From positions 1 to 60,746 of the forward strand of contig JANSXP010000044.1 of assembly GCA_024742875.1 (NCBI GenBank): DNA of 60,746 nucleotides, written 5' to 3'. The position numbers were made by a program, and so were the translations under genes. The stretch comes from Planctomycetaceae bacterium. Its GTDB lineage: Bacteria; Planctomycetota; Planctomycetia; Planctomycetales; Planctomycetaceae. Positions 1 to 60,746 of this stretch are shown here, in pieces. Each line of letters opens with the position of its first letter. Position 1 is the stretch's first letter. Under the pieces are notes generated by a model, which searched no databases, was not told the DNA's origin, and saw only the letters and a program-made list of their open reading frames with translations.

Positions 1-190
1 CGTCAGAGCAAGCGACAACGGTTGATGACTCGCCCTCGCAAGCGGCTGCACTAGCGTTGCCCACGTGTGAGCTTCCACCGCCAGTCCAGCAGCTGCAGGG
101 ACGTGATCATTGCCGGTCGCATTGCGCGCATGAAAAAAGAGCCCCTCTGCAGAGAGGGGCTCTTCTTTGTTTAACCGGCTGCCAAAACGA
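1..190. other. Intergenic start of window
   Basis: No coding sequence can be supported here. The only clear structure is the hairpin at 133-172, listed separately. The rest shows no tRNA-like or repeat structure. Confidence 0.6.
133..172. terminator. Bidirectional intrinsic terminator
   Basis: A perfect stem pairs 137-148 with 153-164 around a 4-base loop. It is flanked by an A6 tract on the left and a T-rich tract on the right, so it can terminate in both directions. It lies just downstream of the minus-strand TlpA-like gene ending at 191 and would also stop rightward transcription entering from outside the window. Confidence 0.85.
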
Positions 191-1360
191 CTAGTTCGTG
201 TTGGCTCGTCGTTCGGCAGACCACTCTCGCAGCAGTTGTTCCACACCCGCCTTGAAGTAGGCGTAGTCGTGGTAGCCGACTGAAGACAGGCGAACTTTTC
301 CTTTGTGGTCAATCAGCAGCGTTGTGGGGTAGCCTTCCAGCTTGGGCAGCTGAGCAATCACTTCGTCGGTGACCAGAGCACACGGATAGTTCATGCTGGC
401 ATTGGCCTTAAACTCTTTGACCGTCTTCAGGTTGGCTTCATCGCTGGGACCACGTTCCTGATTCAGACCAACCATCTGGAACCCGTACTTGCTGTACTCG
501 TCCTGCAGCTTGACAAAAGCAGGAATCTCCTGGCGACATGGTGGGCACCACGTTCCCCAAATGTCCACGATGCAGACGCGACCGAGCAGGTCCGATTTCT
601 TCAGTGGCTTGCCATCGGTATCAACCAGATCGAAATCGAAGTTGAATGTCTGCCCCTTCTTCAGGTCATCCAGTGCCTTCTGAGCCAGTTCGGCTTCGTA
701 CTTCTTCTGCAGCTCGGCAAAGTGGGCTTCCCACTTCGCCAGTTCGGCTGCGTAGCCGGGAAGGGCTCGAACAGACGCCAGATCAGCATCAGTTTTGATC
801 TGCTCAACGTTGCCAAATCCGTTATCGATGGCTTTGTTCAGGATCGCCAGAGCTTCCGTCGCCTGGTCCTTTTTGCCCAGAGAACACGCATGGTTGTAGT
901 AAACGACGGCAGGCAGCTGGCCAGCCTGCATGTCAACGCCGGCGTCCAGCGCTTTGGTCAGCACAGTGCTGGCACGGGCAAAGGCCACTGCGGCAACGTC
1001 AGCATTGCCGCGCTGAGCCTGCATCATGCCCAGGTCTTCCATCGTGCCCACATAGTCTCGCACCTTTTCCGCATCGGTGGGAGCCGCCTCATAGCCGCTT
1101 TTGATCTCGGCAAAGTCTTTGGGCAGATCCTCAAAGTCTTCCAGCAGCCCCACAAGGATGGGATCCACATCAGCCGCCGGTGCAGCCGGAGCGGGTGTCA
1201 CTGCGGCAGACTCTTCAGACGCCGAGCCGGAGCCAGCACCGTCATCGGTGGCCGGTGCATCCGGCGTGGTACCTTCGGGAGCGGATTCACTTTCGGATCC
1301 GCAGCCAATCACTGTGCATCCGCACAACAACAGTGCGGTCAATCGCCATGAAACCTTCAT
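191..1360 (-). CDS. TlpA-like thioredoxin-fold lipoprotein with TPR-like region
   Basis: Probable envelope thiol:disulfide oxidoreductase. The chosen ATG at 1360 gives a lipoprotein signal (MKVSWRLTALLLCGC, then VIGC with acceptor Cys about residue 20) and has an AAGGA ribosome site upstream; a longer reading to 1429 would bury the signal. After an acidic, low-complexity Ala/Pro/Ser linker (residues 21-65) comes an alpha-helical TPR-like region (about 95-200). The C-terminal AlkP/TlpA-type thioredoxin domain carries WGTWCPPC, with redox cysteines near 272 and 275. Helical repeats plus a C-terminal redoxin is common in planctomycete lipoproteins. The substrate cannot be told from sequence. It is transcribed alone, with a terminator downstream. 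Confidence 0.88.
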   Translation of the reverse strand: MKVSWRLTALLLCGCTVIGCGSESESAPEGTTPDAPATDDGAGSGSASEESAAVTPAPAAPAADVDPILVGLLEDFEDLPKDFAEIKSGYEAAPTDAEKVRDYVGTMEDLGMMQAQRGNADVAAVAFARASTVLTKALDAGVDMQAGQLPAVVYYNHACSLGKKDQATEALAILNKAIDNGFGNVEQIKTDADLASVRALPGYAAELAKWEAHFAELQKKYEAELAQKALDDLKKGQTFNFDFDLVDTDGKPLKKSDLLGRVCIVDIWGTWCPPCRQEIPAFVKLQDEYSKYGFQMVGLNQERGPSDEANLKTVKEFKANASMNYPCALVTDEVIAQLPKLEGYPTTLLIDHKGKVRLSSVGYHDYAYFKAGVEQLLREWSAERRANTN

Positions 1361-1633
1361 TACTATCATCCTTGAACGGCTTGCGTACGGGTCAGCATTC
1401 GAGATTTGCGGTGAATGCAAGAGCAACATCGACCATTCGCACCGGCTTAATTAACGGCACGACCGCTGAATCTGGCACTTACGCAATAATCCGCACATCA
1501 CGACTCACCCGCGCAGAATTCGATCGTGTGCCGCTTCACACCCGGTCGCATTCCCGCACCGCCCACCACCCATCGGCAGTTTCCGCCGCCCGGCTGGTTC
1601 TGCGGATACGGTGATACGGGCTGTCGGGGTCGG

Positions 1634-2908
1634 CTAGACGGAGGTCAGGACACACCCGGCCACATGCCCGCCGAATCCCAGCGACAGCTTGAGGGCCTGG
1701 CTAGCCGTCAACCGACGACTGTCCGCCGCGACATCCACGTCGCAATCGGCGTCTGTTTGCACGTGATTGGCGGTGCCAGGCATCACACCGTGCCGCAGTG
1801 CCAGGCAGGTGACGGCCAGTTCAATCGAGGCGGCCGCTCCCAGCGTATGCCCAATCGCCCCTTTGATGCTGAAGGCGGGCAGCCGGCTGCCCAAACGCCC
1901 CTGGAGAGAAGCCAGTCCCCGCGCTTCCGCCAGATCGTTGGTCGGCGTCGCGGTGCCGTGCAGACTGACAAAGTCCGGCTGAATGTCACCCAGTCCTTCG
2001 ATCACCCGGGCGACCATCTCTCCACTGGTATCGACCTGAGTCATACCCGTGCAATCGGTCAACACCCCTCCGCTATGGACTCGGGCATACGGGTTCGCTC
2101 CGCGAGCGGCGGCGTGCCGGGCTGACTCCAGCAACAGCATGCCCGCCCCTTCACCGATCACAAATCCGTCACGCTGCTGATCGAACGGTCGTCCCGCACA
2201 GGCCGGATCTGTCCTCTTTGAGGTGACGCCCAGCCGATGAAAACCGGACAGCACCGAAGCCCGCAAAGACGCATCACCACTGCCAGCCACACACACATCG
2301 CACTGACCACTGGCCACCAGCGTGAACGCCTCCAGAAAACTGAATAGTCCGGTCGCGCAAGCGGCCACCGGACAGCCAAAGGGCCCCATCGCCCCCGTCA
2401 GAGTCTGCACCATTCTGAGTGGCGAATCCGGCATGAAGCCTGATTGCCACAAATGCTCCAGACCCGTCGGAGCGGATGTCTGATCGCGGAAGCTGCGTTC
2501 GAGTGCTCGCAGGCTGGGTTTGCTCGTGCCAATCACACAACCAGTCTGCGGGCCAGACAGTTCGTTCATCCCCAGCCCGGCATCCTGTACGGCTTCCAGC
2601 AGGCACGAGGCCAGCATGCCGTTCAGGCAGTCCTGCCCCCACGTCTGGGCGAAGCTCGCCCTCTGTTCAGCGGGCAACTGTTTCCGGAGATGGTGCATGA
2701 CAGCCAGATGGTCCACCGGGGCACCACCCGGTGGACGTTTCAGCAACTGCGTGAGGTCGTCAAAATGATCAATCAGTGAAGCATCGAGCAGACGCCCGCA
2801 GGTTGCTCCCTGCAGGAGTCCGTCCCACGCGGCCTCGCGCCCAATGCCCAGCGGGGTAACGAGCCCGATTCCTGTAACAACGACTTCGCTGGTGTCTGCG
2901 ACCGGCAT
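1634..2908 (-). CDS. Beta-ketoacyl-[ACP] synthase family protein
   Basis: Thiolase-fold KAS-II/FabF-like enzyme of 424 residues, expected to do Claisen condensation of acyl-ACP units. The catalytic triad is intact: Cys184 in VAACATG, His317 in SLHGTATPTND and His354 in GAIGHTLGAAA, with Lys349 in SIKG. ATG 2908 starts the canonical N-terminus (SEVVVTGIGLVTPLG); a TTG at 3013 would add 35 atypical residues. No ACP, malonyl transferase, ketoreductase or dehydratase gene lies nearby, so it is unlikely to be the housekeeping FabF of a fab operon. It is divergent from the membrane, GNAT, GH3 and DUF2156 genes at 3096-8872 and may serve the same pathway; that link is inferred from position only. 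Confidence 0.88.
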   Translation of the reverse strand: MPVADTSEVVVTGIGLVTPLGIGREAAWDGLLQGATCGRLLDASLIDHFDDLTQLLKRPPGGAPVDHLAVMHHLRKQLPAEQRASFAQTWGQDCLNGMLASCLLEAVQDAGLGMNELSGPQTGCVIGTSKPSLRALERSFRDQTSAPTGLEHLWQSGFMPDSPLRMVQTLTGAMGPFGCPVAACATGLFSFLEAFTLVASGQCDVCVAGSGDASLRASVLSGFHRLGVTSKRTDPACAGRPFDQQRDGFVIGEGAGMLLLESARHAAARGANPYARVHSGGVLTDCTGMTQVDTSGEMVARVIEGLGDIQPDFVSLHGTATPTNDLAEARGLASLQGRLGSRLPAFSIKGAIGHTLGAAASIELAVTCLALRHGVMPGTANHVQTDADCDVDVAADSRRLTASQALKLSLGFGGHVAGCVLTSV

Positions 2909-3095
2909 GAGCTGGCAGATGATGTGGGGATTGATTCGAATGGCAGGCCGGGGCAGAGGTGCTGCCTGCACACCGGCCATCCTGCCCGTCCAGAAGGGCC
3001 ATTCAACGGCCAACCCGGAAAAGTCGACCGAGAAACGAACAATTTCCCGCCTCAGGATGTTCTAATCCCCGTCTCCTCCTGACGCCGAGAACCCA

Positions 3096-4085
3096 GTGAA
3101 CGATCAGACCACCTTTCCGCCAGATTCCAGCGAATCCATTCAGCCGGCTGGCCGACTGGAGCGGCACTTCAATTGGGTGAACGATCAGAAGTGGAACTGG
3201 ATGCCATTCTTAAGCCTGCGACCGGAACCGTACGAGTATGTGGTCCGCGGTGTCCTGATGGCATTCGCAACCCTGGTGTTCGGACCGATCTCCATACTGG
3301 GTGGCGTGTTCATTTTCTTTGTGGCCACGCAAACCCTGGGACTGTGGCTGGAAGTGTCGATCTGGCTGAGCATTCTCGGATTTATCGCCAGCCTGACCAC
3401 GGGCGTAACTCATCAGTACGTCTGCTTTCATTTTTGGAACCGCCGCGCCTTTCGGCTTCGCAGCCAGCCGGGTTTTCGCCTTCCAGCAGCTGATGCCTCA
3501 GCCGTCGCCAGCGACACCGACAGCCCCTACCGCCCACCGGAATCCGGCGCCGCACCAGCCGCGCCCGACTACCTCACACCTCCGCTGCCACTGCGGCATA
3601 CACTCAGCCTGCTGGAGGGATCGTTCGTTCACGGAACACTGCTGGCTCTGACCGTTGCCCCCACGTCATTCTGGTATGCCATTGGGACTCGCAACTGGTC
3701 AGATGACTGGCAGATTGCCGTGCGTCTGGCCCCGTTGCTGTCAGGGATCATCCTCGCGGCGGGAATCTGGATCATGGAATCCGGCTTGTCGGTTTCATTT
3801 CGCTGGCTGGCTCTGGCCGCACGCACACTGGTGGGATTTGTGCTGATTGCCACAGGAATTCTGTCGCTGGTCTCATCTGCACTTCTCTCGTCTGCGGCCG
3901 GCACTTGGACACTGTCCGTCTGTGGCATCGTGCTTGGTATCATGGGGGGCTGCACGCTGGTGCACTGCCTGATTCAGTCCGCTCGGCTGTTCCGGGAAAC
4001 CACAAGCCAGCAGGCAGGTGACAGCCGGGGCATCCTGCCGCCTGCCCTCTCCGTGCCACTGATGGCCGACGGAGAGCGTCCTTGA
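3096..4085 (+). CDS. Multi-spanning membrane protein of unknown function
   Basis: A 329-residue protein with a GTG start. A hydrophilic N-terminus precedes two membrane segments (about residues 50-75 and 80-105), a proline-rich cytoplasmic-type linker (about 130-165), then about four more segments (170-290). No family is recognised. It lies divergent from the beta-ketoacyl synthase, with 187 bases between the two start codons. Its stop overlaps the start of the next gene (TTGA), which suggests translational coupling and a joint role in the membrane. Confidence 0.8.
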   Translation: MNDQTTFPPDSSESIQPAGRLERHFNWVNDQKWNWMPFLSLRPEPYEYVVRGVLMAFATLVFGPISILGGVFIFFVATQTLGLWLEVSIWLSILGFIASLTTGVTHQYVCFHFWNRRAFRLRSQPGFRLPAADASAVASDTDSPYRPPESGAAPAAPDYLTPPLPLRHTLSLLEGSFVHGTLLALTVAPTSFWYAIGTRNWSDDWQIAVRLAPLLSGIILAAGIWIMESGLSVSFRWLALAARTLVGFVLIATGILSLVSSALLSSAAGTWTLSVCGIVLGIMGGCTLVHCLIQSARLFRETTSQQAGDSRGILPPALSVPLMADGERP

Positions 4086-4549
4086 ATTCAGCTCCCGTGC
4101 GAACAAGTCGCCAGTACAGACTGATTTCCGCCGGCCTGGCCTTCGTTGTCTGGGGCGCGTGGGCGTGGTTTGTGAATCAGCTGGAAGATCGCCCCGACCA
4201 GCTCTCCCCTGTGGGATCAGGTTTGATTCAGGGCACCGCCAGCTGTCTGATTACTCTGTTCATGCTCCGCAGCGTGACGCACCTGTATCACGCATTCTCG
4301 GCCCGCCAGTTTGCTGCCCGCGCACGCCTGTTTCTGCCAGCGATCCTGACCACCGCGCTGACCAGTTCGTGCCTGTCCGCCGCGCACCTGCTGGCCGGGA
4401 CGGCCAACGTCGTTGGAACGGTGCTCCCCGGCATCATTGTGGCGCTGTGTTTTAACACGCTCACCTGCTGGAAACTTCACCAGCAGTGCCTGAGGCAGTC
4501 GCCAAAAAGCAACCTGCCGGCAGAACACTCAACCGACGCGATTCGGTGA
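4082..4549 (+). CDS. Small four-helix membrane protein, coupled to the previous gene
   Basis: A 155-residue protein starting at TTG 4082, overlapping the upstream TGA by four bases. Four hydrophobic segments are visible (about residues 14-31, 44-62, 82-104 and 108-130), with short hydrophilic ends. No family or catalytic motif is recognised. The overlap implies co-translation with the membrane protein at 3096-4085. Confidence 0.7.
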   Translation: MNSAPVRTSRQYRLISAGLAFVVWGAWAWFVNQLEDRPDQLSPVGSGLIQGTASCLITLFMLRSVTHLYHAFSARQFAARARLFLPAILTTALTSSCLSAAHLLAGTANVVGTVLPGIIVALCFNTLTCWKLHQQCLRQSPKSNLPAEHSTDAIR

Positions 4550-4667
4550 GCAAATCAACGGTTTTCGATGCATTTGCAAAGCCGAATGCGTACCCTCACA
4601 GCTGCCTTTCTGTCTGTCGTCATCTGGCAGGACCGTCGACAGCACCGCCCGTTTGCAGCTGAGATTC

Positions 4668-5816
4668 ATGTCCCACGTTCCTTCCCCGTCACTGAGCCCC
4701 GCCACGACATCAGAATCGACCACCGGTCTGGTGGTGGGCTCGTTTGCCGGGACGAACACGCAGCTGCAACAGTTCGTTCAACAAACCTGGCAGGATGCCT
4801 ATCAGGGCAAGGTGAACTTTCCCCTGTGGTCGGCCGATTATTTCGACTGGCAGTTCAGCACAGCCACCGGGCCCGACCGCCGACTCTGTGCACAGCAGGA
4901 CGGCGAACTGACGGCCGTACTGATGGGCACACCCTCACGTTTTCGTTTCGAATCACAGTCACTGGAAGGTGCCCACTACAGCTGGCTTTCCGTGGCCGCC
5001 TCACACCGCGGTCGCGGCCTCGCGTCGCAGCTGGATGCCGCTCGTCAAATTCACGAACAGACGCACCATGGTCAGGCAATTGTCAGTTTTCGCTTTACGG
5101 GGTCTCGCCATTCACTGGCAGAACGTCCGGACAAAAGACCACACCAAAGATCGCCCAAGTTCCAGCGTTCCATCGGACTGTGGGCCCGACCGTTGTCTGG
5201 CAGCGGTCTGCGTCGATGGAACACCAGTCGCGGTGAAGGCCTGTTTGCCTGGGCGGGAACGCCATTCACCCGGAGCCTTCGCTTCTCCAGCACCTCAGAC
5301 AACCTGCGTCCGTTTGATCCGCTGGATCTCGGACAGTGCCTGAACATCGTCACTGCCCGCAATGATCAGTTTGCATTCACCATCGACTGGGACGAAACGC
5401 TGCTGCAGCATCAACTTCACGGCAGTCCGGTTGCGCGGACACTCGTCTGGGAGCGTCACGGCACAGTGACTGGATTTCTCAACTACCACATTCTGCCATT
5501 CTGCGGACGCACGATCGCGCCGGTCGCCGTGATCGACATGATGGAAATCGATCAGCTCAGTCGGCGGGAACAGTCCGAATTCCTGCGGCGGTCTCTGGCC
5601 CAAATGAAAGAGCAGGGCGCCATCGTCGCTTTGAAACTCAGCAGCAAAGACGTGCCACTGGATGCGCTGCTGCTGAATGGGTTTACACCACGGCGGCGAG
5701 ACTCTCACCTGGTTGTGCAGACAGTCGGTTGCCCGGCGCAGGCCGCTGCGCAAACGGCCTCCCCGGTTCCGATTCGGATCCCCGTCGGCAAACCCATACG
5801 GATTCTGTGGCGCTGA
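4668..5816 (+). CDS. GNAT-superfamily acetyltransferase-like protein
   Basis: A protein of about 382 residues with an acetyl-CoA motif A near residues 107-124 (WLSVAASHRGRGLASQLDA), the classic RGxGxA pyrophosphate loop. A second, less conserved half (about 220-350) suggests a tandem GNAT fold of the Eis or FemX type. ATG 4668 is taken as start; TTG 4653 in the same frame is possible. The N-acylated substrate is unknown. It is 40 bases upstream of the GH3-like gene in the same direction, so the two are probably co-transcribed. In context it may acylate an amino-lipid or amino-acid product, but this is inference. Confidence 0.75.
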   Translation: MSHVPSPSLSPATTSESTTGLVVGSFAGTNTQLQQFVQQTWQDAYQGKVNFPLWSADYFDWQFSTATGPDRRLCAQQDGELTAVLMGTPSRFRFESQSLEGAHYSWLSVAASHRGRGLASQLDAARQIHEQTHHGQAIVSFRFTGSRHSLAERPDKRPHQRSPKFQRSIGLWARPLSGSGLRRWNTSRGEGLFAWAGTPFTRSLRFSSTSDNLRPFDPLDLGQCLNIVTARNDQFAFTIDWDETLLQHQLHGSPVARTLVWERHGTVTGFLNYHILPFCGRTIAPVAVIDMMEIDQLSRREQSEFLRRSLAQMKEQGAIVALKLSSKDVPLDALLLNGFTPRRRDSHLVVQTVGCPAQAAAQTASPVPIRIPVGKPIRILWR

Positions 5817-5856
5817 CCGCGCCCCCCAATTCCCACTGTGCGTTTTGACAGACCTC

Positions 5857-7563
5857 ATGCTGAAATACCTGCCTGCCATTACTCCGCGAGCGATCTCCCG
5901 CCTGACGCTCAGCATTCTTCGCAAGGGATCGTGTGACGCCTTTGAGCAGTCTTTGCAAACGGCCCACGATTATCAGCACAACTGGATGCTCGAACGCGTC
6001 CGCAAATGTGCAGACACACAATTTGGCCGCGACCACGGCTTCGCTTCAATCCGCACCCTGACAGACTTTCGCGCGCAGGTGCCAGTCGTTTCTTACGAAG
6101 CCTTCGCCCCCTATATCAACGATGTTGCTGCCGGCAAAACCAGCGCGCTGATTCCCGACTCAGAAAAGCTGGTGCAGTTTACGATCACCACCGGCAGCAG
6201 CGGAGTCCCCAAGCTGAACCCCGTCACTGACACCTGGCTAAAGCAGTATCGCAAAGCCTGGGACGTCTGGGGAATGAAGTTCTTCGTCGATCACCCCCAG
6301 CATATTGGCGCTCGTATGCTGCAGATGTCGGGCACGTGGGACATGGGGACGACCCCCGGCGGACACCAGATCAGCATGGTGAGCGCGTTACTGTCCAAGA
6401 TCCAGAACCCGTTCCTGAAGCCCTACTACCTGATCCCCAACATCGTCAATGAGATCCCCGATCCAGTGGTGCGTCATTACGTCGCCCTGAGGCTGAGCAT
6501 TTCAGCGGATGTCGGCTGGATTCTGCTGATGAATCCCGGCACGCTGATTCGCCTCGCAGAAATTGGAGACACCAACGCTGACACTCTGCTGAAAGACGTG
6601 GCGGATGGCACGCTGTCCACGCGGTTTGATATCCCCGAGCCGATTCGCCGCACACTGGTCGCGGAGCACCTGAAGCCACACCCGGCCGCCGCGCGTCGGC
6701 TCACGGCGCTGGCCTCACAGCGCGGTCAGCTGCTGCCGAAAGACTATTGGAAGCAACCCGCCATTTCGTGCTGGCTGGGCGGAACAGCCGGCTATCAGTC
6801 TCGCTACCTGAAAGACTACTTTGGCGACTCTCCGTGTCGGGACATGGGGCTGGTGTCCAGCGAAGGCCGACATACCATCCCGCTGCAGGACACCGCCCCC
6901 TGGGGCGTGCCGTCCATTGGCTCCGGCTTTTATGAGTTCATCCCGATCGAGCAGGCGGATACCCCGCAGCCGGACGCCCTGGATGGTCGTGATCTGGAGG
7001 AAGGCAAACAGTACCGTCTTGTGATGTCCACAGCCGCGGGCTACTTCCGGTTCGATATCGGAGATGTCGTCACCTGTCGTGGCTTTCACGGCGAAGCTCC
7101 TTTGATCGAATTCCTGCAGAAAAGCGCGCGTGTCGGCGATCTCGAAGGAGAAAAGCTGACGGAACATCAGGTCGTCGAGGGAGCCCACAAGGCGGCCGCA
7201 GCAACAAATCAGGAGTTGTCGCTCATCACAGCCGTTCCGAGGCGACTGGAGAATGAGCAGCCTCGATACGACTTTCTGGTAGAAGTCACAGACGTTTCCG
7301 CTGAACGCGGCCCCGCATTTTTGACAGCACTGGACGCAGAGCTGGCCGAACTCAATTTTCTCTGGCGAGCCCGCCGCAAAGAGGGCGTGCTGCAGGCCCC
7401 TCATCTGCACCTGATTGGCCCCGGAGAGTGGGATCGCTGCATTCAGGCCGAAGTCGACCGCCGCGGCACGGGCGACTACCAGTACAAGCATCCCGGACTG
7501 GTCGTGGAAGAGAACTGGCTGCAGCAATTCCGGATTGTCAGTACCGTTGAGGCCACCAGGTGA
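5857..7563 (+). CDS. GH3-family acyl-acid amido synthetase-like enzyme
   Basis: A 568-residue member of the GH3 (auxin-responsive promoter) branch of the adenylate-forming enzymes, close to the usual family length. ATP motif 1 is at residues 111-119 (TTGSSGVPK). Motif 2 is seen in LVSSEGRHTIP, and motif 3 in YRLVMSTAAGYFRFDIGDVV. The GHxxxPLIEFLQK segment and the C-terminal cap are also present. Plant members couple jasmonate or auxin to amino acids; bacterial substrates are mostly unknown. ATG 5857 matches the family N-terminus; an upstream in-frame extension to 5677 overlaps the GNAT gene and looks spurious. Flanked by a GNAT-like and a DUF2156 transferase, it probably activates a carboxylic acid for amide or ester formation. 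Confidence 0.88.
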   Translation: MLKYLPAITPRAISRLTLSILRKGSCDAFEQSLQTAHDYQHNWMLERVRKCADTQFGRDHGFASIRTLTDFRAQVPVVSYEAFAPYINDVAAGKTSALIPDSEKLVQFTITTGSSGVPKLNPVTDTWLKQYRKAWDVWGMKFFVDHPQHIGARMLQMSGTWDMGTTPGGHQISMVSALLSKIQNPFLKPYYLIPNIVNEIPDPVVRHYVALRLSISADVGWILLMNPGTLIRLAEIGDTNADTLLKDVADGTLSTRFDIPEPIRRTLVAEHLKPHPAAARRLTALASQRGQLLPKDYWKQPAISCWLGGTAGYQSRYLKDYFGDSPCRDMGLVSSEGRHTIPLQDTAPWGVPSIGSGFYEFIPIEQADTPQPDALDGRDLEEGKQYRLVMSTAAGYFRFDIGDVVTCRGFHGEAPLIEFLQKSARVGDLEGEKLTEHQVVEGAHKAAAATNQELSLITAVPRRLENEQPRYDFLVEVTDVSAERGPAFLTALDAELAELNFLWRARRKEGVLQAPHLHLIGPGEWDRCIQAEVDRRGTGDYQYKHPGLVVEENWLQQFRIVSTVEATR

Positions 7564-7732
7564 TTATGTTGTGCCGCGGGCGCCCGCATTGCCGGACCGG
7601 CAAAGTCCTCCCCAAACGCCCAGAAACCGCCACTCTCGAGACGTTCGACAATCCTAAACCACAGCCGCTGGCTGGCCCGCACCTGACTCCACGCAGAAAC
7701 CACCCGCACACACTCGCCACAGATTTCCGCCT

Positions 7733-8872
7733 TTGGCCACTGTTTCCTCATTTTCCGGCAGCGATTCGACACTCTCCGCAGACTACGACCAGCTATTGGT
7801 CTGTCGGCAGCAACTGAGCGAACCGCATCGACAGCGACTGGAACATCTCGCCTGGGAACGCGCGTCGGTTCCGGAATCCTACGACATCGCGGTCTCCGAA
7901 GGCAAAGTGATCCAGATGCCCTGCGGCGGTGGTGTCGCCAGCGTTCTGGAAGATGGACGTTTCTGGCATATCGCTGGAGGACTGCTGGCGGATGAAGCCA
8001 CCAAGCCCAAAATGGCCCACTGGCTGGCGGGCCTGTCCGAACAGCAGAACAAAACGATTGCCGTCTACAACGTCAACCGGCATGACGCGGGACTGCTGCA
8101 GGACGAAGGCTTCGTCGTCAACAAATTCGGAGAAGAACCCGTTCTCAATCCCCAGCAGCAGACATGGTCCGGACGGCGGTTTGAATGGGTGCGGCGGCAG
8201 TCCAACTTCTGCCAGCGAGCGGGCGTCGTGGTGGAAGAAATCCCGGCGGCCGACCAGCAGGCAGAGTTGGGCGACACTCTGCTGGAAATTATGAACGACG
8301 ATCTTTCCGGTCGCACATTTGACAAACCACTGCGGCTGCTCGAAGGACAGTTTCACCCGCACCAGCTGCAGCGTCGCCGACTGTTCGTCGCTCGCCGTAA
8401 AGAGGATCAGTACGTCGAGGGGTTTCTGGCCTGCAGTCCCCTGCACGGCGGACGAGGCTGGGCGTTTGAAACCTACCGTAAACGCACAGAGTCCACGCGC
8501 GGCCTGACGGCTCATTTGTTTCGCAGTGTGTGCGATCAGCTCAAAGCCGAGGGCGTGGAACGCGTCTCACTGTGTCTGGTCCCCGGTCGTAACGTTTCGC
8601 AGTCAGCCTTTGAGGACGACGACGGACGACTGCGATGGCTGCTGAACGCCTGGTACGGCAAACTGGGAGTCCTGTTTAACGCCAAAGGTCAGGATCATTT
8701 CAAGAGCCGGTTCCGCCCGACCTACGAAGACCGCTACCTGTGTGTGAACCCTGGCTCCACGGTCTCTTCCATCTTTTCATTCCTGCGGACCAGCGGCGCA
8801 CTGAAAGCCAACTGGTGGAACCTGAGTCGGCAGACATGGAATGCCACGTTTCGCCGCCGCCGGTCCGGCTGA
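7733..8872 (+). CDS. DUF2156 / MprF C-terminal-like aminoacyl- or acyl-transferase
   Basis: A 379-residue soluble protein starting at TTG 7733. Two segments match the phosphatidylglycerol lysyltransferase catalytic domain: EGFVVNKFGEEPVLNPQQQ followed by GRRFEWVRRQSNFCQRAG, and the second GNAT half with FETYRKRTESTRGLTAHLF then VSLCLVPG. There is no MprF-type flippase membrane domain. Such free-standing domains transfer aminoacyl groups from tRNA, or other acyl groups, to lipids or small acceptors. The gene follows the GH3-like gene by 169 bases on the same strand. Its stop abuts the stop of the convergent trkA with no gap (TGA TCA). Confidence 0.8.
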   Translation: MATVSSFSGSDSTLSADYDQLLVCRQQLSEPHRQRLEHLAWERASVPESYDIAVSEGKVIQMPCGGGVASVLEDGRFWHIAGGLLADEATKPKMAHWLAGLSEQQNKTIAVYNVNRHDAGLLQDEGFVVNKFGEEPVLNPQQQTWSGRRFEWVRRQSNFCQRAGVVVEEIPAADQQAELGDTLLEIMNDDLSGRTFDKPLRLLEGQFHPHQLQRRRLFVARRKEDQYVEGFLACSPLHGGRGWAFETYRKRTESTRGLTAHLFRSVCDQLKAEGVERVSLCLVPGRNVSQSAFEDDDGRLRWLLNAWYGKLGVLFNAKGQDHFKSRFRPTYEDRYLCVNPGSTVSSIFSFLRTSGALKANWWNLSRQTWNATFRRRRSG

Positions 8873-10225
8873 TCAGCCACTGGTGCCAGCCCGTTCGGTA
8901 AACAGACGCTCAACTTCGACATGAGCATCACGGTGCACGAGCAGTACCACCGTGTCTCCGGCCTGCAACTGGTCATCGGCGCTGGGCACCCGCACATGCT
9001 CGGCCCGCTCGATGGCCGCCACGATGCAGTTGGGCAGGGCCAGTTCGCGGAGTGACTTTCGTGTGGCCAGAACGTTTTTGCGGACTTCCAGTTCCCAGAT
9101 CTCGGCCGCATTGCCGGCGATGGCCGAACGCTCCCGAATGACGCCGCGAGAGACCAGCCCCACAATCTGCCGCGCCATTGCTTCCCGGGGGCTGACCGCC
9201 ACATCAATCCCAAGTCGTTCCAGTACGTTGGCGTAGTCAGGGCTGCGGACGATTGTCACCAGACGTCGGCAGCCCAGTTGCTTCGCCTCCACGCCACAGA
9301 CGATGTTCTCTTCGTCCCGCCCCGTGCACGCGACAAAAACGTCCGCTTTGCCAACACGCGCTTCTTCCAGGTCCGCCCGACTTTTGACGTCCGCGTGCAG
9401 GACGGTCGTGCGCGGCAGCCGCTCGGCGACGTGATCGCATCGCTGCGGGTCGGCTTCCATCACCGTGACGCGGCAGCGAGTCTGTTCCAGCAGGCGAGCC
9501 AGATTCAGCCCCGTTTCCCCCCCGCCGGCAATCACCACTCGTGTCCGCTCGGTATCCCGGTCTTCAAACTGCTTGGCCACCTTCGCCACTTCGCCGTGAG
9601 ATCCGATGAGCGTGACGTGATCTCCCGAGCGGACACAGTCTTCGCCGCCGGGGATGACGGACCGTTCATTGTTGGTAATCAGGCCGATGCGAACGGTGCT
9701 CGGAAGCTGCAGTTGCTTCAGCGGCACTCCGGCCGCCCGGGCTTTGCGGCCCACATGAATTCCGTGCACCTCCACGCCACCACGGACAAAGTTCTGCACG
9801 GCCAGCACGGACGTACTGCGAATGTGACGTGCCAGTTCCAGAGCCGTCAGATGTTCCAGGCTGATCAGCCGGTCGATGCGAAAGTGACGCGGATAATCGA
9901 ACGTGCTGTTGTCCTGGAAGATGGGGTTGAACACCCGCGCCACGCTGCGAGCGGCCCCCATTTCGCGAGCGATGCTGGCGCTGACCAGATTCACCTCGTC
10001 CCGGCTGGTGACCGCCAGACACAAATCCGCCAGCTGAATGCCGGCCTGAAACAGCCGCGACACGTCAAAAGCCGACCCGCAGACCGTCTGCACGTCCAGT
10101 TGCTCTTCCACACGCCGCAGCACGTCCGGATCATCGTCCACCACGCAGACATCAATCCCGCGTTCACACAGAAGTTCGGCAACGGTGCGCCCCACCGTGC
10201 CGGCCCCGAGGACAACCACGTTCAT
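8873..10225 (-). CDS. trkA: Trk potassium uptake regulatory protein TrkA
   Basis: A 450-residue peripheral membrane regulator of Trk/Ktr K+ channels with the full TrkA layout: RCK_N (MNVVVLGAGTVGRTVAELL), RCK_C, a second RCK_N (VVIAGGGETGLNLARLLE) and a second RCK_C. Both Rossmann glycine motifs are intact, and an acidic residue ends beta-2 (DDDP and MEADP), consistent with NAD(H) binding. No trkH/trkG membrane partner is visible in the window. It sits 93 bases downstream of hemB on the same strand. Confidence 0.9.
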   Translation of the reverse strand: MNVVVLGAGTVGRTVAELLCERGIDVCVVDDDPDVLRRVEEQLDVQTVCGSAFDVSRLFQAGIQLADLCLAVTSRDEVNLVSASIAREMGAARSVARVFNPIFQDNSTFDYPRHFRIDRLISLEHLTALELARHIRSTSVLAVQNFVRGGVEVHGIHVGRKARAAGVPLKQLQLPSTVRIGLITNNERSVIPGGEDCVRSGDHVTLIGSHGEVAKVAKQFEDRDTERTRVVIAGGGETGLNLARLLEQTRCRVTVMEADPQRCDHVAERLPRTTVLHADVKSRADLEEARVGKADVFVACTGRDEENIVCGVEAKQLGCRRLVTIVRSPDYANVLERLGIDVAVSPREAMARQIVGLVSRGVIRERSAIAGNAAEIWELEVRKNVLATRKSLRELALPNCIVAAIERAEHVRVPSADDQLQAGDTVVLLVHRDAHVEVERLFTERAGTSG

Positions 10226-10318
10226 AGGTTTACCCGTTTGCTGATCCGCATCCGATGATCCTCACCTGATCTGGCCCGTGCCTTGTGCCGGTCCCCTCGC
10301 TGTGCTTTGGGCGATTTT

Positions 10319-11338
<1,020 letters not shown>

Positions 11339-11398
11339 TCAATCTCTGAATGACATACAAAACCGGCCTGATGGCGTGTCCACAGACAGGAGAGTCGG

Positions 11399-11428
11399 TT
11401 CACCTTTTCTTAACAGGCGGGTTATACT
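11399..11428 (+). promoter_or_regulatory. Possible sigma-70-type promoter for the sensor kinase gene
   Basis: A TTCACC -35-like hexamer (11399-11404) and a TATACT -10-like hexamer (11423-11428) are 18 bases apart in the hemB/histidine-kinase divergent spacer, about 55 bases before the TTG start. This is motif matching only. Confidence 0.35.
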
Positions 11429-11483
11429 TTTGCGCGCCTCGATCGCAAACCGCGGACCTTGAGAGCTTTACAGAAAGCACACC

Positions 11484-12890
11484 TTGAACTGGCTGAAGTC
11501 ACCACTTTTCTGGAAGATTACCGGGACTTACGCCGTTCTTTCGGGTGTGGGCCTGGTTGGCCTGCTGGTCACGATCAGTGGACGCGCGACTGATGCCGAC
11601 CCTGCCTCGGGGGCCATCGCGCAGGCAGGCGTTTCCGCGGCCATCACCGTGTACATTCTGGCTTTGATGGCAGTTGCCATCGTTACGGCGGGGCTGACGA
11701 GTCACCTCGCGAGTCTGGTGACCAGTACGCGGCCCTACCAGGACCCTGTGATCGCCAGCAATCTGCTGACACGGCTGGTCGGACGCAATGACGAACTGTC
11801 CACGCTGGCCGAACGACTTCAGGAGTTCGTAACCGACCGCAACGAAGCGTCCAAAAGCTCCATCACCCGACTGGTCGTTTCTTCAGAACGGCTGAATACG
11901 GTCCTGCAGGCGATGACCGAAGGTGTGATAGCCATCGACGAGAAAGAGTCGATTCAGTTTGCCAACCATGCTGTGTGCCGCATGCTGGAGCTGTCAGCGG
12001 GACGTGTGGAAGGCCGACTGATCTTCGAAGCCGTCCGCAATACTCACGTGCATGATGCTGTGCGGCAGGCGCTCACGGAGGGACGCACCACGACTGTGGA
12101 ATTTAAGGTCCCACGCAACGAGTCGCGACTGGCCCTGGCCGCCACGCCCATCGATTCCGGCGGTGCAGTGCTGGTGCTGGCCGACGTCACAGAAATGCGA
12201 AAACTTGAGGCCATGCGGCGGGACTTCGTCAGTGGTGTGAGCCATGAACTGAAAACTCCGCTCACTGTCATTCAGGCGTGCACCGAAACGCTGCTGCACG
12301 GCGCTATGGAAGACCGCGCCGCAGCCGAACGATTTCTCGTGCAGATTGAGGAGCAGGCGGATCGGCTGCTGCAGCTGATCATCGGCATGATGCAGTTGGC
12401 CCGACTGGAATCGGGCGAACAGATTTTTCACAAAGAGGCGGTCGACCTGCGTCCCATTTCCGACAAGGCCGTTTCGCTCATGCAGACGGTGGCAGACAGT
12501 CGCAGTATCAACCTTCAGGTCCGCGGTGTGGAGGAACTGTTTGTCCTGTCAGACCATCAGGCCACACGAACGATCGTGGACAACCTTGTGGACAACGCCC
12601 TGAAATACACGCCCGAGGGCGGGTCCGTCACGCTGGAACTCATTGAAGAACCCTCACAAAACACGCTGAAGGTCATTGATACCGGGCAGGGCATTCCGGA
12701 AGGCGATCACGAACGCGTTTTCGAGCGGTTCTATCGCGTGGAACGCGATCGCAGCAGTGAAACCGGCGGGACGGGGATGGGACTGGCCATCGTCAAGCAT
12801 CTTTGCCAGGCAGTCGGAGCTGATGTCACACTCGAAAGCCAGCAGGGCGCGGGCACGACATTCAGCGTGACGTTTCCAATTACCGAATAG
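11484..12890 (+). CDS. PhoR-like membrane sensor histidine kinase
   Basis: A 468-residue kinase. Two N-terminal membrane segments (about 10-31 and 50-72) flank a short extracytoplasmic loop. A HAMP-like or linker region and a PAS domain (about 135-240) follow. HisKA carries VSHELKTPLTVI, with phospho-acceptor His254. HATPase_c has DNLVDNALKYTPEGG (N box), DTGQGIP (G1) and GTGMGLAIV (G2). The architecture is that of PhoR-type phosphate sensors, but no response regulator or pst genes are nearby, so the signal is not established. The start is TTG 11484. Confidence 0.9.
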   Translation: MNWLKSPLFWKITGTYAVLSGVGLVGLLVTISGRATDADPASGAIAQAGVSAAITVYILALMAVAIVTAGLTSHLASLVTSTRPYQDPVIASNLLTRLVGRNDELSTLAERLQEFVTDRNEASKSSITRLVVSSERLNTVLQAMTEGVIAIDEKESIQFANHAVCRMLELSAGRVEGRLIFEAVRNTHVHDAVRQALTEGRTTTVEFKVPRNESRLALAATPIDSGGAVLVLADVTEMRKLEAMRRDFVSGVSHELKTPLTVIQACTETLLHGAMEDRAAAERFLVQIEEQADRLLQLIIGMMQLARLESGEQIFHKEAVDLRPISDKAVSLMQTVADSRSINLQVRGVEELFVLSDHQATRTIVDNLVDNALKYTPEGGSVTLELIEEPSQNTLKVIDTGQGIPEGDHERVFERFYRVERDRSSETGGTGMGLAIVKHLCQAVGADVTLESQQGAGTTFSVTFPITE

Positions 12891-12900
12891 TGGGCGCTGG

Positions 12901-12980
12901 TCGGCTGCTGACTTCAAAGTCTGCTGACTTCGTTGCTTTCTGCCTGGTGTCGTTACGGTCTGCCTGACATCGTTAAGGTG
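12901..12980. repeat. Degenerate ~20-bp tandem repeat
   Basis: Three to four imperfect copies of a roughly 20-base unit, for example 12939-12958 and 12959-12978, which match at 16 of 20 positions; a more diverged copy starts at 12920. A related stretch recurs at 13082-13097, inside the 3' end of the neighbouring minus-strand gene. It may be a decayed local duplication. Confidence 0.5.
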
Positions 12981-13077
12981 TGCCGCACGCAGCGTGCTTG
13001 CGAGGCGACCAGGGCACGTCGGCTCGGCACACGAGCCGCCAACACTGCAAAGACAAACATCGCGACCAGCCGCTCAC

Positions 13078-15108
13078 TTATTTCTGCTTGGTGTCGAAGA
13101 TCGTTAGCCCGCTTTCGGTCGCCACATCACGCGAGGTAACGGAAATGCTGCGACTGTTTTCATCCACCACAATCACCAGTTTGCCCTCGTACATCGGGTT
13201 GCTGACGATGGTGTCCAGTGCGCGAATCGCGGGCACTTCACCCAGATCGTAGCTCTGAGGCATGTTCTGCGTCATTCCGGACAGTTTGAGCGCGTCACCG
13301 TTAATGATAATGGGCGTCTTGATTTCATCTGAAATGTAACTGAAGGCTTCCTGCAGCGGAGTGTTGCGGAAGTCGACAAACACGGGCATCGTCTTCAGAC
13401 GTTCGAGCACACTGTCCGGAATTTTTGCCGCACTGGCGACTGCCGGAGCGGGCCCGTCAAAGTCCGTCACGAGAGACTGGTTCCATGTCAGCAGTGAGGC
13501 TGCCGCCAGGTTGGCCGCCGCCTTTTTCGGCAGCAGGGTCACCATTCGCACGTATCCCGGTCCCACGTGTGTTTTTGTGCCCAGCGTGGTGGCCTGCATC
13601 ATGGCGGGGAACCGGCTGATCATGGTCCGGTAGCCCTCTGTCGTGGGCTGCATGAATCGCACGGCGTCCACCATCAGGCCGGGGAGTTTTTGCATGCGCA
13701 GTCGCATATGCCGCTGCACCTTGAGCGGGGAACTTTCGTTGGACTCTTTCAGCAGCGTCTCCATAAACAAATCGCTGTCCAGATGCAGACTCCAGCTGAC
13801 CGTGCGAACGTCTTTCCCCAGCCACAGCACGAACTCGTCCGCCAGTGTCTGCAGATTCTCCGGAAAGACATACTTGCGATGCGTGTCGATCTTGCTGACG
13901 TCAAACGCCAGCGTCACCAGGCGTTTTCTGTCCGACTCCGCCAGCAGAGTCTCCAGCTCGACGCCCGGTTCCTGAGAATACGAACGGGCATCGGCCAGCA
14001 GGTCCGTGGCCGTCACGGGAGCGACCGCAAAAGTTTTCTTGTCAAGAATCATGTAGCTGAAGCGTTCACCTTCCATCACGGGCACAGTCAGGTCGGCCCG
14101 TGGCGTTGCTTTGAAGCGTTTGACCTGCATGTCGAACGCCGAATGCTCAGACTCCAGCCGCACCACGGCGATGATATCTGGCTCTGATGTCAGTGGGCCA
14201 AAGTTGATGCCCAGCGTCAGCTCTTCGATTTCCAGCGGAGCGAACCCGGTGATGGTCTGAATCTGACCTTCCAGCCAGACTCCCAGTTGAGACAGTGTGG
14301 CCACGAATTCGCGGTTCGCACGCTCTGCGCCCCAGATTTCCGATGGTCGCAGATGCAGCAACAGATCGGGCGCCACGGCCAGATACTGCATCGGGATGCG
14401 ATCACCCGAAGTCGGGCTCAGCTCGCGGGCCTGCTCGTTGGACTCCGCCATCTCGGCCTTTGACTCTTCCCACGCCTCGTTAATGGCCGGTGGCTGACGA
14501 ACTTCGGCCTGCGTGGTTTCGTCACCGGAGCCCCACCACAGACCAAACATACAAAAGGCGAACAGCGCGGTCCCCGCTCCAAACACAATGGGACCGGTGC
14601 GACTTTTTCGTTTACGACGTCCACGCACACGCGTGGCCACCGAGCGCTCTTCACCGTCAGTGGTGGCAAAGTCGAGCTCGTTGGTGGTGCCGCCGGCCGC
14701 GAGTCCCGCATCCAGCGAACCTGCCACCATCGTGGGGGGCGCTGGAGCAGAAGGCGTGCTGACCGGACCTGTCGGAATGGGGTCCACGACCGCTGCCGAC
14801 TGGGAGGCCGGCTGTGACGGGATCTGCGGCGTGGCGGGAGTGACGCCTGCAGCGGGTGCAGGGGCTGCAGCAGCAGGCGCTGGGGCGGCGGGCGGAGCGT
14901 CATCCGGCACCCATCTGGCGGCCACACCGACCTCAGGTTCCGCGGGAGCAGACTCTGCCAGGCTCAGCGTCACCTCGTCCGGGTCTGACAGCACAAACCG
15001 GTGGCCACATTTGGGGCACTTCCCCTTCTTGCCCAGCAAACTGCGGTTGGGAAGCTTCAGCCCCGCGTTGCACTGCGGGCAATGGATCGTGATGGGCGAC
15101 ATGGACAA
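13078..15108 (-). CDS. Zinc-ribbon single-pass membrane protein with secretin/STN-like C-terminus
   Basis: A 676-residue protein. The N-terminus is an MJ0042-type zinc ribbon (CPQC at 10-13, CPKC about 21 residues later). A long Pro/Ala-rich disordered linker (about 70-160) leads to a basic stretch RGRRKRKSR and one membrane segment (about 173-190). The extracytoplasmic part of about 480 residues has no recognised enzyme motif. Its last 110 residues (VFVDFRNTPLQEAFSYISDEI then PIIINGD) resemble the secretin/TonB short N-terminal beta-alpha fold. A zinc ribbon in the cytoplasm joined to an outside sensor-like domain is typical of planctomycetes and has no known role. It lies 98 bases downstream of ispD. 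Confidence 0.75.
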   Translation of the reverse strand: MSMSPITIHCPQCNAGLKLPNRSLLGKKGKCPKCGHRFVLSDPDEVTLSLAESAPAEPEVGVAARWVPDDAPPAAPAPAAAAPAPAAGVTPATPQIPSQPASQSAAVVDPIPTGPVSTPSAPAPPTMVAGSLDAGLAAGGTTNELDFATTDGEERSVATRVRGRRKRKSRTGPIVFGAGTALFAFCMFGLWWGSGDETTQAEVRQPPAINEAWEESKAEMAESNEQARELSPTSGDRIPMQYLAVAPDLLLHLRPSEIWGAERANREFVATLSQLGVWLEGQIQTITGFAPLEIEELTLGINFGPLTSEPDIIAVVRLESEHSAFDMQVKRFKATPRADLTVPVMEGERFSYMILDKKTFAVAPVTATDLLADARSYSQEPGVELETLLAESDRKRLVTLAFDVSKIDTHRKYVFPENLQTLADEFVLWLGKDVRTVSWSLHLDSDLFMETLLKESNESSPLKVQRHMRLRMQKLPGLMVDAVRFMQPTTEGYRTMISRFPAMMQATTLGTKTHVGPGYVRMVTLLPKKAAANLAAASLLTWNQSLVTDFDGPAPAVASAAKIPDSVLERLKTMPVFVDFRNTPLQEAFSYISDEIKTPIIINGDALKLSGMTQNMPQSYDLGEVPAIRALDTIVSNPMYEGKLVIVVDENSRSISVTSRDVATESGLTIFDTKQK

Positions 15109-15140
15109 ACCCGAAACTCTGGCAGCAATCAGTCATCAGG

Positions 15141-15164
15141 CCAGTCACCGCAGGCGGTGACTGG
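15141..15164. terminator. Strong hairpin between ispD and the zinc-ribbon gene
   Basis: A perfect inverted repeat of ten or more base pairs (15141-15150 with 15155-15164) and a 4-base loop. It lies 43 bases beyond the ispD stop and 33 bases before the next start. There is no T tract, so it could be an attenuating or RNA-stabilising stem rather than a full terminator. Confidence 0.45.
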
Positions 15165-15206
15165 CGACCATAAACGTGTGGCCAAGTGTATCGCGCCGGA
15201 TCGCGT

Positions 15207-15944
15207 TTAGAAACGCCCATCCGAAAACGCATCGAGATCCTCCAGCCCTCGCGAGGCCGGTAATTCGTGCAGAAACAATTCTGCCAGTTTCATATCGTCC
15301 AAAGTGGTGATTTTTATGTTCATCGGCCAGCCGGGACACACAAAAACCGAGTGTCCGCTGGCCTCCACCAATGAGGCCTCGTCAGTACAGGCAGCCGGGT
15401 CGGCCACGGTTTCATAGGCGTGCTGCAGCAACTCACGCGCGAACACCTGAGGTGTCTGAGCGAGCCGCAGCGGACTGCGATCCACCGTCACCTCAATCCG
15501 ACCATCGTCCGCCACCCGTTTGACTGTGCTGTTCACGGCGATGGCCGGGATGACGGCCTGACGGTCCACGGCGGCCTGAAAAACATCGGTCACCCAGTCT
15601 TTGGTCAGCAGCGGCCGGGCGGCGTCGTGCACGGCCACGTACGCCGCCTCCGTCGTCAGCGCCGACAGGCCGTTCTGCACGCTCTCGGCCCGCGTGGTGC
15701 CGCCAGCCGTGATTGTCAGATCCAGAAACGTCAAATTGGCGGCGAAGCGCTGACGAAACTCCGCGATGTCTTCGGCGGCCAGCACCAGCACCACTTCGCT
15801 GACGTCATCACGATGCACAAAGTGCTCCACTGTACGCAGCCAGACAGCGCGGCCGTCCAGTTCTTCAAACGTCTTTTTCTGAGCCCCCCCATAACGCCGA
15901 CTCGCGCCGGCCGCCGGGATGATGACTGCAAACTTTTCTGCCAT
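15207..15944 (-). CDS. ispD: 2-C-methyl-D-erythritol 4-phosphate cytidylyltransferase
   Basis: Third step of the MEP isoprenoid pathway: makes CDP-ME from MEP and CTP. The 245-residue length is usual. The nucleotide-binding start AVIIPAAGASRRYGG and the lysine-bearing KKTFEELDG are seen, followed by VAVHDAARPLL and, near the C-terminus, TDEASLVEASG and the IKITTLDDMKLAE signature. It is preceded by a globin and a thiol redoxin gene on the same strand, in a likely operon. ispF is not adjacent. Confidence 0.93.
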   Translation of the reverse strand: MAEKFAVIIPAAGASRRYGGAQKKTFEELDGRAVWLRTVEHFVHRDDVSEVVLVLAAEDIAEFRQRFAANLTFLDLTITAGGTTRAESVQNGLSALTTEAAYVAVHDAARPLLTKDWVTDVFQAAVDRQAVIPAIAVNSTVKRVADDGRIEVTVDRSPLRLAQTPQVFARELLQHAYETVADPAACTDEASLVEASGHSVFVCPGWPMNIKITTLDDMKLAELFLHELPASRGLEDLDAFSDGRF

Positions 15945-15990
15945 TGTCCTGATCGCCGTTTAACGTGATCCGATCGCCAGGTGGCGTCGA

Positions 15991-16368
15991 TCAGCGGTTC
16001 AACAAAAACGTAGCCACATCCGCCAGAAAGACCTTCATTGCCGACTTCACCTCGTCTGCCAGTGAAGACCCGTCAATGGCAGTGGTCATCAGATCGACCC
16101 AGCGGTCGCGGGCGGCCTGGTTAACGGCAAAGGGAGCATGACGCATTCGCAGTCGCGGATGACCGCGTTCCGACAGATACGTGTCCGGCCCGCCAAACCG
16201 ATAGACCAGAAAACTTCGCAGCCGCTGCTCGGCTCCCTCCATGTCGTCCCTGGGATACATCGGCCCCAAAATGCTGTCATCGGGCACCTGCCGATAAAAA
16301 GCGGCGACCACTTCTCGAATCCCGGATTCGCCCACCGTGGCAAAGACTTCATTAACTGGCACGTTCAA
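15991..16368 (-). CDS. Truncated hemoglobin (group II-like globin)
   Basis: A 125-residue 2-on-2 globin. The B10-region tyrosine is in AAFYRQVPDD. The E-helix segment YPRDDMEGAEQRLRSFLVYRFGGP, quoted here in part, is typical of the GlbO group, and the proximal F8 histidine is in LRMRHAPFAV. It binds heme and O2 or NO; the exact role is unknown. TTG 16368 is used as start; GTG 16362 is equally possible. It begins 11 bases after the TlpA-like gene ends and is probably co-transcribed with it and with ispD. Confidence 0.88.
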   Translation of the reverse strand: MNVPVNEVFATVGESGIREVVAAFYRQVPDDSILGPMYPRDDMEGAEQRLRSFLVYRFGGPDTYLSERGHPRLRMRHAPFAVNQAARDRWVDLMTTAIDGSSLADEVKSAMKVFLADVATFLLNR

Positions 16369-16379
16369 CGGACGACTCT

Positions 16380-16964
16380 CTACTTCAGCAGTTCCGCGAC
16401 AAACGGGTTGATGTCTTTTTCATAGGTGAAGGCATCTTCTTCGCCGGGTTCCAGCAGTTTGTCGTCAAACCGTTTCGCCAGTTTCCCGTCTTTGCCGTAC
16501 ACGAAGGCCACCGGGATCGAATTCACCTTCAGTTCCTCGAACACGTCAAATGCATCCACCGTGGACATAAAATGTTTGCAGTCACCCGGGTTGCGACTGA
16601 GAAACTTTCGAACCTTCGGCTCATAGTAGGTCGGAGGCTTCGACTTGATCCCTGCGTAGTCCACATTCAGACTGACGCAAACGAGCTTGTCGCCGTACTT
16701 CTGCTTCAGCTTGAGCAGATTGGGAAACTCACGCATGCACGGCAGACAGGAGGTCGACCACACATCCACGACCACCACTTTTCCCTTTTGCGAACCCACA
16801 AACGCTTTCACGTCTTTCCACTGTGCGGGCGTCAGTTTCACCTTTTCCGGAGTCGTCTGTGCCGGGACGGCCGTCACTCCTGCCACTAACTTTGACGTGG
16901 TCCCCGGCAGCAGATTACTGCACACCATCAGGCAGATTGCTGTGAGTAACGCTGAATTTTTCAT
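16380..16964 (-). CDS. Secreted TlpA-like thioredoxin-fold protein
   Basis: A 194-residue exported redoxin. The N-terminus (MKNSALLTAICLMVCSNLLPG) is a signal peptide or anchor. The active site WSTSCLPC places the redox cysteines at 73 and 76, and the cis-Pro loop is VNSIPVAFVYG. No lipobox is evident. It leads a minus-strand group with globin and ispD (spacings of 11 and 46 bases). Confidence 0.85.
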   Translation of the reverse strand: MKNSALLTAICLMVCSNLLPGTTSKLVAGVTAVPAQTTPEKVKLTPAQWKDVKAFVGSQKGKVVVVDVWSTSCLPCMREFPNLLKLKQKYGDKLVCVSLNVDYAGIKSKPPTYYEPKVRKFLSRNPGDCKHFMSTVDAFDVFEELKVNSIPVAFVYGKDGKLAKRFDDKLLEPGEEDAFTYEKDINPFVAELLK

Positions 16965-17227
16965 CTGGCGATCCCGAGTTGAAGAATTGGGTGGGAACGG
17001 TCATTCCTAAAGCCGCGTTCAACGAGGTTGTTGCCGACAGGGATTCGGCATTCAGCGCTGAACGCCGCGCAACGTGCAACCTGACAGCATGATAGGCAAA
17101 AGTCTTACAGAGAAAAGGGGCTGCGGTGCTCGCCAGACCTGCATGGCCGAGGCAATGCTGTTATTTTCCATCGCCGTCCCGTTTCACGGGCAAATTTTTC
17201 CCACTGTCCGCCTTTCCCGGCTTCCGC

Positions 17228-18280
17228 GTGCAAAAGCTTCTTGCCATAGAATCGTCCTGCGATGAAACCTCAGCCGCAGTGGTCGCATCAGACCGCTCGG
17301 TCCTGTCCAACGTGGTGGCGTCACAGTTTGAGCTTCACGAACAATTCGGCGGCGTGGTTCCTGAAATCGCATCCCGAGCGCACGTGCGTCGCATTCTTCC
17401 TGTGATCGAGCAGTCACTGAAAGAAGCCGGCTGTGCGCTCAGCGACCTGTCCGCCATCGCCGTCACCTCAGAGCCCGGTCTGGTTGGATCCCTGCTGGTG
17501 GGCATGACGGCCGCCAAAACACTTGCTATGACGCTCGACATACCCCTGGTCACCGTCAATCACATCGATGCCCACATCTATGCCTGTGGCATGGGGCAGC
17601 CGCAGAGCATTTTTCCCTGCGTGGGTTTTGTGGTCAGCGGCGGACACACCAACCTGTACGACTGCCGCTCAGCCACAGACTTCACCATGATCGCCGGCAC
17701 CACAGATGACGCCGCCGGCGAGGCCTTCGACAAGGTGGCCCGCATTCTGAATCTCACCTACCCCGGTGGGCCATCCATCGCCAAAGCCGCAGAATCCGGT
17801 GACCCTGCGGCCTACGATCTGCCCCGTCCGATGATGCGTTCTGACAGGCCCCATTTTAGTTTCAGCGGGTTAAAGACGGCCGTGCTGTATGCTGCTCGCG
17901 GTGTACCCGGACCAAACCAGCTCAGTGACACGCCGGCAGACCGTGTCCCCAATCTTGCGGCCTCGTTTCAGCAGGCCGTGGTCGATGTGCTCGTGTTTAA
18001 AGCGCGGCACGCACTGAAGAAACTGGGGCACAAGCGGCTGTGTGTCGGCGGTGGCGTGGCGGCCAATACCGTCCTGCGAGCGCATCTGGCAGACATGTGC
18101 CACCGACACGGATACCAACTGCACGTCGCGCCTCCACAGCTGTGCACGGACAACGCAGCCATGGCGGCCATCGCCTGGGAGTATCTGGAACAGGGCAAAA
18201 CGGCCGACCTTTCGGCCGATGTACTGCCCGGTCTTGTCCGCCCCGGACAACCGCGCAAGAAATCGCCGACCGGCAACTGA
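17228..18280 (+). CDS. tsaD: tRNA N6-adenosine threonylcarbamoyltransferase
   Basis: Transfers threonylcarbamoyl to A37 of ANN-decoding tRNAs, together with TsaB/TsaE. GTG 17228 gives the normal N-terminus [19 protein letters not shown] and a family-like length of 350; the open frame reaches 17126 but those residues are not family-like. ASKHA-fold motifs are intact: metal-binding [39 protein letters not shown] and [10 protein letters not shown]. It stands alone between two minus-strand genes. Confidence 0.93.
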
Positions 18281-18351
18281 CCGCCGATCTCCGTCAGTAA
18301 GCATGCACACTTATCTGTCGGGAATCATCCGCAGCACCGGCAAAATCGCGG

Positions 18352-19896
18352 CTAGTCGACCGTCGGCTCTCGCCAGCGACGACCGGTTTCGGACAGCAGG
18401 CGATCTGCGGCCGCCGGCCCCCACGTGCCAGCCGGATACAATTCCAGCCCGGCGCCGCCGGACTCCCAGCGATCCAGCACAGGGTCCACAAACTTCCAGG
18501 CGGACAGCAATTCGTCGCTGCGGGTGAACAGGGTGGAATCCCCGCGAATCACGTCCAGCAGCAAACGCTCGTAAGCGCCGGGCAGATGGGTTTTAAAGTG
18601 GTCTTCGTACTCAAAATCCATCGCCACAGGCTCCACCTGATACTGCATCCCGGGACGTTTGGTGGAAAACCGCAGGAAGATCGCCTCATTGGGCTGAATC
18701 CTGAGCACCAGCTGGTTGGGGCGTGCTTCCACGAGGTTGCACAGATCGCCATCACACTCCACTGTGCTGAACAGGTTCAGCGGCGGACTCTTGAACTGAA
18801 TGGCAATCTCGGTGACACGCTGCGGCAGACGCTTGCCGGTCCGCAGATAAAACGGCACGCCCGCCCATCGCCAGTTGTCGATTTCGACATGCATGGCGAC
18901 GTACGTTTCCCGATTGGATTTGTCCGGCACGCGATCTTCCTCGCGATAGGCGCAGGCCGGCTGTTTGTTCACCAGTCCCTCCCCGTATTGTCCGCGAATC
19001 GCCCAGCGATCAATCGATTCGCTGTTACCCGGCCGCAGCGCCTGCAGCAGTTTCATTTTCTCATCACGGATTTCGCGTGCCTGAAACAGGGCAGGGGGAT
19101 CCATGCCAATCAGACACAACAGCTGCAGCACATGATTCTGCAGCACATCACGCAGGGCACCGGAGGTGTCGTAATAGCCGCCTCGGCCGCCTTCCATGCC
19201 GATGGATTCGGCCACCGTGATCTGAATGTTGTCCACATGATTGCGGTTCAGCAGAGGCTCAAAGATCGCATTGCCAAACCGAAACAACAGAATGTTCTGG
19301 ACGGTTTCCTTGCCCAGATAATGATCGATGCGGTAGATCTGGTCTTCCGTCAGGCAGTTGTTTAACTGCTCATTCAGCACCTCAGCCGACGCCAGATCCG
19401 TGCCAAACGGCTTCTCCACAACCACACGCAGTCGATCGCTCTTTTGGCGTTCTTTGGGAATCATGCCGGCCGCATCCAGCCCTCGCACGGCATCATCGAA
19501 CAGCGATGGAGCCGTGGCCAGATAGACGACCCGCGGCCGGTCAGCGCTGGTTCCCAGCTGTGTTTCAATCTCGCGAGTCGATTTTTCCAGTGCGACGTAA
19601 TCAGCTTCCACACCCAGATCCACCCGTCGATAGAACACGCGACTGGCGAACTGCTCCCAGGCGGCCTCTGTTTCCGCATCCGGCGATTCTCCCAACACCG
19701 AAGCACGCAGCTCACTGCGGAACTGCTCGTCCGTTTTCTCACGCCGCGCCACGCCAATCACCGGACTTTTGCTGTTCAGAAAGCCCTGCCGGGACAATTC
19801 GAACAGCGCCGGAATCAGTTTTCGCGCCGTGAGGTCGCCGGAGGCGCCAAAAATCAATACGGTGGTGTCTTCACCAGTGAGGTAATCAGAGGCCAT
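18352..19896 (-). CDS. zwf: Glucose-6-phosphate 1-dehydrogenase
   Basis: Oxidises glucose 6-phosphate to 6-phosphogluconolactone, the entry to the oxidative pentose phosphate and Entner-Doudoroff routes. The 514-residue length is usual. The coenzyme motif FGASGDLTARKLIPAL, the catalytic RIDHYLGKE with the substrate-binding Lys/His, and VEKPFGTDLASA are present, as is the C-terminal WKFVDPVL segment. No pgl or gnd gene is adjacent. Confidence 0.96.
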   Translation of the reverse strand: MASDYLTGEDTTVLIFGASGDLTARKLIPALFELSRQGFLNSKSPVIGVARREKTDEQFRSELRASVLGESPDAETEAAWEQFASRVFYRRVDLGVEADYVALEKSTREIETQLGTSADRPRVVYLATAPSLFDDAVRGLDAAGMIPKERQKSDRLRVVVEKPFGTDLASAEVLNEQLNNCLTEDQIYRIDHYLGKETVQNILLFRFGNAIFEPLLNRNHVDNIQITVAESIGMEGGRGGYYDTSGALRDVLQNHVLQLLCLIGMDPPALFQAREIRDEKMKLLQALRPGNSESIDRWAIRGQYGEGLVNKQPACAYREEDRVPDKSNRETYVAMHVEIDNWRWAGVPFYLRTGKRLPQRVTEIAIQFKSPPLNLFSTVECDGDLCNLVEARPNQLVLRIQPNEAIFLRFSTKRPGMQYQVEPVAMDFEYEDHFKTHLPGAYERLLLDVIRGDSTLFTRSDELLSAWKFVDPVLDRWESGGAGLELYPAGTWGPAAADRLLSETGRRWREPTVD

Positions 19897-20316
19897 GATC
19901 TTGTCCCAAAATTCGCCGGGGGCGGCGTTTGGGCGACTGACATTTCCTGTCGTCCGTCGCCCAGTGTTCTTTGCATCAATCCGCTGCGTTCTTCTGCAAC
20001 CGCCTTTCGGCTCGTCGCAGCTCCCCGCACCACTGGGTGTATCGGAACACCTCCGGAACGTCCATCCCAGGACACACTGTCCGGATTCCGAGGCACAGAT
20101 TTCCTGATCCAGGAGTAACGCGGCTGCGTTAAGCCTGTGGGAATGATGGCCGGGACGATTCTAACCCGACTGGGACAAATCCGCCCTGCCAGGGAATTCT
20201 CCCCCCCGGTCGGAAACCTGAGGGAACCGTGCTCGTTTGGTACGGCGGGCCGTCAGAATCGGCTATGGTACGGCCTGGGCGGAAAGTAACGTTCAACTGC
20301 AGAAAGCCTCTCGAGA
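19897..20316. other. 420-bp divergent spacer between zwf and the ABC ATPase gene
   Basis: Holds the 5' regions of two divergent genes. I see no convincing coding frame, tRNA, long repeat or clear -35/-10 pair. Confidence 0.5.
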
Positions 20317-21135
20317 ATGGCCAGCCACGTCGTTGAATTTAAAAACGTCAGCAAGACCTACAACTTTGGTCGCCACGATGCGTTCACGGCCGTTCGCGAC
20401 GTAAATTTTGCCGTCGAGGACATCCCGGACGAAGGTGAATTTATCGCCATTCTTGGCCCCAGTGGATGCGGCAAGAGCACCATCCTGCGAATGATTGCCG
20501 GCCTGCAGCCGCAACATCCCTGCACCACAGGGGAAGTTCTGGTCGACGGAAAACCGGTCACCGGCCCCGGTCGGGATCGCGGTATGGTGTTCCAGGACTA
20601 CACCAGTTTTGACAACCGCACTGTCCTGGATAACGTCGCGTTTGGTCTGGAATGTCAGGGCATCGACAGAGAAACACGCTACGCACAGGCCCGTGAGTGG
20701 ATCGAGCGTGTCGGACTGAATGTGGACGCGGACTCTGGCAAATATCCCCATGAACTGTCCGGTGGCATGCGGCAGCGTGTGGCCATCGCCCGCAGTCTGA
20801 TCCTGCGTCCCCGCATCATTCTCATGGACGAGCCGTTTGGCGCACTGGACCCGCATACCCGCATGCAGATGCAGGATCTGCTGGTGGAATTGTGGCGGGA
20901 AGTGCAGGCCACCGTGTTTTTTGTCACCCACTCGATCGAAGAATCCGTCTATCTGGGGGATCGTGTCTTTATCCTCAGTCGATCTCCCGGCACCCTCCTG
21001 CACCAGATTGCCGTGGAGCCCCCCAACCGCCCGGCCCTGCAAATGCAGCGAGAACCCGCTTTTCAGGAGACGGTCTTTCAAATACGTGATATTTTGGAAG
21101 AGCTGGAAAGCCCACAGTCGTCTGCCACCCACTAA
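20317..21135 (+). CDS. ABC transporter ATP-binding protein, nitrate/sulfonate/taurine type
   Basis: A 272-residue ATPase of the SsuB/TauB/NrtD clade. Walker A is GPSGCGKST, the Q loop lies in MVFQDY, the signature is LSGGMRQRVAIAR, Walker B is IILMDEPFGALD and the switch histidine is in FFVTHS. It would energise uptake of a small anion or similar solute. No permease or binding protein is adjacent; instead a coiled-coil membrane protein follows after 32 bases. The substrate is undetermined. Confidence 0.88.
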   Translation: MASHVVEFKNVSKTYNFGRHDAFTAVRDVNFAVEDIPDEGEFIAILGPSGCGKSTILRMIAGLQPQHPCTTGEVLVDGKPVTGPGRDRGMVFQDYTSFDNRTVLDNVAFGLECQGIDRETRYAQAREWIERVGLNVDADSGKYPHELSGGMRQRVAIARSLILRPRIILMDEPFGALDPHTRMQMQDLLVELWREVQATVFFVTHSIEESVYLGDRVFILSRSPGTLLHQIAVEPPNRPALQMQREPAFQETVFQIRDILEELESPQSSATH

Positions 21136-21167
21136 CCCGCATCAGCCCAACAACGGCGAACAGGAAC

Positions 21168-22040
21168 GTGAGCCTCTCGAAGTACATCAAAGCCGCCTTT
21201 ACCAACCGCTGGAATCTGCTGGGTCTGGCCGGCGGGATCGGCTTTTCCCTGCTGTCCGGCGCGCCGGAAATCGGCCTGCCGCTGGTCGCTGCTGCCGAAA
21301 TTGCGTGGCTGGGGTTTGTCGGCACGCACCCCAGATTTCGGCAGTTCGTGGACGTCAGCGAACATCGGCAACTCCAACAGGACGACGCCCGCACGGCGGA
21401 AATCCGCATGCGTCGCATGCTCACCTCTTTGCCCCGAGGCGCTCAGCGACGATTCGACGTGCTGATGGAACAGTGCGAGGAACTGCGGAAGATCACGCGG
21501 CAGTTTCAGCAAGCCCACGGGGCGGACACTGACGAGGCCATCGCCGAAGTCCGCCTGGAAGGCCTGGACCGGCTGCTGTGGCTGTTCCTCAAACTGCTGT
21601 ACACGGAAAACTCGCTGAACCGATTCTTCGAAACCACGACCATCGATCAGATCGAACGCGAAATCCGACAGGTCAAAGGGCGGTTGAACCGCGAAAACGC
21701 CAGACCCGACCAGGAACAGCGCAGCCGCATCATCGCCACACTGCAGGACAATCTGAAAACCTGCGAGCAGCGTAAACGCAATTTCGAGCAGGCGCGTGAC
21801 AGTTACGAACTGGTTAAAGCCGAGCAGCGTCGCCTGGAAAACAAGATCCGCTCACTGGCCGAGCTGGGCATCAGTCGCGGAGATCCGGCGTCACTGTCCA
21901 GCGAAGTCGACACCGTGGCCGGCAGCATTCACGAAACCGAAGCCACGCTCAGTGAACTGGAGTTTGTGACCGGGTTTCAAACCTATGAAGACGAAGCCGT
22001 CCCGGAAATCGTCACCCGCAAAGTTGTGACCGGAGAATAA
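21168..22040 (+). CDS. Membrane-anchored coiled-coil protein of unknown function
   Basis: A 290-residue protein with a GTG start. Two closely spaced hydrophobic segments (about 14-31 and 33-50) precede a long charged helical region (about 60-260), rich in Glu, Arg and Gln and likely to be coiled coil. No enzyme motif is recognised. The 32-base spacing suggests co-transcription with the ABC ATPase. Confidence 0.7.
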   Translation: MSLSKYIKAAFTNRWNLLGLAGGIGFSLLSGAPEIGLPLVAAAEIAWLGFVGTHPRFRQFVDVSEHRQLQQDDARTAEIRMRRMLTSLPRGAQRRFDVLMEQCEELRKITRQFQQAHGADTDEAIAEVRLEGLDRLLWLFLKLLYTENSLNRFFETTTIDQIEREIRQVKGRLNRENARPDQEQRSRIIATLQDNLKTCEQRKRNFEQARDSYELVKAEQRRLENKIRSLAELGISRGDPASLSSEVDTVAGSIHETEATLSELEFVTGFQTYEDEAVPEIVTRKVVTGE

Positions 22041-22131
22041 CGGTCGTCCATGCGGAGAAACGCCGCCGCCCGGCGGTCATCGGCCGTTTTCCCATTGATC
22101 AATCGCTGCACGTTCGATCTGCTGATCTGTT

Positions 22132-23052
22132 ATGAAGATTCTTGTTCTCGCCGGTGGCACCTCGTTTGAGCGCGAAGTCAGCCTGGAATCCGGAAACGCT
22201 GTAGCGTCCGCTCTGGATGAGGCCGGGCACACGGTCGTGCTAATGGATTCTGCGGAAAGCGGGCCGGATGCGTGGCAGCAAACGGGCTGCGAAATCGTCT
22301 TGCCCATGGTCCACGGAACGGACGGTGAAGACGGCGTGCTGCAGGCGCAACTGCAATCCGCAAAGTTGCCGTACGTGGGCAGTTCGCCGGCCGCCTCGAG
22401 AAGGACGTTCGACAAGCCGACAACCATTGAACAACTGCGAACGGCCGGCCTGCCCGTTGCCAACAGCGGTGTCTACACGGCCGATGGACCGCTGCCAGGA
22501 CACCAGCAGCGGCTTGATCAACTCCACCTGCCGATTGTTGTCAAACCGTCCCGCCAGGGATCCAGTGTGGGCATTTCCATTGTCCGTACGGCCGATCAGA
22601 TGCTGCCCGCCATTCAAAAGGCACTCGCATTTGGCGAGGAGTGTCTGGTGGAGGACTACATTGAGGGCCGCGAAATCACAGTGCCTGTGATCGATGGAGA
22701 CGCATTTCCGATCGTGGAAATTCTCCCTGCCACGGATTGGTACGACTTCAACGCCAAGTACAACGACCAGAAAACAGACTACCGCGTCAGCCCCAGTGAT
22801 CTGCCGGAAGGCATTTCCCAGATTGCCGTGGCAGCCTGTGAAGTGTTTGGGGTGAAAGGCATCGCCCGCGTCGACCTGCGAGTGGACGGAAACGGACAGC
22901 CACGGATTCTGGAAGTCAACACAATTCCCGGCATGACGACGCACAGCCTGGTGCCCAAATCGGGCGCCGAGCGGGGCTTGTCGCTGGCTCAAATCTGTGA
23001 ACTGGCCATCAACAACGAACTGACTCGGGCAGATGCCAGCCAGTCGGACTAA
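22132..23052 (+). CDS. ddl: D-alanine--D-alanine ligase
   Basis: ATP-grasp enzyme that makes the D-Ala-D-Ala dipeptide of peptidoglycan. The 306-residue length matches DdlB. N-domain GGTSFEREVSLESG, substrate loop MVHGTDGEDGVLQ, VKPSRQGSSVGISIV, omega-loop region YNDQKTDYRVSP and metal ligands in LEVNTIPGMTTHSL are all visible. No other mur genes are adjacent. The presence of ddl fits the modern view that planctomycetes make peptidoglycan. Confidence 0.95.
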   Translation: MKILVLAGGTSFEREVSLESGNAVASALDEAGHTVVLMDSAESGPDAWQQTGCEIVLPMVHGTDGEDGVLQAQLQSAKLPYVGSSPAASRRTFDKPTTIEQLRTAGLPVANSGVYTADGPLPGHQQRLDQLHLPIVVKPSRQGSSVGISIVRTADQMLPAIQKALAFGEECLVEDYIEGREITVPVIDGDAFPIVEILPATDWYDFNAKYNDQKTDYRVSPSDLPEGISQIAVAACEVFGVKGIARVDLRVDGNGQPRILEVNTIPGMTTHSLVPKSGAERGLSLAQICELAINNELTRADASQSD

Positions 23053-23117
23053 GACATCGATGAAACCAGGCACGCAGGCCGTACACAAAGACTGAGTCTG
23101 CGCGAGGCCGGCCGCAC

Positions 23118-24641
23118 TCAGGTTTTCGGCTGGTCGCCGTCTTTCTTCTGCGGCTGCTCATGACGCAGCAGCGGGAAGAAAATCACATCGCCGATTTTGC
23201 GGCCATTGGTCAGCAGCATCACCATGCGATCGATGCCGATTCCCAAACCGCCCGCCGGTGGCATCCCCACCTTCAGCGCTTTCACAAAATCGTCGTCCAT
23301 CTTCGCCATCGAATCTTCTTCCGACATGCCGTCGAGCTGTTTTTTGAACAGCTCTTCCTGCAGCCGCGGATCGTTCAGCTCGGTGTAGGCATTCGCGAGT
23401 TCCATGCCCTTGATAAAAAGTTCAAACCGTTCCGCCACAGAAGGGTCGTCTGTTTTGCGTTTGGTCAGGGGGCAGATCGATGCCGGATAGTCCGTCACAA
23501 ACACGGGACCTTCCAGATGATCCTCCACAGTCTCCTCAAACACCTCGCTGATGATCACATCCGGGTGCTTGCCGTCAGTGTCGATGCCCAGCTTCTGAGC
23601 GACCGCCGCCACTGCCTGCTGATCCTGCATCTCGCATCCGGCATGCTCTTTGAACAGTTCGCCGTAAGTGCGGCGCGGCCAGGGCGGCGTCAGGTCGACC
23701 GTCTCGCCATCGTCTCCCCATGGCAGCACGAGTGTGTCGCCAATCGCCTTCGCTGCATTGACGACAATTTCTTCTGTCAGATCCATCATCGAACGATAAT
23801 CGCCGTACGCCTGATAGATTTCGATCATCGTAAACTCAGGGTTGTGCGTCTTGTCGACCCCTTCGTTGCGGAAGACGCGGCCGATTTCGTACACGCGTTC
23901 GATGCCGCCGACCATCAATCGCTTCAGGTGCAGTTCCAGCGCGATCCGCAGATACAGCTCCATGTCCAGAGCGTTGTGATGCGTAATGAACGGCCGGGCA
24001 GCCGCCCCTCCGGCAATCGAATGCAGTACGGGCGTTTCCACCTCATTAAAACGATGACCACGCAGAGTCTGTCGCACGGAATCAATAATTGTCGACCGCT
24101 GCAGCATGCGTTCCAGCACACCGTCACCGTAGATCAGATCCACATAGCGCTGACGCAGTCGCAGTTCGTCGTCCTTCAGTCCGGAGTACTTTTCCGGCGG
24201 CTGTGCGAGCGATTTGCACAGTACTGTCAGCTTCTCCACTTTGATCGACGGCTCACCACTGTCGGTGCGCCAGGCCGCGCCATCAATGCCGATCAGGTCT
24301 CCCAGGTCCAGTTGTCCCATCAGTTCCCACTGTTCTTCGGACAGATCACCGCGTGAGAACAGCAGTTGAATTCGACCAGTCTGGTCCTTGATGTCATAAA
24401 ACCGCAGCTTGCCCGCCTTGCGACGCAGCATGATTCGTCCTGCCGCCCGCACATCTGGACCGGGTTCACCGGAAGCCTGGGGGACAGCAGCAACACACTC
24501 GGCAATGGAGCTGTGATCATCAAACCGCTGGCCGAACGGGTCATGGCCGAGTTCCTGAATCTTTTCGAGCTTCTCCAGGCGTACTTTTTCGAATCGGTCG
24601 ACCTTGACCTTCTTCTGCTTGCCCTGTTTTTGATCCGACAT
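23118..24641 (-). CDS. lysS: Lysyl-tRNA synthetase, class II
   Basis: Charges tRNA-Lys. It has 507 residues: a lysine-rich N-terminus, an OB-fold anticodon-binding domain (about 60-170), then the class II core. Motif 1 is near [10 protein letters not shown], motif 2 is [20 protein letters not shown] and motif 3 is [13 protein letters not shown]. The LysS-type lysine-binding segment [13 protein letters not shown] is present. The gene stands alone. Confidence 0.96.
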
Positions 24642-24883
24642 ATTCTGTCGCTTTCCGAAGGATGCCCGTGGGGCATGCGAGTTGAGAATTTCTCAGCCAG
24701 TCAAGGCCGGTGAACGGCAGACGTCATCGTGCCACGACAGCTGCAGCATAGACGGGCGGAACGAATCGTCCTGGTGAACTGCCGATGATCGTCGCTTTCG
24801 CTGGTCGCAAAGGGACGTGCCAGACGTTTTGTGGCGGTCTGTTTCCCACCAGTTCCGCTTCACAGGAATCGGCATCGGGCCGG

Positions 24884-25114
24884 CTACCTGCCTTTGGCCC
24901 CAGAGGCCTTTTTTCCGGCCGATTTTTTAGACGCTTTGGCGGCCGCTTTAGCAGCCTTTTTTTTGGGCGATTTCTTACCTGCTTTTTTCGATGCCGCCTT
25001 TTTCTTCGCCCCGGCCGAGCCCGACTTCGGGTCAGACTCTTCAGCTTCGAAAATGCGATCCCAGCCGGCCACAAACTTCTTGCTGGCCCCGGTATGTACC
25101 GTGTATCCCGTCAT
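24884..25114 (-). CDS. Small histone-H1-like Lys/Ala-rich protein
   Basis: A 76-residue protein. A conserved-looking head (MTGYTVHTGASKKFVAGWDRIF, quoted with its last residues omitted) is followed by a tail of repeated KKA/AKKA/SKK units, like the C-terminal tail of histone H1. Planctomycete genomes commonly have short proteins with a YTVHTG..KF..GWD head and a basic tail. Nucleic-acid binding is likely from composition, but there is no direct evidence. The head lacks a known enzymatic motif. A weak AGGGAC site precedes the ATG. Confidence 0.75.
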   Translation of the reverse strand: MTGYTVHTGASKKFVAGWDRIFEAEESDPKSGSAGAKKKAASKKAGKKSPKKKAAKAAAKASKKSAGKKASGAKGR

Positions 25115-25394
25115 GTCCCTGTCTGTCTGTCAGCAACAGCTGACCCTTAAGCCATTCAAAACTGTCCGGTTGCTCCCGTCACTTCTTCGCTTGACTGATG
25201 TCATTGAAGTCGACTCGGTCGCCGCACGCACAGCAGCGACGCCAGCGGAAGCCGGGTGCAACCAGCCGGTGGAGGGAACGCCTCCAAAACGCTGGGCAGA
25301 GGGTAATGGGATCTTCGCGAATTGACAACAATTGCCTCACTGGGGTTCGCAATTTGCCGCCACTGGCAAAACACGGTTCCCGCCTTCAGCCCCC

Positions 25395-26717
25395 TTAGAG
25401 CGTGGGCTCCCAGCCGGGCGCATAGTCCCGTTTCCACAGCTTCGCGGCGGCCTCGCTGTTCATAATGTGGCCATTTCCCGGATCGCACTTCAGAGAATCT
25501 CCCGTACGATGCGCTATGTTGCCCAGATGGCACAGCAGCGTGCTCTTGTAGGCTTCTTCAATTTCCGCATTCAGCAGCGTGGGGTCAGACTGTCGGATGG
25601 CGTCCACAAAGTTGGCCGCATGCTGCGAATCGGCCGCTCGCCCTGTTTCGGACTCCACTTCTTTGCCTCGCTGGTCAAACACCCGGTAGCCCCAGCTGTC
25701 GAGCGTGATGGAACCCTCTTCTCCGTGAAATGACACTCCAAACGTACTCCCGTTCAGTCCCATCCGGTTGCAGCTCAGACCCTCCCAGATCATCTGTTTG
25801 TCGTCTTCAAACTCGAATGACACCACATGCGTGTCGGCTGTCTGCTGGTCGTCGTCAAAACGGTATCTGCCCCCCGACGACACCACGCGGGTCGGATAAT
25901 CCACCTGCAGCCCCCAGCGGGACAGATCCATCGAATGCACGCCATTGTTGCCCAGTTCTCCATTGCCGTAATGCCACACCCAGTGCCAGTTGTAAGGCAG
26001 ACGATTCGAGGTGTAATCCTGCCGCGGCGCCGGTCCCTGCCAGTTTTCGTAGTCCACATGGGCCGGCACGGGAGTGACCGTTCCCTGCCCAATGGGACCG
26101 CGGAGATTCGCGTACCAGCTGCGGCTGTAATAAACGCGACCGATTCGTCCTTCATGGACAAAGCCAATCGCTTTGGAGATTTTCTCGGCACTGCGACGCT
26201 GCGTGCCCATCTGCACACAGCGGTCATACTTTCGCGCGGCCGCCAGCAGCATTTCCCCTTCCCACGGGTTGTGACTGCACGGTTTTTCCACATAACAGTG
26301 CTTGCCCGCTTTGCAGGCCAGAATTCCGGCCGGCGCGTGCCAGTGATTGGGGGCCGCACAGATCAGCGCATCAACGTCATCGTCGTCCAGGATGCGGCGA
26401 AAATCGGCGGTCAGCTGTATGCCGTTGTCAGCCACGGACTTCATTGCTTCACCGGCCGCCTTCAACCGGCGTTCATCCACATCACACAGATAACGCACCT
26501 CGACATCGGGCAGTGCGGCAAACGTTTTTGCCAGCGACAGGCCCCGACTGAGCCCCATCACACCCACCACCACCTTATCGGCGGCCGATTCCGCCCGGGG
26601 TTCCACGGCGTGCGCTGGCATGGCCGACGCGGCAGCCAGCGTGGAAGCTCCCGTGGAAATGAACTGACGGCGTCCCACCGTCTGTGGCTGATCACTGCCG
26701 GAATGTTGCGATGTCAT
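25395..26717 (-). CDS. Tat-exported Gfo/Idh/MocA-family oxidoreductase
   Basis: A 440-residue NAD(P)-dependent sugar or inositol-type oxidoreductase. A twin-arginine signal GRRQFIST leads to a hydrophobic Ala-rich segment ending AHA. The Rossmann domain has KVVVGVMGLSRGLSLAKTF, a less usual glycine pattern than GxGxxG. The dinucleotide/substrate motif VEKPCSHN and a GNGELGNNGVHSMDLSRW segment are family-typical. The substrate is unknown. Large families of Tat-exported Gfo/Idh proteins are characteristic of planctomycetes. Confidence 0.88.
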   Translation of the reverse strand: MTSQHSGSDQPQTVGRRQFISTGASTLAAASAMPAHAVEPRAESAADKVVVGVMGLSRGLSLAKTFAALPDVEVRYLCDVDERRLKAAGEAMKSVADNGIQLTADFRRILDDDDVDALICAAPNHWHAPAGILACKAGKHCYVEKPCSHNPWEGEMLLAAARKYDRCVQMGTQRRSAEKISKAIGFVHEGRIGRVYYSRSWYANLRGPIGQGTVTPVPAHVDYENWQGPAPRQDYTSNRLPYNWHWVWHYGNGELGNNGVHSMDLSRWGLQVDYPTRVVSSGGRYRFDDDQQTADTHVVSFEFEDDKQMIWEGLSCNRMGLNGSTFGVSFHGEEGSITLDSWGYRVFDQRGKEVESETGRAADSQHAANFVDAIRQSDPTLLNAEIEEAYKSTLLCHLGNIAHRTGDSLKCDPGNGHIMNSEAAAKLWKRDYAPGWEPTL

Positions 26718-26802
26718 AGGGGCCCGCCTGTAGGAAAATGCCTGACGGGAGTAGTATACCCACGAGTCCCTGAGAGGGTCACGTCAACAACAGAAATTGC
26801 CG

Positions 26803-27453
26803 TTACGGCTCCTGCAGCCGGCGGTGGATGAGGGCCAGTTTCCGCGTCACAGTCCGTCTGGTGCACCCCAGTTGATCGGCGATTTCTGTCTCTGTGAGAC
26901 CCTGCAGACGGCAGTTCAGAATCCTTTTCTGGTCTTCGTCCAATGACTCAAACATCTCCACCATAACGACCGCCTGTTCGGGGGTCGCACCGGCAGCCAT
27001 CGCCCGCAGAGTCTTGTCGTCAAAACTGACATCCGGCTGTGCATCTTCTCTGGCTGTCGGACGCAGCCGCACACGCCCCATCCGTTTTCGAAGATCCGCT
27101 GTCGGCTGCAGTTTGCCATGTGTGGACACTTCCCGCCGCACATCACGCTTTTCGCGACAGTGAAATCGAGCTCGGTCACGTGTCTTATTGACACACATAC
27201 CCACCAGCATCTGCAGCACCTTTTGTCCGGGCCCAGGTGGGACGGGACGACGACAAAAGCTGCCGAATACACTTTGTAGAATGTCGTCACCGTCAAAACG
27301 ACTCGCCAGACGATCCGAAATGAGCCCGTAAATCAGCTGCAGCAGCTGTTTCGAATACTGCTCAAAAATCTCGCCGACAACATCGCGCTGCTGCCCGGGA
27401 TCCTGCAGACATCTGATCCAGCGTTCTTCCTTTTCCGCCTGCGATTCCTTCAC
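26803..27453 (-). CDS. ECF-type RNA polymerase sigma factor
   Basis: A 216-residue sigma factor. The region 2 motif is RFDGDDILQSVFGSFCRR, and region 4 (LDEDQKRILNCRLQGL, then TETEIADQLGCTRRTVTRKL) forms a helix-turn-helix. The divergent region 2 fits the planctomycete ECF subfamilies linked to Ser/Thr kinases. Its GTG start overlaps the stop of the upstream kinase gene (GTGA), so it is translationally coupled to the kinase. This suggests that the kinase controls the sigma factor by phosphorylation. Confidence 0.88.
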   Translation of the reverse strand: MKESQAEKEERWIRCLQDPGQQRDVVGEIFEQYSKQLLQLIYGLISDRLASRFDGDDILQSVFGSFCRRPVPPGPGQKVLQMLVGMCVNKTRDRARFHCREKRDVRREVSTHGKLQPTADLRKRMGRVRLRPTAREDAQPDVSFDDKTLRAMAAGATPEQAVVMVEMFESLDEDQKRILNCRLQGLTETEIADQLGCTRRTVTRKLALIHRRLQEP

Positions 27454-30400
27454 GGTGTTCCTGATTCCTGCGACAAATACGAAACGGGAAAACGGACCGA
27501 CCTAAGCCACCGCGGAACATCCGAGGACGAAACCAGCAGTGTCACGAACCCATCCGACGTGACCGCAAAATCACGAACCATGCCGCCGGCAAGCCGCCCG
27601 CCAACAGGCCATTTGACCTGATTCCACCGGCCACCCTGAAAGACCAGCAGACACAACCGTTCTCCAACACCATGTGACGTCACAATCATTCCGTTTTCGA
27701 GTATCTGATATCGAGACAACACGGCACCATCGAACGGAAAAGTACAAACAGGCGTCCAAACGCCTTCGTGCAGTCGCTGGATACTGCTGGGACTTCCGTC
27801 ATAGGGATTCGCCAGACAGGTCAGCTCTCCCCCCGGAGTAAGTTGCGTCTGAGAAACGAACGATCCGTCGGGTACCGGCAGCGACTCCACAGTTTCACCG
27901 TCTGTCAGCAACAACTGCGTCGTGTTGTCGCGGCTGATTCGATAACGCCCACTCTGCAGCACCACACGCCCCTGATAACACACTCCACGCAGACCGCAGC
28001 CAGTGAGCGCGGCAAGCCTTCTTGTGGGCCAGCCGGAAACTGTGGCGCCTGCCTGAAAACTGGCCACCACATCGCGGAATTCGGCATCGTGGTGAAAAAT
28101 CGACATCCCCTTTTCTGAATCATAGAACAAAGGAAACAGCCCCCGATTGCCCCCAGTGTGCACCAGTTCTTCGCGCCATCGACCGTTCGTTTTCTGCAGC
28201 AGCAACAAGTCACCAACGTAATTGGCCGCGTCCGTCACCACACGAAACGCCAGCGACTCACCGTTGCGTGAGACACCGATTCTCGCCGGAAAAACAGATC
28301 GACTCGGATCATCGAACGTGGTTTCCGTCACCCAGTGCCCCCGATTCCATCGCGCCGTCATCAGTTTTCCATAAGCGTCACCGGCGGCGCGCACGGGCAC
28401 AGCGAGGAACAGTTCCGCCTCCGAGTCAGGCCCATGCAGTTCAGCCGCCGGCGATGCACGATGATTCACGGGCTCCTGAACGTGCCCCGTCAGATGGAAG
28501 TCACCGATGGATTCCAGTTGTCTGTCTTCAGCCAGAACATCCTGCACATCAACGTCAGCTGCAGGGACTTCCCATCCACCGAGTCGGCTGTTAGCAGGCT
28601 CCATGCGCCGGGAAACAATGACGTGTCCCGCTCGGTTTGCCAGCACGACCCGGCCGGCTGAGGTGATCTCCACATCACACACCTGTCGCATGCCAACAGT
28701 CGTTGTCACCAGTTTCTGTCCAGTGCTCGGAGACAGCACTGTAAGTTGTCCCACCGCACTCGCGACGACAGCAAACTCCCGGTGAACTGCCAGCGTGCAC
28801 GGCTGCCAGGAGAGTGCGGCTCCACTGCTGGCAAGCTGGTCACGGAATGTCGTGATCCCCGTTGTTCTGGAGTCCGCACGAAAGATCATCGACTGGTCGG
28901 CCGACCACTCCACGTCAATGCCTCCCTGCCCGGAGACCTCGACCGACCTTGGTAGTGGCCTCCAGTTGTCCGTGCGGAGAATCCGGCTGGATTGTCCGGT
29001 CCCAAACGCCACCAGATACTGGCCATCCGGACTGAATGCCAGGTCTCCCGTTAAGGGCTCCTGAGGCGGTGGTGGGTGCTGCTGATCCGGATTCAGCGGC
29101 ACGACTCGCAGGCGTCGACCGCTGTTCAGTTCCCACACATTGACGCGTGAGCAATCATCGGTCGCCGCCACAAGGTCGTGAGCTTCGCTGACCGCCACGC
29201 TGATTAGCGGCCGCTCCGAAGCCAGAGTCGGGCCACACGACAGTTGTCCAGTGGAGTCAATTTCCCAGATCTCCACCTTTCTTCCGCCTGTCACCACCGC
29301 TGCACGGCGATCTCGCAGAGCGGCCACATCAACTCGCAGCGAATAGCGTTCTTGAGCTGTCGGACTTCCGGTCGGCAAAGTGGCTATGGACTCACTCTGA
29401 GCCAGTCGAACGCTGGCGAGACACCGCTCCGGAGTCATCGCCACCAGCATCCCCGTACGGTCGACCAGCCAGATCAACTCTTCGTCTGGCGCTGCAGAAA
29501 GCCGCCCCGCGTCGAGCTGTGGCAGGTCAATCTCCTCAAACGGTCGCTCAACCACACTTTGCTCAACCCGAAAGCTGCGAATCGTGCCAGACATATCTGC
29601 AATGAGCAGTTCCTTCCCAACCGGCTCCGCGAACACGACCCGGCGATAGCGAGGACTGCGCACAGGACGCGTGCGTCTGTCGCGAATAAACCGACAGACA
29701 TAGCCGGTTCGCACACACTTCTGCAGGGAGGGGATCACGCGACATGCCCGCCCAAAGTCATCAAAGGCCCACAACTCCTCGCCCTGATACTGAACACACA
29801 CGTAGGCATGTGCACCGTTTCCCAGCCGAATCGTCGTTTGATACACGCTCTCGGACTCCAGGATCAGGTCTTTTGCCAGACGATACGTACGGACCACCTC
29901 ATCCTCTGCACCAACGGCAATCTGGCCGTCATGAACTGCAATACTCCAGACAGCCGCCCCCACACGGACTGCCCCCAGCGGTCGCAGTTCACCGTCGAAG
30001 GCCAGCAGTTCACCGGCCTGAGTGCCGATCAGCCAGCCTCCCGGAAACGACTCAGCCGCTGTCACCGGACCTGACAGTTGGGTCGAAGCCACCTGGTCAC
30101 CTGCGGTCGTTAGCACACTAAGACGACCGTCCTGGGCCCCAAGAAGCACATGATGACGGTCAGTGTGGCATCGACTGACAGACACGGCCGCCGGATACCT
30201 GACGAATTCCCGCACAGGTTGCGATTTGTCACCCACAGGCCGATTCGCGTCGAATACCAGACAGCGACCATCGTCCACCGTCACCAGGACCTGGTCCTTG
30301 TTGCCCAGCCAGCACACAGTTGTATAGACGGTCGACTCCACGGGGTTGCTGTCGTTCTCCGCCAGATAACTGAAGTGCAGCATGTGACTGCAGGGGCCGG

Positions 30401-32231
30401 ACTCACCCGTCGCATGGCGTTCGCGTTCGAGCCCGCGTGTCAATCGCCGCACGTGCCTTCGCGCCCGAACGTCAAATATTGACACCAGCGAACCGCCGTC
30501 CAGGGTCACCAGTCGTCCCGAGACCGCCTGATAATCGGCATCGGAAAACTCCCATTGACCGTCCACGAGCTGACAAGTGGGGATCAGACGCCGGTGCCCC
30601 TGCATCGGCAGCACCGCATTGACCATTTCGGCCAGAGCCGGCCGACTATTCAATTCGGCGTTCAGCTGACTGCGTACATCAGAGTACTCTGCAAAATCTC
30701 CAAATCCGTGGGCCAGCGCGGCTGTCGACACACGGCTGGCCATACTGGCTTCCTGTGCCCTTTGCACCTGCTGTCTCAGTTGCTGCTGCACCCGCTCGGC
30801 CGTCTCTCGAGCTCGCTGCTCCAGCCCAGCGCGTTGCCGAAACTGGATGGCGGCAACTCCGCTCATGCACACGGCGAACAGCATGGTCGTCAGAAAGCGA
30901 GCGGCCCACCGATTGCGTCGTCCCCACTTGCGAATTCTTCGCCACATCGGAGTGCGCCGCGCAAGAATGGGCTCGTCTCTTAGAAAGCGCTGGAGGTCAG
31001 CCCTGAGTCCGTTGGCTGTCTGATATCTGCCCTCCCGATTGCGACACATAGCTTTCTGGCAGATGGTGATCAGGTCTGCCGGAACCGATTGCGCTGAGTC
31101 AACGGACTCTGGCTCCTCATCGATCACACGTCGCAGGACATCAACCGGCGATGCTCCCTGATGCGGCGGGTGCCCGGTGAGACAGAAGTACAGCAACGCA
31201 CCCAGTCCATAGATGTCCGCCCGCTTGTCCACCTGCGCGACACGACCTGCTTTTTCCGCCAGCACCGTCGCAGTCTCTAATCCGATCGCCTGCTCGGGCG
31301 CCATAAACTGCGGCGTCCCCACGACCATGCCGGGCTGCGTCAGTTGATCGCTGGTCTCCACACGAACCGCCAGACCAAAGTCCAGCAGCCAGGGCCTGTC
31401 GTCCTGCCATTCGAGCATGACATTGGCAGGCTTCAGGTCCCGATGAATCACTCCATTCTCGTGGGCATACTGAACAGCCGAAGCGAGCCGGGAAATCAAA
31501 GAGGCGGCCTCGTCAGCCGCCAGCAGTCGCAAACTGACCATCTGCTTCAACGTGCGTCCGTCAATCAGCGGCATCGCGAAATACGCGGGGTCCCGATCCA
31601 GTTGCGCATCGAGCACGGGAATAATCAGCGGGTGGCTCAATCCTCCCACAAGCCTGGCCTCGCGCTCAAACCGAGTCCGCACCATTTCTGACGACAGCGC
31701 CGGGGTGTGGATCACTTTGACGGCGACATCCCGCTGCGTGACCGGATCAAACGCACGATACACGATTCCCATTCCGCCCTGGCCCAGCCGTTCATGCAGC
31801 CGATATCGACCTACAGCCTGCTGCGGCGCAACGGCCGCAGCAGACACATCGGGGCCCACGGCAATTGAAAATGACGCGGCATCCGGCCGAGCTCTGTCGG
31901 CCACGGAGGCGCCCAGCAATTTCGTGACAGCCGTCGGCACTTTCGACTCGTGGAAGAAAGACCACGCTTCCCGGACGGTCGTCACATCAGCGGGGAACCG
32001 GCTCTCCCATTCAGCGATTGACAGGAGCGCCCCGGTGCAACTTCGCAGCTCAAATTCTTCGAGCAGCAGTTCGCGTAACAGAACAGGCCGATTCATACCG
32101 GTGTTCGCGTGCAGCACAGATTCCACTGTGACCTGTCGTCCGTGGATGCGAGCGGCAGCAAACTCAGTGGCAATCTGATCGACGATCTCGGTCGTGCAGT
32201 CGGAAGCGGCGTCCCCTGAATGTCTGGTCAT
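27450..32231 (-). CDS. Giant membrane Ser/Thr protein kinase with C-terminal propeller-like sensor
   Basis: A 1593-residue Hanks-type kinase. A small N-terminal region (1-130) precedes the kinase domain (143-417) with LGQGGMGIVYRAFD (P loop), Lys172 in VAVKVI, HRDLKPAN (Asp265), DFG (284-286) and MAPEQAIG. A basic stretch and one membrane segment (about 445-463) follow, then a short coiled coil. The remaining roughly 1,100 residues look like repeated beta-propeller blades of WD40/YVTN type (for example LISVAVSEAHDLVAATDDC and LAFSPDGQYLVAFG). This outside part is probably a ligand or stress sensor. It overlaps the ECF sigma gene by four bases and forms a two-gene signalling unit with it. Confidence 0.92.
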   Translation of the reverse strand: MTRHSGDAASDCTTEIVDQIATEFAAARIHGRQVTVESVLHANTGMNRPVLLRELLLEEFELRSCTGALLSIAEWESRFPADVTTVREAWSFFHESKVPTAVTKLLGASVADRARPDAASFSIAVGPDVSAAAVAPQQAVGRYRLHERLGQGGMGIVYRAFDPVTQRDVAVKVIHTPALSSEMVRTRFEREARLVGGLSHPLIIPVLDAQLDRDPAYFAMPLIDGRTLKQMVSLRLLAADEAASLISRLASAVQYAHENGVIHRDLKPANVMLEWQDDRPWLLDFGLAVRVETSDQLTQPGMVVGTPQFMAPEQAIGLETATVLAEKAGRVAQVDKRADIYGLGALLYFCLTGHPPHQGASPVDVLRRVIDEEPESVDSAQSVPADLITICQKAMCRNREGRYQTANGLRADLQRFLRDEPILARRTPMWRRIRKWGRRNRWAARFLTTMLFAVCMSGVAAIQFRQRAGLEQRARETAERVQQQLRQQVQRAQEASMASRVSTAALAHGFGDFAEYSDVRSQLNAELNSRPALAEMVNAVLPMQGHRRLIPTCQLVDGQWEFSDADYQAVSGRLVTLDGGSLVSIFDVRARRHVRRLTRGLERERHATGESGPCSHMLHFSYLAENDSNPVESTVYTTVCWLGNKDQVLVTVDDGRCLVFDANRPVGDKSQPVREFVRYPAAVSVSRCHTDRHHVLLGAQDGRLSVLTTAGDQVASTQLSGPVTAAESFPGGWLIGTQAGELLAFDGELRPLGAVRVGAAVWSIAVHDGQIAVGAEDEVVRTYRLAKDLILESESVYQTTIRLGNGAHAYVCVQYQGEELWAFDDFGRACRVIPSLQKCVRTGYVCRFIRDRRTRPVRSPRYRRVVFAEPVGKELLIADMSGTIRSFRVEQSVVERPFEEIDLPQLDAGRLSAAPDEELIWLVDRTGMLVAMTPERCLASVRLAQSESIATLPTGSPTAQERYSLRVDVAALRDRRAAVVTGGRKVEIWEIDSTGQLSCGPTLASERPLISVAVSEAHDLVAATDDCSRVNVWELNSGRRLRVVPLNPDQQHPPPPQEPLTGDLAFSPDGQYLVAFGTGQSSRILRTDNWRPLPRSVEVSGQGGIDVEWSADQSMIFRADSRTTGITTFRDQLASSGAALSWQPCTLAVHREFAVVASAVGQLTVLSPSTGQKLVTTTVGMRQVCDVEITSAGRVVLANRAGHVIVSRRMEPANSRLGGWEVPAADVDVQDVLAEDRQLESIGDFHLTGHVQEPVNHRASPAAELHGPDSEAELFLAVPVRAAGDAYGKLMTARWNRGHWVTETTFDDPSRSVFPARIGVSRNGESLAFRVVTDAANYVGDLLLLQKTNGRWREELVHTGGNRGLFPLFYDSEKGMSIFHHDAEFRDVVASFQAGATVSGWPTRRLAALTGCGLRGVCYQGRVVLQSGRYRISRDNTTQLLLTDGETVESLPVPDGSFVSQTQLTPGGELTCLANPYDGSPSSIQRLHEGVWTPVCTFPFDGAVLSRYQILENGMIVTSHGVGERLCLLVFQGGRWNQVKWPVGGRLAGGMVRDFAVTSDGFVTLLVSSSDVPRWLRSVRFPVSYLSQESGTP

Positions 32232-32277
32232 TTCTCAGCCTTTGCGACGTACGGAAGCCGCGCGGACCTGGCGGCGG

Positions 32278-32372
32278 CTGACTGCGGTCAGTGGACTTTA
32301 GTCAGTCAGGCGTCGCCGTGAGTTCAAAGACAGAGACACGGGTTTTCAAAAATCGGGGAGTTTCTGAAAACC
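32278..32372. promoter_or_regulatory. Two dyad symmetries upstream of the kinase/sigma operon
   Basis: A 7-bp inverted repeat (32278-32284 with 32303-32309) and an 8-bp one (32341-32348 with 32365-32372) lie 47-141 bases before the kinase ATG. Neither has a T tract. They could be operators for the kinase operon or stems at the end of the VWA gene transcript. Confidence 0.3.
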
Positions 32373-32424
32373 ACACCAGGGAACACCAGCAGACACCCCC
32401 ACCAGATCCCAGGGATTCCCTAAT

Positions 32425-34671
32425 CTAGACCAATCCTCGTTTTTTGCGCAGCGCCCACTCAGAGCAGGCCAGCAGGACAAACAGCAGCAGGCTGAACCAG
32501 TTATCCCACAAAGTGACGCGTTCCGACCGAACCATCTCCAGACTGGGCAATCCATTTTCGCTCCAGTCCGTCAGTCGCTCCAGCATAGAATCGGGCGTGA
32601 GAAAATCGCCGCCGCTGGCGTTGGCCAGTTCCCGCAGCAGGGCCGGGTCTGCCGCCGGGTTGTCCAGTTCAGGATCTCGAGCGTCCACCAGAAATCGTGT
32701 GCTCGAATACAGGGTCCCAAGTTCTCCCCCCGCGTCCGTTGAAACTGTGGCCCAGTAATCACCGGGGATCATCGTGTCCTGATAGCTGCCCTCTCCCCGG
32801 GAATCGACGCCACGCGTGGCGACGGGTGAGGACTCCCCATTGGGATTCTGCACGGACAACTCGTACGCCCCACCGGGAATGGGCAGACCGTCCTGATCAC
32901 GCAATCCGAAGGCAACAACAGCTTCCCGTCCGGGAGCCATGCTGCGTGGCTCCACGTTGATCCACAGGGGAGATTCGCCATTGAGCTCCATTTTTGTGAG
33001 CCAGAAAATGGCCTGTCGCCAGAAGCGTTCGTGAGCTTCCGCCGCCCAGTCAGCATGCAGGGCCCACTGCCAGGTGGTGTCACCGGCAAACGCCAGCGAT
33101 CGCGCGGCGCCAAAACTTTGACTGATCAGCAGCGGATCCCCATTGCGACTTTCAGCCAGCACAGCCGCTGCGGACCCCGGTTTCAGCCGGAGCAGATTGG
33201 CCCCCTTGAGAGGAGGCAGTTCCCCCCAGCGTCGGGCGTTCTGTTCAGGGGGAGCAATCTGCAGAATGCTGGAGGCCACACGCCGGGGCACCATCGGCAC
33301 ATCGCCTTCCAGCTGGCGACCGGGCCCCGACAGATCGACCGGCAGAAATTTTGCCAGGGGACTGTTGCCATAGCCACCCAGTGCAAAATTGTTCTGTCCC
33401 CCGAGCATCATCAGGCCCGCGCCCTGCTCACAGCACTGGGCAATCTTCGCCAGCCGCTGCGGTCCGAAATACTCGGCTGGAACGTCGCCGATAATGAAGG
33501 CGTCGTAGTTGCCAGGCTCAAACCAGGACTCATCAAATTCGTTGCGGCTGGCGAAACGCCCACGCCAGACGGGCTGCGCATCCAGCTGGATACGATTGCT
33601 GATGTTGATTCGTTTCAGGTGGCGAAACTCAAATCGAGGATCGTCAAAGTACACCACGCGAATTCCGCCCGAACGCACACGGATAATGGTCTCGACCCGG
33701 TTGTTAGTCGTCCGCAGCTCTCCCTCCAGTGATTCCACCTCCACGGCCACTTTGATTTCGCCCGCTTCCTGGGGGACGAACTGCAATTCGAGCGTCTGGT
33801 CTTCGGTCGGCATCTCGAGTGTCTGCGTTATCAAAGTGCGGTTGTCCTGGTCGGGTGTGACGGGCAGCATCTGACCAGTGACCCCGTTCAGCAGACCGCC
33901 CCGCTGCTCCACCAGGACCCGCACCCGCACTTCCTGGCCCTGAGCTCCGCTGGCTCGAAACCGCACTTTCACCGGCACGACGTTACGAATAAACACGTCG
34001 CGGGGGACGTCCAGGTCACTCAAAGCCAGATCAAGCGACTTGTCCAGCAATTCGGCATTGCCAAAGGGAACGGTGTACAACGGGCGCTGTCGGCGACCCA
34101 GCAGCCGGGCGGCCTGCACAGCATCGACATCCAGCCGGCCGCTGGCCGCCTGCTTGCCGTCACTCCACAACAGCACAGCGGCAATCTTTTCGGCAGCCGA
34201 TTCCTTCGCCAGTGTCTCCAGATTGGCCCCGATGGCGGTGAACGCACCATCCGGCTCCGCTGTCGACTCAGCAAACGGCTGCATGCCTTCCGCAAAATCC
34301 CGATACCGAATTTCGACGGAATCGCCCAGATCGTCCAGCAGCGGCCGCGCCCGTTCAAGCAGTTCGAGCATCGCCTCGCGACGCGTTTTGCCACCAAACG
34401 CATCCGGCGTTTTCATGCTGCCGCTGATGTCCATCATCACGTAAACGACGGCGTCTGTCGAATCGTCTGACTCATAGATCACCACCGGGCGGGCCAGCCA
34501 GATGGTGAGCAACAGCACCAGGGCCACACGCAGACCCATCAGCACTCGCTGCCAGCCGATCGGCAGGCGACGAATTCGTCGCGGATAGCCCGCGCGTACG
34601 ACGGCCAGCATTGCCACCATCGCGACAACGATTAACCACCACGGCCAGATTGGTTCAAATGCCAGCTTCAT
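32425..34671 (-). CDS. VWA-domain membrane protein (BatA/glutamine-amidotransferase-like)
   Basis: A 748-residue protein with two N-terminal membrane segments (about 9-28 and 43-62). A von Willebrand factor A domain (about 72-220) carries the MIDAS motif DISGSM. A CARDB-like beta region, a class I glutamine-amidotransferase-like fold (about 365-560, VVYFDDPRFEFRHLK then MMLGGQNNFALGGYG) without a recognisable catalytic Cys, and a C-terminal membrane helix follow. In many planctomycetes such proteins follow MoxR and DUF58 genes. Those partners are absent here, so it is an isolated member. Confidence 0.85.
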   Translation of the reverse strand: MKLAFEPIWPWWLIVVAMVAMLAVVRAGYPRRIRRLPIGWQRVLMGLRVALVLLLTIWLARPVVIYESDDSTDAVVYVMMDISGSMKTPDAFGGKTRREAMLELLERARPLLDDLGDSVEIRYRDFAEGMQPFAESTAEPDGAFTAIGANLETLAKESAAEKIAAVLLWSDGKQAASGRLDVDAVQAARLLGRRQRPLYTVPFGNAELLDKSLDLALSDLDVPRDVFIRNVVPVKVRFRASGAQGQEVRVRVLVEQRGGLLNGVTGQMLPVTPDQDNRTLITQTLEMPTEDQTLELQFVPQEAGEIKVAVEVESLEGELRTTNNRVETIIRVRSGGIRVVYFDDPRFEFRHLKRINISNRIQLDAQPVWRGRFASRNEFDESWFEPGNYDAFIIGDVPAEYFGPQRLAKIAQCCEQGAGLMMLGGQNNFALGGYGNSPLAKFLPVDLSGPGRQLEGDVPMVPRRVASSILQIAPPEQNARRWGELPPLKGANLLRLKPGSAAAVLAESRNGDPLLISQSFGAARSLAFAGDTTWQWALHADWAAEAHERFWRQAIFWLTKMELNGESPLWINVEPRSMAPGREAVVAFGLRDQDGLPIPGGAYELSVQNPNGESSPVATRGVDSRGEGSYQDTMIPGDYWATVSTDAGGELGTLYSSTRFLVDARDPELDNPAADPALLRELANASGGDFLTPDSMLERLTDWSENGLPSLEMVRSERVTLWDNWFSLLLFVLLACSEWALRKKRGLV

Positions 34672-34707
34672 TGAATTTGTTCAAAGACTCAATCCATCAT
34701 GCGGCAC

Positions 34708-35061
34708 TCAGCCTTTGACACGATATCCGATCGTCTCCAGTTCGGAGCGGACACGATCCAGGTGCCGCCCCTGGATTTCGATCGCATCCTCCTGCAGTGT
34801 TCCACCGGCCCCGCAAACGGTCTTCAGCCGCGTCAGCAAAGAGGCCAGATCGTTGTCCATCGCTGCCAGTCCCCGAATCACGGTCACCTGTTTTCCTTTG
34901 CGGCGTTTTTCGACGGCCAGTCGGGCCGTCTGTTCTGCAGCCGGACGATACTCAGGCTCTGGTTCCGGCAAAGGCTCGCATTCACAGTCCACCTCCGGGC
35001 GTTCACATCGCTCGCAGTGAGGCGGGCGATCAAAAGGCGTACCGGCAAACAAATGAGACAT
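34708..35061 (-). CDS. SUI1/eIF1-family translation initiation factor (YciH-like)
   Basis: A protein of about 117 residues. The N-terminal part has four or five cysteines (CERCERPEVDCECEP) that could form a small zinc site, then an acidic/proline linker. The C-terminal SUI1 domain (about 45-117) has the family motifs KGKQVTVIRGL and CGAGGTLQEDAIEIQG. Archaeal and eukaryotic eIF1 monitor start-codon choice; bacterial YciH affects initiation fidelity. ATG 35061 is preferred over 35067. Frequent non-ATG starts in this window make a fidelity factor of interest, but that is only an inference. Confidence 0.9.
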   Translation of the reverse strand: MSHLFAGTPFDRPPHCERCERPEVDCECEPLPEPEPEYRPAAEQTARLAVEKRRKGKQVTVIRGLAAMDNDLASLLTRLKTVCGAGGTLQEDAIEIQGRHLDRVRSELETIGYRVKG

Positions 35062-35261
35062 GAACACGTGGAATTTGTGTGGTGACGAGCAAAACAGCGA
35101 CGGAATTCGGCTACGCCAATTGTACTCGATCAGCTCGCCGCTTGCAGCCGATGCCTGCGGACCGTGAACGGCCCCCCAAACAGCAAGGCAGGAGAGACCA
35201 GGCTTGTCGCCTCACATCGCGGAATGCCACGCCTGGTCGCCCTGCCCGGTCGACGCCAGAA

Positions 35262-37553
35262 TTACGCCTGGTCATGAAAGGACTGCACCAGTCGCCGCAG
35301 CTCCTCTGCCACATACGGCTTGGCCACCACACCGCGAAAACCGTATTCCTGAAAGTTGGCCATCACGCGATCGTCTGCATACCCACTGGAACAGATCGCG
35401 CATGCGTCGGGGTCAATCTCCAGTATCCGCGCGACCGCCTCGCGGCCGCCAGGTTCGCCAGGTTCGCCAGGGATGGTCAGATCGAGCAGCACGACATCGT
35501 ATTTTTGTCCGCTTTCAAAGGCCCGCCGAAACCCGGCGACGGCATCGTCCGTGCGTTCGAAGGCATCCACCACGATGCCGTCCTCGGCGAGGGTCCGTGA
35601 GACGACGTCCAGTATCATCCGCTCATCATCGAGAACGAGCACGCGACTCAAACGTGTGGACGCGGTGACCACTGGCGAAGACGGCGGGGCAGCCGGTGCG
35701 GCCGTGGCCGTCACTGCGGGCAGCAGCAGCGTGAAGACGGTTCCCACGCCGACCGTGGAATCCACCTTCAGATCTCCCTGGTGACGATTGATGATGGAGT
35801 AACACGTGGCCAGTCCCAAACCGGATCCATTTGGTTTGGTACTGAAATACGGTTCAAAAATCTGCTGCAGGTTTTCTCGCTCGATACCGCAGCCCTCATC
35901 CTGCATCGTCAGCTCCACATAGCGACCGGGCCGCAGCTCACCGGCATTCTCCGACCTGACCTGACGATTCCACGCGCGAATGGTCAGCGTGCCACCGTCC
36001 GGCATGGCCTCGTCAGCATTGAGCGTCAGATTGGAAATCACCTGCTCCAGCTGGGTCGGATCCACGTGGACGTCGTCCAGCGGCGTATCAAACAGCAGTT
36101 CGCGGCGCACATTACTTCCGGACAGGTCAAAGCCCGTCACATCGGTGACCAGCTGCTTCAGGCTGACACTGCGGCAGATCGGCGCTCCGCCCTTGGCAAA
36201 TGTCAGCAGCTGGCGTGAAAGTCCCTTCGCCCGACCGATGGCATGCTCGGCGCTGGCGAGGAATTCGGACGCTCGAGAATCCCTGGCCAGGCCCAGCTGT
36301 GCGAGCGACAGATTGCCAAAGATGATCGTCAGCACATTGTTGAAGTCGTGAGCGATGCCGCCTGCCAGTCGCCCCAGACTTTCCAGGTGCTGCATCCGCT
36401 GCACATAACGCTCCGCTCGCTTGCGTTCAGTGATATCAAAGATAATGGAGTGCACCAGCGTCTGTCCGTTCACGCGTACCGCTCCAGTGTGCACCTTCAC
36501 ATCGCGGACTTCGCCGCTGGCAAGCCGGTGCCGAAATTCCAGCTCAGACAGCAGATTGTTGCGGACCGCCTGCAGCTTCTCGTTCACAATGTGTGGCGGA
36601 TCCATGTTGATGTCCGAGATTTTCATCTCGGTCAGCACTTCCGACGGATGCCCGTAAAAATTCACCGCCGCCGAATTGGCCTGCACGATCCTCCCGCTCT
36701 TCGGATCGATGATCAGCTTGATGGCATTGTTATTTTCAAAGATGTCCCGGTAACGCGCTTCGCTTTCCTGCAGGGCCAGCTGCGTCTCGCGTTCTTCAGT
36801 CACGTCCTGAAACGTCCCCTGAATACTGACCACCTCTCCATCCACAAAAACGGGCCGCCCCAGAGATCGTGTGTAACGCAGATTGCCGCGTGCGGTGAGC
36901 ATCTTCAGCTCAAGATCAAATGGAGTGCCGTGTGTCAGCGCCTGCTCAATCGCGTCGCTGAGCACAGCCCGGTCCTGTTCCAGATAGAAATTCAGCGCGT
37001 CAGACAAAGACGGTGCATCGCCCACCTCCAGTTCGTGCAGGCGAAATGTCTGCGCTGTCCAGCGCACACGCTGCGACGCTTTCACTAACTCCCACCCGCC
37101 GACCTTCGACATGCGGGCTGCCATGTCCAGCAGATGCACATCATCCGAAAACTCCACTCGGTCTGGCTGTGCAGCGGCCAGCCACACGGTAACAGCGTCC
37201 AGACGACCAGACTGCCGATGCAGGGCCACCCGGGTTACCTTGAGTTTGGAACCTGCAGGCAAATGCAGTTCCAACTGGGGATCGCCCGCCTCTTCGCCGT
37301 CCAGAAGACGCTCCGGCAGAGCAGACAGAACGGCGCCGGCCACCAGACAACGAATCTCGGCCAACTGGCTCAGAGGGATGCCAGTCAGCGACCGCCGTGA
37401 ACTGCCAAGCAGGGTGGCTGCTCCCCAGCTTTCGTCTACGATCAGACCAGCGCGATTCAGGCGAACATACTCGTCGGGCACCGAGCTGCTTCCGCCGGCC
37501 TGACTGGTCGCTTCTTCGCTGTCTTTTGCAGATTCCTCTGCCGGCCGCTTCAT
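35262..37553 (-). CDS. Hybrid PAS sensor histidine kinase with C-terminal receiver domain
   Basis: A soluble kinase of about 763 residues. At least two PAS domains (about 140-260 and 265-380, each ending in the DVTEE/DITER PAC motif) precede a HisKA-type dimerisation domain, LAGGIAHDFNNVLTII, with His402. The HATPase_c domain follows (DNRT-type N box NLTLNADEAMP, then GSGLGLATCYSIIN). The C-terminal receiver has DDER acidic residues, phospho-acceptor Asp in VLLDLTIPG and Lys in VAKPY. There is no output domain. The ATG at 37553 has an AGGA site; an in-frame extension to 37619 is unlikely. The receiver loop holds a 9-bp tandem duplication (35451-35468) encoding GEPGEP. Confidence 0.9.
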   Translation of the reverse strand: MKRPAEESAKDSEEATSQAGGSSSVPDEYVRLNRAGLIVDESWGAATLLGSSRRSLTGIPLSQLAEIRCLVAGAVLSALPERLLDGEEAGDPQLELHLPAGSKLKVTRVALHRQSGRLDAVTVWLAAAQPDRVEFSDDVHLLDMAARMSKVGGWELVKASQRVRWTAQTFRLHELEVGDAPSLSDALNFYLEQDRAVLSDAIEQALTHGTPFDLELKMLTARGNLRYTRSLGRPVFVDGEVVSIQGTFQDVTEERETQLALQESEARYRDIFENNNAIKLIIDPKSGRIVQANSAAVNFYGHPSEVLTEMKISDINMDPPHIVNEKLQAVRNNLLSELEFRHRLASGEVRDVKVHTGAVRVNGQTLVHSIIFDITERKRAERYVQRMQHLESLGRLAGGIAHDFNNVLTIIFGNLSLAQLGLARDSRASEFLASAEHAIGRAKGLSRQLLTFAKGGAPICRSVSLKQLVTDVTGFDLSGSNVRRELLFDTPLDDVHVDPTQLEQVISNLTLNADEAMPDGGTLTIRAWNRQVRSENAGELRPGRYVELTMQDEGCGIERENLQQIFEPYFSTKPNGSGLGLATCYSIINRHQGDLKVDSTVGVGTVFTLLLPAVTATAAPAAPPSSPVVTASTRLSRVLVLDDERMILDVVSRTLAEDGIVVDAFERTDDAVAGFRRAFESGQKYDVVLLDLTIPGEPGEPGGREAVARILEIDPDACAICSSGYADDRVMANFQEYGFRGVVAKPYVAEELRRLVQSFHDQA

Positions 37554-37697
37554 AGATTCCTGCCCTGCGAACAGGTCGTGACGCTCGTCAAATGTGACAA
37601 CCTGCCAGCGACACGGCATCTCGCCAGTTCCCGTGTCGCCCGTTCTCCTGACGCCGAAGTCTACCCTTCTGCCCGCCAGGCCAACACCGCCAGACGC

Positions 37698-38921
37698 TCA
37701 CTTCATCGGGAACTTATAGAGAGTTTTGCCCACCCTCAGATAGACGTCCGTACCGGCAATCGCAGGGTGTGACAGCACATCCACGCCAGGCCTGGCCAGA
37801 CTATGCCGTGAGACGACTTTCGGAACCGGCACGTCTGTGGCGATCAGCAGCAACTCCCCATTGGCCGTCAGACACAACAGGCGATTGTCGCTGGCCACCA
37901 GACTGCCATAAACACCAAAAGCATCGTCAGCGTCCGAATGCACGGTCTGCAGAGATTCCATGTCCAGAACCCAGAGTTCGTTCCAGATGCCAAACAACCG
38001 CTTGCCGGACCTGACCGGCGTATGGGAATCCGGGGTCAGATCGGCATTGACCTGCAGCGGCTCCCCATTGATCTGGCCGCCATCGGCAAAACCATAACGA
38101 CGCGTCCCGTTGTTTTCCGTGGACACCAGAATGTGCTCGCCGTCGGGTACGACCGTCGGCACATTAAAGTCCCCTTTTTCCGGCGGCACGAGGCTCCATA
38201 GACGTTTGCCGGTCGCCACATCCCAGCCTCCCAGTGACGCTGCGTCGTAGCCAATCACCTGATTCACGCCGCCAAACTGGCCGGCAATCAGAGAGGAATA
38301 ACCCGTCGAGATTCCAGGCGTCGCCCACAGCACATCTCCGGTTTCCGGATGCAGCGCCACCACGGAGTGGCGTTTGCCTCCGGGCTGCACAATGAGTTTG
38401 CCGTCCACAATGATGGGTGACCCGGAGTGCCCCCAGGTCAGTTCTTCGGCCTGAAATTCCGCCGCAATGTTGCGTTTCCAGAACGGCAGGCCGCTTTCCA
38501 GTTCGATGCAGTGCAGGTCACCGAACGCGCCCAGCGTAAACACCAGGCCGTCATGAATCAGGGGAGTGGCTCGTGGGCTGTTGCCATAATCCAGAGAGCC
38601 GCGGGCCGGATAAAAGTGCTGCCACAGCAGGTCACCCGACTGGCTGTCAAAACACTGAAAGACGTCGCTTCTGTCGAGAATGTCGCGACTGCCGACCACC
38701 ACACAGCCGTCAGCCACAGCAATGCCGCCCACTCCCTCTCCGGTAAGCTCCGCTTCCCAGGCGGGAGCGAATGATTCGGGAAGCAACTCCGGCAGCCACG
38801 AAACGCGACCGTCCCGGCGGGCGCCTCGCCAGCCGGGCCAGTCAGCGTTTGTGTCAGCGACTTTGGCGGCTACTTTTTTTTTAACGATGCGGGCGTCGCC
38901 GATTTGGCCGCCGGCTTCCAC
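37698..38921 (-). CDS. PQQ-like beta-propeller protein, possibly made only as a frameshift fusion
   Basis: A frame of up to 407 residues, with the propeller beginning at DWPGWRGARRDGRVSW, a typical first-blade motif of planctomycete PQQ-like proteins. Later blades show GDLLWQHFYP, GDVLWATPG and GKRLWSLVP. It has no signal peptide, although such proteins are usually exported. The only nearby start is GTG 38921, inside the PhnD-like gene and without a clear ribosome site. The frame is -1 relative to the PhnD-like gene, and the two meet at the A9/A AAA AAG site at 38873-38882. A -1 slip would join this propeller to the secreted PhnD domain through a Lys/Ala linker. An independent start or a sequence error in the A run are the alternatives. 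Confidence 0.75.
   Translation of the reverse strand: MEAGGQIGDARIVKKKVAAKVADTNADWPGWRGARRDGRVSWLPELLPESFAPAWEAELTGEGVGGIAVADGCVVVGSRDILDRSDVFQCFDSQSGDLLWQHFYPARGSLDYGNSPRATPLIHDGLVFTLGAFGDLHCIELESGLPFWKRNIAAEFQAEELTWGHSGSPIIVDGKLIVQPGGKRHSVVALHPETGDVLWATPGISTGYSSLIAGQFGGVNQVIGYDAASLGGWDVATGKRLWSLVPPEKGDFNVPTVVPDGEHILVSTENNGTRRYGFADGGQINGEPLQVNADLTPDSHTPVRSGKRLFGIWNELWVLDMESLQTVHSDADDAFGVYGSLVASDNRLLCLTANGELLLIATDVPVPKVVSRHSLARPGVDVLSHPAIAGTDVYLRVGKTLYKFPMK
38813..38837 (-). other. GC-rich hairpin downstream of the slippery site
   Basis: A 6-bp outer stem (38813-38818 with 38832-38837), one mismatch and a 4-bp inner stem (38820-38823 with 38827-38830) around a 3-base loop. It lies about 35 bases downstream of the A AAA AAG heptamer in the direction of translation. 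That is farther than the usual 5-9 bases for a frameshift stimulator, so a role is uncertain. Confidence 0.4.
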
Positions 38922-39736
38922 GCCTGAAAGCCCACACTGGTTTCCAGCGCCACCAGCAGTTCTGCATTCAGCTCGACATCCAGCAGCGCCGTGGTGATCT
39001 GTTTGCGATCGTCCGCAGACACGCGATCACTGACGAACGCTGTGATGAATGGCACAGATTCACTGCGGCCAACGACGCGCAGATCGCCCTTTTTGATGGT
39101 GCCACAGCCTTCCAATAGTGGTGCCGCATAACTGGAGATCACGGCTGCCGCTTTCACGTCAGCCGGCAGGTCCATCAGCGCGGCGGCCGCCGTGCTGCAG
39201 GCTGGCGATGTTTCCAGCTTTTCCGGCAGGCTGATGCCCGCCTTCTTCAGCAACGCCACGGGAGCCGCATTCTTCTCATCACAGTCCTCAGGACCAAAAA
39301 AGATACGGTAGCCCTCGAGATCCTTGACGGACTTTGCAGCGTCTGCTTTGCGAACCACAATCAACCCGGCCTGGGTCGCCGTGCCATCCACACCCGTCAG
39401 CGAAGCGACGGGCTTCATTTTGGCCTTCAGCGTTTTGGCGTCGAACTTCACGACCGAGTGTTTGCCGATCACGATGTCTGCCGGGCCGTTCTCCTTCACC
39501 GCAGTGGTGAGAGATTCTGACCACACCACTTTGACGGGGCGTCCCAGTTCCTTCTGCAGGTAGGATCCCAGCTTCTCGTATTTCCGCTGGGCATATCCCT
39601 GCACACAGTCACAGGCCAGAGGGGCCGCCAGTGGATCCATCACCACCAGCGTCAGGCCGCTCGGCTTTTCCGTGGCGACCGCTGGCAGACAAAAGGCTGC
39701 CAGCAGCAGCAAAAAGGTCGATCTTCTCACACTCAT
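38870..39736 (-). CDS. PhnD-like phosphate/phosphonate-type substrate-binding protein
   Basis: A 288-residue exported protein with a signal peptide (MSVRRSTFLLLLAAFCLPAVA) and a PhnD/ABC substrate-binding fold. Family-like segments are YEKLGSYLQKELGRPVKVVW, ADIVIGKHSVVKFD, AGLIVVRKADAAKSVKDLEG and, near the C-terminus, VPFITAFVSDRVSADDRK. No ABC permease or ATPase is nearby, so it may bind a ligand for sensing or redox work rather than import. Its ATG overlaps the upstream propeller gene (ATGA), with a GGAG ribosome site. It ends ASLKKK followed by TAG, where the A9 run forms a dnaX-type slippery heptamer. Confidence 0.85.
   Translation of the reverse strand: MSVRRSTFLLLLAAFCLPAVATEKPSGLTLVVMDPLAAPLACDCVQGYAQRKYEKLGSYLQKELGRPVKVVWSESLTTAVKENGPADIVIGKHSVVKFDAKTLKAKMKPVASLTGVDGTATQAGLIVVRKADAAKSVKDLEGYRIFFGPEDCDEKNAAPVALLKKAGISLPEKLETSPACSTAAAALMDLPADVKAAAVISSYAAPLLEGCGTIKKGDLRVVGRSESVPFITAFVSDRVSADDRKQITTALLDVELNAELLVALETSVGFQAWKPAAKSATPASLKKK
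38873..38882 (-). other. Candidate -1 frameshift (slippery) site, A AAA AAG in an A9 run
   Basis: On the minus strand the last codons of the PhnD-like gene read TTA AAA AAA AAG TAG. This contains the X XXY YYZ heptamer A AAA AAG (38873-38879) in the correct zero frame, with the stop immediately after. A -1 slip continues as AAA AAA GTA GCC into the PQQ-like frame. The T9 on the plus strand is 38874-38882, long enough for transcriptional slippage as well. The heptamer is that of E. coli dnaX; use in this organism is inferred. Confidence 0.55.
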
Positions 39737-41538
39737 TCTTTTTCTCCGGCCGATTCAGCGGCCACATCTTCGTCTGCCGTGCCGGAATCTCCCTCAACAG
39801 CATCGCTGTCCTTGGGAGCTTCCACAGGAATACGGGTGTAAACCTTGGTGGACATTACCTGGTCACCGTACATCATCGAAAATTCCGCTTTGTCGTCGCT
39901 GAGCAGCTTCACGGAATACTCGTTGTAAGAGATGCCGTCTTCCAGGTGCAGGAAACGAATCGTATTCGCCTTCAGATCCTGACTGACAGGCTCCCAGCCG
40001 TTGTTGCCGTTCTCACTGTAGGTGCCACGAATGTCCATTTTGCCATCGGCATGAAAGCAGAAGTACGTCACGTCCTGGCTCATGACAACTTCTTCGTCTT
40101 CCACCTCGGCGTCTGCGTCGCCGCTGTCACCGAGAATGACGGAGATGGCGCCGAACACACCAGCATTGCCAGCCTTCGCTTTGGCCGGACGTTTGCCGTC
40201 CAGAGACCATTCACCGGAAAGCGTCTTTCCGTCGCCCACCAGTTTCTGCCCCAGTCCTTCGCGGGCCGCTTTGGCCAGCAATTCGTCTTCAGTAAATTCG
40301 GGCGCTTCCGATCTGGGCAGCAGCACGCAGATGGCATTGCGATCTTCATACTGCATGTAATAGCGATCCCGCTTTTCGTCGTGACCGATGGCGACGTGCT
40401 TGCAGCCTCCGCCAATCCGCGCTTTGCCAACCGTGCCGAGGAACTCACCCTCTTTGTTGAAGCGTTTGATGTAGCCGATGCTGGATTCTGCGGTCAGGAT
40501 GTCACCGTTACTGCAGCATTTGACATTCATGGGATTGCAGCAGCTGCCAAAGCCCTCTTTGGAGGTCCGGTCCTGACTGCCAAAGCCAGACACCCGGTTA
40601 CCGTCGCGATCCAGCAGACCAACCTGAAACTTCGTGTTTTCGGCCAGCACCAGATAGTCTTCATTGGCCTGAATGTCACACTGCCCACAGCAGCCACCCA
40701 GGTCAGAGACCACTTTTTTGGGCTCTGACAGCTCGTGGTTCATCCGCCACACTTCATAGCCGTAGCCTTCGGGAGATCCACAGCAAACGTAAAGATCTTT
40801 GGAATTGACGGCCAGGCTGGTGATTTCCATGGAACGCTGCAGCATGGTGTCCACAGAGAACATGTCAGCGTACATCTCTTCCATCTGCTCCTGCTGATCG
40901 CAGAACATCTTTTTCTGCTGCTCCAGAACCTTGATGCGTTTCTTTTCGCGATCGGTCAGCTCCGCTTCGTCCTTAGCGGCCAGCTTTTCCAGCATTTTTT
41001 CCACGCGTTCCGTCTGCTCTTTCATCGAGCCGGTCAGTTGTTCCATCTGCTCTTTGGCAGCTTTCTCCACTTTGGCACGCAGCTCGTCCATATCACCCAG
41101 GTGAGGAGAATCGGCTGAGGCCAGAACTTTGCCTGCGGCACTCAAATGAGCCACTTTGCCGGCGCCTGCCACAAAGATGGATCCGTCGGCCGCTTCATTG
41201 ATGGCCGTGGGTTTGAAGTCGAGTTCAAATTCGCACAGCAAATCGCCGTCCGGAGAATACTTCTGCAGCAGCTTGGGCGCAGAAATGGTCTTCGTGGTGA
41301 AGCTGCCGTCTTCTGCCGGCAGGTATTCCATTTTGTCGCCCCCGACACACGCCAGAATGTTGCCATCCCGATCAAGAGTGAAGGTGTTCAGGCCAATTGG
41401 CTTCCCATCATGAGAGGGGCGAATCATCCGCACCTGTTTGTGGGTGGAATCAAATGGGGCCGGCTTACTTTCGGCACTGGCGGGCTGTGCACTAAGACAG
41501 ACAGCAAACCCAAGCAGGGCAGCGCGAGACAGGGACAT
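39733..41538 (-). CDS. Secreted Cys-motif NHL-like propeller with coiled-coil insertion and extra C-terminal domain
   Basis: A 601-residue exported protein (signal MSLSRAALLGFAVCLSAQPASA; ATG 41538 has a GGAG site). NHL/SMP-30-like propeller blades at about 45-145 and 238-405 are interrupted by a charged coiled coil (about 150-230). Three conserved Cys clusters stand out: CCGQC (283-287), CCNPMNVKCC (333-342) and GGCKH (378-381). The last 180 residues add an acidic linker and a beta-rich domain (SQDVTYFCFHADGKMDIRG) ending in an acidic tail. It is a paralogue of the next gene upstream, which lacks the C-terminal domain. The stop overlaps the PhnD-like start. The Cys/His set suggests metal binding or disulfides; the function is unknown. 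Confidence 0.82.
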   Translation of the reverse strand: MSLSRAALLGFAVCLSAQPASAESKPAPFDSTHKQVRMIRPSHDGKPIGLNTFTLDRDGNILACVGGDKMEYLPAEDGSFTTKTISAPKLLQKYSPDGDLLCEFELDFKPTAINEAADGSIFVAGAGKVAHLSAAGKVLASADSPHLGDMDELRAKVEKAAKEQMEQLTGSMKEQTERVEKMLEKLAAKDEAELTDREKKRIKVLEQQKKMFCDQQEQMEEMYADMFSVDTMLQRSMEITSLAVNSKDLYVCCGSPEGYGYEVWRMNHELSEPKKVVSDLGGCCGQCDIQANEDYLVLAENTKFQVGLLDRDGNRVSGFGSQDRTSKEGFGSCCNPMNVKCCSNGDILTAESSIGYIKRFNKEGEFLGTVGKARIGGGCKHVAIGHDEKRDRYYMQYEDRNAICVLLPRSEAPEFTEDELLAKAAREGLGQKLVGDGKTLSGEWSLDGKRPAKAKAGNAGVFGAISVILGDSGDADAEVEDEEVVMSQDVTYFCFHADGKMDIRGTYSENGNNGWEPVSQDLKANTIRFLHLEDGISYNEYSVKLLSDDKAEFSMMYGDQVMSTKVYTRIPVEAPKDSDAVEGDSGTADEDVAAESAGEKE

Positions 41539-41675
41539 AAAAGGCTCCGGTGTGAGAAAGGATGCCAGTTGCGAGCTGTTGGAAAAAAGTTGTACGTCAG
41601 AACGATGACTGCGGACGAACGTCCGCAGTCGCTGTTGCCGTCGGGAGTCGAACTCCGGCAAAAATTGTTCAGAAA

Positions 41676-41718
41676 AACGAGAAGAGCGGCGAAATTCTTC
41701 GCCGCCCATTTTCTCGTT
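41676..41718 (-). terminator. Intrinsic terminator after the first propeller gene
   Basis: A compound hairpin: an outer 8-bp stem (41676-41683 with 41711-41718) and an inner 8-bp stem (41686-41693 with 41698-41705) with an ATTC loop. In the minus direction it is followed by a T5 run. It lies 14 bases beyond the stop of the gene at 41733-43157. Confidence 0.8.
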
Positions 41719-41732
41719 GCCCTCTCGAATGA

Positions 41733-43157
41733 CTACCGCTCAATTTCGATGGAAATTGTCTGAACGGCCCGAGAGCGTCTGGCTGGGACCGGTGACGATT
41801 CGGAAATCTCAGCGTCCAACTCACTCGCTTCTTCTGATGGTTCAGGATTGGCAACCAGCACACAGATGTGCCCTTTGTCGATATTCATCGTGTAGTAGCG
41901 ATTGCGTTTTTCGTCAAAGGAGACCGCCACGTGTTTGCAGCCACCACTGATGGCCGCTTTTCCAACAAGCCCCAGATATTCTCCTGAGGCGCTGAATCGC
42001 TTGATATTCCCGACGGTGGATTCGGACGTGATGATATCGCCGTTGCTGCAGCACGTGACATTCATCGGATTGCAGCAGCTGCCAAAGCCATCAACGGACG
42101 AGCGATCCCGCTTGCCAAAACTGCTCAGGCGTTTACCGTCACGGTCCACCAGCGAAACCTGAAAACGCGTGTTTTCTCCGATAACGATGTTGTCGCCGGC
42201 CGCCTGTACGTCGCACTGCCCACAGCAGCCGCTCAGCCCCGTCATGATCTGTTTGGGAGACGACAACTCGTGGTCCAGTCGCCACACTTCGTAGCCGCGT
42301 CCTTCAATGGAGTTGGTGGTGATGAAGACATCTTTTTTTGTCGCCGCCAGTGAGGTGACGCCCAGCTTTCTTTGCAGCAACGCTTCCGGAGAGTAGATCC
42401 GCGAATACGTCTGCTCCATGCGGGCCGCCGTCTGCTCGTACATTTCCAGCTGCTTTGGCAGGGTCTTGAGCATCTGCTCATCGCGGGCCGTCAATTCCTC
42501 TTCAGACTTTTCTTCCAGTGCGGCCATCCGCTCTTTCACGCCTTCGATCATGTCGGCGTAGCGTTTGGTCACCGTTTTCATCTGCTCTTTGGCCTCAGCA
42601 GCAATGCGATCAGTCAAAGAATCCAAATCACCCACGTGCGGCGAGTCCACAGTCAGCAGCACCTCTCCGCCAGCCGAAATTCGCGCTAGTTTCCCTGTGC
42701 CCGCTGTCAGCACGCTGCCGTCCGGCATGGCAGTCACGGCCGTCGGCGTGAACTCCAGTGCCGTCTCACGGACCAGCTTGCCAGCCGGAGAGTACACCTG
42801 CAGCAAGCCGCTGGACGCACCATCGGTCGCAGCCACAGGTCCGACGCATGCAAGAATTTGGCCGTCAGCATCCAGCGTGAATGTCTTCAGGCGAACGGGG
42901 CGTCCATCATGCATTGTCTGGATGATGGAGGTCTGGCTGTGCGAAGCAACCTTCGGTTCGGGCTGAGGCGGCTCAGGCTTGCTCGCCTCGGTTTTCAGCA
43001 CAGCAATCTCAGCGGCCGCTGTCGCGGGATCAACAATTCTGATTCCCAGTTTGACGTTGGGTGGCAGAGCCGCTTTTTCGTCGTCGGCAGCAGCGTGCGG
43101 CAACGCAACAAAGGTCGTCAGCAGCGCAAGGCCGAGGAATGGACGGGGTCGCTTCAT
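41733..43157 (-). CDS. Secreted Cys-motif NHL-like propeller with coiled-coil insertion (paralogue)
   Basis: A 474-residue exported protein with a signal peptide (MKRPRPFLGLALLTTFVALPHAAA), a Pro-rich spacer (about 58-72) and propeller blades at 75-175 and 265-430, split by a coiled coil (about 176-258). It carries the same Cys clusters as the downstream paralogue: CCGQC (311-315), CCNPMNVTCC (361-370) and GGCKH (406-409). It ends in a Ser/Glu-rich tail and lacks the extra C-terminal domain. It has its own terminator, so it may be expressed at a different level from the paralogue. No known family function can be given. Confidence 0.82.
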   Translation of the reverse strand: MKRPRPFLGLALLTTFVALPHAAADDEKAALPPNVKLGIRIVDPATAAAEIAVLKTEASKPEPPQPEPKVASHSQTSIIQTMHDGRPVRLKTFTLDADGQILACVGPVAATDGASSGLLQVYSPAGKLVRETALEFTPTAVTAMPDGSVLTAGTGKLARISAGGEVLLTVDSPHVGDLDSLTDRIAAEAKEQMKTVTKRYADMIEGVKERMAALEEKSEEELTARDEQMLKTLPKQLEMYEQTAARMEQTYSRIYSPEALLQRKLGVTSLAATKKDVFITTNSIEGRGYEVWRLDHELSSPKQIMTGLSGCCGQCDVQAAGDNIVIGENTRFQVSLVDRDGKRLSSFGKRDRSSVDGFGSCCNPMNVTCCSNGDIITSESTVGNIKRFSASGEYLGLVGKAAISGGCKHVAVSFDEKRNRYYTMNIDKGHICVLVANPEPSEEASELDAEISESSPVPARRSRAVQTISIEIER

Positions 43158-43420
43158 AGTTAATCCAGTCGCTATCAGTTGGGATAGACTTCAGGGAAAA
43201 GGGGACTCGCCACTGAAGGGCGATTCTACAGGGATCGCAACGGGCGGGAATGTGAGATCCGAGGGAAATGAACGATTTTCATTAACCTGGTGGTTTGCCG
43301 CGTTCACGGCCTTTGCAAGTATCACCTTCCAGGTGACAACAGACACCCCCGTTCGCCGCCCGAATAATGTTCGGCGACAGGCACCTCCCGCATTTCCCCA
43401 CTTTGACACGGACCACTTTT

Positions 43421-44488
43421 GTGAGTACTTTTCGATCCTTACTGCCAGTGATCTTCGCCAGCCTGCTTCTGTCTGCCGTCAGCCAGGCGGGCGAAAAACT
43501 GTCGATGAGTTTTCAGGATCCCCAGCCACAGCGATACAAGCTCACCGCCCGCGCCAGCGAGCTGGATGACCGCGTGCAAGCTCACCCGGAGATTGGCTTT
43601 CTGATTGAAGATGCCAAAGGACGCCCGGCCGATCTGCAGCAGGCTTCTGTCGACACGTCGGTCGCGCCGCGAGGCAAGCTGGTCATCTGGCTGATGTCCC
43701 ACAACGAAGGGCTGTTCGAACGCTGGAACAGTTACGGGCTGCACGCCATTCGCGTGCACTATGCCAACAAATGGTTTTCAATCAGCTGCCAGGACAAGCC
43801 CGTCTCCCCTCACTGTCGCGGTAACATCCGCCTGGAAGCGGCTACGGGGATGGACTTCAGTGACGAAGTCGACATCCCCAAACCTGATGGCATGATGGAG
43901 CGAGCCGTCGTCTTCGTCCGCTGGCTGGCCAAAGAAAACCCTCAGGGACACTGGGAACGATTTTTGACGGACGATCAGTCAGATCTCCGCTGGGAGCACG
44001 TGATCGTCTCCGGCAGTTCACACGGTTCGACCACGGCATCCCGCTTCGCCAAGTTCAAAAAAGTGAGTCGCGTCGTGGCGCTCTGCGGTCCGCGTGACCA
44101 GTATCAGAACTGGCAGTCGCTGCCATCGGCGACACCTGCGAATCGTTTTTTCGGATTCAGTCACGTACTGGACGGCGGCTGGACGGGCGACCATTACTGT
44201 CGCAGCTGGGAACTGCTGGGACTGAACAATTATGGTCCCATCGTGAATGTCGATCAGGAGCAGCCTCCCTTTCAGAACACGAGGCGTCTTATCACCGACT
44301 TTGATGTCAACGGTGACACGCGGCGCGCGCATGGCGCTGTTCAGCCGGGGCGAAGTGCCTGGAAAGATCCACAGACTGGAAAGTTCCGACACGAAAATGT
44401 CTGGCGATATCTCTACACGCATCCCGTGGACGTCACTGGCAAGCCACAGCCACGTGACCCCGACTGCCTGAAGCATCAGCCGCAGTAA
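43421..44488 (+). CDS. Secreted alpha/beta-hydrolase-like protein (BPSS1187-like)
   Basis: A protein of about 355 residues beginning at GTG 43421, which gives a clean signal peptide (MSTFRSLLPVIFASLLLSAVSQA); ATG 43367 would add 18 residues in front of it. Beta-strand and nucleophile-elbow features are seen: GKLVIWLMSHNEG, then VIVSGSSHGSTTASRFA, where a GxSxG-like elbow carries the likely serine. It resembles BPSS1187/esterase-type secreted hydrolases of unknown substrate. It is divergent from the propeller gene at 43157. Confidence 0.65.
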   Translation: MSTFRSLLPVIFASLLLSAVSQAGEKLSMSFQDPQPQRYKLTARASELDDRVQAHPEIGFLIEDAKGRPADLQQASVDTSVAPRGKLVIWLMSHNEGLFERWNSYGLHAIRVHYANKWFSISCQDKPVSPHCRGNIRLEAATGMDFSDEVDIPKPDGMMERAVVFVRWLAKENPQGHWERFLTDDQSDLRWEHVIVSGSSHGSTTASRFAKFKKVSRVVALCGPRDQYQNWQSLPSATPANRFFGFSHVLDGGWTGDHYCRSWELLGLNNYGPIVNVDQEQPPFQNTRRLITDFDVNGDTRRAHGAVQPGRSAWKDPQTGKFRHENVWRYLYTHPVDVTGKPQPRDPDCLKHQPQ

Positions 44489-44509
44489 CCCGGTGGCCCG
44501 CGATCAGCG

Positions 44510-45328
44510 TCAGGGAGTCGCGTCTGTGGACAGCCGATGCAGCAGGTGCACGAGGAACAGATTGTTCGTAAACGGCGTGTTCCCGGTCTCGGCCCAGACA
44601 ATCTGCCCCTCTCCGTCCACCACAAACGTACCGTGCTGAATGTCCTCGTCGTCAGACTCTGTGGCAGGAGTGAACACACCGTAAGCCTGGGCGACAGCGT
44701 TATCCGGGTCGGACAGCACAAGAAAGTCAAACTCGCCATACTGCGAGTAGCGTTTGGCGGTGGTCTCCGGATCATCGGCACTGATGGCGACCACGGTGGC
44801 TCCCGTTTCCTCGATGAGTTTCAAATCGTCATTGATCGCAAACAGCTGCGCCACGCAGTGGCTGCAAAAGTATCCATAGTAAAACACGATGATCTTCGGC
44901 CGCCCCGGATTGATATCCGCCAGAGCCACGCGGCGACGGGAATGATCGAGCAGCGAAAAGTCGGGGGCCGTTTGCTGCAACAGGGGATGGGACTGGGACG
45001 GAACGTCTTCCACGTTTTGCGACAGCACAGCCTCAAGTGTTCCCCGCAGACGCTGCTGGTCAGTGGCTTCCAGAAACTGCCGCGCATCGTCATCGATGCG
45101 CCCGGTCGGCACCAGACCGTACGATTCACAAAGCTGGCGGCAGCGTTCCAGAAATGCCGGGCTTTCAGTGGCCTTGACCGTTCGAGGGACCAGAAAGTGG
45201 TACCCCAGAATCACAAGATAGAATGCTGCCACTGCGCCCAGAAAGCGAAGGAACAGGCGGGATGCCGAAGATCGCCCCGCCTGGGCGGGCGTGGATGCGA
45301 TCGCTGGGCCGGATTGTTTGCTCGACAT
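44510..45328 (-). CDS. Membrane-anchored peroxiredoxin/AhpC-TSA-like redoxin
   Basis: A 272-residue protein: short cytoplasmic N-terminus, one membrane anchor (about 26-47), a helical spacer, then a thioredoxin-fold redoxin domain (about 118-272). The domain starts with the family phrase APDFSLLDHS, and its active site FCSHC has cysteines 155 and 158. The later segments VVAISADDPETTAKR and HGTFVVDGEGQIVW are typical of AhpC/TSA or bacterioferritin-comigratory proteins. The substrate is unknown. It may keep thiols of the exported cysteine-rich proteins in this region in order; that is inference from proximity. Confidence 0.83.
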   Translation of the reverse strand: MSSKQSGPAIASTPAQAGRSSASRLFLRFLGAVAAFYLVILGYHFLVPRTVKATESPAFLERCRQLCESYGLVPTGRIDDDARQFLEATDQQRLRGTLEAVLSQNVEDVPSQSHPLLQQTAPDFSLLDHSRRRVALADINPGRPKIIVFYYGYFCSHCVAQLFAINDDLKLIEETGATVVAISADDPETTAKRYSQYGEFDFLVLSDPDNAVAQAYGVFTPATESDDEDIQHGTFVVDGEGQIVWAETGNTPFTNNLFLVHLLHRLSTDATP

Positions 45329-45434
45329 GATGCTGTCCTGAAACTCTTCACAGGCGGCGACAAAATGGTGTTTGACAGGCCGGCCTCACACGCGTGGCGA
45401 CAACCGCACGCAGGTTGCAGGATGCGATTCACAG

Positions 45435-45490
45435 CTTGCGGGTCGCATCTTGCGGGTCGCATCTTGCGGGTCGCATCTTGCGGGTCGCAC
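45435..45490. repeat. Four tandem copies of a 14-bp unit
   Basis: Units CTTGCGGGTCGCAT at 45435-45448, 45449-45462, 45463-45476 and 45477-45490. The first three are identical and the last differs at its final base. A weaker related stretch lies just before. It is in the spacer between the PQQ-like gene (ends 45513) and the redoxin gene (starts 45328), both on the minus strand. 14 is not a multiple of 3 and the spacer is non-coding. Confidence 0.9.
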
Positions 45491-45512
45491 TTGGCCGGTG
45501 CCCCCTGCCAGT

Positions 45513-46853
45513 CTACTTCGCTGCACCGTCGGTCGTCACACAGTACACCTGACTGCCGGACCGCAGAACCAGTCGTCCATTCACCACCGCGGCGCCATAA
45601 AGAACGGGGTTCGAAAAGCCGGCGGAAGCCGACGCGCGTTCCGGCGACGAGTTGTCAGCCGCCGGCAGGTTGTTCACAGGCGGTTTCTCGTCCGACCACA
45701 GCGAGTTTTCGCTGACGACCTCGAACTTGCCGCCCGTGCGAATCACGGTGGTCAGGCCGTCTTTTCCGAACAGCCACACTCGGTCACCCACACCAATGGG
45801 TGTCGCCCACGAAGATTCCAATCGCTCCCGATAGGCCGTGCTGCCATCTTTCGCATCAATGCAGTAAATCCCCGCCCGGCTGATCCAGTAAGCGTAGCCG
45901 TTGTAGAGAATGGGAGACGCGAACGAGGGCGTCGCGTCAGGGGTCCGCCAGACAAAATCCGCCTTCCAGCCGTCTCCATCACGGGCAATCTTCATCAACC
46001 CGTTGGACTTCTTCGCCGACTCACTGTTTTCGCCGCGACGACCGGGAGATGCGGCCACCAGAAAGGTTCCGTCGCCCGCGTCAACCGGCGTGGCGGCCGT
46101 GTTGCCCCCTACGTCCGCAAAGGTCCACAGCGAGTCACCAGTCGCCGGGTCGTACCCGTCAACGGAGCCAAAAGAACTGCAGACGATCTGCGGTGTGCCG
46201 TCAACCGTCACCAGGAACGGAGAACTCCAGCCGCCACGTTCACCACGGTCCGTCTTCCACACCACGCTCCCATCGGATTTCTTCAATGACACCAGATAGG
46301 CGCTGGCCGGGTCGTCAACCATGATGGCAATCTGATCTTCAGTCTGCACGGGCGATGCTGCCAGACCAAACCGATTCGTCGGCTCGCCGTAATCCTTCGT
46401 CAGCGAACGCGTCCATCGTTCCTGCCCGTCAAAATCGAGGGCCACCACATCGCCACTCTCGAAGTAAGCGTAAACACCATTGGCGTCCACGCAGGGCGTG
46501 GGCGCCGCGCGGCTCACGTAGACACTGTTCTTTTCCGTGAAACCTGACTTGCCCTCCCACAACCAGACTGGCTTGCCATCCGCCAGACCAAGACAGACCA
46601 CCAGCAGCCGCTCTTTTTCCGCGCCGTCCACGCACGTGACAAACACCCGGTCTTCCCAGATCACAGGGCTCGACTGTCCATAACCTGGCACTTCTGTCGT
46701 CCAGGCAAGCGATTCAGGAGTCCACGTCGAAGGCATGCCGTCTGTCGTGATTTCACTTGCTCCGGCACCCAGAAACCCGGGCCAGCGATCTTTGGCCTGG
46801 CAGTTGGCTGCCAGCAACAGGCAGCCGAGCGTGATGGCAGTTGTCCGAATCAT
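45513..46853 (-). CDS. Secreted PQQ-like beta-propeller protein
   Basis: A 446-residue exported propeller. ATG 46853 opens a signal peptide (MIRTTAITLGCLLLAANCQA) and has a GGGAG site; the in-frame extension to 46904 is unlikely. The mature start RWPGFLGAGASEIT parallels the WPxWRG first-blade motif. Blade repeats include GKPVWLWEG, GQERWTRSL, GSVVWKTDRG, GDSLWTFAD and GSTAYRERL. There is no quinoprotein catalytic site, so it is likely a binding or scaffold propeller. It has its own signal peptide, unlike the PQQ-like frame at 37698. Confidence 0.87.
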   Translation of the reverse strand: MIRTTAITLGCLLLAANCQAKDRWPGFLGAGASEITTDGMPSTWTPESLAWTTEVPGYGQSSPVIWEDRVFVTCVDGAEKERLLVVCLGLADGKPVWLWEGKSGFTEKNSVYVSRAAPTPCVDANGVYAYFESGDVVALDFDGQERWTRSLTKDYGEPTNRFGLAASPVQTEDQIAIMVDDPASAYLVSLKKSDGSVVWKTDRGERGGWSSPFLVTVDGTPQIVCSSFGSVDGYDPATGDSLWTFADVGGNTAATPVDAGDGTFLVAASPGRRGENSESAKKSNGLMKIARDGDGWKADFVWRTPDATPSFASPILYNGYAYWISRAGIYCIDAKDGSTAYRERLESSWATPIGVGDRVWLFGKDGLTTVIRTGGKFEVVSENSLWSDEKPPVNNLPAADNSSPERASASAGFSNPVLYGAAVVNGRLVLRSGSQVYCVTTDGAAK

Positions 46854-46915
46854 TGCGTGTCTCCCGAAGGTAAGGTGGAAGGCCGTATTTTGCCCGCCTG
46901 CCACTGCGTTGCGAA

Positions 46916-46937
46916 GCCAGCCTGTCAGTCGGCTGGC
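46916..46937. other. Stem-loop between the PQQ-like and VOC genes
   Basis: A 7-bp inverted repeat (46916-46922 with 46931-46937) and an 8-base loop in the 250-bp divergent spacer. There is no T tract. Its role is unknown; an operator or 5'-leader stem is possible. Confidence 0.35.
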
Positions 46938-47103
46938 AATCTACTGTTATTGGGAATACAACGACCCGCTGACTGATGCTGCAACGGCCGGGATTGAGCT
47001 GGTCCTGCAATTTCCCTGCAATGCCGGTCAGACTCTGTCTCGCAAGGTGTCTCACACACACCCGGTCTGCCGTTCTGCTCCCTCTTTTTACGTAGACGAT
47101 TTT

Positions 47104-47487
47104 ATGAAAATTGAGCACACCGCATTTAACGTCACGGAACCGGTGCTGATGGCGAAATGGTACGTGGACCATCTCGGCCTGGTGATCAAACGCCGCACGA
47201 CCGATGCGCCGTATGCCCACTTTCTGGCGGACGACGGGGATACGGTGATGATTGAATTGTATGGCAACCGTGAAGCTCCCGTGATTAATTTTCCCAATCT
47301 GAATCCCGCCGAGTGGCACCTTGCGTTCTCGTCTGCTGACGTCGCCGCTGACACGGCTCGCCTGGTCAAAGCGGGCGCAACGATTGTTGCCGACGTGCAT
47401 CAGTTGGGTGATGATACATTCGCGATGCTGCGGGATCCCTGGGGCGTGCCCGTGCAACTGGTCAGACGCGGCACTCCCATGATTTAA
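47104..47487 (+). CDS. VOC (glyoxalase/bleomycin resistance/dioxygenase fold) protein
   Basis: A 127-residue single VOC module. Family features are IEHTAFNVTEPVLMAKWYVDHLG with a potential metal His, MIELYG with a Glu ligand, EWHLAFSS with a second His, and the end FAMLRDPWGVPVQLV. Metal ligands for a glyoxalase-like site are therefore plausible, but the substrate is unknown. Upstream residues in the same open frame are non-homologous, so ATG 47104 is taken as start. Confidence 0.87.
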   Translation: MKIEHTAFNVTEPVLMAKWYVDHLGLVIKRRTTDAPYAHFLADDGDTVMIELYGNREAPVINFPNLNPAEWHLAFSSADVAADTARLVKAGATIVADVHQLGDDTFAMLRDPWGVPVQLVRRGTPMI

Positions 47488-47524
47488 GTGATAGCAACCA
47501 GCGCACGCGCGGCGGAACAAAACA

Positions 47525-48421
47525 ATGGACGACTGGGATCTGGTCTCAATAGTGTTTGCCTCTGCCGTGGGTGGCGGAGTGGGACTGCTCTCCGGACTGT
47601 TTGGCGTGGGCGGCGGATTTCTGCTGGTGCCCGTCCTGAATGCCGTCCTTGGTGTTCCCATGCCGATCGCCGTGGGTTCGACCGCCTGCTACACACTGGG
47701 ACCTGCCACCGTGGCCGTGCTGTCACGCAAACCAAGCAGTGGCTTTCTGGAACTGCCGCTGATTCTCGCCGGTGGACTGCTCGTGGGAGTATGGGTGGGT
47801 GCGAAAACGATCTCCAGTCTCGGTGAGCAAATGCGGATCACGGTCTTTTCCCGGCACGTCGCAGCCGTCGATCTGGCCGTGTTATCCTGCTACGCCCTGT
47901 TGATGCTGGGCATTGCATGGCTGTCGCTGCGGCCCGTTCGGCCTGCCGTGAGTGACAACATCCACCGACGCGGTTTGCTGTCGGCCATCACACTGCGTCC
48001 GATGGCTCACATTCCCGATCTGCGTCCGGCCACCTATTCGATTCCACTGCTGGCCTGGCTGGGACTTTCCGTCGGCGCGCTGTCTGGATTTCTGGGCATG
48101 AGTGGAGGACTCATCCTCGTGCCAGCCGCCATTTATCTTTTGGGTCTGCGGGCTCATGATGCAGCCACCGTCACCATCGGCATTGTCTGGCTGGTGTCTT
48201 TTCAGTCTACGCTTATGCACGCTTACCTGGGAAATGTGCAGCGTTCACTGGTTGTGTCGCTGCTTGTCTGCGGCACCATTGGGGCAGGCATCGGCTCCGG
48301 CTTGGGAACCAAAATGACGGGCCATCAGTTGCGGCGGGGATTCGGACTGCTGGTGCTGGTGTCCGCTGGCGTCGTCATCGCCAAACTGGGGTTGCTGCTG
48401 ATCAGCGCAGACACCGCCTGA
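47525..48421 (+). CDS. TauE/SafE-family permease
   Basis: A 298-residue membrane protein with about eight helices and the two family repeats GLLSGLFGVGGGFLLVP (near 20) and GALSGFLGMSGGLILVPA (near 185). It belongs to the sulfite/sulfonate or organosulfur-anion exporter superfamily; the substrate is not predictable. It follows the VOC gene by 37 bases. Its 3' end overlaps the convergent PEP-CTERM gene by 20 bases. Confidence 0.88.
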   Translation: MDDWDLVSIVFASAVGGGVGLLSGLFGVGGGFLLVPVLNAVLGVPMPIAVGSTACYTLGPATVAVLSRKPSSGFLELPLILAGGLLVGVWVGAKTISSLGEQMRITVFSRHVAAVDLAVLSCYALLMLGIAWLSLRPVRPAVSDNIHRRGLLSAITLRPMAHIPDLRPATYSIPLLAWLGLSVGALSGFLGMSGGLILVPAAIYLLGLRAHDAATVTIGIVWLVSFQSTLMHAYLGNVQRSLVVSLLVCGTIGAGIGSGLGTKMTGHQLRRGFGLLVLVSAGVVIAKLGLLLISADTA

Positions 48422-49043
48422 GCGGCCGCCATGCCCCGCCGCACACCAGCAGCCACGTCAACCCGGACGGTTCGGGCACTCTGACCGCCTCACAGGGAAC
48501 GTCCTGAAACTGAAAGGCTGGCCGGGGAAACCAACGTGCGTCCGTAGGCACATCGTCGCGGCATGAGACGAGCACGAACAAAGGCGTGCGGCCACAGTCC
48601 TCGATGGACACGCCGGTGATCGGGATGGCTGTATTGTAAAACGGCCAGAGAGACGTCAATCGTTCACCGCCATCGGAATGGAACCACGGCACGGCTGTCG
48701 GAAGAGAATACGCAGCCGCAGCGTGAATACGGATTCCACCATTCGGCCTGGACGAAATGAACGCACCTTGCCCCAATCGCTCACCGTCCAAGTTTCGCAG
48801 CACGAAGACTCCATGAAATGTGGCTGTATCACAGGAAACGAGTCGCGGCACCGTCACAATTTCCGCATCCGGGGCCCCCTCCCCGACGAACGAGCCAGTG
48901 CCCACCTTGGGAAGGATCCCCCGCAGCGGGTCCCATGGTCGAGCGACATGGAAGTGCATCACGTCGGCAGACAGCGGCGAGGTCAGCAGCACAATCAGAC
49001 ATGCCGTTTTGAACCCGACGGTTTCGTACGCACAGCCGTTCAT
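48402..49043 (-). CDS. Exported PEP-CTERM protein of unknown function
   Basis: A protein of about 213 residues with a signal peptide (MNGCAYETVGFKTACLIVLLTS, quoted to its hydrophobic core; cleavage near LSADV). A beta-rich middle without known motifs follows. The end reads VPEPSGLTWLLVCGGAW and then RPLRRCLR, which is a PEP-CTERM sorting tripartite signal. It would be processed by an exosortase and surface-attached; no exosortase gene is in the window. ATG 49043 is chosen, 49067 is possible. The last 20 bases overlap the convergent TauE gene. Confidence 0.75.
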   Translation of the reverse strand: MNGCAYETVGFKTACLIVLLTSPLSADVMHFHVARPWDPLRGILPKVGTGSFVGEGAPDAEIVTVPRLVSCDTATFHGVFVLRNLDGERLGQGAFISSRPNGGIRIHAAAAYSLPTAVPWFHSDGGERLTSLWPFYNTAIPITGVSIEDCGRTPLFVLVSCRDDVPTDARWFPRPAFQFQDVPCEAVRVPEPSGLTWLLVCGGAWRPLRRCLR

Positions 49044-49458
49044 CTTTTCGAACCTTGATTCCTGCATTGCGCCCGCAACATCAGAACATGCCCCATGTCA
49101 CGCGGGCGGCAGCCGGGGAAGCCCAAAAGAGGATCGCTGACAGCACTCAGCAGGAGTCGTTATTGGATTGCTCCGGCGTACGGTTAAGGAGCACCTGTAC
49201 CTATGACGTGCTGTTCTTCACCAGCGCTTGCGTAAGCGGTCAGTGCATCAGTCTGCCGCGAGGCCCGCGTCCCCACCCCGCAGGTGCCAACAAAGACCGC
49301 ACAACGCCCGCAATTCACCCGAGGCTGTTCCTTCGCGCACCTGTCGGCGGTTGTTAGGCTCCCGCGAAGTGAGGGACTGCTGCGTCTCTCACAGACAGGC
49401 CCTTCCCCACCCGGGTCGGGCCTGGCACCTTTTCACCACTCATCAGGAGACCGACTTG
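49044..49458. other. 415-bp divergent spacer upstream of the aldehyde dehydrogenase
   Basis: No supported gene. It contains a 7-bp inverted repeat (49396-49402 with 49418-49424) about 35 bases before the dehydrogenase start, which could be a leader stem or operator. No known riboswitch class is recognised. Confidence 0.45.
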
Positions 49459-50976
49459 ATGCTGCCGCTGCTTGAGAAACTGCAGATCGAATCCGTCAAC
49501 TCCGGTGCCTGCACGGGCCATGGGCAATGGCTGCAGCCGGATTCCGCGCAGCGACTGACTTCGTACAATCCGTGTACGGAAGAAGCCATCGCTGATGTCC
49601 TGCTGGCAGATGTCGACACCTACCACAAAGTGGCCGAGGCATCGTGCGACCAGTTCCGCCACTGGCGAACGCTACCCGCGCCGCAACGGGGAGCTGTGAT
49701 TCGAGACCTCGGAGAACGACTCCGCAAACTGCGCGAGCCTCTGGGAGAAATGGTGGCTCTGGAAATGGGCAAGATTGCGGCCGAAGGCGTGGGCGAAGTG
49801 CAGGAAATGATCGACATTTGCGATTTTGCCGTGGGACTGTCGCGACAGCTGTGCGGTCAAACGATGCATTCGGAACGCCCCGGTCATCGGATGTATGAGC
49901 AGTGGCACCCGCTGGGACCGATTGGCATTATCAGTGCATTCAACTTTCCGGTGGCCGTCTGGTCGTGGAACGCGGCTCTGGCCGCTGTCTGCGGCGATAC
50001 GATGATCTGGAAACCGTCGCCACAAACGCCACTCGTGGCCGTCGCCGTGCAGCATATCTGCAATCAGGTAATGGCCGACCACAAGGTGACGGGTGTGTTT
50101 AATCTTGTCATCGGCGGCAACAAAGACGTCGCGCCCGCAATGGTGAACGACAGCCGCCTGCCGCTGATCAGCTTCACCGGTTCCTGCGCCATCGGCAAAC
50201 GCGTCGCCTCGGAAGTTGGCGCCCGCATGGGCAAAACGCTGCTGGAACTGGGTGGCAACAATGCGATCATCGTGGCGGCCGATGCCGATCTCGATCTGGC
50301 AGTGCGGGGAATCGTGTTTGGGGCTGTGGGCACCGCCGGACAGCGGTGCACGTCCACGCGACGGCTGATTGTTCACAGCTCAATCATCGACGAGCTGACC
50401 GAACGACTGAAGTCCGCTTACAAACAGGTCAAAATCGGCGACCCCCTTGATCCGGCGACACTGATGGGGCCACTGATCAGTTCGCAGTCGGTTGCCGCCT
50501 ATCACGACGCCATCGCAGCCGCCACACAGCAGGGCGGGCAGGTGGTTTGCGGCAATGAAGAGCTGGACGGAGCAGGGCACTTTGTCAAACCCACCATCAT
50601 CCGCATGCCGTCGCAGACCGGACAGGTGCGTGAAGAGACTTTCGCGCCCGTGATGTACGTGCTGCCATTTGAAACACTGGACGAAGCGATTGCCATCCAG
50701 AACGACGTGCCGCAGGGGCTTTCCAGTTCCATCTTCACCAACAGCCTCCGCAGTGCGGAGCAGTTTCTGTCGGCAGCCGGCAGCGACTGCGGTATTGCCA
50801 ATGTGAATATCGGCACCAGCGGAGCGGAAATTGGCGGCGCGTTTGGTGGAGAAAAAGACACTGGCGGCGGTCGGGAATCCGGATCAGACTCCTGGAAGAT
50901 CTACATGCGACGCCAGACAAACACCATCAACTACTCGACAGACCTGCCGCTGGCGCAGGGCATCGAATTTGGTTAA
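49459..50976 (+). CDS. Aldehyde dehydrogenase, ALDH7/antiquitin type
   Basis: A 505-residue NAD-dependent aldehyde dehydrogenase. ATG 49459 has an AGGAGA site 8 bases upstream. The cofactor-binding FTGSCAIGKRV, catalytic Glu in LELGGNNAI and nucleophile Cys in GTAGQRCTSTRR are intact. The C-terminus GAFGGEKDTGGGRESGSDSW and LPLAQGIEFG is the ALDH7 hallmark. ALDH7 proteins oxidise 2-aminoadipate 6-semialdehyde to 2-aminoadipate. The next gene, 35 bases downstream, is a kinase/phospho-lyase fusion that could produce that semialdehyde from hydroxylysine. Confidence 0.92.
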   Translation: MLPLLEKLQIESVNSGACTGHGQWLQPDSAQRLTSYNPCTEEAIADVLLADVDTYHKVAEASCDQFRHWRTLPAPQRGAVIRDLGERLRKLREPLGEMVALEMGKIAAEGVGEVQEMIDICDFAVGLSRQLCGQTMHSERPGHRMYEQWHPLGPIGIISAFNFPVAVWSWNAALAAVCGDTMIWKPSPQTPLVAVAVQHICNQVMADHKVTGVFNLVIGGNKDVAPAMVNDSRLPLISFTGSCAIGKRVASEVGARMGKTLLELGGNNAIIVAADADLDLAVRGIVFGAVGTAGQRCTSTRRLIVHSSIIDELTERLKSAYKQVKIGDPLDPATLMGPLISSQSVAAYHDAIAAATQQGGQVVCGNEELDGAGHFVKPTIIRMPSQTGQVREETFAPVMYVLPFETLDEAIAIQNDVPQGLSSSIFTNSLRSAEQFLSAAGSDCGIANVNIGTSGAEIGGAFGGEKDTGGGRESGSDSWKIYMRRQTNTINYSTDLPLAQGIEFG

Positions 50977-51011
50977 CGCCCATTTGCGGCCTGTAACTGA
51001 CCACGGAAGCG

Positions 51012-54000
51012 ATGAGCCTGCTTGAATTGACACCCCAATTTCGCCCGGCCGATGTGGTCCGTCTGGCCAAAGAGCAATTTGATCTGGCGGTCACGGTGAG
51101 CCGGTCGCTGCCCGGTGAACGCGATCAGAATTTTCACGTCACAGATTCCCGCCAGCAAAGCTGGGTGCTGAAAATCTGCAACGGTGGTGAGCGGCCGGAG
51201 TTTCTTATCGCACAGGACCGTCTGATGCGTCACCTCGCCGAGCGTGTCGACGGCATTCCTCACAGCCGTGCGACACGCTCGGGCGAACCACTGGGCACTG
51301 TCCGTTCGCCCGCCGGATCCCACCTGGTCCGCCTCGTCGAATTTCTTCCCGGCCGACCTCTGGCCGACCTGACGTGGCGATCGCCCGCGCTGCTGACTGA
51401 TCTGGGAAACCGGATTGGCGAGGTCACCACCGCGCTGGCCCACTTTTCAGACGCCGCGTTTGACCGTGATTTTCAGTGGGATCTGCGAACAGCCGCTGAT
51501 ACGGTCCGGCAGAGTTTTGCCATGATTCCCGCAGCCCTTCAGCCTGCCGTAAAGCGTTGCCTGGCAGACTACGACAGCCACGTGCTGCCACGTGCCGACC
51601 GGCTGCCTGTGAGCGTCATTCACAACGACGCCAACGACGGCAATGTGATCGTGACCACTGAGAAGGTGACCGGACTGATTGACTTCGGCGATGCCATCCG
51701 TTCCTGGACAATCTCCGAACTGGCAATCGCCATTTCTTACGCCATCTTTCACAGCCATGATCCGATGCGCAGTGCGACCGCTGTGGTCGCCGGATATGCC
51801 GCAATCCGCGACATCAGCGATGACGAAATCGAGACGCTGTTTACCTTGATGCGACTGCGGCTGTGCCTGAGCGCTGTGGTCGCCGCCGAACAGTCGCAAC
51901 TGCGTCCTGACGATGAGTACCTGACCGTCAGCCAGGCACCCCTGCAGCGTGTCATGCCATTGCTGGACGCCGTCCCCAACCGCATCGCGACCGATTTTCT
52001 TCGTCAGGCGGCGGGAAAGGGACCCCGTTCGCAGGTGAGCACGACGATCACGTGGCTGCAGCAACATCCAGCAGCGGACGTCCTGCCACTGTCGGGTTCA
52101 CCGGATTATGTCCCCATTGACCTGTCAGCCGGATCGCCTCGGCTGACAGGTTCTCCGGCCGCCTGGACGTGTGACTCTCTGCAGGCGGTCATCGACGAAT
52201 TCAGCCGTGAGTCAGGTGTGGCGGTCGGTCGGTACATGGAACCGCGTCTTTTGTACGCGGACGACCACTTTGCGGCCGCATCCGATGACCCGGCCGACAC
52301 GTTTGCCACCGAACGACGCACCGTGCATCTGGGAATTGACCTGTTTGCTCCAGCCGGAACGCCCGTTTGCCCTGCGTTTGCCGGCATAGTGCACCGTGTT
52401 GACGACTGCCCGGAGCCGCTCGATTATGGCACGCTGATCATACTGAAACACGAACCGGCAGATGGTGTCTTTTTCTATTCGCTGTATGGCCATCTGGCCC
52501 CCGCCGTTCGTGTCATCGTCGGCCAGTCGGTTAAACCAGGAGAAGTGATTGCTGAACTGGGCGACGCCAGTGAAAACGGCGGCTGGCCGCCCCACATCCA
52601 CTTTCAGCTGGCGACCGATCTGCTGCAGACCGACCGCAATTTTCCCGGCGTCTGCCGTGCGTCCGAACAGTCGGCCTGGGCCTGGACGTGCCCGGATCCA
52701 TCTGCGGTGCTGCGTTTGCCCGATGCGACCTACCCATCCATCGACACTGCCCGCGAGCAATGCATGCAGGCGCGGACCACGGCAATGCCCTCCAGCCTTG
52801 CCACCAGCTATCATACTCCGCTGAAAATTGTGCGTGGGCACGCGCACTTTCTGTACAGCGAATCCGGGCACCGCTTCCTTGACGCTTACAACAACGTGCC
52901 CCACGTGGGCCATTGTCACCCGCGTGTTGTCAACGCTCTGCAAACGCAGGCCGCCGTGCTGAACACGAACACTCGCTACCTGCACGATGGCCGACAGGAG
53001 TTCGCCGCGGCTCTGACAGACACACTGCCGGAATCTCTCAGCGTCTGCCTGCTGGTGAACTCGGCCAGCGAGGCCAATGAACTGGCCCTGCGACTGGCAC
53101 GGGCGGCAACCGGCGGGCGTGACCTGATCGTGCTCGAGGGCGCCTATCACGGTCATTCGACAACGCTGATTGACATCAGCCCCTACAAACACAACGGCCC
53201 CGGCGGCAAAGGAGCTCCCGACTGGGTGCACACCGCGCCGGTCGCCGATACGTTTCGCGGCCGGTATCGGGATCCGGAAAACGCCGGCCCGCAGTACGCG
53301 ACGCACGTGGACCGCATCATCAGCGATTTGGCAGACCGAGGCGGACAGTTGTGTGGATTTATCGCCGAGTCATGTCCCAGCGTAGGCGGGCAGATTATCT
53401 TTCCGCCCAATTATCTGTCGGACGTGTATGCATCCGTTCGAGCAGCGGGAGGCATCTGCATCGCCGATGAAGTGCAGACAGGTTACGGTCGACTGGGACG
53501 CCACTTCTACGGATTCGAACAGCAGGGCGTTGTCCCGGACATGGTGGTGCTGGGCAAGCCCATCGGCAACGGACACCCCCTGGCGGCAGTCGTCACAACG
53601 CCACAGATTGCCGCCGCGTTTGACACAGGAATGGAGTTCTTCAGTACATTCGGAGGCAATACGGTCTCCTGCGCTGTGGGACACGAAGTCCTGAGGACCG
53701 TTCTGGAAGACGGCCTGCCGCAGCAGGCGGCCGAAACGGGCGATTTTCTGCTGGCAGAGTTTGCGCGTCTGGCACGTGAGTTTCCCCTGATCGGCGACGT
53801 GCGTGGCAGCGGACTGTTCCAGGGGCTGGAACTGGTCCGTGACCGGCAGACGCTGGAGCCGGCCGACCAGGAAGCCTCCTTTATTGTCGAACGCATGAAG
53901 GATCAGGGCATTCTGATAGGCACGGATGGCCCCCTGCACAACGTGCTAAAGATTCGTCCCCCTATGACATTTGACCGCAGCGCTGCGAAAACGCTGGTCG

Positions 54001-54038
54001 CTGCGATGCGCCGGGCATTCCTGCAACTTGGGAAATAG
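51012..54038 (+). CDS. Trifunctional fusion: APH-type kinase, M23 peptidase-like domain, class III aminotransferase-like phospho-lyase
   Basis: A 1008-residue protein. Residues 1-350 are an aminoglycoside-phosphotransferase/hydroxylysine-kinase domain (catalytic HND at 204-206, metal IDFGD at 223-227). Residues about 430-555 are a LytM/M23 domain with HLGID (His439, Asp443) and HIHF (528-531), the usual zinc ligands, but no signal peptide. Residues about 590-1008 are a class III PLP enzyme (EGAYHGHS, IADEVQTGYGR, PLP Lys849 in VLGKPIGNG). In animals hydroxylysine kinase and 5-phosphohydroxylysine phospho-lyase are separate proteins; the related pair for phosphoethanolamine is the alternative. 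The ALDH7 partner favours hydroxylysine. The role of the M23 domain is unknown. Confidence 0.88.
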   Translation: MSLLELTPQFRPADVVRLAKEQFDLAVTVSRSLPGERDQNFHVTDSRQQSWVLKICNGGERPEFLIAQDRLMRHLAERVDGIPHSRATRSGEPLGTVRSPAGSHLVRLVEFLPGRPLADLTWRSPALLTDLGNRIGEVTTALAHFSDAAFDRDFQWDLRTAADTVRQSFAMIPAALQPAVKRCLADYDSHVLPRADRLPVSVIHNDANDGNVIVTTEKVTGLIDFGDAIRSWTISELAIAISYAIFHSHDPMRSATAVVAGYAAIRDISDDEIETLFTLMRLRLCLSAVVAAEQSQLRPDDEYLTVSQAPLQRVMPLLDAVPNRIATDFLRQAAGKGPRSQVSTTITWLQQHPAADVLPLSGSPDYVPIDLSAGSPRLTGSPAAWTCDSLQAVIDEFSRESGVAVGRYMEPRLLYADDHFAAASDDPADTFATERRTVHLGIDLFAPAGTPVCPAFAGIVHRVDDCPEPLDYGTLIILKHEPADGVFFYSLYGHLAPAVRVIVGQSVKPGEVIAELGDASENGGWPPHIHFQLATDLLQTDRNFPGVCRASEQSAWAWTCPDPSAVLRLPDATYPSIDTAREQCMQARTTAMPSSLATSYHTPLKIVRGHAHFLYSESGHRFLDAYNNVPHVGHCHPRVVNALQTQAAVLNTNTRYLHDGRQEFAAALTDTLPESLSVCLLVNSASEANELALRLARAATGGRDLIVLEGAYHGHSTTLIDISPYKHNGPGGKGAPDWVHTAPVADTFRGRYRDPENAGPQYATHVDRIISDLADRGGQLCGFIAESCPSVGGQIIFPPNYLSDVYASVRAAGGICIADEVQTGYGRLGRHFYGFEQQGVVPDMVVLGKPIGNGHPLAAVVTTPQIAAAFDTGMEFFSTFGGNTVSCAVGHEVLRTVLEDGLPQQAAETGDFLLAEFARLAREFPLIGDVRGSGLFQGLELVRDRQTLEPADQEASFIVERMKDQGILIGTDGPLHNVLKIRPPMTFDRSAAKTLVAAMRRAFLQLGK

Positions 54039-54094
54039 GCAAACCCGCCCCACAACAGTTGCCAGAGCACGCCCATCCACTATTCTCCGCAAAC

Positions 54095-54115
54095 ACCCCA
54101 GCCATCGTGGGGTTT
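54095..54115 (+). terminator. Probable terminator after the trifunctional fusion gene
   Basis: A 6-bp stem (54095-54100 with 54108-54113), which extends with a bulge through AAA/TTT, around a 7-base loop, 57 bases after the stop. Only a short T run follows. Confidence 0.5.
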
Positions 54116-54169
54116 CAGGAGCCACTCGTCACGGAAGAATCACCTGCCGCCATTTGACGGAGTTTTGTC

Positions 54170-54493
54170 ATGGGCCGAATTCTCCTCGCGACGTGCCTTG
54201 CTGTCGCCACACTCGCACCATCCGCTACCGCCAGCGATTACCCCTGCGGGCCATCCTGCATGCCACTGTTGAGTCGACTGATTCCGCAGGGGGCCTTCGG
54301 GGCCGACTTTCGGCCCGCCTGTCGCTGTCATGATGCCTGCTACGATGCCGGCGGGAATCGCAAAGCGTGCGATCTTCAGTTTCGCGATCACATGTACAGC
54401 GCGTGTGCCCATTCGAGTAATCCGGCGGCCTGCCGTCGCCGCGCCAATCATCGTTACCGCATGACGCGGCTGTTTGGCGGACTGTTCCGCTAG
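54170..54493 (+). CDS. Small secreted phospholipase-A2-like protein
   Basis: A 107-residue exported protein with a signal peptide (MGRILLATCLAVATLAPSATA). The mature 85 residues hold eight cysteines and the PLA2-type catalytic motif CRCHDACY (His54, Asp55), followed by a Cys-bearing helix CDLQFRDHMYSAC. This matches the CxxHDxCY core of secreted phospholipases A2, which hydrolyse sn-2 esters with Ca2+. A canonical Gly-rich Ca loop is not clear (possibly GAFGADF), so activity is unproven. The last residues are basic. Confidence 0.68.
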   Translation: MGRILLATCLAVATLAPSATASDYPCGPSCMPLLSRLIPQGAFGADFRPACRCHDACYDAGGNRKACDLQFRDHMYSACAHSSNPAACRRRANHRYRMTRLFGGLFR

Positions 54494-54554
54494 GCACCCC
54501 GTTGCGGGGAGGCGACTGCGCCCGCACGGCATCAGCAGGGCACAACAGAAGATC

Positions 54555-54593
54555 AAAGGCACGTTCGGATGGGCGAACGTGCCTTTGCGTTTT
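54555..54593. terminator. Bidirectional terminator
   Basis: A 13-bp perfect stem (54555-54567 with 54574-54586), a 6-base loop, and T-rich sequence to the right. It lies between the PLA2-like gene and the convergent disulfide reductase gene ending at 54607. Confidence 0.85.
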
Positions 54594-54606
54594 CGCACGG
54601 ACGTCT

Positions 54607-56166
54607 TCACACCCCCACGTTCAGCCGCCGCAGGATATTGAGCACCTTCTGCGCCAGCGGCGTCAGTCGTGTGCGGTTGATTTGATCGCCCAGTTTGCGG
54701 ATGGCTTCCGCCTGCGTCGGGTACGGATGAATGGTGGACGCGATTTTCCCCAGGCCCACCTTGTTGGTCATGGCCAGCGTCACCTCAGAGATCAGGTCGC
54801 CCGCGTTCTCAGCCACGATGGTCGCCCCGACAATCTGATCCGTGCCTTTCCTGGTGTGAATCTTCACGAAGCCTTCGTCCTGCCCCTCCAGAACAGCGCG
54901 GTCCACATCTTCCAGTGGCTGCATGTAGGTATCGATTTCCAGGCCCTGCCTTTGTGCATCAGCCTCATACACCCCCACATGGGCAATCTCGGGGGAGGTG
55001 TAAGTGGCCCAGGGAATAATCAGATCGCTCGCTTTGCGACGGCCGAATGGTCCCAGGGCAAACAGTGCATTCTGAATGACGATGCGTGCCTGAAAATCGG
55101 CGGCATGTGTGAATTTGTACTGCGAACAGATGTCGCCAGCGGCAAAGATCTTCGGATTGCTGGTGGCCAGAAAGTCGTTCACCTGGACTCCCGTCTTATC
55201 GTAGGCAACGCCCACGCCTTCCAGATTCAATCCATCGGTGTTGGGAGCGCGTCCCACGGCCACCAGCAGTTCGTCAACAACAGTTTCCACCTCGCTGCCG
55301 TTCTGAGTGACCGTGACCTTGATGCTGCCATCCGGCAGAGAACTGACTTTCATCTGCTGACTGTCCAGCATCAGGTGAATGCCGTCGCGTTCAAATTCCC
55401 GCTGCACGACGGCCGCGGCATCCGGGTCTTCGCGGGTGAGGATGTGATCGCCGCGTTCGAACAGAAACACGTCACTGCCAAAGCGGGCAAACGACTGCGC
55501 CATCTCACTGCCGATGGGACCACTGCCAATCACGCCAAACCGCTGCGGCAGTTCTGTGAGTGAAAACAGATTTTCGTTTGTCAGATACCGGACACTGTCC
55601 AGGCCCTCGATGGGTGGCGCTGAAGCGCGGGCACCCGTGGCGATCACGGCTTTGCGGCAGGTCAGTTGAGAAACGTCGCCCGATGACGTGGTGACCGACA
55701 CCGTCGTATCGTCTTCAAAACGCCCCCTGCCCAGGTAGACGTCGATCCCCATGTCGGCAAACCGCTGCACGGAATCGTTAGGACTGATGCGAGCCCGCAG
55801 ACGGCGCATGCGTTCCATGGTGGCGGCAAAGTCCACAGCCGTGGCTCCGTCCGCCACATTGACGCCGAATTCACCCGCGTCACGCACCGTCGCCGCCACC
55901 CGAGCAGCACGGATCACGCCTTTTGACGGGACGCAGCCCACGTTCAGGCAGTCGCCCCCCAACAGTTCACGTTCAATCAGCGCCACACGAGCTCCCAGGC
56001 CGGCTGCACCAGCGGCCGTCACAAGGCCGGCGGTCCCCGCGCCAATCACCACGAGGTGATAGGGCTGCGACGGCGTGGGATTGCTCCAGTCTGGCGGGTG
56101 GACGTTGGCTTCGAGCGATTGGTTGTGTTCGTCGAAGGGGGTCAGCTGTACGAGATCGTGGGTCAT
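54607..56166 (-). CDS. FAD-dependent pyridine nucleotide-disulfide oxidoreductase (mercuric reductase-like)
   Basis: A 519-residue flavoenzyme. ATG 56166 has a GGAG site. FAD motif VVIGAGTAGLVTAAGAAGLGA, redox pair GGDCLNVGCVPSK (Cys73, Cys78), NAD motif GVIGSGPIGSEMAQ, second FAD motif KIFAAGDIC and the C-terminal interface HPYPTQAEA are all present. It lacks the MerA heavy-metal N-domain and the C-terminal Cys pair, so it is a mercuric-reductase-like or lipoamide-dehydrogenase-like enzyme with unknown substrate. It follows a TVP38-type membrane gene by 67 bases. This pairing recurs in other bacteria, which hints at a membrane redox role. Confidence 0.88.
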   Translation of the reverse strand: MTHDLVQLTPFDEHNQSLEANVHPPDWSNPTPSQPYHLVVIGAGTAGLVTAAGAAGLGARVALIERELLGGDCLNVGCVPSKGVIRAARVAATVRDAGEFGVNVADGATAVDFAATMERMRRLRARISPNDSVQRFADMGIDVYLGRGRFEDDTTVSVTTSSGDVSQLTCRKAVIATGARASAPPIEGLDSVRYLTNENLFSLTELPQRFGVIGSGPIGSEMAQSFARFGSDVFLFERGDHILTREDPDAAAVVQREFERDGIHLMLDSQQMKVSSLPDGSIKVTVTQNGSEVETVVDELLVAVGRAPNTDGLNLEGVGVAYDKTGVQVNDFLATSNPKIFAAGDICSQYKFTHAADFQARIVIQNALFALGPFGRRKASDLIIPWATYTSPEIAHVGVYEADAQRQGLEIDTYMQPLEDVDRAVLEGQDEGFVKIHTRKGTDQIVGATIVAENAGDLISEVTLAMTNKVGLGKIASTIHPYPTQAEAIRKLGDQINRTRLTPLAQKVLNILRRLNVGV

Positions 56167-56233
56167 GAGAAGCTCCAGGTGTGGATCCGGTTGAAGATGT
56201 GCGTCGCAAGCCTTGATCGCTGTGCGTGCATAA

Positions 56234-57037
56234 TTAGCTGACGTCGGCCTGACTTGCTGCAGCAGTTGCAGCCGCATCATCAGCGGTCGCGAGGTCAGTG
56301 GTTGCGGGGCGGAATTTTCGCAACAGGAATCGCACGACCAGTGGGAACGTCCCCAGCAGAGCAAAGGCCACCGTGATGCGAAATAACTGATCGGCCGAGA
56401 GCACAGCAAAGATCCCCTTGTCCGCCAGGGTTTGCAGGTCCGGCACACTCGAGCCCGCGTAGACGTAGACGGCCGTGCCGGGCAGCATCCCCAGCTGACT
56501 GACCCACCAGAATGTCCGGGCAGAGACAGGCGTCAGTCCCATGACGGCGTTGATCACAAAAAACGGGACGGCTGGAATCAGCCGCAGGGTGAACAGAAAG
56601 AAGGGCCCGTCGCGGCGCAGAGACTCGTCAAAGTCGGCGAGTTTCTCACCGAACTTCGACCGGATCGCATCGCTGAAGAAAAATCGACTCAACAGAAAAG
56701 CGACCGTCGCCCCGGCCGTGGAGGCAAAACTTACCAGCAGCAGAGCTCTCGCGAATCCGAAATACCACGAGTACACCAGGGTCAGAACTGCAGCGCCGGG
56801 CAACGACAGCCCCGCAACCAGCACGTAGATGGCAAACGCGGCCCCATAAACCAGAACTGGCTGGCTGGCCTGCAGGCGTCGCAACTCAGACTCTTTGCCG
56901 GCCAGATACTCCAGCGTCAACAGATGCCCGAAGTTGGCGTATAGCACTCCAGCCACGGCAGCAATCGCGACAATGGCAATCAACCGGACTGGAAACTTCC
57001 CAGTTGGCGTTTGTTGATTTTCCGCAGGCTGCGTCAT
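56234..57037 (-). CDS. TVP38/TMEM64-family (VTT domain) membrane protein
   Basis: A 267-residue protein beginning at ATG 57037 with an AGGA site. One N-terminal helix (about 17-36) precedes the VTT/SNARE-associated domain (about 65-235). Its motifs are LSLPGAAVLTLVYSWYFG, an FASTAGATVAFLLSR segment and LRLIPAVPFFVINAVMGL, near re-entrant loops. It ends in an Ala-rich acidic tail. DedA/TVP38 proteins are linked to lipid scrambling and membrane-potential homeostasis. It is probably co-transcribed with the FAD oxidoreductase. Confidence 0.88.
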   Translation of the reverse strand: MTQPAENQQTPTGKFPVRLIAIVAIAAVAGVLYANFGHLLTLEYLAGKESELRRLQASQPVLVYGAAFAIYVLVAGLSLPGAAVLTLVYSWYFGFARALLLVSFASTAGATVAFLLSRFFFSDAIRSKFGEKLADFDESLRRDGPFFLFTLRLIPAVPFFVINAVMGLTPVSARTFWWVSQLGMLPGTAVYVYAGSSVPDLQTLADKGIFAVLSADQLFRITVAFALLGTFPLVVRFLLRKFRPATTDLATADDAAATAAASQADVS

Positions 57038-57339
57038 GATGGAGATCCTGAAAAATGTCGCCAAGGTCATCCACGTGTGGTGGCGAATGCTGTGACTGTC
57101 GCGCAGCAAAACCTAACACGCAATATCGTGCGGCATCGCACGTTCTGTTGTCAGTAGACGCGCACCGCTCGTGATCCTTACCACAATTTCCCCAAACAGA
57201 GCCACGCTGCCTGTCATCCGGCTCACTCAGAATGGATGGCCCCGCCCCGCGGCGGCCCCGACTCGGGAGTCGGCCCGGACTCGGGAGTCGGCAATCAACA
57301 GCATGCGTTTTCGGACCAGCCGCTTCCCGTCCGCCGCTT
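57038..57339. other. 302-bp spacer between the TVP38 and symporter genes
   Basis: Non-coding. It holds the 5' region of the TVP38 gene and two identical 15-bp repeats (57260-57274 and 57278-57292, period 18), each self-complementary and able to form a small hairpin. These lie 48-80 bases beyond the symporter stop and may mark its transcript end. Confidence 0.55.
57260..57292. repeat. Pair of 15-bp direct repeats, each a small hairpin
   Basis: GACTCGGGAGTCGGC occurs at 57260-57274 and 57278-57292. Each copy contains a GACT/AGTC dyad around CGGG. Confidence 0.8.
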
Positions 57340-59220
57340 CTAGTCAGCGTTTTTCGAACGTCGGGTGTAGAAGAACTTCTCGACGATCGCCTGATCGGGG
57401 GGGGGGGGCGTCAGCAGGGAGATCACGATTCCTGCCAGAAAGGCGCTCGCGAGTCCGATCACCACAGGGTCCAGCGAAAACGGTCGCAGCGGTTTTTGGA
57501 ATCCGTCACCCTGCAGCCAGCCGCCAATGTACAGCGACAGGTGGGATAAAAACCCAATGAGCATACTACCGAATGCTCCCCGCGCTGTGGTTCGCTTCCA
57601 GTACAAAGCCAGCGTCATCGGAGCCAGAAAACAGGCGGCCAGCCCACTGCCGACGTAGACAATCAGATACTGCAGATACTGCGGTGGGTTGATGGCCCCC
57701 ACCACCACACCAGCGCCCACCACAACAGTGCAGATGTAGCTCAGTTTTTTCAGTTGAGCCTCCGATGCATTGGGATTGATATTGCGCTGATAGACGTCCC
57801 GCACGACCGACGAGGAGATCATCAACAGAAAACTGTCCACCGTGGACATCACGGCCGCAAATGGGGCCGCCACCAGCACGCCCGCCAGCGCGCCCACGCC
57901 GGCATTGGCCGTCAGCGTGATTGCCATCTGCGGCATGACCCGATCCGCTTCCACTTCCATGCCGGGCAGCAACAGCCGGGCACAGCAGAAAATAATCACC
58001 AGCGGAAAATAGATGAGCGAGTAGTAGATCGCCACGGTGGCGATGGAGTACCGCAGTGTCTTCGAATCTTTGAAGGCCATTAGACGGACCATGCTGCCCG
58101 GCTGACCGGTCCCCGCGATGGCCCAGAAGAAGAACATCGAAAACGCGAGGCTCATGGGAAGAAATCCGTCAGCATCGGTGGCCGATGGTCCCGGGGCCGA
58201 CACATAGGTGCCGGGGCGTTCGTTGCCTGGAAATGCGGCTGGCAGCGTCTCGACGACCTGCTCGATGGAAAACTCAGCACTAAAGACGATGTCCGTGCTG
58301 GCAGCGATCCGCTCAAGGTCACCCGTGTCCACAATTTCGATGGCCGTGACTTTGCGTTCAGGTTTCGTCATATCCAGCGCAGCGGACGTGCGGAACACCC
58401 GATCTTCCAGCCTCAGCCACGTGCCCGATCGGCACGTCTGATCAGCCGGGCCGATGAGAATCAGCTCGGCCTGTCGTGGCGGCACCATGGCGGCCAGATC
58501 CTGTGTGGCCTGCTGCATACCGCCCACCTGGTACAGCGCCAGGGGCAGCATGATGACCACGCCGGTCACCATCACCACTCCCTGCATCACGTCTGTCCAG
58601 ACGACAGCATGAAAGCCGCCCCACGTTGTGTAAAGAATGACGGCCACACCAAAACAAAACAGACAAATCAGATAGCCCGGATCGGCACCGCCCAGCCACG
58701 GCACTCCGCTGACGGAGTCGGCCACCACGGCCGTCAGCCACACAAAGCTCTCGTTAGACTTCAGCAGCGTCTTCAGAATGACACTGCCCGCTTTGAACTG
58801 CCCCACCAGATTCACACACGTGAAAAAGATCAGCAGCGCCGTCGCCAGCAGCCCGAACGAGCGACTCTCAAAGCGATCGCGGAGAATGTCGGGCACCGTA
58901 ATCGCGCCGGTTTTGCGAGCCACCTGGTTGATGCGTTTGCCCAGCAGCCCCATTGTGCAGATCGGAAACACCATGTAGCTGGCGATCCACAACGCGAGCG
59001 TCCAGCCGTGCGTGTAAATAAGCGCCGGATAACCGGTGAAAGTGCCGCCACTGGCGCTTGTCGCCGCGAAGGTCAGCGCCAGCGCCCAGAAACCAAGTCC
59101 GCGACTGCCAAGAAAGTACTCGTTCAGAAAACTGCGGGACTTCAGCAGACGGCTGGACAGAGCGGCCAGTCCAAACACAGCGATGGTATAGATGCAAAAC
59201 GTCGCGAGGGCGCTGTTCAC
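57340..59220 (-). CDS. Sodium/solute symporter (SSS family) with hydrophilic insertion
   Basis: A 626-residue transporter, GTG start, with the SSS fold (N-terminal SRGLGFWALALTFAATSASGGTF, quoted in part; TTWGGFHAVVWTDVMQ; later AGVLVAAPFAAVMSTVDSFLLM carrying the Na2-site region). It has about 13 membrane segments. A roughly 100-residue hydrophilic stretch (about 250-350) between helices is unusual for the family. The pairing with a YhdT-like protein recalls PanF (pantothenate), but the substrate is not established. A C12 run encoding PPPP lies 17-20 residues before the end. Its start overlaps the upstream gene stop (GTGA). Confidence 0.88.
   Translation of the reverse strand: MNSALATFCIYTIAVFGLAALSSRLLKSRSFLNEYFLGSRGLGFWALALTFAATSASGGTFTGYPALIYTHGWTLALWIASYMVFPICTMGLLGKRINQVARKTGAITVPDILRDRFESRSFGLLATALLIFFTCVNLVGQFKAGSVILKTLLKSNESFVWLTAVVADSVSGVPWLGGADPGYLICLFCFGVAVILYTTWGGFHAVVWTDVMQGVVMVTGVVIMLPLALYQVGGMQQATQDLAAMVPPRQAELILIGPADQTCRSGTWLRLEDRVFRTSAALDMTKPERKVTAIEIVDTGDLERIAASTDIVFSAEFSIEQVVETLPAAFPGNERPGTYVSAPGPSATDADGFLPMSLAFSMFFFWAIAGTGQPGSMVRLMAFKDSKTLRYSIATVAIYYSLIYFPLVIIFCCARLLLPGMEVEADRVMPQMAITLTANAGVGALAGVLVAAPFAAVMSTVDSFLLMISSSVVRDVYQRNINPNASEAQLKKLSYICTVVVGAGVVVGAINPPQYLQYLIVYVGSGLAACFLAPMTLALYWKRTTARGAFGSMLIGFLSHLSLYIGGWLQGDGFQKPLRPFSLDPVVIGLASAFLAGIVISLLTPPPPDQAIVEKFFYTRRSKNAD
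57397..57408. repeat. G12/C12 homopolymer inside the symporter gene
   Basis: Twelve G on the plus strand (C12 on the coding strand) encode four prolines near the C-terminus. A length change of one base would alter the last roughly 20 residues and the stop position. Confidence 0.9.
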
Positions 59221-59576
59221 AGCTCACCTCCGACATCCGCTGAAGAGGACACTCCGCTGGCCTGCTCGGACATGTCGTCCGGTTCCAGTGCGGCGTCCTG
59301 CATAAAGCCGAAACAGAACACGAGCGTTACGACGTTGGCCAGCGACCATGGCAGCACAATGCCCCACACCACCCAGGACGGCATTCCCAAAACAGTCGGG
59401 AACGCGGTCGGATCCACGTCGGTCGGGTAGCCGTAACGTGTGCAGTACGTAAACGTCCAGACAAAACAGGCCAGCCACGTCAATAGAATGACGCCCGATT
59501 CTCGCAGGCTCTGCACAAACACGGGATCCGGGATCAATTCGCCGGATTCCTCGACCGCTTTACTGGTGTGGCCCAC
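59217..59576 (-). CDS. YhdT/DUF997-like small membrane subunit of the symporter
   Basis: A 119-residue protein, GTG start, with two membrane segments (about 28-50 and 68-95) and the family-like phrase WTFTYCTRYGYPTD. YhdT proteins accompany PanF-type SSS symporters, and this gene overlaps the symporter start by four bases. The start codon lies only about 20-60 bases from the point where the sequence becomes a headless foreign-looking gene, so its true promoter may be missing from this assembly. Confidence 0.75.
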   Translation of the reverse strand: MGHTSKAVEESGELIPDPVFVQSLRESGVILLTWLACFVWTFTYCTRYGYPTDVDPTAFPTVLGMPSWVVWGIVLPWSLANVVTLVFCFGFMQDAALEPDDMSEQASGVSSSADVGGEL

Positions 59577-59593
59577 AAAACACAGCGACCCGT

Positions 59594-60746
59594 GACGCGG
59601 GCAACGTGGCTCAGGCTGGCCTGGAGCGAATCACTACATACGTGGGGGCTGAAGCATCCTCACTATTCCTAATTGATGACAACGGCACAGAACTGGTGTG
59701 TACGGCGTGTTTCGGCCCGGTTGATATCACCGGACTGCGCATCCCTGCTGATTCAGGCATTGTTGGTCGCGCCTACCATGAGCAGGTTGGCCAGATGGTG
59801 CGCGACGTGTCCGAAGACAAAGACTTCGGGGCCATGGTCGACGAGCAGACGGGGTTCACCACCAAATCCATACTTTGCGCGCCGCTGTCGTTGGGTGATG
59901 AGTGTTTGGGTTGCATTGAGATCATCAACAAGAATACCGGAGATGGTCTCTTTGACGCGGACGACCTGACGCTGTTGGAAACCATGGCCGGTGCGGCTGC
60001 GCTGGCGATTCACAATTTCCGCCTCACCCAGCAAGTTGTGACCCAAGAGCGTGAGCGCCACGAAGTTGAACTGGCCGCGCAAATTCAACGCCAACTTCTA
60101 CCGCCGTCAGAGGGCCCGGACTTCCCTGTCCACGGAATCAATATGGCCGCCCGCAGTGTATCGGGTGATTTCTACGACATCCTGCCTCTGTCTGATGGTC
60201 GCATCTGGTTCAACGTGGGTGATGTTTCCGGCAAGGGCATGAACGCAGCCTTGCTGATGGCCAAAACCTCTAGTCTGTTTAGGTGTCTCGCCAAGGGAAC
60301 GGATAACCCAGGCCGCCTGTTTGATGCCATCAACAGCGAGCTATGTGAGACTGGCACCAATGGGCTGTTCGTGACCATGGCCGGAGGGTTGTTTGATCCA
60401 TCAACCGGTAAATTGATCATGGCCAATGCGGGGCATGAACCTCCATTATTGCTGGATGGCTTCGGCGAAAAATTTACGTTTTTTGAAGCAGAGGCTCCGC
60501 CGCTGGGCATCATGCCGGGCATTGCGGGCCCGGATGGATACCCATCCCAAGAGATCGATCTCAATGGCGGGACGCTCTACATCTTTACCGATGGCCTGAC
60601 TGAAGCCACGACCTTTGGCGGTGGTATGTTGGGAATCGATGGTGCGCGGGCTCTGATTCGGGAGCATGCAGAAGAAAGTGCTGACCGGCAGCTGAACTCC
60701 ATCACCGGCGCGGTTCGGCTTCCCGGCCAATCCCTGCGTGATGATC
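59594..60746 (+). CDS. GAF-domain SpoIIE/PP2C-type phosphatase, truncated at both ends
   Basis: An open frame of about 384 codons to the window end with no start codon in a plausible place. It begins inside a GAF domain (ERITTYVGAEASSLFLIDD), continues through a helical linker ending QIQRQLLPP, and enters a PPM/SpoIIE phosphatase domain: SVSGDFYDIL, FNVGDVSGKGMNAALLMAK, ANAGHEPPLLLDG and IFTDGLTEA. These proteins dephosphorylate anti-sigma-factor antagonists. The frame runs back in frame to a stop at 59489, through sequence that belongs to the YhdT-like gene on the other strand. Codon use (TTA, TTG, GGT and CCA are frequent) differs from the rest of the window. Confidence 0.8.

Follow-up and report, generated by a model that had tools for sequence, protein, structure and literature searches.

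The PhnD-like and propeller reading frames

The window (the whole stretch of 60,746 nucleotides from a Planctomycetaceae bacterium that was analysed) belongs to a draft genome of 8.18 Mb in 168 contigs. On its minus strand, a gene encoding a PhnD-like protein ends in TTA-AAA-AAA-AAG-TAG, and the sequence encoding a propeller lies in the -1 frame relative to it. The features of this locus are as follows.

43157-41733, minus strand: second Cys-rich NHL-like paralogue, the farther upstream of the two
39733-41709, minus strand: Cys-rich NHL-like protein upstream of the PhnD-like gene, with weak ScyF NHL similarity far under the cut-off
38870-39736, minus strand: PhnD-like periplasmic substrate-binding-type protein, zero frame, 288 aa, ending in SLKKK before the stop (PF12974, E=4.5e-26)
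39671-39736, minus strand: hydrophobic, signal-peptide-like N-terminal segment of the PhnD-like protein, judged by eye
38919-38921, minus strand: GTG, the sole start-like codon of the propeller frame, located inside the PhnD gene and judged not to be a start
38874-38882, minus strand: A9 run (T9 on the plus strand), the slippery site
38876-38882, minus strand: A_AAA_AAA heptamer within the A9 run
38873-38879, minus strand: in-phase A_AAA_AAG heptamer within the A9 run
38870-38872, minus strand: TAG, the zero-frame stop, 1 base past the run (G at 38873 between)
38841-38872, minus strand: -1-frame linker between the two domains, spanning the slip site to the first conserved motif of the propeller
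38799-38873, minus strand: possible stimulatory hairpin in the 75 bases past the run (-38.1 kcal/mol, z -2.7), weakly supported across relatives
37698-38882, minus strand: BamB/PQQ-like propeller of the -1 frame, covering the A9 run through to the propeller's stop (PQQ_2, E=6.8e-28)
37965-38669, minus strand: best PQQ_2 profile match inside the propeller (residues 85-319 of the open reading frame beginning at the GTG)

A preliminary description of this DNA had reported an A9 run with an A AAA AAG heptamer and an immediate TAG, and these positions are exact. Its identification of a PhnD-like protein with a signal peptide agrees with the PF12974 match and with the appearance of the N-terminus, and the -1 frame does continue past the run for about 390 codons, into a PQQ_2 (BamB-like) propeller. 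Its statement that the propeller frame has no ATG holds, but one GTG (38921) is present. The ATG of the PhnD-like gene overlaps the stop codon of the upstream NHL-like gene (ATGA), and the two genes therefore probably share one transcript. The pair of NHL-like paralogues (39733-43157), which is located directly 5′ of the PhnD-like gene, carries the motifs CCGQCD, FGSCCNPMN and CCSNGD; going by the N-terminus, as judged by eye, a similar pair precedes PhnD in another of the loci that we collected (L155).

The PhnD-like part belongs to the wider PF12974 family, and its scores lie far below the PhnD equivalog cut-offs (TIGR03431, 25.1 versus 261.1 bits; TIGR01098, 42.1 versus 112.05). Likewise, the propeller falls far short of the cut-off of the BamB equivalog (TIGR03300, 41.3 versus 285.2 bits), and its fold is similar: BamB propellers stand at the head of the first 50 Foldseek matches, with tetrathionate hydrolase and quinoproteins among the matches listed. 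Four cysteines of the PhnD-like part (window residues 42, 44, 180 and 211) are conserved in 111-112 of the 112 aligned rows and possibly form a metal site or disulfides. No transporter permease or ATPase was found among the six window proteins scanned.

Recurrence of the joint among planctomycete relatives

Named genome contigs supplied 50 loci with relatives of the PhnD-like gene, and further loci came from sets of genomes that overlap one another. Among 58 near-relative genomes, 12 gave matches at E up to 0.001. With the limit set at 1e-20, matches came from 42 of the family's 170 genomes, 82 of the 397 in the class and 17 of the 392 in the phylum. Of the 149 loci gathered, 135 had both PhnD and the propeller, and merging identical 180-base strings reduced these to 113 distinct junctions, among which close relatives remain. 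The loci dropped were one without a PhnD match at 1e-5 (L020) and 13 without a propeller match. These include one locus represented twice (L018/L065), in which an A9 run is present and the contig ends 127 bases past the PhnD match, as well as loci with a propeller motif in frame (L019/L070 and L061), loci in which a long in-frame extension gave no match to the propeller query (L147 and L148), and loci that end too early (L055 and L068). Four PhnD copies with enough downstream sequence and no propeller match (L030, L106, L107 and L139) contain no run of A7 or more. Two of the latter, L106 and L107, share their genomes (G151 and G064) with the run-bearing copies L075 and L071. The bins titled Candidatus Kuenenia stuttgartiensis (L053, L054, L057 and L060) group closely with Planctomycetaceae bins (L051/L052), and these titles look misassigned.

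Of the 113 distinct junctions, 70 place the propeller in the -1 frame relative to PhnD, 41 place it in frame and two place it in +1. Every one of the 70 -1 loci carries a run of A8-A10 at the joint: A9 in 52, A8 in 16 and A10 in one of 69 loci, and A9 also in the 70th (L089), which is -1 at the joint and whose propeller is broken further on. Among the 41 in-frame loci, any run is A7 or shorter in 35, whereas it is A8-A10 in six (L039, L085, L087, L088, L090 and L126). Loci with A8 or more thus comprise 70 in the -1 relation, six in frame and one in +1, and Fisher's test of the run against the -1 relation gives p=8e-23 (uncorrected for kinship). The preliminary description had proposed -1 slippage at A9, by the ribosome or by RNA polymerase, with an exported fusion and a short PhnD form as the products; that the run, the stop and the -1 relation are conserved in 70 of 113 distinct loci speaks for such recoding.

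Three loci depart from these two main arrangements. In L013 (the same locus as L023), an A10 run is present at the joint and the propeller is in the +1 frame, so that joining the two parts would need the loss of one A in the message. In L046, there is no A-run, the relation is +1, and PhnD and the propeller are about 180 bases apart; this is possibly the one locus with a separate propeller gene. In L102, which is counted as in frame, a TAG stands between PhnD and the propeller, the PhnD frame ends at about 2269 and no A-run is present; this TAG may represent readthrough, an error or a separate gene.

The sequence of the slip site is constrained in several respects. First, the zero-frame stop lies 1 base past the run in 53 of 69 -1 loci and 3-6 bases past it in 14, that is, within 1-6 bases in 67 of 69; it lies 10 bases past the run in L095 and 16 in L042. 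Second, the base after the run is G in 62 and C in seven of the 69. Third, all 16 A8 sites and 47 of the 52 A9 sites share one phase, in which A_AAA_AAG or A_AAA_AAC is retained where the run ends, and the A9 sites as a whole occupy all three phases (47, 3 and 2 loci). At the 47 A9 sites in the most frequent phase, the run always begins on the third base of a codon, and this codon differs (GCA, GTA, TCA, TTA or CCA); thus, the residue varies and the A is kept. In the same genes, the background share of A at third positions is 0.153, AAA makes up 0.39 of the lysine codons, and the mean G+C of the loci is 0.577.

Runs of this length are rare elsewhere. The coding strands of the 69 loci contain A8 or longer outside the joint only four times in 351,574 bases, and one of the six other KKK triplets in these genes is coded with A8. 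In the 8.18-Mb genome of the window, A9G occurs 11 times, counting both strands, and only the PhnD-propeller occurrence joins two long frames; the other ten sites were accordingly rejected as recoded genes.

Polymerase or ribosome as the level of the proposed slippage

How might one such gene give rise to two proteins? We propose that, in the bacterium of the window and in many of its planctomycete relatives, the A8-A10 run ahead of the stop probably allows a single gene to yield two exported proteins. The unslipped message would yield the PhnD-like binding protein ending in KKK. If one A were added to the message (a net -1 frame), translation would read past the stop, through a flexible linker and into the BamB-like propeller, and the resulting fusion would export the propeller on the PhnD signal peptide. 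The likeliest level would be that of RNA polymerase, slipping on the A8-A10 run as it does in Thermus dnaX and Citrobacter tssM; the ribosome might assist by slipping at the in-phase A_AAA_AAA/A_AAA_AAG. Our conclusion is that the joint is a conserved programmed frameshift, with a short binding protein and its fusion to the propeller as the expected products, and we regard polymerase slippage as fairly probable.

The joint would be a further, widespread case of the known poly-A programmed frameshifts, notable for the breadth of its conservation and its natural controls. As in the published descriptions of Thermus thermophilus dnaX, an A9 run is combined with two products per gene, here proposed, and two lysine tRNAs in the organism (PMC5009743, PMC1088944); there, however, slippage gives the shorter product within one open reading frame, whereas here it would give the longer product from two frames. 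In Citrobacter rodentium tssM1 (A11, polymerase slippage), the run is likewise located just before the stop and slippage leads to the longer protein, and both forms are reported to be needed (PMC4256274). In contrast, the authors of that report describe one further slippery tssM alone (PMC4256274), whereas the present joint recurs in 70 loci and lies at the junction of two domains. The report on magnesium-chelatase genes describes poly-A -1 frameshifting in which an A-run joins adjacent genes, as here, and fused homologues exist; a nine-A cassette from these genes gave 40% frameshifting (PMC3711429). The protein family of the magnesium-chelatase genes differs from that of the present pair. Moreover, magnesium-chelatase products are not known to be exported. 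E. coli dnaX has the same A_AAA_AAG heptamer, in equal phase and with a stop soon after it. Its frameshift uses Shine-Dalgarno and stem-loop stimulators. Unlike E. coli dnaX, the present loci have no clear upstream element and occur in genomes with usually two lysine tRNAs, whereas E. coli is described as having a sole one (PMC5009743).

Among the alternatives, programmed -1 ribosomal frameshifting survives best, and we consider it possible, if doubtful. It holds that tandem lysine tRNAs slip on A_AAA_AAG or A_AAA_AAA before the stop, so that the same two products arise from an unedited mRNA. The preliminary description had placed its emphasis on this dnaX-type mechanism; its heptamer is indeed in phase, and RNA polymerase slippage nevertheless appears to fit the loci somewhat better, so that we prefer the polymerase by odds of roughly two to one. 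First, polymerase slippage is expected of homopolymers of about 8-9 or more, with phase not essential, and the runs are of 8-10 rather than 6-7, longer than one heptamer, with all three phases represented at the A9 sites. Second, an A8 locus followed by C (L038) offers A_AAA_AAC alone, a heptamer reported to be of low efficiency in E. coli, although some insertion sequences probably use it (PMC4066793), and the A10 locus in the +1 relation (L013) cannot be joined by a -1 shift. Third, tRNA-Lys(CUU), a second lysine tRNA, was found in six of seven genomes tested with one fixed anticodon-loop pattern; this search did not find Lys(CUU) in G025 or Lys(UUU) in G046, which is no proof of absence. 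A possible connection between two lysine tRNAs and polymerase slippage in Thermus has been suggested (PMC5009743). Fourth, there is no clear enrichment of a Shine-Dalgarno-like stimulator upstream of the run: strong sites occur in 0-7 of 69 loci per offset, as compared with 6.9% of 276 control positions, and none occur at offsets 9 and 12.

Several observations favor the ribosome. An in-phase heptamer of the X_XXY_YYZ form is present in the -1 junctions inspected, and all of the A8 sites keep the AAA-AAR/AAC ending. The phase preference of the A8 and A9 sites is what ribosomal slippage would prefer and argues against the polymerase, although common descent may also explain it. A study of ribosomal sliding on lysine-encoding stretches of A has also been published (PMC4363877). 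Downstream RNA structure is slightly stronger than in shuffled sequences (mean z -0.64 and -0.92, versus +0.12 and +0.27 for controls), and the 75 bases past the run of the window itself fold strongly. This weak excess across loci is partly shared with the fused loci: when set against the fused loci, the -1 loci have the stronger structure in one test of three (p=0.016), with p=0.15 and 0.64 in the remaining two. In addition, runs of A are reported to induce less slippage by E. coli RNA polymerase than runs of T do (PMC6260861), which weakens the case for the polymerase.

Evolution and possible role of the joint

We considered that the -1 genomes might simply be off-states, in which slippage during DNA replication toggles A9 and A10 between cells or species. 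In favor of such phase variation or drift, A9 -1 and A10 in-frame forms are found side by side within one genus (g49). L085 looks like an in-frame run interrupted by a substitution. A quick tree of 112 rows was used to follow the joint; it was built with no mixture model, leaves 25 of 109 inner branches open and carries a long-branch warning. On this tree, the -1 and in-frame states change nine times (shuffles, 33.3), and well-supported branches force five of these changes. The reconstructed substitutions per column number about 24.8 for the -1 state and 11.4 for the fused one. With the root set at the midpoint rather than inferred, it falls in the -1 state. The A8 forms also keep the -1 relation, and therefore seem to have arisen by substitution rather than by deletion. 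Furthermore, the propeller is under purifying selection, as judged from a dN/dS of 0.06-0.16 (computable for nine of ten close pairs). A single indel would fuse the genes, yet the run-bearing loci are overwhelmingly in the -1 relation, which points to selection for the slippery state. Toggling by replication slippage is therefore an improbable account of these loci.

The suggestion that the propeller is a separate overlapping gene with its own start, such as the GTG at 38921, is very unlikely. Start-like codons exist in 23 of 69 -1 loci, including the window, and the locus without a run and in the +1 relation (L046) may be such a case. However, these codons lie anywhere between -712 and +129 relative to the run; no ATG, GTG or TTG stands ahead of the first conserved motif of the propeller in 46 of 69 loci, and no ATG does in 66 of 69. 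In 33 of 69, moreover, the -1 frame becomes open only within the last 30 bases ahead of the run. An independent start was therefore rejected as a general explanation. A homopolymer error in sequencing or assembly that masks a normal fused gene, which the preliminary description had named as the main alternative and which might be suspected because the break falls on a homopolymer in a draft assembly (168 contigs), can be dismissed as a general explanation with a negligible residue of doubt, because the run, the stop and the frame recur in 70 distinct loci, including those of single-contig genomes (G025, G046 and G067) and of the isolates Rubripirellula obstinata (A9) and Gemmata sp. IIL30 (A8).

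The in-frame relatives bear on what the products of a programmed frameshift would do. The -1 extension is 325-434 aa long in the 68 complete loci. A structure model of a naturally fused relative (L025) has a mean pLDDT of 88 and consists of two confidently predicted domains; residues 275-301, a low-confidence linker between them, coincide with the slip site of the other loci. The pTM of the model is 0.60, and the relative placement of the domains is not to be read from it. The preliminary description had held that relatives with an uninterrupted frame would count against recoding. Such relatives do occur (the 41 in-frame loci, one of them with the in-frame TAG), but 35 of the 41 lack A8 or longer; this speaks for the fusion as the functional product, and is not evidence against recoding where the run is kept. 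That the run is mostly gone from the fused lineages also suggests that the short form is not needed everywhere, a point against the proposal. As a working guess from the sequences, the locus may encode a ligand- or metal-binding module of the cell envelope, with its free and propeller-tethered forms kept in a ratio. We see about an even chance that an ancient polymerase slippage, spread over several planctomycete families, sets the ratio of free to propeller-tethered binding protein, that selection keeps the joint out of frame, and that several clades and single lineages have given it up for a constitutive fusion.

Our literature searches on a PhnD-propeller pair in Planctomycetes found no paper. 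The main text of the magnesium-chelatase study (PMC3711429) makes no mention of PQQ, phosphonate, phnD, Rhodopirellula or Pirellula, and its supplementary cluster tables may contain an unnamed cluster; similarly, the first 300,000 characters of PMC5009743 make no mention of Planctomycetes, PQQ or phosphonate. If the proposed frameshift is correct, two neighboring reading frames in many planctomycete genomes would in fact be one gene, and the propeller, otherwise without a start or an export signal, would be an exported protein. To our knowledge, few deeply conserved programmed frameshifts are known in non-mobile bacterial genes besides prfB and dnaX. The close in-frame relatives, the fused clades without a run and the PhnD copies without a propeller provide natural controls, by which the reason why a lineage would keep a slippery joint over a plain fusion becomes directly testable.
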